Below are positions 1 to 64,000 of a stretch of 64,000 nt of DNA, one piece after another (within the stretch, counting starts at the first letter, position 1; the number at the start of each line of letters is the position of its first letter). A program made the translations under genes and the position numbers. This stretch comes from Antedon mediterranea (taxonomy: Eukaryota; Echinodermata; Crinoidea; Comatulida; Antedonidae): positions 5,986,312 to 6,050,311 of the forward strand of contig NC_092675.1 in the NCBI RefSeq assembly GCF_964355755.1, in the 5' to 3' direction. Below the pieces are notes generated by a model. It had not been told where the DNA came from and made no database searches. It was given only the letters and a program-made list of their open reading frames with translations.

Positions 1-75
1 GTGTCATTATTAAGCATAAATTCTTTAATTTACTTTTAAAATTTAAAAAGGTATTGCAATTTCTAATAGAAACGT

Positions 76-387
76 CTAACGAGTTAAAATATGTAGGTCC
101 TTTATAATTAAAAGAATGTTTAAAAAGTTCACACTGAGGTCTTGGAACAACGAGATCACCCCTGGAAAGTTGCCGGGTAGCCATTCTTCCATTGGCAGTA
201 ATTCTGGCAAGCCCACGGCAGATGTTAGTTGGGGCGAGATAGTAAGAGGCTCGATAGGCAAGACAGCCCGTTTGTGTTTACTACAATTCATATTCTCTTT
301 AGAATGTGTGGGTGTACAACTGGTAGTACAGTAACCACAAACACAATAGGGGTTTTCAAGGTTGACTATGCATGTACAGTCAATCAA
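76..387 (-). other. unassigned coding-like segment, Cys-rich
   Basis: An open frame of about 100 codons lies in GLDC intron 3. It is richer in G+C and has more protein-like composition than the surrounding AT-rich intron. The N-terminal half is Cys-rich (spaced C-x-C, C-x-C-x2-C and similar), followed by a Pro/Leu-rich stretch. It does not match any GLDC exon I know. I do not recognise the family. It may be a fragment of a mobile-element protein or a chance frame; no flanking terminal repeats are evident. Confidence 0.2.
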
Positions 388-2130
388 TAATAATAATATT
401 TGTAGAATTTTTAATGTAGGCTAATTTTTTTTTTACAAAAACCACCTTAGCTTCAAGGCGCCTCAGATTAACAAACACAACATTTAGGAGTTTGTTTCCC
501 ATTTTCTGTTTCTGGAGCAAATAACCGATTAATTAACCATCGTGTCAATAAACTATCCTTTTTTGAAGTAGAAATGGAAAGTTACAATTTCAAACTAGAC
601 TTGAACTCGTCACTTTGACGAGTTAGTTATTCGCACAACAAACGCCACTTCAAACATGTTATACTGTACATTAGACAATGTGCACAGAAAAAGATTATGC
701 CATTATGACCTGAAGAATATAATACACTCAGGTTGTTGCAATTCTGTCTATTTTGTGTCATATAGTATACAGTAACTGAATAAATGGTTCTTCAAGACAA
801 TGTTTAAAACAACTAATATATTGGGTGTTGGAACCACGATTTGATTGAGCATTGTTGAAATCCAGTCAACTACCGGCAATTGATCATCTGAGCACATTGT
901 ATTGATTTTGGCTATGTTGACATTTTATAATCAACAACCACTCAACGATTTAAAATGTTTTCTTTAGAAAATTTAGCAGAAATATGGTACAGTATATGAA
1001 TTGTGTATGGTTAATCAGCACTATACACCAGTAACACTACTAAAAGGCCCTTAGTTGTATCCTAATTTATAATAATACAATAGTGGAATTTGCAGTAGAA
1101 AGTCTGATAAATAAACATACTGATAGGCAATTCCAAGGAAGGGCCTGTTTTTGCTGCATAAAAATAACCGGTTAAAATCAGTGTGAATAAATTAACTCCA
1201 TTTTCTTGGGAGCAGAAACAGGACAAATTTGTGGTAACCGGTTAAAAGGCAGCGCAAAATAATAATAGTAATACACGGCAGTAACGTTTGAATTAACCGC
1301 CAGCAATTTTTGTCAACGAACACCAATTGATTTAACCGATTATTTCGGAGCAAAAATTGAGCAGAAACGCGGTCTTGTTATTTTTAATCTATTTTAAAAT
1401 AAACGGTTAATTTGCGTTATGCAGCAGAAACAGACTCTACTACAGTAAGCAATTTGAAAAAAAGTAGAACTAGAATACTACAAATGAAATACAAAACTAT
1501 TTCATTGGAAGCAAGCCAAGATATCTTATCAAGTCAACTCAAATGAGGCTGTTGATCTAATATAAGAAACTCAATTAGTAAGTTCAACTATTATGAGTCA
1601 AAATTTAACGTAAAAATAAGCTGATAAAAAAAAGTAGATAAATTCATACAGTACACGCCCCATATAATAATAATAATTATTACATTTAATTAGTATAAAA
1701 CTTAATGGCAATTTATTTTTTTATAAAGCAAAATTTAAATTTAATTTCTTGTTTTGTACTTTTCACCAACAATATATTTCAGTTGGCGTCAGTACTGTAA
1801 ATGATGTGTAAAACTCTACACTTCTAAATTTCAATGTCCAGGATGCCTTATAAGAATAAGATTTTAATAATATCATATGTTTGGACTTGCTGCAAACATT
1901 TCTTTGAAATCAAAATGTTCTTTTATAGTATTTGACATGGTAAAAATATAGATTTTACCCATTCACACATACAATAACACATGATTGTAAACAGTTTTAA
2001 ATGATAACATACTGTACATAGTCTACTATGTGTCTGAAAAACAAACTTATGATAATTATAGGCAAAAAAAAAATGTTGCTATCAAATAAATACCAACACA
2101 CCAATCAATCAATCATTAATAGACACTTAC
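388..2130. other. GLDC intron 3 (left part)
   Basis: AT-rich non-coding DNA upstream (in plus coordinates) of GLDC exon 3. Apart from the MITE at 1141-1437 I see no exon. GLDC exon 4, which should begin by completing a Trp codon, was not found and must lie beyond the left edge. Confidence 0.6.
1141..1437. mobile_element. MITE, CTGTTTCTGCTGCATAA-type termini, copy 1
   Basis: About 297 bp with inverted ends (left GGGCCTGTTTTTGCTGCATA, right TATGCAGCAGAAACAGACTC read on the plus strand). The interior is rich in AACCGGTTA and contains GCAGTAACGTTTGAATTAAC, which also occurs in the copies at 30479-30868 and 53632-53917. The right flank is TA; the left flank has lost it. TA target sites in the other two copies suggest a Tc1/mariner-type non-autonomous element. 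It lies in GLDC intron 3. Confidence 0.75.
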
Positions 2131-3650
2131 CATCCAGGGTTTTCCAGTATATTCCTTTGTATTGTGTAAGGGGTGAAGCAATTATAATAACCAAGACCGA
2201 TGTAACTTCTCCATATTTTATTATTTTCAACCATATTTTTCAGTTTCTCAAGGGCTTCATTCTCACCTGAACAAAAAAAATCACCAAAAACAATATACTA
2301 AGCGTTTATAACGTTTTTATTATATTGTATTACAGTATATATACTTGCTATTAAATTTAGGCTATTTTCCATTTTTAGTTTTTTTCACAGTTGCAAAATG
2401 AGGTGATTATTGTGGCCAGTCTGCATTAGTACCCTGAATTAGGTGGTATGATTCTCTGTCAATAACTCATTAACTGTACATTTGTTTGTGGATTCAAGAA
2501 CATCATAATTAAATGAAATATAAGTTGAATCAACTGCTCTTATCATACTGTATTATTCAAAGAGAGTACAAATTGGAAACGTAATACAGGAATGTTATGA
2601 CAGAAATGTAGGTTACTTACATAAGGCTGGCGTGATTGAAAGGGGGTCATCGACCAGAATATTGGCTGGAACAGTTAGTTTTGTTAGGTCTTCTAGCGAC
2701 TGTAAAAAAAAACAAGGGCCATGTCAATATGCTATATACGAATACAATAATGTATTGTATACAATCTGAATGCTAAAATCTTTTAATGAAAATTTATGTT
2801 ATATTCATTTTTTTAATATTGTTAATTAAATACTACAGTACAGTAACTAATGCAATGTTTGAAGAGTAAATGTTATCCAGTGGTGCAGGTTTTGGGTAGG
2901 GGGTGGTGGTTGAGAGGATTTGGGAGAAATAGTTTTGTTACTTTAATACTTAATATCCGTCAGTATACTTTAGTTAATTCGTCATAAAACTCAAATTATC
3001 CTATTCAGACCTATAGTGCATCACATCAGCTGTAGCAGCAGTACATTCTAGGCTGTGACACACAAGGGATCAAACAAGGACCATATTTTATCACTCCCAT
3101 AACTTTTATGATATACATTAAAAATAGAGTAAATATTATTAATTGTCTCAATTGTATTTTGTTTAAATATAATAGTCAATAGGCCTAGCCTACCTAGGCC
3201 CTAGGCCTAGTTCTTTTTTTCCAGTTGAGAAAGTACACTGAATGAAATGCCCTGTTGCGCAAGAAAACAACACAAATAAAATCTCTTTTTTTTTGTCTGA
3301 AATCAAAATCTTCAATTTCAAATTTAGGCAAATGTGAAACACAAAAAAGTTTTTTTTACCTTTGCTCCAACTGTTTTAAGCATTTCATCAATATCACAAG
3401 CTCTTGGTCCAATGTGTCTATCAGCAAAGACATCGTGCTTAGGATAGACATTGTCAATAGCCCTTCCTGTGCAACTGAATCTTTTCCCAGTTGTAAGGCT
3501 AGGCCTAGCCACTTGAGTACAGGCAACGTATCTTGTTCCAAGACACTGGCCTATTAGGCCAACATTATTCGAAATCCTATACTTCGCGCGCATAGCAGAC
3601 AGGCTTACAATAGCCTGGTACTGACGAGCAACATTCATTTTACTAAACAC
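2131..3650 (-). CDS. GLDC: glycine dehydrogenase (decarboxylating) P-protein, first three coding exons, partial
   Basis: GLDC is the PLP-dependent P-protein of the mitochondrial glycine cleavage system. It decarboxylates glycine and passes the aminomethyl group to H-protein lipoamide. Exon 1 is 3650-3361, starting at either of two in-frame ATGs (3650 or 3638). Exon 2 is 2699-2621 and exon 3 is 2266-2131, with AG/GT borders and matching phases. Exon 1 encodes an Arg/Ser-rich N-terminus like a mitochondrial targeting peptide, then the family signature FADRHIGP. Exons 2 and 3 encode [14 protein letters not shown] and [13 protein letters not shown], typical of the P-protein N-terminal domain. About 170 of roughly 1000 residues are present, so the PLP-lysine region lies off the left edge. 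The family match is unambiguous; only the choice of start is uncertain. Confidence 0.95.
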
Positions 3651-4759
3651 AGAATTTATGTACCAGTAATCTACAATGGATCTAGATACTAACTAGACTA
3701 GATCACATGCAATTGATGAAATTACTAAATATATTTCACGATTCGCATGAAAAAAATAAAAAACGGTAACAATATCAAACACAGAAATACAGGCCTCCTT
3801 CTCCCAGCCGTGAACACACACACCACGACGACGACGAGAGCAAAACATACGATAAAAGGAATAGAGGGGGCGCGGCTGGTTAAAACTGAAAAGTGTAAAG
3901 TGATCAGCGAGAACTGCATCGGATTGGTTCAAATGCAAACATGTAAATCGATATATTCTTAGGCAACCAATAAAAATCATTTTGTTGTTACGTAATACCT
4001 GTAATACACTCGTTTAGCAGTCAACATGTCACTATTATGTTCAATATTAATTCAATAATATAGAAAACTGAAAATATATGGTTTAGGATTATAAAATGGA
4101 ACATTACAATATCACGCCGGAAAAGTTATTCAAAGTAATTCATGCATACATAATTTATTAAGTTCTCTCCATTGGTTTGTATTGCATATTATTGGGTGAA
4201 TTATTCATTATCATCAATTGGGCCTACTATCGTAAAATACGAGGAAGTAAAATACATACAGTACTTACAAAAACAAAGGTAAAGTAATAAAAAATGAGAT
4301 TTTTTTAGTTATTCATGATAGTTAGGCCTACTGTAAGTTTACATTTTAAACTAATAATTCTATAAGATTTAAAGATAGACATTAAGAATTTAAAACATTC
4401 AGATTGACACATATTGTTGGAGATCTTTGTATAGTTGATACACTTTTAGTTGGTAGTCTCTACACACCAAGTAAATTTCAGTGAATGTGTGTTTTCTTTT
4501 GAAACAGTGGCACAAGATATATAAAAAAAAGAACATGAACAAAAATAATACTTTTGAAACAGTAGCACACTTCTTAAATGAAGGTGCGTCCATAGTACAG
4601 TAAGTAAAATAAAAGTTAGAGAGAAAAAAAGTATTTAACAATAGGCCTGTTTACAGTACAAGAAAACTTACTTAGAAATGAATTATGTACAAGATATAAA
4701 AAATAACATTAACAAAAGTAATACAGGGTTTAAAAAGCAAATTCATTGTTGATTTCTCT
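3651..4759. other. intergenic, GLDC upstream region
   Basis: This is the 5' flank of GLDC and should hold its promoter, but no TATA or other clear element stands out. A 35 bp stretch at 4009-4043 beginning ACTCGTTTAGCAG recurs at 7768-7802. Around 4490-4570 there is a short imperfect direct duplication (CTTTTGAAACAGT). Otherwise nothing supportable. Confidence 0.4.
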
Positions 4760-6060
4760 TCTCTTTTTCCATGCCCGTTTGGTGAAACCTTTACAAAATC
4801 TATCGAATGTAACTTCTTCAATATTTGTAGGAAGATCAAGTACAGGTGAAGAAGAACATACATTAATTGTTGGTCTATTGTTCCATTATTAAATTGGTTC
4901 CAAACGTCAATTGCATTCGATGGATTTTTCTCGAGTAGGCCTATATTGCCAATTCCTCCAGTCTAATATTCTGGAGCGCAGGACATGAAAAAAGGGAAAT
5001 GCCGAAGATCTTCAATGGGTTTAGAGTTACATAAGGTACATACCGTCATTATTGCTTTTATTTGACCAGCTTGAGTTACGTCTGTTTAATAGTAATGTAT
5101 TAGATCGCAATTTAAATGATATGCTTGCGCTTTCGAAGTCTAATGGCTCAAGTAAATATTTTCTAGGCATGAGTTTCTTTAATAATTATTTGATAGTCTA
5201 AAAGAGAAGATTTTAATGCAAGATCACTCCTCCAATTAATACAAGCACGTTCTTTAATCTTAGACAACATAAAGCTGGTCTCAGATCTACGGTGGGGTTA
5301 CCCATCGTGTTACGTATCTAATCGACATTTAGAAAAAGTGGTATGTATAAGTTAAAAATGTAAAACGAAAATCATTCTGGTTACAATTAAGTTGAAGCAG
5401 AGCATTAAGCAAAACTTTTGGCCAATGATGTGATTCCATGTGAACAATTCGATTACAATATTTTATACGCAAGCTACCGTGTGTGATATTTATTGGCAAA
5501 CAACCCAGTTCACAATATAAGGTTGCACGCGGCGTGTTTCAAGACACCTTAAGAATATATCGAGCCATTTGCAATTGTAATATTTATATTTTATCACTAT
5601 CAACTTTATTTAACGAACACCAAACAGCTGATCCGTAATTATTACAGGTAGACCGACTGCCCTCCATAATATATCTCAAAAAATACCCTGTTAAAATTAT
5701 TGCAATTGTCATTGTCGATTTGATATAAGCTATAAGCCTATTGCATTTTTTTACATTTTGGAACTGTACATTGAGATTTAGTTTCCTAGAAATATGGACA
5801 CCAAGGTATTTTTGTAAGTCTCTGATTCAACAATAAATCTATCCCCTAGCTTCCATTGTTTATATTTAAGAGCCCTTGTCTGTAAAAAAAAAAATTTGGT
5901 GGCAGATTTTAAAAATGGGTTTCTATCAAATTTTTACCATAGATAGGCACTTCAATAAAAAGCATATCTACAGCATTCATTTTAATGATTAGCCTTCGAT
6001 GCCTGTCAACGGCCAATTATCCAAATTATCTAGATGTTTTTGCAATTTTTAACATATTTC
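4760..6060 (-). mobile_element. decayed non-LTR retrotransposon (LINE) 3' part
   Basis: Read on the minus strand this region gives interrupted reverse-transcriptase C-terminal coding. Around 5045-4950 the translation CTLCNSKPIEDLRHFPFF is the Cys-x2-Cys plus ED-x2-HF pattern seen at the C-terminus of many LINE polymerases. Further 5' (5300-5800) there are fragments resembling the thumb region, including an LGV-x-IS-like motif, but several stops and frameshifts interrupt them. The limits are approximate. It is an old, inactive fragment, and the clade (CR1/Rex-like or another) is not determined. Confidence 0.65.
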
Positions 6061-6085
6061 CTATAGTGAAAAACACTTACATTAC

Positions 6086-6224
6086 GGGTCTTTCACACGT
6101 GTTCCGGCACGGTCACGTCACGCGGCTACGCGTATATCGATTGGCGCATATTGCCGCGTGAAAACGAAACATTGATGTTCGATTCGCCGGACCGTAACCG
6201 TGCCGGAACAGGTGTGAAAGACCC
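6086..6224. mobile_element. 139 bp MITE with CATTAC target duplication
   Basis: Inverted ends GGGTCTTTCACACGTGTTCC and GGAACAGGTGTGAAAGACCC enclose a short CG-rich core. Both sides are flanked by CATTAC (6080-6085 and 6225-6230), which looks like a target-site duplication. The element is locally much richer in CG than its surroundings. Its superfamily is unassigned. Confidence 0.8.
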
Positions 6225-6289
6225 CATTACAGTTTTTGTTTATAGCAGCGTAAACAATCAAGTATTGAGTTCCATTTAATGTAGGTAGA

Positions 6290-7030
6290 ACTAGAAAGCC
6301 ACTCCGAGAGTGCATACCTCCGCCTACTGTAAAATCCTCCTCCTACATAAGATTTCTCCGGGAAAACATATCCTATATATATACAGTATTTGTGTGTGTC
6401 TTAATGCTGTTTGTGATGTGGCTAATTTCACTACAAGCATGTGTATGCGAGTTTGGTGTAATGGTTATGTAACAAGCCTTTCAATTAACAATAGCTTCAG
6501 TTGACTAACAATAGAACAGCAACGCGAAAAACACACGGGTGAATTTTAGAAGAAATAGGTTTTTTTAACTACTCGCATCAAAAAACCTGTAAATCTAATT
6601 AAGTTTAAATTACAAATCACAAATTATAACTCTTGCCTCTTGTACAAAAATAAAGGTTTTTGGACAAGTAGTTCTCGAGAAAATGCAATTTTAGTTTACT
6701 TGTTACTTTAAGACTCCTCACCGGCTTTTGAAAATTCTGTCCTATCTTTTAACACTAGCAGGTCTGAAAATAATTCTAAAAAGTGGTCCAGAATTGAGAC
6801 CGTGGTCCGGATTTTAACCAAAACGGCAGTGTCGTCCTTGCACCAGGGGACATGTATAGTATTAATTTGGAGTCATTCGAATCAAAATTGTGAGCGCTAG
6901 AGTGATGACAAACAAACAAACACACACAAACCGCACCGATCAACATACTTGGCCAATTTTCAATTTGGCCAATTAGTAACAAACAGACAAACAAACACAC
7001 GCGTTATACCTCCTTGGCGGAGAGGTAGGT
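6290..7030. repeat. dispersed repeat cluster
   Basis: The segment CCACTCCGAGAGTGC followed by a TCTTAATGCTGTKT-type stretch (6297-6440) recurs, diverged, at 11833-11965. At 6900-7020 there are runs of ACAAACAAACACAC ending in ACCTCCTTGGCGGAG, a style of repeat common in marine invertebrate genomes. No coding content is supported. Confidence 0.5.
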
Positions 7031-7648
7031 AAATAAGGCCATATACATGGCTGCAGTCGCGTGCACAAATTTGAGTTAGTGATTTACCGACCAACCGACC
7101 GACATAGTGAGCTATAGAAAAAGACAATTTAAAAATGGAGTTTGGTTGATACCATTTTAAAAAGGGGTATTTTTCAAAAATATATAGGTCTACAGTACCT
7201 CATAAACGTAATATTTCTGTTTAACTTTGAGGCATATCGATATATCTGTATTGGTTATCATTTTTAACAATGCTTTGTATATTATTATTAGTATTAGATT
7301 AGATTTGATTAAATACAGTATTGATAAGCCTACATTGTCAATTAGACATATCATGTCCACTAGATATAATTATCAGAAATATCTTAAATTAACTGCTGAT
7401 AAAAATAGTGATTACTTGTGTGACATCTCATAAGCATAAATAATTTTGTATTTCTGATTGCCTTCCCGACATATAGAAAATTATCAGAAATAAAAATAAA
7501 TCTTCATAACAATTACAATAATTGAAAATCATAATCAAAATGTTTACATATTGTATTTTTGCTAACGGACATAAAACACCTAGCTCTCATCTGATTCTCT
7601 AAAAATAACTAATGGTGTTAGTGTAGGCCTATTTATACAAGTATTTAA

Positions 7649-8055
7649 AAATATAGTGTTTAGATCTATTTTGTACCCACCTTTTCCACACATTTAGCTT
7701 TCCAACACGTAGTTACATGTTTAGCCTAAACCTAAACGTGTTTATACCTACATGTTGTTTTCCTCTACTCGTTTAGCAGACACCATGTCACTATTATGTT
7801 CAGTCAGTTCATGTTTAGGTAAGTGCATATGATTTTACTGTGGCTGAAAAAAGCTCCACAAATTAAACAAGTTTAAAACCTAAACGTGTCTTTATATTGC
7901 TCCACATGTTTATCAATCAACACTTCACTGGTGTGTTGAGTTGGAACACTACTACATGTTTTGAATGTATTTAGTACCGACATGTTCATATCTAAACATG
8001 TTTGTGGGTACAATGTGGGTACAAAATAGGTTTTTAAGATCTAAACACTATATTT
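7649..8055. mobile_element. MITE with AAATATAGTGTTTAGATCT termini
   Basis: The left end AAATATAGTGTTTAGATCT plus ATTTTGTACCCAC is matched in inverted orientation at the right end (GTGGGTACAAAAT followed by AGATCTAAACACTATATTT). The interior has several inverted CCTAAACGTG/ACATGTTTAG pieces, so single strands could fold back. It ends about 150 bp before the Ly6-type gene start. Confidence 0.6.
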
Positions 8056-8203
8056 ACAGTTTAGTTATTACATATTAGCCTTCTTTTCTTCCGCATTTAA
8101 AGTAAATGTTTTAACACAGACGATCAAAGTTACCGTCGGTTTAAATTTAAAAATTAAGAAATTCAAAGTACGATTGTTGGTATAATTTCCTACAGGAATA
8201 GCA

Positions 8204-9256
8204 ATGGGATTTGAACTCGTTTCGATGGTGATAATAATAAGCCTTCTGGCTGCAAGAGGTAAGTTATTATCTGATAATTTAATATTTCGAACAACCATCA
8301 ACAATTACCCACCTACTTAACTATTTAACTGTCAAACCAGTCTAGCTTTTTAAAACTGTAGGCCTACGTACTGTATTTATATTTAATCAAAAGTCAGCAT
8401 TTTGAATTTGGTCTATAAGCTCAAAATGTACGAAACGCCATGTGCGCCAAAATGTTTATGTTTTTACCAATGTTAAGTCGAATCCGAGAAGAGTGAAATC
8501 ACGCTTCCGTTGTCGAATCGCCATCTGAAAATTAGACTAGCTTCTATCAATCTGAACTACTCTTTGTTTCAGGAAACTGCCTCCGTTGCTATGTCTGTAC
8601 TTCATTGGATAAAGGATGTGATGATCCATTTGACAGTTCAGTGATCGACAGTGCAGAATGCACTGAAAATGACGCAGCATGTTTTGTAAGTTATTCCTGT
8701 GGCCGTATTAACTATTCACATTTATGCATTATTTGTTTTACAACACACCTACACCTATTAACGAGATCCAATTTTGGACGCAGAGTAACACTGCCGGTTG
8801 CTTGAACAGCCTAGCTATAGTACATTTATTTAATATTTTATGGCCCACAATCGTCCAATAAAATGAAAAGAATCTAGTGTTATAATCACTGATGAATTCT
8901 GTCATGATGACGAACACTGAATACTCTTTAACATAAACATAATATAATACAGCGTTTAAAAAAAGTGTGCTGGTGACGGTATTGGTTGCTGGTACTGCTT
9001 TTATACTACCTTTGGTGCAAACGAATGTAAATGAATGTGTTTTCTTTAGAAATACACAATAACCGGCTCTGGAGACACTCTTGTCGAGCGTGGATGTGAT
9101 AACTATGGAAACACCAGTTGTGAAGTAAGCCTAGATGATGAATATGATCACTGCATGTACAGTTGTAAGACGGACAAATGCAACGGAGCCATATTCATCA
9201 CCAGCAGCTTAGGTCTCTTGGTTGTGTCAGCACTTACGTACTTTATCATATTTTAA
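8204..9256 (+). CDS. Ly6/uPAR-like three-finger, probably GPI-anchored protein
   Basis: Three exons, 8204-8258, 8573-8685 and 9050-9256, have matching phases and GT/AG borders and give 124 aa. Residues 1-18 form a hydrophobic signal peptide. The mature part has 11 cysteines, opening with LRCYVCTS and closing with KCN just before a hydrophobic C-terminal tail (SSLGLLVVSALTYFIIF). That order is characteristic of Ly6/CD59/quiver-type domains that are GPI-anchored at the cell surface. The exon layout (signal, finger 1-2, finger 3 plus tail) is also typical. Poly(A) signals occur near 9664-9675. Ligand and exact orthology cannot be told; the family diverges rapidly. Confidence 0.9.
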
Positions 9257-9679
9257 TAAGCTATAAAATACTATTATTATTGGTATTATAGTATAGGTTC
9301 TATACTCAATTTAGCTTAATTTTCGTAATAAGGACAATCCGGGCACACATGGCGTATCATACCTAAACTTCAGCTATACAGTTTTGAATGCTGTGTGTTT
9401 TTATTATGAATTAATACCGACAAACCTTCGATAGTCTTCAACGAAACGGGTTAATAAGTTTCAAAATTACACCTGTTTGTTATCGGCATTATATAACATC
9501 ATATCAAAGTATATTCAAATCTACTTGGATGGATAAAAACGTTTTATTTTTCAAACATATTGACCACATTGTCAGTAAGAGTAATAAAATGGTTGGCTTC
9601 ATTTGTATTTGGTTTCATACCTTTAAGTGGCAACTTTCGTTGCTGTTGGTTTTGATTAAATAAAATAAATAAAATAATC

Positions 9680-12600
9680 TAACGATGAAAATATACATAG
9701 TGTTTACACAAGTATTTTATTTTAATAATATTGTATACCGCTGTTATTTTCATTAATGACATTCAGAAATAAAATTAGAGCAAGAAGCAATGCTGAACAT
9801 TTTTATTGTGTTATTTCTTCTTTATACTGGGTCTTCAGTACAAAACAGTTTTCCCAGTGAGGACCACGGATCAGCACATGTTGTGTAATAATGTTGTACT
9901 AATTTCTTATCGTTCACTAATTTGATTGCAAGAAAGGATTTTGATGTATTACAATAAAATAAGATCTCAAAAAAATATCAAAAGTTTACTCAACTTAGGC
10001 TACCTCAAAGGTTCAAAATTTGACGTTAAAAAAGATGGCTGCCAATTTGGTAACCGCTTGTCGTAGAAAGTTGTATTTGATGTCATAGTTCAAAATATTT
10101 ATGGTTATATTTATTTACTCCTTTTGAACATTTTGTTGAAACATGGCAGGAAATTCCATTTTTTACCTTTAACATAATTATATGGCATGACATTTTTATA
10201 GCTAGTATATGTATCCACGATTTGTATTTACTTATATGAAAATATAATGTACGTGTCAACGGTCAAAGATAGGCATTTTGGGTAATTTCTTTAACAAAAT
10301 GTTTAAAGAAGGTAAATATAAATATGTATATATAAACACAACAGGCAAATAACATTAATGCTAAACCGCCAGATGGTATATTGAAAATGTATTAATTAAT
10401 TTGAAACGATAAAGAGGAGGAAATCTGCCGAGAATGAGAAAAGGGGTGTGTGGGGTGTGGTTCGGGGAATATAAGAAGATACTGGCGTTTGTGAGTAATG
10501 AGGTATCAACATGATCGAAATTCCTGTACAATACTATACATTTGAACCGTACGTCCCGCTGATGTGAGGGATAAATATCGGTAGGGAAGTGCAGATGTAA
10601 TGGATGGATATCAGAATGACAATAGGCCCTAATTGATATGGCAAGGTTTACCTTACTCCTATCATGTTCTATCATTGTTCCTTCTTTTTTTCTCTCTCTT
10701 TTGTGACGTAAACACCACATTTATTCACATTAATAACATCTTTCATGTCATCACCATAAAAATCATTATATTATTTTAATTATTATCACATTTTTGTTTT
10801 CTAATGTCATTACAGGTATAGCATCTTATAAGTACAGGAAAACTATGAAATGGTTGAAAAAATTGCAACAGAATTTATTTCCCTTGTACAGTTCATTTTT
10901 ACAGTTTCGAAGATCTCAAAGTGCCATTAATTAGAAAATGGCCGCAAAAAACATCTTTATTTATCTAGACACATATCCCTATGTTATAATATAGAAAATT
11001 CAGTCCTATGCTTAATGAATAGGTCTTCGGTGTCTAATAAATCAGTTCATTTACATTTGTACTGTCATAACAATATACTTCAACATTGGTAACGTCAGCG
11101 AGGAGGGATATAGGGAGGAGGATCATATGGGGAACGGTAAAAAGGTTCGTCGGCCATGTTAGAAGAAAAATATGATATTTCCTACAATAATAAACATGAA
11201 ACAATACCCAACAAGTACTGTTTCATGGATTTTCATTTTTAAAATACCCCACTTCGGATGTCTGTTCGTTATACAATCGTGTTGTTATTGCATGTAGCCA
11301 TATACTGTATATGGGATATCAAAATGAGCGGAAGTTGCATTTTGAATTTGAAAATTGCCACTTGAGAGGTTGTGGGTTGGGAATGATGAGTCAATATTTT
11401 AAAATACATTTTAAACTTTGGTGATTATTATGGTGAATTTTAAAGATCAGGGATACTGAACATTTACTAAATTTGAACCTTCCCAACCGTACAAGAGATA
11501 CAATGAAAAAAATAATTTTACAAGGAACTACTTTATTGCAACAAATCGGTGGTAATGGCTTCCTGCTTTTTACATCATTGACCTGAGAAGAACCTGAGTT
11601 GAATATGCTTACTATAAGTACAAAAACAACAACAACAAAATCATAATAATCATAATCATTTTAAAATAGCAGACTAGTTCTTAATAAAGTAGTACTATAA
11701 GTTTTTTTGTTTATTTATCAAATGTATTAGTGAACCCTCTATTACTATATACTATGTACAGCTTGCCTCATCCTTAAGATAGGGTGTAAAGGCATTATAA
11801 ATCATTGAATGCACGTGTGAATCCTACTGTAGACGGCCACTCCGAGAGTGCCTAGTACCCCCGCCTAAAATTCTTCTACATAAGATTTAGTCTCCAGAAA
11901 AAGTGTGTGTGTCTTAATGCTGTGTTTGATTTGAGACTAATTTCGCTACAACCATGTTGAGGGAATAGATTTTATTTTATTTGAACTGACATTTTGCTTT
12001 TTGCAACTTTTTCACAAAACAATAGTCTCCATTGACTCTTCTAATGCAATGAATATTTTTTTTCTTTTGGAAAGTGTTTGGTTTACACAATTTTACCGCA
12101 TACTACTGTGAATGATGTGATGATTTTTAAGACAACTTTTCCTAAACCAAATTTACTGACAGCCCATAATTATAGTCATTAAAAACATACTTTGCCTTTA
12201 CATAACGTAACAAACATACATGGTATAATAAATGTCTTGTTGCCGTTATAGGGCCAAGAGATTCAATGTAGCAGGGCTCCCCATTGAGACACAGTTGGCA
12301 GTAACATAAAAGTTTCAGAAATAGTCTAGAAGTATGTATGGAGTGCAGGACTACTTCTATAAATGATGCATGTGTATGACTGTTTCTCATAGTAAATGTT
12401 TTATTTATTTATTTATTCAGGTAAAAACATTACAAAAAGCAGAACAAGTCTGAAATTATTGGAGTATACATATAATAAAAAGTTAAACATTACAGACAAA
12501 TTTACAATATGCATAAAAATAAATGTACTGTTCATTAATCATTCAAATTTATCCAATAGAACAATTTACAATGTCATAACAAAAATAGATCCTTTTTCAT

Positions 12601-13680
12601 TCATTTTATTAGTACAAAGTATCCTTAATTAGGATCTCTTGTATTTTAAATATATTTATCAAGGTTTTAATCTATTTTTTTACAATATATACAATAGTAT
12701 TAATTTAAATGTATTTATTTATTTACTTATAAAAATCCTATAGGCCTATAACATGCAGAATGTCCATCACAAAAAACAAATTAATAAGGTCGCTCCATAA
12801 AAAAGAAAATATTTAAACCGTAAACATCAAAAAGTTATTTAAAACATCAAAAAACAGTGCATTATATACATGTTAAGTATTTCCTTTGTTCTTTACATGG
12901 AATACAGGGATATACTACATCCCACCTATCCGGTTAGAAAAAGGTGTGCTTACAAATTGTTAAAAACCAAACTTTTTAAAAAAAGGAAATTTGCATTGGT
13001 ATAGCTATATACTGTATGCAGGTAACTAATGAGAATTTGGATAACTTAACGTTATTCTGTGAGAAATTAGTCCTGAAAAAGCCAAACGGCACCTGAAATA
13101 AAATCCATTCCCCCACAACAAATGTTGCAAAATGTCATTGATTGCGTGTCTATTACCAGGTACAGCAGTGGAAGAAAATATTCTTTATGGCGTGATGTCT
13201 CTATTGACGAAACTGTCATTTGTTGTGAAGAATGCCACGGCATCAGCACATGCTCCATTCCTAATCTATAGACGGGGTATGATAACATGAAAATGAAAGT
13301 GAATGGATTAATAGATTGCAAGATTGTAGTTTATTGTTTGTGAAAGTACCAATCAAAGTTTTATTAGACACCGTAGTCCTATGCATTATATGCATTATGA
13401 TTGACTATGCTGAACGTGGTGATTTTGATACTTAGATGTTTGTTTTTGCTGCCATTTTCTAAATAATTGAACTTAAATTTTAGTCTTTCTTTATTCATTC
13501 ATCCAAAAAATACATAAACATAACATTGTAATATAAAATTTTAAAATATAAAAATAATTGGATAAAAAGGAAGATGCCTATCTAGCTCTACTTCCTGTAT
13601 AACTAAAAGATTTCAATTTTATTCAAATCAAACAAATCATATTATGATAGAATTTAATTACTAATAATAGTATAATAGTA
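9680..13680. other. gene-poor region with old repeats
   Basis: No convincing gene was found. The content is AT-rich DNA, a diverged second copy of the 6297-type repeat at 11833-11965, and LINE-tail-like stretches around 12396-12640 and 13480-13560 (TTTATTTATTCAGG followed by AACATTACA-type sequence). A possible transposase remnant lies near 13090-13230 and is discussed in the findings. A 119-codon minus frame at 10361-10720 has no recognisable protein character. Confidence 0.4.
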
Positions 13681-13692
13681 ATAATAATAATA

Positions 13693-13727
<35 letters not shown>

Positions 13728-13760
13728 TATACTGTAAATTATATATATATATATACAGTA
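13693..13760. repeat. (TA)n microsatellite
   Basis: Two TA/AT runs, 13693-13724 and about 13740-13755, are separated by a short AT-rich spacer and followed by CATACATACACACATACA. This is a simple-sequence tract that can form cruciforms. Confidence 0.95.
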
Positions 13761-14044
13761 TATATACATACATACACACATACATCATTCCGTTTCAATT
13801 GTATATACATACATATACACACATGTATATGTAGCGATACTCTAAAAGCAGTATTATCATTTTATTGTATTTAAGTTCATATTTACTTAGTAGCTTGTAT
13901 ATCCTCAATGATCATGCCTTAGTTTGATTTTACACATTCCAATCTCTGAATTAATTAAGACTGTACCTCCTTTATCTAGGTTTCCATAACAACTGGTCCA
14001 TTTTGTGGGTTTTGTGGTGGGCAGGTATATAAAATATACCAAAT

Positions 14045-14070
14045 TGGCTAGTTGAGAATTCTCAACTATT
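14045..14070. repeat. left boundary palindrome of the minisatellite block
   Basis: TGGC followed by the perfect 20 bp palindrome TAGTTGAGAATTCTCAACTA and then TT. The same 26 bp occur in inverted orientation at 23639-23664, so the two copies form terminal inverted repeats around 9.6 kb. The half-palindrome TAGTTGAGAA is also part of every unit of the minisatellite inside. Confidence 0.85.
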
Positions 14071-14340
14071 ACCGCAGTACGCCTGTACGACGAAGCCTAC
14101 CGGTATAATGGGATAGGCTGATTTCCTTGTTAACTTAAGGGTCATTTAATTACTGAATTATGATTGGTAGTAAAGGAAATTTACTGGAATCCTATTGGAT
14201 GGTAAGGTGGTAGTAGGACCATGTCCATCCCATTGCAGTAATAAAGTTGAGCCACCTGCGACCATTACAATGCCCTACCATGCTAATGTAGGAGTGGGGA
14301 AATGTTATGCTTACTACTGTTTCTTTTAATAATTTAGTAC

Positions 14341-16347
14341 AATTAATAAGAATAAAGAATACACTTAACAATAGGGCCTATACAACAAATAACATTAATG
14401 TACGATGTAGTTTAACACTGTTCTCAACTATAATCATTTTGGTATACTTGAGCACAGTGATAAAGAATAGGATAAACTTAACAATATACAACAAATAACA
14501 TTAATGTATGATTCCGTTTAACACTGTTCTCAACTATAGTAATTTTGGTATACTTGAGCACAGTGATAAAGAATAGGATAAACTTAACAATATACAACAA
14601 ATAACATTAATGTACGATCCCGTTTACCACTGTTCTCAACTATAGTCGTTTGGTATACTTGAGCACAGTGATAAAGAATAGGATAAACTTAACAATATAC
14701 AACAAAAAACATTAATGTACGATCCCGTTTAACACTGTTCTCAACTATAGTCATTTTGGTATACTTGAGCACAGTGATAAAGAATAGGATAAACTTAAAA
14801 ATATACAACAAATAACATTAATGTATGATCCCGTTTAACACTGTTCTCAACTATAGTCATTTTGGTATACTTGAGCACAGTGATAAAGAATAGGATAAAC
14901 TTAACAATATACAACAAATAACATTAATGTATGATCCCGTTTAACACTGTTCTCGACTATAGTCATTTTGGTATATACTTGAGCACAGTGATAAAGAATA
15001 GGATAAACTTAAAAATATACAACAAAAAACATTAATGTACGATCCATTTTAACACTGTTCTCAACTATAGTCATTTTGGTATACTTGAGAACAGTGATAA
15101 AGAATAGGATAAACTTAACAATATACAACAAATAACATTAATGTACGATCCAGTTTAACACTGTTCTCAACTATAGTCATTTTGGTATACTTGAGCACAG
15201 TGATAAAGAATAGGATAAACTTAACAATATACAACAAATAGCATTAATGTACGATCCAGTTTAACACTGTTCTCAACTATAGTCATTTTGGTATACTTGA
15301 GCACAGTGATAAAGAATAGGATAAACTTAATAATATACAACAAATAGCATTAATGTACGATCCAGTTTAACACTGTTCTCAACTATAGTCATTTTGGTAT
15401 ACTTGAGCACAGTGATAAAGAATAGGATAAACTTAATAATATACAACAAATAACATTAATGTGCGATCCCGTTTAACACTGTTCTCAACTATAGTAATTT
15501 TGGTATACTTGAGCACAGTGATAAAGAATAGGATAAACTTAACAATATACAACAAATAACATTAATGTACGATCCCGTTTACCACTGTTCTCAACTATAG
15601 TCGTTTGGTATACTTGAGCACAGTGATAAAGAATAGGATAAACTTAACAATATACAACAAAAAACATTAATGTACGATCCCGTTTAACACTGTTCTCAAC
15701 TATAGTCATTTTGGTATACTTGAGCACAGTGATAAAGAATAGGATAAACTTAAAAATATACAACAAATAACATTAATGTACGATCCCGTTTAACACTGTT
15801 CTCAACTATAGTCATTTTGGTATACTTGAGCACAGTGATAAAGAATAGGATAAATTTAACAATATACAACAAATAACATTAATGTATGATCCCGTTTAAC
15901 ACTGTTCTCAACTAAAGTCATTTTGGTATACTTGAGCACAGTGATAAAGAATAGGATAAACTTAAAATTATACAACAAAAAACATTAATGTACGATCCCG
16001 TTTAACACTGTTCTCAACTATAGTCATTTTGGTATACTTGAGCACAGTGATAAAGAATAGGATAAACTTAACAATATACAACAAATAGCATTAATGTACT
16101 ATCCAGTTTAACACTGTTCTCAACTATAGTCATTTTGGTATACTTGAGCACAGTGATAAAGAATAGGATAAACTTAATAATATACAACAAAAAACATTAA
16201 TGTACGATCCCGTTTAACACTGTTCTCAACTATAGTCATTTTGGTATACTTGAGCACAATATACAACAAATAACATTAATGTACACGATCCTGTTTAACA
16301 CTGTTCTCAACTATAGTCATTTTCATATACTTGAGCACAGTGATAAT
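14341..16347 (+). repeat. minisatellite array 1, ~106 bp unit, about 19 copies
   Basis: Units start CACTGTTCTCAACTATAG at 14416, 14522, 14628, 14733, 14839, 14945 and so on to 16299. The period is 104-108 bp and copies are nearly identical. Each unit has 12 bp inverted arms (CACTGTTCTCAA and TTGAGCACAGTG) 44 bp end to end, then about 62 bp of linker containing AATAGGATAAACTTAA and AACATTAATGTACGATC. Spacing and conservation fit a satellite; there are no unique spacers as in CRISPR. The same unit is present in reverse orientation at 18157-23322. Confidence 0.97.
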
Positions 16348-16379
16348 ATGAAAAACATAATAACACTATAATATTTCTA

Positions 16380-17165
16380 GATGAATGACGCGGACACGTA
16401 CATATGTTCATAAGTAATTGATATAAATTGACTTTTAAAAGTGGAATTAACACAAATGATTGTAGATAAATATGACGTGAATTGCACGTACATTATGTTG
16501 ATGAGTAGTATATTTATATAAATCGACTTTGAAAAGTGAAATAACACTAATATGTGTAGATGAATATGACGTGGACACGTACATATGTTGATTAGTATAT
16601 TGATATAAATCGACTTTTAAAAGTCAAATTAACACTAATATTTGTAGATGAATATGACTTGGACACGATTTACATATGTTGATGAGTATATTGATATAAA
16701 TCGACTTTTAAAGGTGAAATAACACTAATATTTGTAGATGAATATGACGTGGACACGTACGGTATATAATGTTGATGAGTATATTGATATAAATCGATTT
16801 TTAAAAGTGAAATAACACTATTAGTTGTACACTATTGATCATATATGAATATGACGTGAATTGCACGTACATATGTTGATGAGTAGGCCTATATTGATAT
16901 TGACTTCGAAAAGTGAAATAACACTGATTTGTAAATGAATATGACGTGGACAAGTACATTTATTGATGAGTATATTGATAAATCGACTTTTAAAAGTGAA
17001 ATAACACTAATATTTATAGATGAATATGACGTGGACACGTACATATGTTGATGAGTATATTGATATAAATAAAACTTTTAAAAGTGGAATTAACACTATT
17101 GATTGTAGACGTGAATTACATGTACATATGTTGATGAGTGTATTGATATAAATCGACTAAACGTT
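16380..17165 (+). repeat. second tandem repeat family, ~80-107 bp unit, about 9 diverged copies
   Basis: Copies are recognised by ATGACGTGGACACGTACATA (variants at 16388, 16474, 16568, 16656, 16745, 16852, 16945, 17029 and 17108), then GATGAGTATATTGATATAAA, then ACTTTTAAAAGTGAAATAAC. Unit length and sequence vary much more than in the flanking minisatellites, so this array is older or less homogenised. A further one to two copies in the same orientation lie at 17985-18150. Confidence 0.9.
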
Positions 17166-17984
17166 AAATAACACTATCTTGTACAGGTACCCTCACTTGC
17201 ACTGATGAAGGGCTAGTGTTGCCCGAAAACTCTGCTATCTTTTCTGTCTGTTTTACTTTATCTTTCTTTCTTTCTTTCTTTATTAAAAACAAACCAATTG
17301 GCAGCAAATCTGCTGAATTGCATGGTAAGGGACAATATACATTCAAAAGACAAGTAAAGTAATAGTCATCATTAGGCCTAAACAAAATTATCGCAATTAC
17401 AAAATATATGTAAATGTAAACATAAAGTTAAAAAAATATAGTCTTATTGCAAGGATATAGTATATACATTATTACTTAATTACAGTATAAAAATATAATC
17501 TTAAATTTAAGTTGCAGTACAGTATTTACATTGGTTTCTTAATTAAAGTCGACTTCAGACAATTAAATAATTACAATTATACATTTACAAAAACATTAAA
17601 TACAAAATTAAATGAGAATTAAGAATAAATTGAGTCAAATTCAAGAAATTTCTACTAGGCCTATATGTCAAATTAATTAATATCTGGTTACATTATACAT
17701 TTATTTTCTTTTATTATTTAATCAATACTGTTGAGGCAGCGAGTGAGAAACGGGATTGCACTGTTTCCATATCTATTTGTCTTATTTTTGGGGACCTGGT
17801 ATGTATTACTTTTCCGTAAGGCCATATTATGCGTACTCATATTTCTCGGAAACCACTCAGCATATCTATACGCATTAGCACATTTCGTTTTGATTTAGCT
17901 TTTCGCTTCTTTTTTTGTATCTCCATTGAGACCACAGCATTGTTATTATTTAAGTATTTTGCCTTTGGATTTACTAATATTAAA
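17166..17984. other. spacer between repeat arrays with retroelement-like pieces
   Basis: It begins with CACTGATGAAGGGCTAGTG followed by TTGCCCGAAA (17199-17227). This is a CTGATGA / short GGGC-GCCC stem / GAAA arrangement resembling a hammerhead core. A (CTTT)n run (17258-17281) and an AT-rich LINE-tail-like stretch follow. At 17735-17835 AACGGGATTGC followed by CCGTAAGGCC resembles the right end of the transposon at 27125-27176. No intact gene. Confidence 0.5.
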
Positions 17985-18156
17985 GGTGAAATAACACTAA
18001 TGACTGTAGATGATATGACATTTATGTTGATGTATATATTTTTGTATATATAATATGCACACGTACATACGTTGATAGGTATTGATATAAATAGATTTTT
18101 AAAAGTACGGTAATAGACACTTTATTTGTAGATGAATACGACATGGACAAGTTGCA

Positions 18157-21100
18157 ATAAGTTTATCCTATTCTTTATCACTGTGCTCAAGTATACCAAA
18201 ATGACTATAGTTAGAACAGTGTTAAACGGGATCATACATTAATGTTATTTGTTGTATATTGTTAAGTTTATCCTATTCTTTATCACTGTGCTCAAGTATA
18301 CCAAAATGACTATAGTTAGAACAGTGTTAAACGGGATCATACATTAATGTTATTTGTTGTATATTGTTAAGTTTATCCTATTCTTTATCACTGTGCTCAA
18401 GTATACCAAAATGACTATAGTTGAGAACAGTGTTAAACGGGATCGTACATTAATGTTATTTGTTGTATATTATTAAGTTTATCCTATTCTTTATCACTGT
18501 GCTCAAGTATACCAAAATGACTATAGTCGAGAACAGTGTTAAACGGGATCGTACATTAATGTTATTTGTTGTATATTGTTAAGTTTATCCTATTCTTTAT
18601 CACTGTGCTCAAGTATACCAAAATGACTATAGTTAGAACAGTGTTAAACGGGATCATACATTAATGTTATTTGTTGTATATTGTTAAGTTTATCCTATTC
18701 TTTATCACTGTGCTCAAGTATACCAAAATGACTATAGTTAGAACAGTGTTAAACGGGATCATACATTAATGTTATTTGTTGTATATTGTTAAGTTTATCC
18801 TATTCTTTATCACTGTGCTCAAGTATACCAAAATGACTATAGTTGAGAACAGTGGTAAACGGGATCGAACATTAATGTTATTTGTTGTATATTATTAAGT
18901 TTATCCTATTCTTTATCACTGTGCTCAAGTATACCAAAATGACTATAGTTAGAACAGTGTTAAACGGGATCATACATTAATGTTATTTGTTGTATATTGT
19001 TAAGTTTATCCTATTCTTTATCACTGTGCTCAAGTATACCAAAATGACTATAGTTAGAACAGTGTTAAACGGGATCATACATTAATGTTATTTGTTGTAT
19101 ATTGTTAAGTTTATCCTATTCTTTATCACTGTGCTCAAGTATACCAAAATAACTATAGTTTAGAACAGGGTTAAACTGGATCGTATATTAATGTTATTTG
19201 TTGTATATTATTAAGTTTATCCTATTCTTTATCACTGTGCTCAAGTATACCAAAATGACTATAGTCGAGAACAGTGTTAAACGGGATCGTACATTAATGT
19301 TATTTGTTGTATATTGTTAAGTTTATCCTATACTTTATCACTGTGCTCAAGTATACCAAAATGACTATAGTTGAGAACAGTGTTAAACGGGATCATACAT
19401 TAATTTTATTTGTTGTATATTATTAAGTTTATCCTATTCTTTATCACTGTGCTCAAGTATACCAAAATGACTATAGTCGAGAACAGTGTTAAACGGGATC
19501 GTACATTAATGATATTTGTTGTATATTATTAAGTTTATCCTATTCTTTATCACTGTGCTCAAGTATACCAAAATGACTATAGTCGAGAACAGTGTTGAAC
19601 GGGATCATACCTTAATGTTATTTGTTGTATATTATTAAGTTTATCCTATTCTTTATCACTGTGCTCAAGTATACCAAAATGACTATAGTTGAGAACAGTG
19701 TTAAACGGGATCGTACATTAATGCTATTTGTTGTATATTATTAAGTTTATCCTATTCTTTATCACTGTGCTCAAGTATACCAACATGACTATAGTTGAGA
19801 ACAGTGTAAAACGGGATCGTACATTAATGTTATTTGTTGTATATTATTAAGTTTATCCTATTCTTTATCACTGTGCTCAAGTATACCAACATGACTATAG
19901 TCGAGAACAGTGTTAAACGGGATCATACCTTAATGCTATTTGTTGTATATTATTAAGTTTATCCTATTCTTTATCACTGTGCTTAAGTATACCAAAATGA
20001 CTAGTTGAGAACAGTGTTAAACTGTATCGTACATTAATGTTATTTGTTGTATATTATTAAGTTTATCCTATTCTTTATCACTGTGCTCAAGTATACCAAA
20101 ATGACTATAGTTAGAACAGTGTTAAACGGGATCATACATTAATGTTATTTGTTGTATATTGTTAAGTTTATCCTATTCTTTATCACTGTGCTCAAGTATA
20201 CCAAAATGACTATAGTTAGAACAGTGTTAAACGGGATCATACATTAATGTTATTTGTTGTATATTGTTAAGTTTATCCTATTCTTTATCACTGTGCTCAA
20301 GTATACCAAAATGACTATAGTTGAGAACAGTGTTAAACGGGATCGAACATTAATGTTATTTGTTGTATATTATTAAGTTTATCCTATTCTTTATCACTGT
20401 GCTCAAGTATACCAAAATGACTATAGTTAGAACAGTGTTAAACGGGATCATACATTAATGTTATTTGTTGTATATTGTTAAGTTTATCCTATTCTTTATC
20501 ACTGTGCTCAAGTATACCAAAATGACTATAGTTAGAACAGTGTTAAACGGGATCATACATTAATGTTATTTGTTGTATATTGTTAAGTTTATCCTATTCT
20601 TTATCACTGTGCTCAAGTATACCAAAATAACTATAGTTTAGAACAGGGTTAAACTGGATCGTACATTAATGTTATTTGTTGTATATTATTAAGTTTATCC
20701 TATTCTTTATCACTGTGCTCAAGTATACCAAAATGACTATAGTCGAGAACAGTGTTAAACGGGATCGTACATTAATGTTATTTGTTGTATATTGTTAAGT
20801 TTATCCTATACTTTATCACTGTGCTCAAGTATACCAAAATGACTATAGTTGAGAACAGTGTTAAACGGGATCATACATTAATTTTATTTGTTGTATATTA
20901 TTAAGTTTATCCTATTCTTTATCACTGTGCTCAAGTATACCAAAATGACTATAGTCGAGAACAGTGTTAAACGGGATCGTACATTAATGATATTTGTTGT
21001 ATATTATTAAGTTTATCCTATTCTTTATCACTGTGCTCAAGTATACCAAAATGACTATAGTCGAGAACAGTGTTGAACGGGATCATACCTTAATGTTATT

Positions 21101-23322
21101 TGTTGTATATTATTAAGTTTATCCTATTCTTTATCACTGTGCTCAAGTATACCAAAATGACTATAGTTGAGAACAGTGTTAAACGGGATCGTACATTAAT
21201 GCTATTTGTTGTATATTATTAAGTTTATCCTATTCTTTATCACTGTGCTCAAGTATACCAAAATGACTATAGTTGAGAACAGTGTAAAACGGGATCGTAC
21301 ATTAATGTTATTTGTTGTATATTATTAAGTTTATCCTATTCTTTATCACTGTGCTCAAGTATAACAACATGACTATAGTCGAGAACAGTGTTAAACGGGA
21401 TCATACCTTAATGCTATTTGTTGTATATTATTAAGTTTATCCTATTCTTTATCACTGTGCTTAAGTATACCAAAATGACTAGTTGAGAACAGTGTTAAAC
21501 TGTATTGTACATTAATGTTATTTGTTGTATATTATTAAGTTTATCCTATTCTTTATCACTGTGCTCAAGTATACCAAAATGACTATAGTTGAGAACAGTG
21601 TTAAACTGGATCGTACATTAATGCTATTTGTTGTATATTATTAAGTTTATCCTATTCTTTATCACTGTGCTCAAGTATATCAAAATGACTATAGTTGAGA
21701 ACAGTGTTAAACTACATCGTCCATTAATGTTTTGTTGTATATTGTTAAGTTTATCCTATTCTTTATCACTGTGCTCAAGTATACCAAAATGACTATAGTT
21801 GAGAATAGTGTTAAACGGGATCATACATTAATGTTATTTGTTGTATATTGTTAAGTTTATCCTATTCTTTATCACTGTTTTCAAGTATACCAAAATGACT
21901 ATAGTTGAGAACAGTGTTAAACTGGATCGTACATTAATGTTTGTTGTTGTATATTGTTAAGTTTATCCTATTCTTTATCACTGTGCTCAAGTATACCAAA
22001 ATGACTATAGTCGAGAACAGTGTTAAACGGGATCGTACATTAATGTTATTTGTTGTATATTGTTAAGTTTATCCTATACTTTATCACTGTGCTCAAGTAT
22101 ACCAAAATGACTATAGTTGAGAACAGTGTTAAACGGGATCATACATTAATTTTATTTGTTGTATATTATTAAGTTTATCCTATTCTTTATCACTGTGCTC
22201 AAGTATACCAAAATGACTATAGTCGAGAACAGTGTTAAACGGGATCGTACATTAATGATATTTGTTGTAGATAATTAAGTTTATCCTATTCTTTATCACT
22301 GTGCTCAAGTATACCAAAATGACTATAGTCGAGAACAGTGTTAAACGGGATCATACCTTAATGCTATTTGTTGTATATTAATAAGTTTATCCTATTCTTT
22401 ATCACTGTGCTCAAGTATACCAAAATGACTATAGTTGAGAACAGTGTTAAACGGGATCGTACATTAATGCTATTTGTTGTATATTATTAAGTTTATCCTA
22501 TTCTTTATCACTGTGCTCAAGTATACCAAAATGACTATAGTTGAGAACAGTGTTAAACGGGATCGTACATTAATGTTATTTGTTGTATATTATTAAGTTT
22601 ATCCTATTCTTTATCACTGTGCTCAAGTATACCAACATGACTATAGTCGAGAACAGTGTTAAACGGGATCATACCTTAATGCTATTTGTTGTATATTATT
22701 AAGTTTATCCTATTCTTTATCACTGTGCTTAAGTATACCAAAATGACTATAGTTGAGAACAGTGTTAAACTGGATGGTACATTAATGTTATTTGTTGTAT
22801 ATTATTAAGTTTATCCTATTCTTTATCACTGTGCTCAAGTATACCAAAATGACTATAGTTGAGAACAGTGTTAAACTGGATCGTACATTAATGCTATTTG
22901 TTGTATATTATTAAGTTTATCCTATTCTTTATCACTGTGCTCAAGTATACCAAAATGACTACAGTTGAGAACAGTGTTAAACTACATCGTACATTAATGT
23001 TTTGTTGTATATTGTTAAGTTTATCCTATTCTTTATCACTGTTCTCAAGTATACCAAAATGACTATAGTTGAGAACAGTGTTAAACTGGATCGTACATTA
23101 ATGTTTTTTGTTGTATATTGTTAAGTTTATCCTATTCTTTATCACTGTGCTCAAGTATACCAAAATGTCTATAGTTGAGAACAGTGTTAAACTGGATCGT
23201 ACATTAATGCTATTTGTTGTATATTGTTAAGTTTATCCTATTCTTTATCACTGTGCTCAAGTATACTAAAATGACTATAGTTGAGAACAGTGGTAAACTG
23301 GATCGTACATTAATTTTATCCT
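18157..23322 (-). repeat. minisatellite array 2, inverted copy of the ~106 bp unit, about 49 copies
   Basis: The same unit as array 1 in reverse complement (TAAGTTTATCCTATTC, CACTGTGCTCAAGTATACC, GACTATAGTTGAGAACAGTG). Variants recur in the same order with a 1478 bp offset: the GATCGAACATT variant (18861 and 20339), AACTATAGTTTAG (19151 and 20629), CCTATACT (19327 and 20805) and ATGACTAGTTGAG (about 20001 and 21479). This is a 14-unit higher-order repeat present twice in tandem, with a partial third copy offset by 1268 bp (CCTATACT at 22073). Confidence 0.97.
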
Positions 23323-23638
23323 TTGCTTTACTGTGCTTTGATTTGATAAGCAAGTTTGGTTGCCCCGCCCCCATATGCTACCTACTAAATTAGGATTCCC
23401 TAGCTTTTCTATAAAAATTGAAGTACCCACAATGCACGTTATACGGAAGTCATAGTCTTGTAAAATACAGACACAATATTTTTATGGTATTGTTTTCATT
23501 TAAATATCACTAAGATTGTCTTAAACTACAAACAACTAAAATTAGTGAAGGTATGCAAGTGTTTCTAAATGTTTACTACTGGTAGTATTAATACAATTTG
23601 GATTATATCATTTTCCAGAAAGGTAGAAAAAAACATAA
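23323..23638. other. unique segment between array 2 and right boundary palindrome
   Basis: About 315 bp of non-repetitive sequence. I see no gene or known element; it contains CCGCCCCCATATGC around 23367. It does not match the unique segment on the other side of the block (14071-14340). Confidence 0.4.
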
Positions 23639-23664
23639 AATAGTTGAGAATTCTCAACTAGCCA
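23639..23664. repeat. right boundary palindrome of the minisatellite block
   Basis: Inverted copy of the sequence at 14045-14070: AATAGTTGAGAATTCTCAAC followed by TAGCCA. It sits about 30 bp from the left terminal repeat of the transposon at 23696. Confidence 0.85.
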
Positions 23665-23963
23665 GGATGGTATAGGAAATATAGCTCGGAATAATAGGCC
23701 TTACGGTGAAGATGAAAACATTTTTTCTTGTTCCTCATTAAGCATAATAAGTGAACTCTCTTGATTCATATACATAAAAATAAATTAATCACGTATTAAA
23801 AAGTTCCACGAAAATTTTCCTGACATTTTAAAGAAATCTTGATTTTAAAAGTATAAAAGAATATATTTTCGCAGTTGCCATTTTGTATCACATGACATCA
23901 GTTAAACCAATCATACGCGACGTTTAGGCAGCAGACGTCAAAATCACACGATGTAAACACGAA

Positions 23964-26118
23964 ATGGCGTCCGACGAGGAAGGATCTTCTCGCTTAGACA
24001 AAGTAAAGTTGAAATGTTTTTTCCAAATTTACAAGCATTCAAATGAAATTATCAGTCCAATTACTGAGATTCGATGGAATAAAGTGTTGCTCTGTCCAAA
24101 GAGTTGGATAAAATTAGATGGAGACGGCAAGGAAATCGCCATACATTTGACGGAGCTTCTTGGTATGTCTGATGAAGGTAAATCGTTTGACGATGTCGTA
24201 CGCGAGCATCCAGGCTTAGGTTTTCATGCTACCTGTTACAGGCGATATACTGATACATCTCGACTAAAAAAGGTAATATTTGGTTTCGATTATTATCAGA
24301 ATACTCTAAGAGTTAATAATATAGTTAAATGATACAGTATATAGGGTGCTACTGATCTATATATCTATAGATAGGCCTAGATCTATATTGTGCTCTTAGA
24401 GTTTCTGTGCTTGGTTGTTGATTGGGCTTTCTACTACTGTAGTACCAGTACTACTACGTAGGCCTAGGCCCTAGGCCATATTATATTATACAGTATATAT
24501 TATTCAGTAGGCTACACAATTAATTTTAGTTAAATACCAATATAGGCTCTATATTCTGGAAAGTGAGTAAAACGTAACTTTCTAAAACTCTTGTTGGTTT
24601 TTTGAATTTACATTTTGAATTTTTTTTTTTATTTGCTTCAGTCTAAATGTTGAATTTTTAAACACCAAAATCTATAAAATATTAAAATATATTTTAATAA
24701 TATTTATTATTATTTACAGGGAATTGGAAAGTGTTTTTTTAACATATAAGCAAAGCTATAAGGTATTTTGCAGAGATGTAATTGATAAACGGTTACAGTA
24801 TGGACAGGAGATACCAAGACTCGCAAAACTCCAAAAGCTTTTCATGAAATCAATTGAAAAAACAGAAAATGTTTACTTGTCAACTATAAGGTAGGCTGTC
24901 GATCTCTTCTTAAAAACGATGAAATAATTGTAATATTTTTGAGATCCAGTTACTGTAATAATTTCTTCATTGTATCTGTGTAACAATTAATTATAATCAA
25001 TTAATCTGTTATTTATAGATCAGACGTGTTGAAGAAGAAGCTCAGGATGGATTATCCTAACCTAATTTTTCATTCACCCACAAGAAGGTTAGTTGCTTAG
25101 TGTGTTTATATTAAATGATTATTTCACCAGGGATAATTTAAAAAAAAATCTTTTTGTGGATTGGTCAAACTAAATATTTTGTTTATTTTTTCTTAATTAG
25201 AAATGAATCAGTTCTGGTGTACTTTAGCAATGTATCCCCTGGATTTGTGGCTGATCCATTTTTGTCATCAGGAAAAAGTACAACGGAGACAGATGAATCA
25301 TCAGAGTATGACATAGATATTCCAACTACTTCTACAACACACAAAATCTCCACTGATGGTGACAATAGAGACAAACTAAGGACTCTATATTTTGCAGGTA
25401 CGGTTAAAATACAATAACTTGTATATATTGGTTTATTTTTAAATAACAACAATAAATGTTATTGCATAATTAAGGAAATGCTGTGGATCAAAGAGGTGAA
25501 AGCTGTATGCACTCAAAAAACAAAACTGTTATGATAGTAAGTGGTGTCGATCATAAATGCTGTACACAATACAGTATATGCTTTATATAAATTTATTATT
25601 ACTATGTTTCATTCATCGAATGCTATAAAATATACTTGCAGGTACGATAGTAAATAATGCCATCAAATCAAACAAAGGTATGCAGAGTGAATGGCCTCCA
25701 AGAGCAGCAGACATTAATGATGTTGACATATCTGAAATTGTGCCATATGAGTTGTTTAATCTAATCGCAAAGTGTGTTGGTGCTGCAGAAGATACTATAC
25801 AAACCTCATTTTCAGATGTTACTGAAGAAACTCGAACGAAAATTTTATCGATATGCCAGGAAATCCTGTACCTTGGAAAGGAAGAAGGCAGACTCCAAAG
25901 TCACTTGCTCTAGGATTAACTGTTCGAGTGTGAATGAGATGAGTGTGAAAACAGGACAAGAGAAGAAGAAGAAGAAAAAGAAGACACACCAGACTATGGC
26001 ATTGAAGATGATGAATTAGACTATGATGAATTGGACTATGAGGAATTAGACTATATGAGGAAGATGAATATGAAATATACTGTAGTTTATACGGTTTTGA
26101 ATGCAACAAAATCATCAT
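23964..26118 (+). pseudogene. transposon-borne protein of unrecognised family, five exons, frameshifted and internally deleted
   Basis: Exons 23964-24272, 24720-24890, 25019-25087, 25201-25397 and 25642 onward have good GT/AG borders. Residues of the first exon include KLKCFF near residue 17 and FHATCYRRYTDTSRL at the exon end, a pattern suggesting a Zn-binding Cys/His domain. Later exons encode a Lys-rich helix, an acidic Ser/Thr-rich linker and SEWPPRAADINDVDISEIVP. Two defects are visible. An extra A in the A-run at the end of exon 1 shifts the phase into exon 2. Near 25875 the frame shifts again, so that TPKSLALGLTVR is read in another frame and meets a stop at once. An acidic tail (about 25950-26118, repeated ELDYDELDYEELDY) then follows, as if the catalytic middle had been deleted. 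From memory, related uncharacterised proteins are repeated in marine invertebrate genomes. Function unknown. Confidence 0.6.
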
Positions 26119-26239
26119 AAAAAGTAACTGTAATGTAATAGGCCTACACTATAACCAATGTGAAACACTACCATGGTTAAGCAAACAGAAACTGTGAGCA
26201 TGTGAATAAAAAAAAAGATTTAAAAAAAATGAAAACAAA

Positions 26240-26530
26240 ATGGAAACCATGAGAATATAAATAAATAATATAACCATGAGAATATAATAATAAAAACTGT
26301 AACCATGAGAATATAAATAAATAATGTAACCATGAGAATATAATAATAAAAACTGTAACCATGAGAATATAAATAAATAATGTAACCATGAGAATATAAT
26401 AATAAAAACTGTAACCATGAGAATATAAAGAAAAATAGTAACTATGAGAATATAAAGAAATTGTGTAACCATTAAAAGAAATTGTGTAACCATGAGAATA
26501 TAAAGAAAAATATTAACCATGAGAATAAAT
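26240..26530. repeat. minisatellite, ~28 bp CCATGAGAATATAA unit
   Basis: About ten copies of AACCATGAGAATATAA followed by variable A/T-rich sequence, alternating AATAAATAATGT and TAATAAAAACTGT, giving a roughly 57 bp double unit. The 134-codon minus-strand frame over this region is only a product of the repeat. Confidence 0.9.
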
Positions 26531-27176
26531 ACAATTACATTGAAACAAAACAAATATTTGATGTTTGTATTTTATTTAATAATTTAAATTTACTATTGCA
26601 TTGGTGTTTATTACTAGGAATATGTGTTCTATATTTTTCACAGTTAAATCATATCAGTCACTATGTACATCCTACGGTATAAACTTAGCATTATTGCTGC
26701 TGTATTTCTACTGCTATTAATAGCCTACCTGTCGGGAGAAACCATTATACGAACAGTTGAAGCCATTTGTAATTATAAATGTTTTAATGTCGGGGGATAA
26801 TTATTAACTCTAAATTTCAATTTTAGAGTTAATATAAATTTGTATTCACCAAATTTATTTAAAAAAATAAAGAATAAATCTATTTTGATAATAAATAACT
26901 TGCCTATATATTTCTTATAAACCGTGAAAATAATAGTACAGTCTAGTTATAGTGCGCCACCAGTTGTTTCAGCCTCGCTATTTCGTAAGAAATCGTTGGC
27001 ATATTTACCAACTTTAACGGTAATTTTCTACCAAACGCCAGGTATTTTTTTGTGGAACTTTTACTTTTTGTACTATTAGTATTTATTTAGAACAGAATAT
27101 GTGGTAAAAAAGTATTATGCTTGATGAGGAACGGGATTGCTTTTCCAGGCATCATTTCAGCTTCGCCGTAAGGCCT

Positions 27177-28368
27177 ATAAGAAAGTTTTATAGCCTGTGT
27201 TATCTAGAAATACTAAAAAAAAATACGATGGGTCTAATAATGGTTGAAGTACGTTGTAAATTGTGTAAATGAATAGGTGTCGTATTGGCTGATAATTAAA
27301 ATATGTAATTTAGATACTGCGTCCCCCCAGCCTTCTTTCTCCTTTCACGACCCCAGCCACCATCAACAAACCTTAACCCTGGACAGCTCAAATTCAGTAA
27401 CTTTTGCTAGTACAATCCAATCATATAGGCTACTTCATTACGCTAGTATTTTCGCTCCTCCTCCCCCTACAAACACACCCCAGATACACTGGGTGATGTG
27501 TTGAAGCCGGTTCCAGTACAATTAATTATGTTATTATCACTCCCAACCCATAATCCCTCAGCGGCAGTTTAATACATTCCAAATACATTTTTGGTCATGG
27601 TGATAGGCCTACATCCCCACCCCAAATTCCCATCCGCTTCCCAGGGATGATTAAATACTTTAACATTTTCCAACCACAATTCTGGTGTAAGCAAAATCCC
27701 CACTATCCTCTGAACTCCCAACCCTACTCTCCCAAAATGGACGTTTTTTCCTTGGCGGCATGGTGATGTACTTGAACACAGTAACCGTAAACAACGTTTG
27801 TATGTTCACACAGGAATGGATGTCTGTAATGAGACAATCCAAGAGACCGATACATAGCTGGATATGGTTAAAGTACTTTGCTAAATGTGTAAATGAATAG
27901 GTGTCATATTGGTTAATGAATAAAATATGTAAATCTATATACGCCTTGCTGAGGATAATTAAAATACTGTCAAACTTTTGTAGTATAATTTTACAATTCG
28001 ATAGCCTACAACCCCGAGCCCTAGCAAAAAATGACATCACAAACCACCACACCACCAACCGCCCCCACCCCTCCCACAAAAACCCCAGGAGTCGGGGGAA
28101 TTTTTTTAAATGTAGTTTAAAACCTTCCGGGTACAATTGCTATCATTTTGATACCCCATACGTGTGGTTACGTGCAGAAACAGAAATTTTTATAACGAAC
28201 AAACATCGAAAGTGGGGGTTTGACCACATTTTGGTCCCTAACTTGGATCCTAGGTGGCGGATGATGTTGAAATATAGCTTAGAACATTTCCAATACAATT
28301 GCGGTCATTTTGATACCCCATATGTAAGATTATGTGCAGTAACAAAATTTTTTATAACGAACAAACAA

Positions 28369-28399
<31 letters not shown>

Positions 28400-28730
28400 A
28401 ACTCTCTCACTTATAATATAGATATAATCTTTATATATTATTATAGGGAAAACAAATTATGTCACTATATGACAAAACCCCAATTGGCGGGTGAGTTTTG
28501 TTTTTTTCATCCAATTTTTTGTCAAAGTGAATAACTCTGTGGTATTAAAATAACATTTATCAGGAGGGACAATATGAAAATTGTTTATTACAAAGTAAAT
28601 GTTATCAACTGCAACTACTACAAAATTTACAAAACTAAAAATTATTCCAAAATAAAAACGTGGTTTATCCAATGAAGCGTGACTGTCGAATGTCACGCTT
28701 CATTGCTCATGCAGCCATCGTCAACACAAC
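27177..28730. repeat. duplicated non-coding repeat region upstream of OXCT1
   Basis: The stretch GTGTAAATGAATAGGTGTCR occurs at about 27262 and 27884, each followed by similar AT-rich sequence. CATTTTGATACCCCATAYGT occurs at about 28144 and 28305 followed by TTTTTATAACGAACAAACA. A (CAGA)n run lies at 28365-28400. These are diverged copies of a dispersed element. The OXCT1 promoter should lie just before 28731; no core element is obvious. Confidence 0.5.
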
Positions 28731-36477
<7,747 letters not shown>

Positions 36478-36532
36478 ATGTTTACAGATAAAAAACAAAT
36501 GTATCATCATGTTTACAGAAAGAAAAACTAGC

Positions 36533-36538
36533 AATAAA
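36533..36538 (+). terminator. OXCT1 polyadenylation signal (AATAAA)
   Basis: A canonical hexamer 56 bp after the OXCT1 stop codon. Another AATAAA overlaps the stop itself (36473-36478), which is probably too early. Confidence 0.5.
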
Positions 36539-36539
36539 C

Positions 36540-39001
36540 CGTACAGACCAAGTTAAACTTGTTAAAACAGACACGAGCTAAAACAAGGTGCTTATGTGAG
36601 TAAGTGCAGTATTGAACAGTTTAGGGTGAACTAGCTAAGTGTGACCATATATTATTATATTTTTAGTATTTATTTGTATTATCTGTAAAATTCTTATTTT
36701 CAACATTACACTTTTACACATTGTTTACCAAACTGCTTTTAATCTCGCTGCTTTAAGCAGGATGGTTGAGATAATGTATAGTGAGTATTATAGTATTACA
36801 ATAATAACCAGTAAAGCCAGTGGAAATCATAAAATTGTGGGATACCATTTTGGAAGGTTAATGTCACCTCTTTAGTATTATCCGGTTAATAATGTAGTGC
36901 TCCCAATCACAAATAGAGTGTAAATTATTACATAGATGTTTCTATTGGGAAAACTTTTGAATATTATTAATTTTAGTTCAATCTACTTTTATGCTAGAAG
37001 AAATACTGTAAAATTTTGTTTACACCTTATTTATAGAGGGTGACCTTAAACAGCGTATGTTGACAATCAAGGGGCCCGTTTGATGAGTGACAGTGGTTGT
37101 GTGTATACTAGTACACCGGGGTAACCCCCTACTCATCTCGAAAGATGTACTAGGTTCTTTAAAATGCACATGTGTACACTGGACCTACGGTTTATAGTCC
37201 TTTTCCGAGAAGAGTCGTTCTACCACCAGAACCATGGAGCAGTTTGAACCCTTGCCGATGTTAATTTGACAAGGTATTATGGTTTCACTGTCCTAACCGC
37301 TTGGCCACTCGCAGCTCAATACTATAGATGGGGGTTTTGAAATTAAATATTACACCACAACTAGTACGGTTACCCTTACCGATTTAGCACAAATGATACT
37401 GTTAAAAGATAGAATATTGTATATATCTTTATGGAAGTGTATAACATAGTTACTTAAAAAATAAGGAGTATATACATAGAGATCTCTAATGAGACAACAG
37501 TGCGATCAGAAAGAACTCACAATCATGAAAATATATTTAAATATTATGTTATCTCTATTATAGAGATGGCAAAATCACCAATTGAAAAGTATAATTGAAT
37601 AAATGTCTTCCAATACTGGAAATTATTTTGTCATTTCTTTAGAATTCACTTTCTTAGTGGTTAATACATCATTAAATAATTCACATTCTCTTCAAGAGTT
37701 TGCTCCAATGTAGTATATCTGGAGTAACTTCTCTGGAATCTTGTGGTTTTCAGGGAGTTGTTTTTTTAAATTTTTTAAAAATGGGGTGTCAGCAAAAGGT
37801 ATTTTTAGTCCGATTTTTTTATGAAATCCAAGCTCAAGTAAGTTTCTTGTGAAACATTTTTAATACTCCAATCATAAATAAAACGATTAATCCTGTCCCA
37901 ACACTTATCTGACCCGATTCTGAATTATACCCCTTTCACACCAAAACTCCGGAGTCACCCCGGGGTTTATGACCATTCAAAACGTCGAGAAACTCCGGAG
38001 ATACCCCTTTCACACCAACCTAGCAACACCGGGGGTTTATAAAATAAAATTGTAAATGTCGCCCTCTATTTTGTTTGTTAACTGAATTTATGGCAGGTGT
38101 CATGACAATGCAGCATCAGTGATATGCAAATGGTTTTCCCTGTTTATAAAAATGAATTTAATGCAGATAGTGTATACTGTGTATGTACTAAAAAAATATG
38201 ACACAACAAATTCAAGCAGGCCTTCTTTTATAATTCCTTCTTTTTATATTCCTGTTCAAAAAATATTACAGTTAACTCTTCTGAAACTGACAAACCAACA
38301 ACATGCCTAGCTTTCACAATACAATTTAAATAGTGTATTTGTAGGAAAGGTGGTTGGACTGTATTTATTTTGCTACTTAAAAGTTAATGGTATATTTTAT
38401 GTGAAAATAATAGGGAGAATTTCTTTTGTTGCAAAATTCCCCTTTATTTATTTCGTCTACTTGGCATGCATTTTGGGATCTTATCATTTTGTTTAAAGTT
38501 TAATTTTTTTTTTCAGGAAAGTTAGTTGTATGTATTTTTCTGGGCCGTAGCCAGCATGAGGCAGATGAGCGCTCGCCTCGTCTGATATTTTCAATTTTCA
38601 CAACCAACCTCAATTCCCCAGCAGAGATCGTCATTGCTTTATATTATAAATAATAACTAAAGCATCTTTGCCTTGTCTGTTTTTAACCTCTCGCTACGGG
38701 CTTGTTTTTTGGTTGAGCAATATTTTGCTTTTCGTAAAAAGTAGAAACAATTCGAACTAGTAAATTGCGCTGCAGCGAAAAGGAACTAGAATTCGTCGCA
38801 GAAGGAAGTATGACAGACAGAAACTCGAATACGCATGCGAGAACAAATTCGTCTAGTGGAAAATCAGCTTTAGTTAGTTTCACAGACAAGTACTAACAGA
38901 TAATGCTGAAAGAATATAATGACAGATAGTATATAGAAGTATTTGTTTTCATTAGTTTTTTAAACGTTTTATCATTTTCTTTTTACTATAGTGGTGGTTT
39001 C
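36540..39001. other. intergenic between convergent OXCT1 and TTC4
   Basis: No gene found. It holds a tRNA-derived SINE (37078-37316). At 37924-38045 the motif TACCCCTTTCACACCAA occurs twice around CTCCGGAG palindromes, probably a degraded MITE. The TTC4 3' untranslated region should occupy the right part; a minus-strand AATAAA pair near 38445-38455 could serve it. Confidence 0.5.
37078..37316 (-). mobile_element. tRNA-derived SINE, copy 1
   Basis: On the minus strand the head reads GAGTGGCCAAGCGGTTAGGA, an A-box-type start like a class II (Ser/Leu) tRNA. The B-box region GGGTTCAAACTGCTCCATGG follows, then a non-tRNA body shared with the copy at 52140-52374 (plus-strand ACACCGGGGTAACCCCCTAC followed by TCATCTCGAAAGATGTACTA). 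It is a retroposon, not a functional tRNA gene. Confidence 0.75.
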
Positions 39002-42000
39002 TCATGTTCTTTTATTGTGTTTTTGAAGAAGTTTTCTCTCATAATCAGATCCACCAACCAGGACTATAAAAGCCGGAGTACCTGCAAGTATTCGGTATCT
39101 ATACAGGGGGAAATAAAAAGATTATTAGAGAAAAGGAATTATAGATATTAGCATATGGACTCCATGTCTTAAATTTCAAAACCATATCAATAGGTAGAAT
39201 AATAAATCATTATTATATCCTGCAAGCAAGATTAAGGTTTTTTAGTGATCTATCGATTCAGCACTTTCACAACTTCAGAGGTTTACACACACCGGGGAGT
39301 CTTTACCCAAGGTTTGTGTGATGTGTGTTTGTGGTGTGTGTAAACTCTGAAGTCTTGCTAGGCGATGTGAAAGTCCCTTACATTTTGTATAATATGTGTT
39401 TTGTTGGCGATATCAGAGAGGAACAACATGTATTCATGAAAAGATCTGAAAATTTTTAACAATACACCACAACAGACTAGGAGAGAAGAGAATAGACATG
39501 TTTCGCAACGCTACAAATAGGATAACTTTGGGAATATGAGAATGGGAATCAGCTCAAGAGTTTCACAATTGTATGACGTATCCGTTTTTGTTATCGTATT
39601 CATAGCATTGCGAAACCTCCCTATCCTATTTATGGCAATAAGCAACAGACCAATCAGGAAATGGGCTTTCACAGTGAAATAAGTAATAGCATTAATTGAA
39701 TACGAATGCAAACATAACAATCAAAAACACAGACAAAATGTCTTACCGTGAATCTGACAAAATAGTTTTCAAAGTGTTGTGTGCATTCACCTTAATCAGA
39801 AGTTGGCTATTATGATCCTCAAAATAAACCTATAAAAAAGATCAAAAAAGATATTAAATCAATGAGGTAATATATGTAAAATTTGTGATATAACATTTTT
39901 ATATTAATATAATTTCTATTCAAATATGTAAAATTATGTAGGCTGCCATATGTTATAAAAGCATTGCTACAACCAAAGCTGCTGATAATTCTAAAACTCT
40001 AATGCATGAAAAGAAAGGTTACTGTCACAGATGAATTAGAAACAGAATTAGAAAGAACAAGCTTATCCGTCAGCATATGCTGAAGCACTACTGTAAAACA
40101 AAAATCTTTTTGAAATCCATGTTTCTATATGTTACCGAAAGCAAACTGATGGTAATTTATTATAGTTACCTGTAAGCGATTGAGGTCATATTTCTTTTCA
40201 GTGTCCCACTCAATAAATTCATCTTCACCAAACATTACCTCTAGATGATCTTGTAAACTGTATGATGATGAAGAAAGCCACAAGATATAAAAATTAAATA
40301 ACATTATCAGATCGCCAAGCAAAACTTTGGAGTTTACACACATAGGGGCACACACCAAACAAAACACAGGTGGTTACAGTCTAATGTGTATAAAATATAG
40401 AGTTTTGATTTGAAAAGTTAAATTAAAAAATGGCTCTAAAAAGATTCATGCATTCAACAGTATCGTACCAACATCACAACACTTACCTTGCATTTTCATT
40501 AAACGCTTCAATAAGTTCTGTAGTTGCGTGTTCGGGATACATGAACCTGACAGGCCATATAAGAGCACCCTCTTCATCTAAAGATACTATGTTATCACTT
40601 CCTTGAAGCGTTGCGTACATTCTATCTTCTTCGGATAATAACTCATTATCTTCATCTTCATCGTTTTGTAACTTGATATTCCTTTTCTATTATTATTTCA
40701 GGAAGTAATTTTTAAAAATTGATTTTGATTTAATTTAATTGTTCTGTTTTTATTTATTTCGTTACCATACATAAAGAAAACAAACACAGAACAAAGGAAA
40801 AAAATGTATTATGGTACCAGGGATAGCCCTCTAATTTACATCCTGAGGGGTCCTACATAATAATCACATTTTTATTTATGTAAACAATACAAAATATGTA
40901 TTTTAGACAGTAGGATAATTCTTCATCAAAATCATAATAAAATAGCAGATATTAAATTTAAATTATTAGCTTAGCATGAACTTATTTTTTAAATGATGGA
41001 GTGAGGCTTTTATTTTTGAATTTGCAAAACATAATTCTGTAATTTGTATTTCAACAAGTAAAAAGAATGACCAAGTTTCTGCATAATATTGCCACAAGCC
41101 TTTGTATGCAAATCATCAATATTATATACTGTGCTTTTAATATTGTTCTTTCTGTCTTGTTTTTAAGGAAATGAATTTTATAAATATCATACCTTTATAG
41201 CTTCCAGAAGTCTTTGTTTTTGTGCTCTTTCTTTCTTTTCTTGTATCATTCTTTTCCTTCTTTCTTTTTCAAAGATTTTCTACAATTTTATAAACAAATT
41301 GTTATTGCATATATGTAGGAATGGGTTAACAAAATATTGTTTTATTAAAAAACTCAGGGGGAGGGTATATACCTCAGAGGGAGCAGAGCATATACCTCAG
41401 AGGGTGCATAGGCCCTATAAGTACCTCAGAGGGATCATATACCCCAGAGGGATCATATACCTCAGAGGGTGCATAGGCCCTATAAGTACCTCAGAGGGAT
41501 CATATACCCCAGAGGGATCATATACCTCAGAAGGAGAATAGGCCCTATAAGTACCTCAGAGGGATCATACACCCCAGAGGGATCATATACCTCAGAAGGA
41601 GAATAGGCCCTATAAGTACCTCAGAGGGATCATACACCCCAGAGGGATCATATACCTCAGAAGGAGAATAGGCCCTATAAGTACCTCAGAGGGATCATAT
41701 ACCCCAGAGGGATCATATACCTCAGAGGGTGCATAGGCCCTATAAGTACCTCAGAGGGATCATACACCCCAGAGGGAGCATATACCTCAGAAGGAGAATA
41801 GGCCCTATAAGTACCTCAGAGGGATCATACACCCCAGAGGGATCATATACCTCAGAAGGAGAATCGGCCCTATAAGTACCTCAGAGGGATCATACACCCC
41901 AGAGGGAGCATATACCTCAGAGGGAGCATAGGCCCTATAAGTACCTCAGAGGGATAATACACCCCAGAGGGATCATATACCCTAGAGACCATATACCCTA

Positions 42001-45000
42001 GGGACCCTATACCCAGGGGAAAATATGACCCGGGGGACTATATACCCAGGGAAGGCCATATATCCCAGGGGGACCATTACATCCAATAGTTGGCTTATCT
42101 ATAAGAATAAAATGTATTGAGGCATAATAAAAATTTGGTTTGCGGTACATGATGTGTTTCTAAAAAGGAAGTAAATTGGGGTTGAGAATGTCTGGGCGTT
42201 TTGTTTGTTTTGATATAATACTGTACTTCCTGTTGCTACTGCAAACCTGACTGTACTAGTGTTTATTTACCATGCACATGTCATTTTTTAACAATAAAAG
42301 AGTTTAGTAAAATTGAATGCGCCCATTATATGAACACGATGACATCATATCACTACCATATTTGGGCACACTTCTTTTGTCAAACAAGTTTGATAATGTA
42401 GACAGAGCTTCAACAATAATAAAATGATAAAGTACGGTTTGATAAACATTTACTTACATGTGCTTTATCTGCTTTTAATCGATACTCCTGTAGAGTAACG
42501 TCTGTGGGTTTTTCCTTAAAAAACAACAACAAAAATCAAACAGTTATAGTATACAAATAATGCACAAGTCTAAATTCGTATGATTGTGCGCACTCTTGGG
42601 TATTCACAATGTCGTGCATGTCGGAACATTGTTAATACCCTAGACTGCGCCACATCTCCACTAACACACTCTGACTTGTGCATTTTTTGTATACTAAACA
42701 ATGTCCCAAGAAATTAAAATCAGAGAACTTAGTACTAATGACTGAACAATCCACCCTTTGTGCAAAATCTGCTTTGAAAATGTCTACATTTCTGTAAAAT
42801 TACGTGTAAACATTAGAATTGTTTGAATACCTTTAAACCTCGATCACACCATTGCACGGCAGCTGAGTAAAGTTCTAACTTCATGCAACACTGAATACAA
42901 CGAAGAAGAGCTTTATTATGATCAGGATTTAACTCTAGAGCTTTCACAGCATCATTTAGCGAAGAACGAAAATTACCTTGAAATAATACAATAAAACTAT
43001 TAATCATCATATTATTCATGTAAAAGAAAGGTACGCGTAAATGTGAGTCCTGTATTCATTCTGAACTTGGGGGAATAAGCTGTAAGGGGCTCATTGTACT
43101 AAGCCTTGGCATTATTTTGTAGAGTGGCCAGTTTGTCTGCAAACCACCTTTAACCTCCCTAGTAATTTGTGTAATTAATTATGTAAAAGAAATGAGCTGT
43201 TAGGGTCTCATTGTACTAAGTTTTGAAATTATGTGCTAGTGTTGGCAATTATTTTCAATGCTACTTTTATCCAGGGAGTTGTAAAATAATTTTTTATAAC
43301 TCCTTGCTTTTATCCACCCAAAACTACATGAAACGACATGTCCTAAATATCATAAAAAAAGATATTATTAAAGATTTCTGTGATTTTAAAAGTACCTAAG
43401 TGGTATTCAGCAGCAGCCTTATTTGTATATAAAATAGCATTAAGTTTATCATCCTTTGCATTCTGCTTCAGACCCTCACTGTAGGCTTTGCTGGCCATTT
43501 TGAATTTCTTCTTCTTAAAACAATCATTGCCATCATCTTTGTAGCTTAAAGCAGTTTCTGGAGGAGAAAAATGTATTCTAAAATCAATTCTATTAAAAAT
43601 GAATCGATGTAGACAGACAGTCTAGACTGTTCAGACAGACTTGTATGACTTGAAATGAGGAAATGTCAAATGGGGTGGGGTGTCGGGTTAGTAAAAGTAG
43701 GGGGGTGGGGTTAGTAGGGAATGGGGTTAGTAATAGTAGGGCATGGGGTTAGTAGGGAATGGGGTTAGTAATAGTAGGGGTGTCGGGTTAGTAAAAGTAG
43801 GGGCGTGGGGTTAGTAGGGAATGGGGTTAGTAATAGTAGGGGAGTGGGGTTTATAACAGTAGGGGAGTGGGGATAGTAATAGTAGGAGTGTGGGGTTAGT
43901 AATAGTAGGAGTGTGGGGTTAGCAGGAGCGTTGGGTTAGTAAAAGTAGGGCGTGGGGTTAGTAAAAGTAGGGTGTGGGGTTAGTAGTGGTGTGGAGTTAG
44001 TAAAAGTAGGGCGTGGGGTTAGTAATAGTAGGGGAGTGGGGTTAATAACAGTAGGAGTGTGGGGTTAGTAAAAGTAGTGCGTGGGGTTAGTAAAAGTAGT
44101 GCGTGGGGTCAGTAAAAGTAGGGTGTGGGGTTAGTAGTGGTGTGGAGTTAGTAATAGTAGGGGTGTGGGCTTAGTAGGGATGGTGTATATCACATTTTAG
44201 TACCTTCAGGTGTTCCTTCGTCATATTTTAACGCTTGTAATGCTTCTATTGCTGTAGATGTTGCACCATCATCAGTTTTTGTCATAAATGCAGGAATTTT
44301 TTCTATTTCCTATTTTAAAAAGAATATTGGTTAAAATCAATGAATGAATAATAATTTTTCATTGCTACATAAATACTATAAACCACCAGTATGTACTCTT
44401 ACTGTTTTTCATAAATTATTAAAAATAAATTTAGATAAATTATTTTTGAAAGGCCCCATCAACATCAGTTTTCGCGCCGCTGCTCTAGCCAGCTATGTCC
44501 CATGAGCACATATTCATTAATAAGCTGTTTCTTAGTGGTAGCTTTAGTATCTAAGGCCGACAGTTTTGCTAAAATGGAAACTCAACTATAATTTATAGTT
44601 CCCAGCTGCTGGACCCAACAAACGTCCTGGGGGGGGGGGAGAGTCGATTTCGGATTCTTAACCTTTGATTGGCTGACGCGAATCAACAGATTGTGGAAGA
44701 ATTTTCACTTGAGAGGTCATGTTGTCGCTAGAGGGTATTCAGTTGCATGCCTATAGTTCAGGTTGAGGTCACAGACAAACAGGCTTCAGCACAATAAAAT
44801 TCAAAATTTACCATTTTGGAATTAGTAGATTAAAATTTTTTGGCAAATAATACATTGTTGGAAAGGTACACATGTCTTCTGTCAAATGCTGTGTATACAA
44901 TTAACCAGTGAAAAAATGGGCATGTGATTCATAATTAAAGAACTATCTGTGATTTGTATGTACTCCTTGCGATTAAAAAAAGAAAATCTTTTTATTAATG

Positions 45001-47391
45001 ATGAACAATGATTAATTTTTAAATGTCGAGCGGCATTTTTTGTAAGAAATATTTCTTGTTAATTTATATTTTTATACAAATTTAATCAGATTTTAGCAGA
45101 TAACTTTTTTTGTAGATTAGTAATATTTATTTATTTATAAACAATGAAAAAGAGAGAGACAAACAAGAAATACAAACAATATATTGTAAAAAGTATCAAA
45201 ATTCATTTTATTATAAACACATTATCAACAATATATCTATTACTCCATTTTGTCAATCGAAATGGGAAACAGAATTTAGAAATGTGAACTTTAAGTGGAA
45301 TGAAATATGGTTAAAAAAAGTATATAGCATGAAACATGTAACAAAAGTAGCACAATTTAATTTTAAACTGCTACATCAGATTCTGGCATGTAAACAACGA
45401 ATGAAGATATGGAAAATATCTCCTGAAGAAATGTGCGAACACTGCCAAAACGAAATTGAGACAGACAAGCACATGCTTTTGAAATGTAAAAGTATCCAAA
45501 AAGTATGGAAAAAATTCAACAAAATGATTATAAAATGCTATACACTTGAAGAAACCGTACATGATTGGCTAGACATTGGAACAAAAAGTGAAAATGTCAA
45601 TGAATTATTATCATTGTTTACTTTTTGTATTTATAAAACAAATTTTATTAAATCATTAGAAAAGCCTTCAAAAATTAGATCAAAAGTCGTCTGGAACTTG
45701 TTCCGATTTGAGCTAAAAAATCTTATACAGAATCAATATGCTTGTAACATAAACAAGGCAAAAAAGAAATGGGGTAACGTAAAAAGAAAATTATTAACTT
45801 GTATTTCTTAAAATTACATGTATTAATTTTTAATTGTTTTATTATTATTTTAATTTTTATTTATATATACAGTATATATTTAAAACATTTTTCTATATAT
45901 ACCTTACCTACAAGTACAATGTGTAATATGAAGAATGAAATAAAAGTGGGTTGGCCCCACAAAAGAGAAAAAAAAAAGATTAATAATATAAAAAAAAGTA
46001 AAATAATTACTAGGCCTAGTATTTATTATTATTTAGGCCTAGTTAGGCACACACAGGGGGAATCGAATAGGAATAGAGGTAAATTACGGCGCTAGTTCCG
46101 TTTCGCACCTGTCGTTTATTTCGACTCAAAATTGGTTAAGTAACTTTATCGTGAGTACCACACCTTAGAATTAGGCCTCAAAAATATTTTTACGAAGGAG
46201 ATCACACAAAAAGTAAAAAATAAATCCTTTAAATTGATGAATTTACAGACGTGTTTTTCGCACATCGGTTCGTGAATTTCGCATACTCCATGTTCAATGT
46301 TGTTGTTTCTATGGAGCGCCAAAAGAGCAATCATAATAGAGGGCTAAAAACTCAATAAATTGCGTATATTTAATGCATTTATTGGTGAAAATTACGTTCA
46401 ATTTTATCATATTTTGTCAATGTCAATGCAACAAAAATATTACTGTTGATACTGTACATGGTTTTTGCAGAAACTTTTAGGAATGAAAATCGACAAATTC
46501 ATCATCATATTACATGTACTGTAGGGGTATACCTGATCTAAATAATATTCCTCTTATTAGTCTTACTCTTAGGTCTAGGCTAGGGTTGGTTGCTATTTGA
46601 AAACAGCAAATTATTAGCAGTAAAATGTTACAGCATTTTTATTGACAAAATATATTAAAATTAAACGTGTATTTCAATAATAAATGCATTAAAAGAAGAC
46701 GCATTCCACTGAGTTTTTAACCATCTATTGTTGTTGCTCTTTTGGCGCTCCATAGAAACAAAAATATTGAACTTCGAGTATGCTAAATTCGCGAACGGTA
46801 TGCGAGAAACATGTCTGTAAAATCATCAATTTAAGGATTTATTAGTTACTTTTTATGTGATTCTTCTTCATAAAAGTACTTATGAGGCCCAATTTTAAGG
46901 TGTGGTATTCACAATAAGTTGCTTAACAATTTGGAGTCAAAAGGAAGTCGAAATAAAAACAGGTGCGAAACGGAACTAGCGCCTAAATTACCACAGACTC
47001 AGTACACTACCAAGTTGTCTTTTTGTTTGGTGGTACTGGTATACAACTTAGTTAGGCTAGTCAGACAGGCCACTTTCATTCAAGACAGGCTACGTACTAG
47101 TAGTAGTACTGTAGTAGTACAGTGGTACTATCTATGAGAGGGCTATAATAGGCATGGCCCTAGCTAGCTAGGCCTAGCTAGAGTAGTAGTAGTAGTAGGG
47201 CCTAGTAGGTTAAGGCTAGCCTGATAATGATTCATCACAATTTTCAACATAAAAATTAATACCTCTCTCCAATTTTCTTCAGTTAGCCCATCAGTGTATG
47301 GTTTTCTAGGTAAAGTATCCATAAAAGCATCTATTTTAGCATCTAAATCTTGGGCGAGTTCATGAGCTTTTCCATGATTTGAGGCTGCCAT
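39002..47391 (-). CDS. TTC4: tetratricopeptide repeat protein 4, Hsp90 co-chaperone
   Basis: TTC4 (yeast Cns1 family) binds the C-terminus of Hsp90/Hsp70 through TPR repeats. Ten exons on the minus strand: 47391-47263, 44309-44204, 43557-43396, 42976-42831, 42514-42458, 41279-41193, 40686-40487, 40257-40170, 39829-39747, 39098-39002. Borders and phases all agree, giving 384 aa (387 in human). Residues 83-190 form three TPRs (GNDCFKKKKFKMASKAYSEG; LYTNKAAAEYHLGNFRSSLN; ALLRCIQCCMKLELYSAAVQ). A Lys/Glu-rich helix follows (exon 6), then the conserved C-terminal wheel domain with WPVRFMYPE and GTPAFIVLVGG. The N-terminal EENWREEIEKIPAFM motif is typical. The start at 47391 gives MAAS; an upstream in-frame codon at 47406 is less likely. 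Several introns carry minisatellites or transposons. Confidence 0.97.
39260..39376. mobile_element. short fold-back MITE in TTC4 intron 9
   Basis: GCACTTTCACAACTTCAGAG and GTTTACACACACC on the left match the inverted right side (GGTGTGTGTAAAC, CTCTGAAGTC, GTGAAAGTCCC) except for a short insertion in the right arm. The ends recall the CTTTCACAC ends at 6086 and 37928. Confidence 0.65.
41350..42070. repeat. 65 bp minisatellite in TTC4 intron 5
   Basis: GGCCCTATAAGTACCTCAGA recurs at 41411, 41476, 41541, 41606, 41671, 41736, 41801, 41866 and 41931, an exact 65 bp period. Inside each unit the sub-repeat CAGAGGGATCATATACCYCA occurs about three times, so the 65-mer is itself built from ~20 bp pieces. 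The edges (41350-41410 and 41980-42070) decay into diverged ~16-20 bp sub-repeats. Confidence 0.97.
42320..42412. mobile_element. short dispersed inverted-repeat element (CATATATGGACATG family), copy 2
   Basis: It contains CACTACCATATTTGGGCACA and ends TTTGATAATGTAGACAGAGC, as in the copies at 32690, 48915 and 60922. It lies in TTC4 intron 5, about 45 bp from exon 5. Confidence 0.6.
43672..44180. repeat. G-rich minisatellite GGGGTTAGTAATAGTAGGG in TTC4 intron 2
   Basis: Roughly 25 variable copies of GGGGTTAGTAAAAGTAGGGY, 16-24 bp each. Runs of three or four G recur every 5-12 bases on the plus strand, which is the template strand for TTC4. The unit resembles telomeric TTAGGG-type DNA only superficially. 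Confidence 0.95.
45116..45811 (+). mobile_element. LINE polymerase C-terminal fragment in TTC4 intron 1
   Basis: An open frame (first ATG 45284) encodes FNFKLLHQILACKQRMKIW, then a C-EHC-x(7)-TDKHMLLKC Zn-knuckle and a basic C-terminus. This is the zinc-binding C-terminal region of L1/Tx1-type non-LTR polymerases. Uninterrupted coding for over 230 codons suggests a fairly recent, 5'-truncated insertion. It is antisense to TTC4. Confidence 0.8.
46088..46983. mobile_element. 896 bp fold-back element with ~290 bp inverted repeats and TAAATTAC duplication
   Basis: The left end GGCGCTAGTTCCGTTTCGCA and the right end TGCGAAACGGAACTAGCGCC are perfect inverted repeats. Similarity continues about 290 bp inward (for example CTATGGAGCGCCAAAAGAGC against GCTCTTTTGGCGCTCCATAG). 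Both sides are flanked by TAAATTAC (46080-46087 and 46984-46991), a perfect 8 bp target duplication. No transposase. It lies in TTC4 intron 1. Confidence 0.9.
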
Positions 47392-48056
47392 TGTGTATAC
47401 GTTCACGCATAAAAAATTTAAACCTCATGGATGGATTTTTTGGAAAGTGAGAGGTCAACAATGATGTAACAGGTCGGCAGTGACGTAGGGAAATCCCCTA
47501 CGACAGCGCCATCGGTCAGTTGGTATTATTCAATCGGGTTTACATTCTGGATGAAAGATAAATCTTTGGAAAAACTTGGTAGAAAATGCTGTAAAAGATT
47601 ACCTATTTTGAAATTCCTTATTTTATTGCATTCGGCATTAACATTCAGGCTTAAGAATATCTACAAATGAAATGGTTTGATATAATAACGTCATTACTGT
47701 AGTCATTATTATTTTTAAGTTATAGTGTAGGCATGGCCCATGCATGGAAGTAACAAATGTTACCTCCATGAATGGTGTAGGTGTATTAATATTATATATT
47801 ATTATTATGGCAGCTAGCAACATACAGTGAGTAGGCGATTTATAGAAGTATACATGCCTCTTTAAAATTAATAAAACAATTATAATTGCATGCCCTAGAT
47901 AATAATATCTAACTTAACTCTATGCCTGGAATCTTGGGGGAGAGAGTCTGTGAAATCATTTCTTTCATGCAAACAAAAAACAAACTTTCAAGGAAACCCA
48001 GTCACTAATTCACTAAACATTATAATATTATAAAACAATAATATAATATATTTCAG
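47392..48056. promoter_or_regulatory. shared upstream region of divergent TTC4 and REX1BD
   Basis: TTC4 starts leftward at 47391 and the first identified REX1BD coding exon starts rightward at 48057. This interval should therefore hold both promoters and REX1BD exon 1. No TATA-like core is evident. The inference rests on gene positions only. Confidence 0.4.
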
Positions 48057-50287
48057 AAGTCGGAGCAAAATGACCCTGAACCAACGGACTCGGAACCCAA
48101 ACAACTTCTTCATGAATTTTATACATTACAAGAGCAAAGAGTGACAGCTTTTAAAATGCTAGATAAGTATGTTTAAAAAAAGCTAATATTTATTGAACAT
48201 AATTTTTTTATTTCATAGAAAATTGCTCCATAATGAAGTAGCTGGCCTATAAGTCGGGTTTAATTGAATAATGTCTTTTATTTATAATCAATATAGAATT
48301 TCATAAAACCGTGCATGACTTATTCTGCGTGGCTCTGATGTCATAAACAAAGTTTGTATTATATTGTATTATATATTTTGAAAAAGTTGCAAAATATTCT
48401 GTTTACAAGTTTTAGAGAAACGCTATGGACAAAAATGGCAGTAAAAAATAAGAATAACAAATGTTAAAAAAAAAAAGATCCTGACAATCACAAGGGTTAT
48501 CTGCAATATCTTGCGGATAACCAATGAAGAAATTATTTACATTTTACTAAACATTTTAGCCTGTCATGTAAAACTGTTTAAAATCCATGAAAAGTAATTT
48601 TTTAGCATCTCGTATTCTTTTTATACGACTTCAAAAATGAATAATATATTTTCATTTTCTAGTGCACATACAGCATACCTCAGTACAGCACCAGACTATG
48701 ATTTTCAAAGTTACAAACAAAAAGTGCATAGTATAACAGAAGATTTCAATCGTATTTCCCAGCGTATCATTTTAATAGAAAAGTTGTTTCGCGACAAACA
48801 TGAAAAGATCGCAGTAGCTGATTGCTTGACTCAAGTACAGACGATGGAAAAACAACATCTTGAATTGGTAATGAAAGTTTTCCAAAAGAAGTTTTTCTAT
48901 TTTCTACTATTAAAGTGCCCATATATGGTAGTGATATGCTCAAATATGGTAGTGATATAACATGACATGTCCATATATGGGCACATCACATTTTTTTATC
49001 ACATAAAGTTTGATAGTGTAGACAGTGCTTAAAAACTGTCAACTATTGTTCCTACAGTATCTCCTCAAAAAAGTTTCCCCACCACCTTTCACATATCATA
49101 TCATACGAACCCCCTCCCTAACCTATTAGCTATCAAAAGTTGTCCATGCCCCACCACCTTTCACATATCATATCATACGAACCCCCTCCCTAACCTATTA
49201 GCTATCAAAAGTTGTCCATGCCCCACCACCTTTCACAAATCATATCATACGAACCCCCTCCCTAACCTATTAGCTATCAAAAGTTGTCCATGCCCCACCA
49301 CCTTTCACATATCATATCATACGAACCCCCTCCCTAACCTATTAGCTATCAAAAGTTGTCCATGCCCCACCACCTTTCACAAATCATATCATACGAACCC
49401 CCTCCCTAACCTATTAGCTATCAAAAGTTGTCCATGCCCCACAACCTTTCACATATCATATCATACGAACCCCCTCCCTAACCTATTAGCTATCAAAAGT
49501 TGTCCATGCCCCACCACCTTTCACATATCATATCATACGAACCCCCTCCCTAACCTATTAGCTATCAAAAGTTGTCCATGCCCCACCACCTTTCACATAT
49601 CATATCATACGAACCCCCTCCCTAACCTATTAGCTATCAAAAGTTGTTTTTACCCGGTAAATTAACATTCTTTAATTGATTTCTTCAATTCAGATTGCTG
49701 AATTGCAACTGGCTAAGCAGAACATGCAGGACATTCCAAATGATGAAAATGTTCGAGAGTTAATGATATTTATTAAACAGCGGTAAGCCTGTTGGGTGTA
49801 TTTAAACTAGTTTGTTCTTACTCTTTCTCTATAAAATATTGTATTATATATTTATTTAATTTAGTTTATTTGACCTAGGCCTATGTACAAGCTGTTATTT
49901 TTGGTCTTCCTTTCATTTATATTCATATCCTTTATTCCCTCCGGTATCATCCAGTACAACAGGAAGTTAAGAAGATAATATTATCTTGTATTTTTTTAGA
50001 TGTTTTTATATGAATGGTTTTATGCTATATTTGTTTTATTGTGTTTTCTTTGTTATTATGACAAGCAATGAATTTCCTTTTTGAGGATCAATAAAAGTTA
50101 TCTTATCTTATCATTGAAAAAATTTGTACATACAATAAATGAAATAAATAAGTTACTTTTGAATAATTTTTTTTCAAATATATTTGTTAAATTGTTATAC
50201 TACAGGTTGAACAAACTGTTAGAAGAAATTGCAGAACATCTTGAAAATTTGAAATACGAGACAGAAGATTTATTAGACCAGGATTGA
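48057..50287 (+). CDS. REX1BD: REX1BD-like protein (required for excision 1-B domain), 5' exon not found
   Basis: Four exons in phase: 48057-48166, 48663-48867, 49694-49782, 50206-50287, about 160 residues ending LLDQD. The translation (QLLHEFYTLQEQRVTAFKML, then AHTAYLSTAPDYDFQSYKQK, then a coiled-coil C-terminus) matches the Rex1-B domain family (human C19orf60/REX1BD). The family was named for the Chlamydomonas Rex1-B protein, implicated in DNA repair; the animal role is poorly known. There is no in-frame Met before LD in the first listed exon, so an upstream exon ending in phase 0 is needed. A candidate is the ATG at about 47921 (MPGILGER) with a weak GTCTGT donor, unproven. AATAAA at 51122-51127 may end the mRNA. 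Confidence 0.88.
48915..49031. mobile_element. short dispersed inverted-repeat element (CATATATGGACATG family), copy 3
   Basis: GTGCCCATATATGGTAGTGA on one side and CATGTCCATATATGGGCACA on the other, ending TTTGATAGTGTAGACAGTGC. It begins 48 bp after REX1BD exon 3 (48867). Confidence 0.65.
49070..49645. repeat. 72 bp minisatellite in REX1BD intron
   Basis: Eight almost identical 72 bp units; CTTTCACATATCATATCATA starts at 49086, 49158, 49230, 49302, 49374, 49446, 49518 and 49590. The only frequent change is ATATC to AAATC. Such homogeneity implies recent amplification, and copy number is probably polymorphic. Confidence 0.98.
49890..50105 (+). mobile_element. LINE 3' tail-like sequence
   Basis: An AT-rich stretch ends TGAGGATCAATAAAAGTTAT followed by CTTATCTTATC. 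Such repeated TATC-type termini after GAGGATCAATAAA are characteristic of CR1/RTE-like LINE ends. It lies in the last REX1BD intron. No coding part is left. Confidence 0.4.
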
Positions 50288-51723
50288 CGTCAAAAAGATA
50301 AATGGCAGTGTCAACATGTCTTGGCGTATATTTATTTAGTCTCAAGTCAACATGTAAAGTTAAAAATGCAGTATTACTATTCAACTGATGACCAAGTCCA
50401 TAGTACATCATCGGCGTCAATACAAATCAACTGATCGTGGGATGTCACAAAAGAGTGTCTAGAAAACAGACAGTTTTCTATACAATTCTGACGCCCATAA
50501 CAGCACCTACTACACTGCAGAAAGGCAGATGTACACAAAATAAGATCAAAACTACAAATTTGATGGCAACAAAAACCTTTGTCTGATCTCCAATAAATAC
50601 ACTTGCACAATTATTCCACAGATCATTTTTTTTTATTCTCTCGTACAAAATACCACAACTGTTAAACTACTATGTTAACCAATCATTTGGGTTTCCACCT
50701 CGAAACAATGATTATGCAACCAGGCATAGTTTATTAAATTAGTTAAACATCATTAGTGTGGACAGACCTTAAGCCTGACTACAGATGTTCCATCTTCAAT
50801 ACATTTGCTGTATTCGATTGAGAAGATCCATTGTGTATTTAGTTGAGTATTTTGAACACTACGTACAAACCGAACAAACAATTTTGCGTTACCACTCGAA
50901 TACAAACAACATGTAACAGCTTTCCTGTTCAGACCTAAAGTCCCAATCGAATACTCAAATTTAAATGATTAATAATGCCCAACACTTTTTTAAATTGTCT
51001 ATGCCGGTTGAAACTGTTCTATACAGTCACACATTCAAATCAAGTTTAACTTGCTGTATTTCATATGAAACAATTTGTAAGAGAGCATGTATATCTCATT
51101 TTAAACTAGATTCATACATGCAATAAACAAAATGAGTATCAATAATATTTGAACAAGAACTCGCTCGAGTGCATTATCCTATTTTGTTCCTTGTTTAAAA
51201 ATCAATTTTTTTTTCACACGCTAATTTCTAAGGAATCTAAAAATGCAACATGGTTTTGTTTCATCTGTACACTGAAGATGCTAAACATATTGCATCGTTT
51301 AATACTTGGGAGTATACAAAAAAAATTGGAATCATGTTTAATATTAATTAGTTTAATATTAAAAAGTAACAAAAGTGTTCACATTACCCTTAATACAAAA
51401 CAATATAGTGTAAGATTTTTTTTAATGGAATTTAATATACAGTATAATTTTCTTCGGTTGAAGGAACACAATATAAGCAATAAAACTGTCCCACAGTGAC
51501 AGACAGGCATTGATACCTTGCACAGAATCTTACATAATATTATTATTTGAGCTGCTTTAGAATATGTTTTAAATTAATTTGCCTCTAGTTTCCTTGCTTA
51601 GAAGCTTAACAATTAGGTTATAAGATCAGCCCCCACAGCACCATTAGTTATTATGGCAATACATTTGGAGACGAGTATGCGTGTTTGGCGGGAATGCGTT
51701 TGCATTTAATCTACAAATGAAGC
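50288..51723. other. convergent 3' region of REX1BD and BTF3
   Basis: Presumed 3' untranslated sequence of REX1BD (to about 51150 if the AATAAA at 51122 is used) and of BTF3 on the other strand. Long frames here (for example 51149-51499 plus) have no protein character. Confidence 0.4.
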
Positions 51724-54648
51724 CTAATCCTCTTCTTTAGAAGGCGCATCAAAATTTTCAACCAAATCTGTAAAATAAATGTTTAATATTAGATTTCATT
51801 GAATGAAGTGGTGTTTTCTCACGGATCAAATCAATCCGTGCAGAATTCAGTCATCAACAAAATATGGAAAAGACTTGACCAAAGAGGCAAAATACCTCTT
51901 TGGTCAAGTCCTTTCCATGTTTGGACAAGCAAACAAATGTTACTAGCTGTAACTTTTAATCTTGTGCTGTTCATTTTTTAAAGCTTGGTTCCCACTTAGA
52001 TGCAATTCCAAGTAACAGTTGGAATGTTCCAACACATCACAATTGGTCAGATTACTTGCGGCATACTAACGTCCTTGAAATATATATTTATACTGGGTAA
52101 CCTCTTCAGTCAAAGACTTGTATCCCAGAGGGCCCAGTTGGTGATCAGTGGCTGTGATGTACTAATACACCGGGGTAACCCCCTACTCATCTCGAAAGAT
52201 GTACTAGGTTCTTTTTGTGTACACTGGACCTACGGTTTATAGTCCTTATCCGAGAAGACTCGTTCTACCATCAGAACCATGGAGTGAGTGAGCCTCGAAC
52301 CCCTGCCGATGTTATGGCTACGTAATTACGGTTCCACTGTCTTAACCGCTCGGCCACTCACTCACTCTTGTGTTGCATCCTAGAGTGAACAAAACTTAAT
52401 ATTCGACTAGCCACAACAGAAGACATCCAGCTAGCCTGTAGACAATACACCGCTCAATACTAATTATATATTTAAATGAAGGCAAGGCTAATGCACTTGT
52501 CAATTGTATGAGCCACTATGCGACCCCAAGAGAGGTTTGTCAGTCATTTGTTCGATGTGCCCATACCTTATGATTACCATGACGCACCTGTGTGTCAAAA
52601 ATGTGACTTACCTTTAGGTGACCATGACGCACCCATTTTGACGAACTCTGACCATGTTGTTTATGATATGGTGGGTGGTAAAGTGACAGACACACTATTG
52701 TTCATTGCACCCCTGAGACACTAATTATTTGTAAATGACGCACCTCTCCTGGGGGTCGTATAGTGGGTCATACAATTGACAAGTGTATAATTAGACTGTA
52801 TATAAGACATTTTTTCACACATTTGTTAACATCTTACCTGGAACGTCCTCATCATCTTCATCAATTTCATCAGGTTTTGGTGCCAAAGGTGCAACATCTT
52901 GCATGCCTGGAATGCTCTCAGCCAAGCTTTTCAATGTGGCAGTACTATCAACTCCCTAAATGTAACACGCAACAAATAATATAATATAATATTTTTTATA
53001 TGTATTTTTTTTTTGGTATTTTATTCTTTCACATCCCCAATTACACGATGATAATATAGATATAAATATAAAAACACATAAAAATAACAACGAGAAATGC
53101 CTAAAAGTTGATCTAACCTATAATCTAATGATTTGCAGCAGTGTTAACCAATTCAGGTTATTGCTATTTTAAACTTTTGTGCCTGGTATATAATATTCTT
53201 TCTTTTATTTAATTCTTCACACTTCAAATACAAAGAGTACAAATTTAGTAAGCAAGTATCAAAGAAATAATAAATGCCTAATAAAATTAATTAAAAATAA
53301 GATACTTGTACTTGCTAATTAGAGAAGTGTGAAAGGAGGTCAAATAAGTAAAAAACTTAATGCAGTCAATCCTCTTAATACCAGACTATCTGAAATTTGG
53401 TACCTCTCTCAAAATGAGACTTTCCTTACAGACAAAGGGGTCCCAAATTCTTTTCTTAACAATAAAAACTTGTTCAGAATACCAGAATTTCTGGAAAACC
53501 AGACATAGTAGGCTAGCCCAACGGTGTTGGGTAAACAATATTTTTTAATTTGTGGCCGGTAGGGTTTAGCATGGGTACATCCCTGATTAGGTAAACATTA
53601 TAATAAGCATTTCAGTACTGTATTTTAAGTAGGGCAGGTTTCTGCGGCATAAAAACTTTAACCGTTTATTGCTGGGCAATTTTTGGCTGCAACATGAAAT
53701 TTCGGAAATTTGATTGACAGCTGCTGACCCCGAGTCAACTACATGGCAGTAACGTTTGAATTAACCGCCAGGACCAATTGCATTTTGGGTAATTCTAACG
53801 ACCACCCATTGATTTAACCGGTTATTTCTGAGCACAAATTGAACAGAAACAGTCTTGTTATTTTTAATCCATTTTAAAATAAACGGTTAATTTGTGTTGT
53901 GCAGCAGAAACAGGCCCTAAATCTACACCATACTAAACTTCATTCTTACAAGTTGACTTAGGATTCCTGGGAGCATTTCTGTAATTTTTTTTATTTCTCC
54001 GTGTCCTGTGATAGCAAATGTGTTTGCAGCTAAGGAAGCTTGGACCTTTGGGTTATTGAAATGAATTAAGGTTCCATCATCTCTTATCATATTTACCTGC
54101 AATAAAAATAATAGTGTGATATCACCAGTATATAGATGAGATAGTAGTATTTCAATCTCAGAAATAAAAAACTAAGAACATTGCCAAAACCTGCTCAAAA
54201 TCACTTAACATTGATTAATTTCTTAGGACTATATTGTTTAAAGGTTTGGATGGCGAAATCAAATGTTGATATAAAGTTTGCAGTACACCACGTATATTAT
54301 TTCTGAAAAGAACTTTTTTGAGTTTCTAGACGTTTCGATCAATATGTTTTGATCGTCCTCAGGAGTGAGAATGCAGAAAGTCCAGGAAACTTGGAATATA
54401 AGTGGAAAAGGGTGGGATTGGTGTGAAAGCCAGAAACAATAGCAAGTTCACACAGTCCAAGAAATACTCACTTCTTCAATTCCTGGTATATTATTAGTCT
54501 GTAGTTTTTTTAAAGTTGCTTGGAGTTTTTTATCGTCTGTTGTTGCTGTTTTGTGTACTACCTTTTTCTTTCGCCTAGCACTTCCTTTACCTCCTATCCT
54601 TACTTGGCCTGCACTTGCCTTCAACTTATTTAATTTTTCTTGATTCAT
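51724..54648 (-). CDS. BTF3: transcription factor BTF3 / nascent polypeptide-associated complex beta
   Basis: BTF3 is the beta subunit of NAC, which binds ribosomes near the exit tunnel and guards nascent chains against mistargeting. Four coding exons on the minus strand: 54648-54472, 54096-53950, 52955-52838, 51767-51724. Phases agree and give 161 aa, the usual length. The ribosome-binding motif RRKKK is at residues 25-29, after QVRIGGKG. The NAC domain continues through [20 protein letters not shown] and [12 protein letters not shown]. The acidic C-terminus ends [15 protein letters not shown]. The N-terminus carries a few extra residues (KASAG) before QVRIGG. The coding exon has an acceptor near 54669, so a non-coding first exon is expected; 58558-58600 is a candidate, with donor GTGAGT. 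Intact and confidently identified. Confidence 0.97.
52140..52374 (-). mobile_element. tRNA-derived SINE, copy 2
   Basis: On the minus strand the head reads GAGTGGCCGAGCGGTTAAGA (A box), followed by a variable-arm-like stretch and GGGGTTCGAGGCTCACTCAC (B box). This is clearly a class II tRNA (Ser/Leu) ancestry. The body is shared with 37078-37316. The copy is better preserved than copy 1. It lies in the last BTF3 intron, sense to BTF3. Confidence 0.85.
53632..53917. mobile_element. MITE, CTGTTTCTGCTGCATAA family, copy 3
   Basis: A 286 bp copy with left end GGGCAGGTTTCTGCGGCATA, right end GTGCAGCAGAAACAGGCCC, interior GCAGTAACGTTTGAATTAAC, and TA on both sides (53630-53631 and 53918-53919). 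It lies in BTF3 between coding exons 2 and 3. Confidence 0.8.
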
Positions 54649-55409
54649 ATTCAAGGTTAGATAACTATCTAATATGAAAAAAGAGTATTACATAAAGTTA
54701 ACATGATTATGAATGACCACACACACCCACTAAATAAGTACTATGTTTTAAACAGATCGGGTATCAGGCTACGTCCACTAAGAGGAGATCATGATCGTCT
54801 TTGAAAGTCATTTGTTCCAAATTCTTGCCATTTATATAACGCAACTATTAAAAGATAGATTGAATAATGTAATTTGTATGTAATCTGTATATCTGTATAT
54901 AATACTGTTAATATATATATATTTTTTTATATATTTTATATGTTACGATATATATTTTTTATATTCTTGCCTTTTTTATGTTTATTCGTATTTTTATAAG
55001 ATCTTGTATTTTTGTATTCATGACTTTTTATATATTTTTAATTAATTGTTTGAGAGCTTGTTGACGAAACGTATTTCCTTTTGGACCAATAAATTTCTGT
55101 ATTCTTATTCTGTATATAAAAAGTTTTAAATGTTAAACTTGGATCCAAGCTTCCTGTCAAATCTATAATATAATAGCTGGACCACCTCTAGTCAATCAGT
55201 TGTAGGAAAATGACAACAAATAATTATTATTACAGAATTAGGATCTACAGTACAGTATAACATAAAAAATACAACTTAACTAAATAGTATTATTAGAATA
55301 AAACAAAAAAATACCACTTAACTAGATAGTATTAATAGAACAAAACATAAAAAATACAACTTAACTAGATAGTATTATTAGAATTGAAAACAGTATAAAA
55401 TGTTAAATA

Positions 55410-57341
55410 CAGTACCGGACAGAATTATTGCAGATTTTGAACGCATTCAACGCATTGTTAAAGTGTTGACAACGCGTTGAAACTGCGTTGTCCGTTGGCG
55501 TTGGAAGTGTTGAGTTCGTTGAACTGTTTATTCAATCAACACAATGTGTTGTGTTGCGTTGAGTTTGCGTTGAAATAACGAACAATCGGATTCGTATGGT
55601 ATTTACAGATTGCCAGTGTGTATTAGTAGTAGTAGTAATAGTATAAAATACAGTATTACAAATAATGAAGAAAACAAACATAATATATGAGCCGTGTCTG
55701 CCATCGCAGTTAAAGTAGTGGTCATGTCCTCAATTACTGTGTGCCTATATTAACTGGAGTATTAAATACCAAAGTTAAGGCGGCGGTGAATCTTGGAGGC
55801 TAGGTCACATCGTAATTAATTATTTCCAAACTAAAAACTTCGCAGTACTGTACTACATTTTTCTCGATTATTTATAAAAACAACGTAGCCTACACCCGCC
55901 GCCGTGGAACATAACGATCCAGCATGGTCGTCGTCTTTTTCACGCATGCTTTTCGTGACGTGAGGGACGAACTGATCGAAAGGTAAAGAGTTCATTCATT
56001 ATGAAATAACGCGTAATTAAAAGGGAAAAAATCGTTTAGTTTTAATATTATCCATAAATATATCATTATCATGTACTATATTATAAATTAATTATTGTGA
56101 TGCCTAACGTAACCCATGCAGAGAAAAGCGTTAAATATAATAACCAAGAAAAAGGAAAAACCAATCTGATGACAATAGGCAATGTTAGGCGTTTTCTTTA
56201 AAATCAAAACCTGTGCCATACCATATTATTCACGCCTAGGTGTAACCCACAAATATCAGAATAAAGAACCACTTTATTCTGATGCAAGACAATATATTAT
56301 TATAGGCGAGGTTTAGGCGTTTTCTCTTTAACATACTATTGTTTCTTAATACTGTATAATTATATTGGCCTCCTCCTGAAACTGTATGAATGGATGGGAG
56401 TTGCGAGAATATGCGAGCGAACAGCCAACATTTTAAACAGTTATAGTGTGATGCTTTTCAAAACGTGCAACGTTTTCAACGCGTTCAACGCTATGGAATT
56501 CAATTGTTTAACGTCGTCAATGAACGGTCAACGGGTTCAACACATTCAACACGCTCTATTGTTAACGTATTCAAAACGCTTGTTGTACTTAAAAATGTAA
56601 TGTTGTTCGATTTATAAAGATTTGGTTCATGGGTGTCGGACACGTCAAATTTTTTAGTTCTTTCAAATTACATTACAACAAACAATGGGACAATTATAAA
56701 ATAAAAACCAAAATAGAGAAAACAATATTTTAACTTTATCTCTTGAATCTCGAACAGCTAAAAAATGTAGGCCTAAATAAAATTAATTACTTCGTCGTCA
56801 TTAACGATTGTTAAATACGTCATAACACACGTGGTGTTTTTCTTGAGGAAACCGGCGTGGCAGCCTCGTGTGTTGATGTCAGTAATTTCCACGTTGTTTG
56901 ATTTTACGACGCGAGATCGTGTTTTCTCCAGGAAGGCCTACAGTACAGTGTTAACTGTTAGACTTGGCATCGACCTTATTATTCGATGTTTTCCTTCACT
57001 AAACACTGGGAAATATCACTGTGTGTTTTATTTGGTAACTGTCCGTTCAATACTTAAAAATATATCTAAGCTTCATATATATTTTATTTATATTAAAATA
57101 TCTGGTAGTGACTGCCGATAGGTATTTTGCCTGTTGTTACTGATCGTTCAGGCGTGCAATCGGCCAGTCTAGTGCTGCAGCAGCTAGCGTTGAAATAACT
57201 CATTGTTTACTTGACATGCTGATAATGACTTTCGTTGAATAAACAACTAAACGTTGAAAGCCGTTCAACGCAACGCAAACACAACGCAACGACGACGTGT
57301 TGAATGCGTTGGGATTTTTGCAATAATTCTGTCCTGTACTG
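55410..57341. mobile_element. 1.93 kb Tc1/mariner-like non-autonomous element in BTF3 intron 1
   Basis: Left end CAGTACCGGACAGAATTATT and right end AATAATTCTGTCCTGTACTG form inverted repeats flanked by TA (55408-55409 and 57342-57343), as in Tc1/mariner elements. Inside each end, and near 56460-56590, there are clusters of TTCAACGCGTTGAA-type palindromic words (AACGCATTCAACGCATTG; CAACGCGTTCAACGCTATGG). No transposase reading frame is recognisable. Confidence 0.8.
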
Positions 57342-57453
57342 TACCTTTAAAATTAGAAAATGAACAATTCTTTGTGGACTTGTGGACTAAAACAGACCTA
57401 AATCAAAATAAAAGAAAAGCAAAAATAAATGTTATTAATGTTACTGTGTATGT

Positions 57454-57510
57454 AAAGTAAAGTTCTAAAACAAATACTAGGACCTAGTATTTGTTTTAGA
57501 ATTTTACTTT
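57454..57510. repeat. near-perfect 57 bp palindrome
   Basis: Arms AAAGTAAAGTTCTAAAACAA then ATACTAGG and their complement are separated by a single A; 27 of 28 positions pair. It lies in BTF3 intron 1, about 110 bp outside the Tc1/mariner-like element. Confidence 0.9.
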
Positions 57511-58557
57511 TATGGTGGAAAATCTTCAGTAGGCAAATTTTGTTTCGCTATGTATAGGGTTGCGGCAGAATAAACGTAATTGATTGGTCAATTGAAAATC
57601 CGTCATGCATGCACATTTTTATAAACTCATGTACAAATTTAACACCGATTTTTTTCAACTGGTTGGCTGGCTTAGTTGCGTGGACTGTGGCTAGGCATCT
57701 TATGATTTTGTAGGTTCCATTCTCAATGAATTTTTTGTTTAAAACACTATTATCTTTTACTTACCATCATCATCTTTACCCACAATTCCCTTTTAGGTTT
57801 AGAGGGTCGAATGCCCGATCGTCCCAGCGTTATTAGCATATGTCGGATTTTTTTACGATGGGCAGTTGATTTTGGGTGTTGTAACCATGGCGTATTTATT
57901 TTTACATTACGTTAGTTTTTCTATTGTTATTGTATTGTATTTTCATCAATCTGACTGAATGAATGACAAAAGCAAGCAATTCAAAATACAGTGTAACCCG
58001 ATCATTCATAATCAAATCACACATCATTTATTCCCACATTTGACATTGCAAAAAATATCTGATTAAATTTAAATAGAAAAACTAGGGCCTAACTAGGCCT
58101 AGAGGCTAGGCCTAGGCTTCTTAGAATAATTACTAGAATTGTAATTGTCTTGTTTGTATTTATATTCCCTAGCTAGGCCTAAACTTTAATGAAAAGCAAC
58201 ACCAAACAATAAAATTGAGAGCAGTGGGTATAAATCCAATACCAAAATCAAATCTACCCTACACCCATACCCTCGCTAGGCCTGAGTAAACGAATTTAGG
58301 CCGGCTCTCTGGACTTACTTTACTACTGAACCGTGCAGTTTTGCTGCTCGCTCGAGATATGCACGATCACAAACCACAAATGGGTGCGGAAGGCCTACTT
58401 AAAATACATATTTGTTTACTATTTCACCATATAATTCATTTATACCAACATACCAAACAATTACTAGTAATATCATATTTCATACCTACAAATGTAATTA
58501 TAAATATAATGTTATAAACAACGTAATTTGAATATATTAAATGTTTTTAAAACTCAC

Positions 58558-58600
58558 GTGCGCAATGTCTTTCTCTAAGAAAATGGCGAATATGAACTGG
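58558..58600 (-). other. BTF3: candidate non-coding exon 1 of BTF3
   Basis: On the minus strand a CGCCATTTTCTTAGAGAAAG-containing stretch ends in a good donor, GCGCAC then GTGAGT. It lies in the region expected for the BTF3 5' end, and no ATG follows within it. The upstream limit is a guess, and the link to the coding exon near 54668 is inferred. Confidence 0.35.
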
Positions 58601-59210
58601 AAATGACGTAATAGGGTCATGATCAAGTTCATTTAGTGAGGAAGATTAAAATTGTATGTAGTTTTCTAAAAATCTAACAATGAATAGGCCTGTGTCTATT
58701 TTGTTTGAAAATATTAACGCTTAAAATGTGTCATAACTTAAAAAATAATAGAAAAAAAGAATAAATCTCTAAATAAATCTAAATAATTGCACCTGTATAA
58801 TGACCTTATAGTAGTTTGACCCTAAACTTGGCTCTTCTATGACTGTGATATCCTCCCTTCTAAATTAAATAAACAGAATTTCAACTTTAAGATGAATATT
58901 ATTAATATTAACTGTTTATAAATAATGTATAATTGTGTTTTCCACCTTTTAAAATTGTTATTGTAGATATTTTGTTATTTTTTAATTTGTTAATAGAGGG
59001 GTAAAAATATGTACAGTTCATAGAACGGCAGGCATGTTTAAGAACGAAACGCGCGAAATATTCGTCATAATTGCAGTCAGACCAAATCTGTCCGTACTTT
59101 AGTTCAGTTTATTCTCATTCTTGCTTGTTTTGTTGTAATTTACAACACTATCTACTTGTTACAGAATTCTTTCTTATTCGCTTGATTTGATTAAAGTTGT
59201 TTATTTTACA
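58601..59210. promoter_or_regulatory. shared upstream region of divergent BTF3 and NASP
   Basis: The interval between the presumed BTF3 first exon (leftward) and the NASP start codon (rightward). It must contain the NASP promoter and 5' untranslated region and probably the BTF3 promoter. No specific site is claimed. Confidence 0.4.
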
Positions 59211-62200
59211 ATGGGTGAACAAAACGATGTAAAGACAGAAGAAGATGCACCAGCAGCCGCAGCAGAAAGCACCACCACTACCGACACAACAATGACAAAT
59301 CTAGAAGATAACGCTGCGGCAGCCAGCAGCACCTCAGCTGATGAAGAAACCGGCGATGAGGGGTCTGTATTACTATTTAGCCGTATATTTTATACCTACA
59401 TAACTTAGAGAAATAACCAGGCCTAAAGTAGAGGGCCTACGCTGCAACTATTTTTTTACTCATATGCCGCATGCTTATGTCATATAGAATAAGCATGCAG
59501 CATATAATATGATGGCCTTGCTGCTAGGCCCTTTTTAGGCTAGGCGTAGTGGGGATTAAGCCTATTAAAAGTATATAATAATATTATAATAGGCCTAGGC
59601 CCTAGGCCTAATTAATATAGGATGTTGCGTTGCTCGGTGCGTCATACATCCATATAAAAACCGAATCCTGGAAACCAGCCTTTTTGTGGTGACTGTGGTC
59701 ATTGATTTGTAGTATTTTATATAACCATTTCCGTATGTTCATATTTATTAATACTTGTACATTTCCCCTTTAGTGTTGACATAGATGAAGTTGCCCAGAC
59801 ACTTATGGCAAAAGGAAAGCGGAATCTTGTCGTTGGTGAAGTACTTCAAGCAGTGCAGGCTTTTCAAGAAGCAAGTGGACTGCTGTAGGTGGAATGCTTC
59901 GGGTTTTTTGTACATACCTGTACTACTTGACTTGTTGGGAGGGGGAAGAGCCTGTTCCATCATCACCGTTGAATATTATTTATAAATATGCGCATGTGTC
60001 TTAAAATTATAGACATTCTAATTCCAAATTTCTCTGGGAGCCTCCCGATATTTCTCCCGAATAAATCTCTTAAATTTTTGTTCAGAATAAAAACATTTCC
60101 AAACAGATGTTTACTATCTGCACCGGTCTACGATCATCAGTGCCAGTTTTTGTTTATTTTTTATTTAGCAAAAAAAAAATACAAGACATAAAAATATAAA
60201 AATATCGAACTATCAATCATTAAAAATATACAAAATGTGATAAAAAGAACAGACCTTGATCACATGGAAAGTCAAGAAAAGTTTCCCTTGTTTCTTGGGT
60301 TCACATGACTGCAGAAACTGAACAATTGTATGAAAACACTTTTAAATAACAAAAGCCATACAAAATTAAAGATTTTTTTTTTCAAATTTAATTAAAATTT
60401 CATTTATATATTTGGACATTTTAAAATTCTTAAATTGATTAAAATGAGGTTGAAAACTATATACATACCGTATTATGTGATGAAAGTTATGCCAGTTAAT
60501 TGATACAATCCATTATAGACATCCCGAAATTGCTGGGGTTTAGAACGTCAGAAATTCAATATAAACCTAAATGAATTCCTGTAATTAGTCCATGTTTATT
60601 TTTTTTATCCAAGAGCTTCAAAATATGGAGAAACTGCACATGAATGCGGGGAGGCATACTTCAAATATGGCACAGCCCTTTTGGAGTTAGCTCGTATGGA
60701 GACTGGCGTGCTTGGGAATGCTTTGGATGGCGTACCAGAGGATGCTGATTCCGATGATGACACTTCCAATCTTAAAGGTATCTTGGTTTTTGACTGCTGT
60801 ATGTAAACATTTGCAGGGCTCAAAATTTACTTTCCGAGACTTGTATTTAAGACAAATCCAGCAAATTACTAAGCTTTTGTGAATGGCAGCTTATTTTAAA
60901 ACAAACCACCCATCCCCACCATGTGATGTGCCCATATATGGACATGATGATGTCATATCACTACCATATTTAGACGCATCACACTTTTTAGACAGAGCTT
61001 AATGGACGATTTGCAATCAATTCCTCAGGACCTGAAAGAGAACAGATATTTAAAGATGTGTACAGTGCCATGGCTGAAGACAGTGAGGAGAGAAAGAAGG
61101 CAAATGCTAAAAAAGAAAGTGATGCAAGTGGTGATGGAAAGGAAGCTGTTGTGAATGGTAAGGATGTTGATGTTAAGGTCAACGGGGAGAGTAAGAAAGA
61201 GAGTAAGGCAGAGGAGGAGGAAGAGAAAAAAAAAGAAAAAGAGCAGAAAGATGAAGAAACAATGGAAACGGACACTAGTAAAGAAGTGAAAGAAAAAGTA
61301 GACGCTGCTGATGAAACATCCGATACAAAAAAAGATGTCGAGGATTCTGATAAAGCTGAAGGTGCTAAAAAAGCGAAAGATGGCAGCAAAAAAGGTTTGA
61401 AAAATGTGATGGCACCAACGACGCACCAAGTTCAAACCTAACTATTAACATGTCATTTTTCTTTCAGTATTAATATATGCACTTTCCAATTCATAATGTA
61501 TTGAATATTTCATATTTATTTTCATTAACTAAAATTTTTCTGTCTGTTAATTTTGATATTTTGTTTAATTGTTTATATAATTTACAAACAGTAGAATCCA
61601 TTCTTTGGGAACACCCTCATTCAGGGACCCTTTCCCTTGAAATGCCAATATATATTTTAACACTACAACCAATGCTTATTGAAGGGACACTTTAGAAAGG
61701 GTTTCCTTTATTTGTAATATATTAATGTATTATTAAACAAATTACCATATAGTTTTGAAGCATATGTCTTCCCCCCCCCCCCCCTTACTCATAATATGGG
61801 TTTCCTGTATTTAATTCATTGTGTATATTAATGTGTTATTAAAAACCATATTACCATATAGTATGGTAATATATTATGGTAATGCATGGCCTTGCCCCGC
61901 CCCTGCGCCAGAGTATGTTGGCGACCTAGTTTACCCACCAAAGTGTTACTGTAATTGGTTCATGAACTCAACTTACCCTGAATCGGCCCATTGTAATAAT
62001 CTTTGTTAATTAATGTTGTACATTTGTTTACTATTCATTTATACTGTGATAATCTAACAATAACATATTTATTTCTATTTAATATATATATACCAAATAA
62101 TGGGAACATTGTTGTGAAATAAACTGTCATAAATGTTTATATTAGATACAATTTCAAGGCTATATCTACGCCTATATAGCACCCCCTATGGCTGTTATGA

Positions 62201-63470
62201 TATCCGTGCATTGTAAGCCGGTTGGATGGCTGAATGTGTAGTGCCTGGGTCTCGCAATGTGATGCTGTAGCGTTGGGCTAGGGATAAAAAATCATTGTTT
62301 TTTTTTTACTCGCCATCTTCTTTATTTTGTTCTCACCATTTTCCTTGAGGGATTTTTTTTTAGATGACTGGGCCCGATTGGTCAATAGGTGTAGATATAT
62401 AATCTAGCTTTGGTCTACGACTAGGCGTAGATGCCGCCACTGCGTTATATTTAACCCCTTTTTTTGTGCGTCATTAATGAATCCTTATTATTTTTTTAGA
62501 TGGTGCTGGAGGCAGCAAGGATGAAAGTACCGCTGATGATGAAGTAAATATATCTTGAAACTCTTTTCTTTTATATGTGCTACAACAATCTTTTGCGTTG
62601 TTCTCAATTGTGATCAACAATGCCCCCAATATATTATGAAATTAGCATTATTAATAGTACTAATTGTATTGATGTAAACTTTTCACACTATGGCTATTTT
62701 ACTGATATATTTACAAAGAAAGATGAAATTTCGAAATAAAATTGTGGAACTATATTAAATTTTAAATAAGAATTTATATAAGACAATAAACAATGGTGTT
62801 TTTTTTCATTGTAGGCAGAAACGGCAGAGGACATCTCAAATTTTGAACTAGCATGGGAAATGCTTGAACTTGCCAGGGTTATATTTTTAGAGTAAGTTAA
62901 CATTCTGATTAGTATTATCACAGCCATCATTGACATTTAATTTTTTATAATGTGCCATGCATCATGTTCTCCCATTGTTTTGTAAACAAAGTCTGGTATT
63001 GGGTATTTAGACCGTTTAGAAAAGTCATTGGGAGAGTTGACCGTAGTGTACCGTGTATGAAAAAAGTCCCAACATTTTTTTAATGGAAGCAAATGGCTAA
63101 ATTAATGTTTTGTTTTTGTTCAGAGCATACTGTATTATTTCATTTGTTAAAAGACAAGACTCTTTGAATGGTCCACTCATGAAAATATTTCTCCAATACT
63201 AAGCTACTGTATTCAACATTAATGTTTTTACATTCTGTATTTAAATTTAGCGAAGACAAACAAAAACAGCTTCAAATAGCTCATGTTCATCTGACTCTAG
63301 GTGAGCTCAGCATGGAAACTGAAAATTACAATCAGAGCATTAAGGACTTTCATAAATGCCTTGAACTGCGAGGAAAGCATTTAGATGAAGACGACAGGCT
63401 ATTGGCAGAGACGCACTACAGCTTGGGATTGGTCTATGGTCTTGACAAAGACTTTGAGAAGTCAATTGAG
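59211..63470 (+). CDS. NASP: nuclear autoantigenic sperm protein, histone chaperone, first seven coding exons
   Basis: NASP (SHNi-TPR family, yeast Hif1/fission yeast Sim3) binds and protects soluble H3-H4. Exons 59211-59362, 59774-59884, 60614-60777, 61029-61394, 62500-62543, 62815-62891 and 63251-63470 keep phase throughout, about 377 residues. The gene continues off the right edge. After an Ala/Thr/Glu-rich N-terminus, TPR1 is [20 protein letters not shown], then [20 protein letters not shown]. Exon 4 encodes the long Lys/Glu-rich acidic insert that typically interrupts TPR2. The repeat resumes with [14 protein letters not shown] and [20 protein letters not shown]. The exon 1 donor (GTCTGT) is weak but is the only one that keeps phase. 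If the exon 4 donor (61395) is skipped, a stop at 61439-61441 ends the protein early. Confidence 0.95.
60922..61001. mobile_element. short dispersed inverted-repeat element (CATATATGGACATG family), copy 4
   Basis: GTGCCCATATATGGACATGA then CACTACCATATTTAGACGCA, ending ACACTTTTTAGACAGAGCTT. It ends 27 bp before NASP exon 4. Confidence 0.65.
61442..62499. other. NASP intron 4
   Basis: Non-coding. It contains a poly-C run (61771-61784), a short palindrome ATATTACCATA/TATGGTAATAT around 61848-61872, and at 62200-62290 a tRNA-like fragment too degraded to classify. No exon was found apart from a possible read-through end of exon 4. Confidence 0.5.
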
Positions 63471-64000
63471 GTGCATTGTTCACATTTTTTCTGTTCAATT
63501 GGTAGTCTGTTCTGGGGTGGTACTTACTATATTTAGAATATAAATATCCACGGCCTAAAGCCTGAAATTGAGCATTAACAATAATTACCTGGATACCTCT
63601 TGGTTGAAATTGAATGCATGAAGATTTGTGTATTGACAACACTAATGTTGGTAAAATGACAGCTAGCATAGGTTTTTGACAACAATTCATTTTTCAATCG
63701 ATGCTGTGCTTGCACAACAAATAATTGTGTATATACCATACTGTATTGGCTATGATGATTTGCACAGGGGTCTGATGTTGGCCTTAATATGAAGGCTTAG
63801 CCTTTTGTAACATTTCTAGTATTGCATGTGGTGATTCTAGAGTGAGTGCAGAGGGAAGACAACCTAGCATATCTGAGCTAAGTTTTATTACATTTTTGTC
63901 TTAAAAATGAAAAGTTTTTCCATCAATAATTTACCTGCTATTGGTATTTACCCGTTTACTGGTCTTGGTATTTACCCGTTTACTGGTCTTGGTGGTACCA
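63471..64000. other. NASP intron, right edge
   Basis: Intron sequence after NASP exon 7. The last 60 bases contain a short direct repeat (GGTATTTACCCGTTTACTGG). No further exon is visible before the window ends. Confidence 0.5.

Follow-up and report, generated by a model that had tools for sequence, protein, structure and literature searches.

Introduction

The FB elements of Drosophila melanogaster and the TU elements of sea urchin have long inverted repeats made of tandem subrepeats. Both are named as foldbacks, and Tetris / DAIBAM of Drosophila virilis is a non-autonomous foldback with flanking, tandem-repeat and middle domains and a variable number of repeats (PMC4079207). Tetris makes target site duplications (TSDs) of 8-10 bp, has 220-bp repeats and only three structurally complete copies, and its repeats escape into free satellite.

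Galileo, a P-superfamily transposon of Drosophila, generates 7-bp TSDs within a 15-bp palindromic motif (PMC4168063). One binding position of its THAP domain is about 70 bp in from the end, beyond the ~40 bp that are conserved among families; the tandem repeats contain further THAP-domain binding sites (PMC3688188). HINEs and Helentrons are different: they leave the target site unmodified and prefer T-rich sites (PMC4067079). We compared with these systems a satellite-bearing element of the crinoid Antedon mediterranea, here called family A.

Results

The element in the window

The window, the whole 64,000-nucleotide stretch analysed, is C6:5986312-6050311 of a 354-Mb genome in 18 contigs. The initial annotation had described in it a block at 14045-23664 with the same palindrome inverted at both ends and about 19 and 49 units of one satellite, head to head around a 1.8-kb spacer. 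Palindromes and arrays are all present as described, in those orientations and, by BLAST, those numbers. The bounds fall short of the element, which ends 23 bp further out on each side (Table 1): among aligned copy junctions, identity runs 27 bp beyond each palindrome, to the true ends. The L end consists of CAGGTATATAAAATATACCAAATTGGC and the palindrome, and the R end, read inwards, of GAGCTATATTTCCTATACCATCCTGGC and the palindrome. The L outer terminus is common to a sister family, B, except for 2-3 bases.

The satellite units in the window are 106 bp long and ~95-97% alike, and the two arms are inverted repeats of each other, with ~650-nt stretches at 96% complementarity. The spacer between them exists but is not unique throughout, as part of it is a degenerate array of ~85-90 bp units. 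A segment of the centre at ~17266-17884 is found in the window and in the copies at C3:34117481 and C5:3970011, and is missing from the copies on C8 and at C7:29670497 and C7:46008. Because its ends and arms are intact, the window copy looks structurally complete. Exon-like open reading frames (ORFs) lie on both sides of it.

Table 1. Coordinates of the window element (window positions) and of docked family-A elements elsewhere in the genome (contig positions)
Feature	Position	Strand	Remarks
Complete family-A foldback element	14022..23687	+	9,666 bp, L to R, C6:6000333-6009998; bounds set by comparing 50 copies with their TSDs, same in whole-genome matches
Left flank TGGTGGG	14015..14021	.	no match to right flank
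L outer terminus CAGGTATATAAAATATACCAAATTGGC	14022..14048	+	itself a short hairpin (GGTATAT-AAA-ATATACC)
Left terminal perfect palindrome TAGTTGAGAATTCTCAACTA	14049..14068	.	20 bp, family-specific
L subterminal domain	14069..14378	+	98-100% identity among copies
Arm 1, ~19 units of 106-bp satellite	14379..16339	+	BLAST
Centre, degenerate 85-90 bp repeats	16340..17170	+	found in most copies
Centre, remainder	17171..18150	+	no coding capacity found
Arm 2, ~49 units of 106-bp satellite, inverted	18158..23319	-	BLAST
R subterminal domain	23320..23640	+	97-100% identity among copies
Right terminal palindrome TAGTTGAGAATTCTCAACTA	23641..23660	.	inverted context relative to left one
R outer terminus GCCAGGATGGTATAGGAAATATAGCTC (reverse complement GAGCTATATTTCCTATACCATCCTGGC)	23661..23687	-	comparison of copies
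Right flank GGAATAA	23688..23694	.	no match to left flank
A-A docking	C1:15786460-15799030		7 bp apart; one 7-mer in three copies
A-A docking	C7:4704810-4716378		11 bp apart
A-B docking	C2:14556331		17 bp apart
A-B docking	C7:26553429		21 bp apart
A-B docking	C5:29599607		80 bp apart

Copies, target site duplications and anatomy of family A

The palindrome occurs exactly 104 times in the genome, against 0 for a reversed control pattern. Oriented matches with up to two mismatches (54 and 56) nearly all form convergent pairs 2.6-18 kb apart. A search for the same ends flanking arrays at independent loci, as the initial annotation had proposed, yielded 50 complete elements. In each, an L end is paired with an R end; no L-L or R-R element occurs. 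Directly outside the true ends, 42 of the 50 carry an exact 7-bp TSD (41 scored by script, one read by eye in a copy with a mutated L end), where ~0.003 would be expected by chance (50/4^7). In two further copies a matching 7-mer exists, shifted by 6-7 bp. The earlier suggestion that the block is a large mobile unit and not a random satellite is thus upheld.

A local satellite amplification or segmental duplication with palindromic edges, itself immobile, would account for the absence of a TSD at the window copy, for a pair of L ends on C6 (23977775, 23994078) whose identical flanks have the appearance of a tandem duplication, and for the degenerate subfamily A', which lies within a shared flank at five loci. 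Such an origin is very improbable, and for the family as a whole it is refuted by some 50 loci, whose flanks are unrelated and most of which have exact 7-bp TSDs. In addition, the unit motifs listed for C1, over its first 19.4 Mb, are all inside or beside A or A' elements. The total number of unit motifs agrees with what the elements contain, and the part listed shows no free array.

The complete copies examined all read L end (~350 bp), array (+), centre, array (-) and R end (~370 bp). Their arms have 4 to 63 units, and the centre is absent from two small copies (C1:26905979 and C9:24982790). Inverted ends built of tandem subrepeats, a TSD of fixed length and a non-coding middle that varies or is absent are the marks of a foldback element, and family A has all of them. 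The small copies C4:29742050 and C7:7439694 are alike in left arm and centre, but BLAST counts 7 units in one right arm and 9 in the other, which points to changes of arm length between close relatives. The ends are 97-100% identical among copies, and the family has therefore been active recently.

Target sites

The target is palindromic around the centre of the TSD, a weak but significant symmetry (37 sites, column-pair permutation p = 5e-5) that is strongest 5-6 bases from the centre, and the target consensus differs from GTANTAC. No common gene-like sequence was found among the 39 target sites listed, and no preference for TT was seen at family-A sites. When the flanks of the copy at C6:2681342-2688488 are joined, they match the end of an abundant repeat, family E, without a break across the junction. 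Intact target copies therefore exist as paralogous empty sites for this insertion.

The initial annotation had compared the block with the pearl/Helentron elements of bivalves, and short palindromes at both ends around an internal tandem core do recall a rolling-circle element of this kind, the more so as HINE subTIRs can be palindromic (PMC4067079). The comparison fails on insertion: 7-bp TSDs at a weakly palindromic target are not the TSD-free, T-rich insertion of HINEs and Helentrons (PMC4067079), and family A is symmetric and inverted, with two opposed arrays. We regard a Helentron or HINE as refuted by the TSDs and scarcely credible for this family.

The mismatched flanks of the window copy

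The window copy is an exception to the rule of flanking duplications: it has no TSD, as its two flanking 7-mers do not match. It may be a chimera left by ectopic recombination between two A copies, and so mark a past inversion or translocation breakpoint. The exact TSDs of so many other copies make its lack of one stand out, and Galileo chimeras are a precedent (PMC3573991, PMC2775673). Against this, neither TGGTGGG nor GGAATAA recurs as an exchanged 7-mer among the family-A junctions examined, and a deletion of flanking DNA after insertion would explain the mismatch equally well. Recombination, which would add to the best explanation of the family rather than replace it, is quite possible for this copy, though we would stop short of calling it probable.

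Sister families and docked elements

Family B (CAGGTATATAAACTATACCAAACTGGC; R end GAGCTATATATCCAATACCAAATTGGC) came to light in a search for the L outer end by itself. It has 60 copies, whose 60 L and 60 R ends pair along the contigs listed. Its outer ends are nearly identical to those of A, but its palindrome is GAGTAAATCATGTTTTACTT and its unit is 101 bp long. Pattern searches for the same outer ends found only A, A', B and minor relatives. Family E is very abundant, and the single E copy examined carries, like B, ~100-bp satellite units; a long exact pattern for the E ends had no match in the genome.

The A and B units align over their full length and both contain the block TGATAAAGAATAGGA. 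Half of the A palindrome, TTCTCAACTA, is present exactly in the A unit, and the terminal half of B, TGTTTTACTT, exactly on one strand of the B unit. The longest exact word common to palindrome and own unit is 10 bp in both families, against 5 bp across families; shuffled sequences reached 10 bp in 3 of 2000 trials for A and 32 of 2000 for B. In each satellite unit, two inverted half-sites pair on folding; in A, one of the two is imperfect. On this sequence comparison, palindrome and satellite changed together between A and B, while the outer 27 bp stayed nearly constant. Because the half-sites of palindrome and satellite changed together in B, the comparison suggests that the satellite is a multiplied candidate transposase-binding site. 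Within arrays the A half-site does not exceed the rest of the unit in conservation (of 106 windows of the same length, 63 were equal or better), a test that array homogenisation weakens.

At five loci another A or B element lies within 80 bp of the R end of an A element, always R to R (Table 1). We estimate that ~0.006 such neighbours would be expected by chance (50 copies, ~220 ends, 200 bp, 354 Mb). At 7 bp beyond the R end of the A copy at C2:40622819 lies a remnant, GAATATAGCTC, that resembles an R end. Docking of R to R is reminiscent of double P elements in Drosophila, singed-weak being one example.

Search for a transposase

No transposase-like ORF of their own was found in the complete A copies examined, nor in the middles of the three long B copies sampled. 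The genome has 35 matches to the P-type transposase domain PF21787, none of them within the A or B intervals listed. We examined five P loci as autonomous partners, among them a 5.5-kb P element with a 794-aa ORF (C1:2821000-2826550), and rejected all five, as their ends differ and none bears the ends of A or B. The 18.5-kb A copy on C8 was also discounted as an autonomous copy: it is long because a TTAA-flanked element is nested inside it, which in turn contains a complete B element with its own 7-bp TSD (ctctctg). Harbinger-like ORFs in C6:23977600-23994200 have a tandem L end on either side and lie outside any complete A element; they were rejected as an A-encoded transposase. The autonomous partner may sit in some other A, B or E copy, or be absent.

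Discussion

Family A is very probably a non-autonomous cut-and-paste DNA transposon of foldback architecture, moved by a transposase supplied in trans, with the half-sites of its arrays as candidate binding sites. We propose that the transposase would cut at the 27-bp outer ends common to the sister families, while its DNA-binding domain would read a family-specific half-site, TTCTCAACTA in A. A perfect palindrome of this half-site lies immediately inside both ends, and every satellite unit contains the half-site again, so that the arrays would offer the transposase many secondary binding sites. Arm length probably changes in both directions through ordinary exchange between tandem repeats. 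Long arms should also promote ectopic exchange, a possible cause of the mismatched flanks of the window copy.

Among known transposons, family A appears by analogy to work most like Galileo, because both have a 7-bp TSD, a palindromic target and outermost bases that subfamilies in one genome have in common. The TSD and target of family A also agree with the 7-8 bp TSD and the TSD-centred palindromic motif of 14-15 bp that mark the P superfamily. The likeness extends to long, internally repetitive inverted ends of variable length, to tandem repeats that carry extra transposase-binding sites in Galileo and candidate ones in family A, and to some copies with mismatched 7-mers (PMC4168063, PMC3688188, PMC3573991). 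The two also differ. Galileo terminal inverted repeats reach ~1.2 kb, with 2-3 internal repeats, while a family-A arm has up to 63 units (~6.6 kb). In family A the L and R ends are not the same, the candidate binding site is a perfect palindrome, the target consensus is not that of Galileo, and no P transposase is linked to it.

Family A matches Galileo in TSD length, in target symmetry, in subfamily structure and in its repeated sites, and we therefore favour, with some reserve and by analogy, a P-type transposase as the enzyme that moves family A. We do not file family A in the P superfamily, because no P transposase has been tied to its ends. Most P termini start with CA. The R outer ends of family A start with GAG, which we counted against the P-type reading.

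The same foldback transposon could instead be moved by a DDE transposase of another superfamily, such as hAT, Mutator, Dada or one yet to be described, a serious alternative that we think somewhat doubtful. It would fit with the lack of a P transposase inside the A or B intervals listed. Foldback architecture is moreover convergent, as the Mutator/foldback element Tm1 (PMC3169594) and Tetris illustrate, and long TSDs are made by several superfamilies (PMC3706591). Against it stand the clean TSDs of family A, which have the length of those of Galileo and not the 8-10 bp of Tetris. TSDs are typically 8 bp for hAT and 8-10 bp for MULE. Dada inserts into multicopy RNA genes; the family-A sites listed bear no resemblance to small-RNA genes, and we rejected Dada membership on that ground.

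A broader reading would make A, B, E and the minor relatives a superfamily of satellite-bearing foldbacks with an undescribed transposase. Each unit would be a multiplied copy of its family's own end-recognition site, selection for transposase capture would create satellites, and R-to-R docking would come about through the same recognition. We consider this unlikely.

Family A shares with Tetris its non-autonomous state, its domains and its variable repeat number. It is not a member of that family: its TSD is 7 bp and its unit 106 bp, its complete copies are far more numerous, and its satellite does not appear as free arrays in the part listed. FB and TU elements resemble it in their inverted tandem-subrepeat architecture, a likeness of description that implies no sequence kinship.

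Within the foldback class, family A is a new variant with an unusually high satellite content. One answer to the question why foldback transposons keep long tandem arrays is that these are multiplied binding sites, an idea that rests mainly on Galileo. Families A and B, with nearly the same outer ends, different palindromes and their own half-site in each satellite, amount to a natural swap experiment, so that a single binding assay could test the idea. Family A consists of young and numerous elements, each of which brings several kb of inverted satellite, and the window copy lies in gene-bearing DNA; they are therefore candidates for driving inversions and seeding satellites.

Genomic surroundings of the foldback elements

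Across the whole genome, elements of family A and its sister foldback family B adjoin one another, right end facing right end with a gap of 7-80 bp, at a frequency far above chance. Nesting also occurs. At C8:17104066-17122621 (L035, L036) it is three deep: the outermost A copy contains a TTAA-flanked element with ends AGGGGG..., presumably Kolobok-like to judge from those ends, which itself holds a complete B element with the target-site duplication ctctctg.

Copies of the degenerate subfamily A' at five sites (L056-L060) have an identical flank (..CTCTGTGTCCAGTCCTGC), which indicates that A' spread inside another repeat. Two A left ends with identical flanks lie 16.3 kb apart at C6:23977600-23994200, apparently a tandem duplication, and Harbinger-like transposase ORFs lie between them.

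Four other minisatellite arrays in the window are unrelated to its family A element. By its FADRHIGP motif, the ORF resembles glycine dehydrogenase at the N-terminal end, which places that element near genes.

Feature positions
Feature	Position	Detail
ORF	window 3324-3692	(-)
Minisatellite array	window 29208-29416	~30-bp units
Minisatellite array	window 41389-41981	65-bp units
Minisatellite array	window 43678-44180	~20-40 bp units
Minisatellite array	window 49077-49647	72-bp units
R-to-R neighbours	C1:15786460-15799030
R-to-R neighbours	C7:4704810-4716378
R-to-R neighbours	C2:14556331
R-to-R neighbours	C7:26553429
R-to-R neighbours	C5:29599607
P element	C1:2821000-2826550 (L050 1400-6950)	further copies on C3, C8
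Family E	L011 1553-3023; C6:2681342 flank	ends GAGGTATATTCAGAGC...

Transposase loci and family E

The P element on C1 has 47-bp terminal inverted repeats, a 794-aa transposase ORF and a second ORF on the opposite strand, and is ~99% identical to the C3 copy. Elsewhere (L067 3338-5121), a P-type transposase ORF immediately adjoins a palindrome (~440+440 bp) in which 14-bp tandem repeats stand inverted.

Family E is very abundant, with 326 first-look candidates, and it too has satellite units, of ~100 bp each. It is one likely place to seek the autonomous member.
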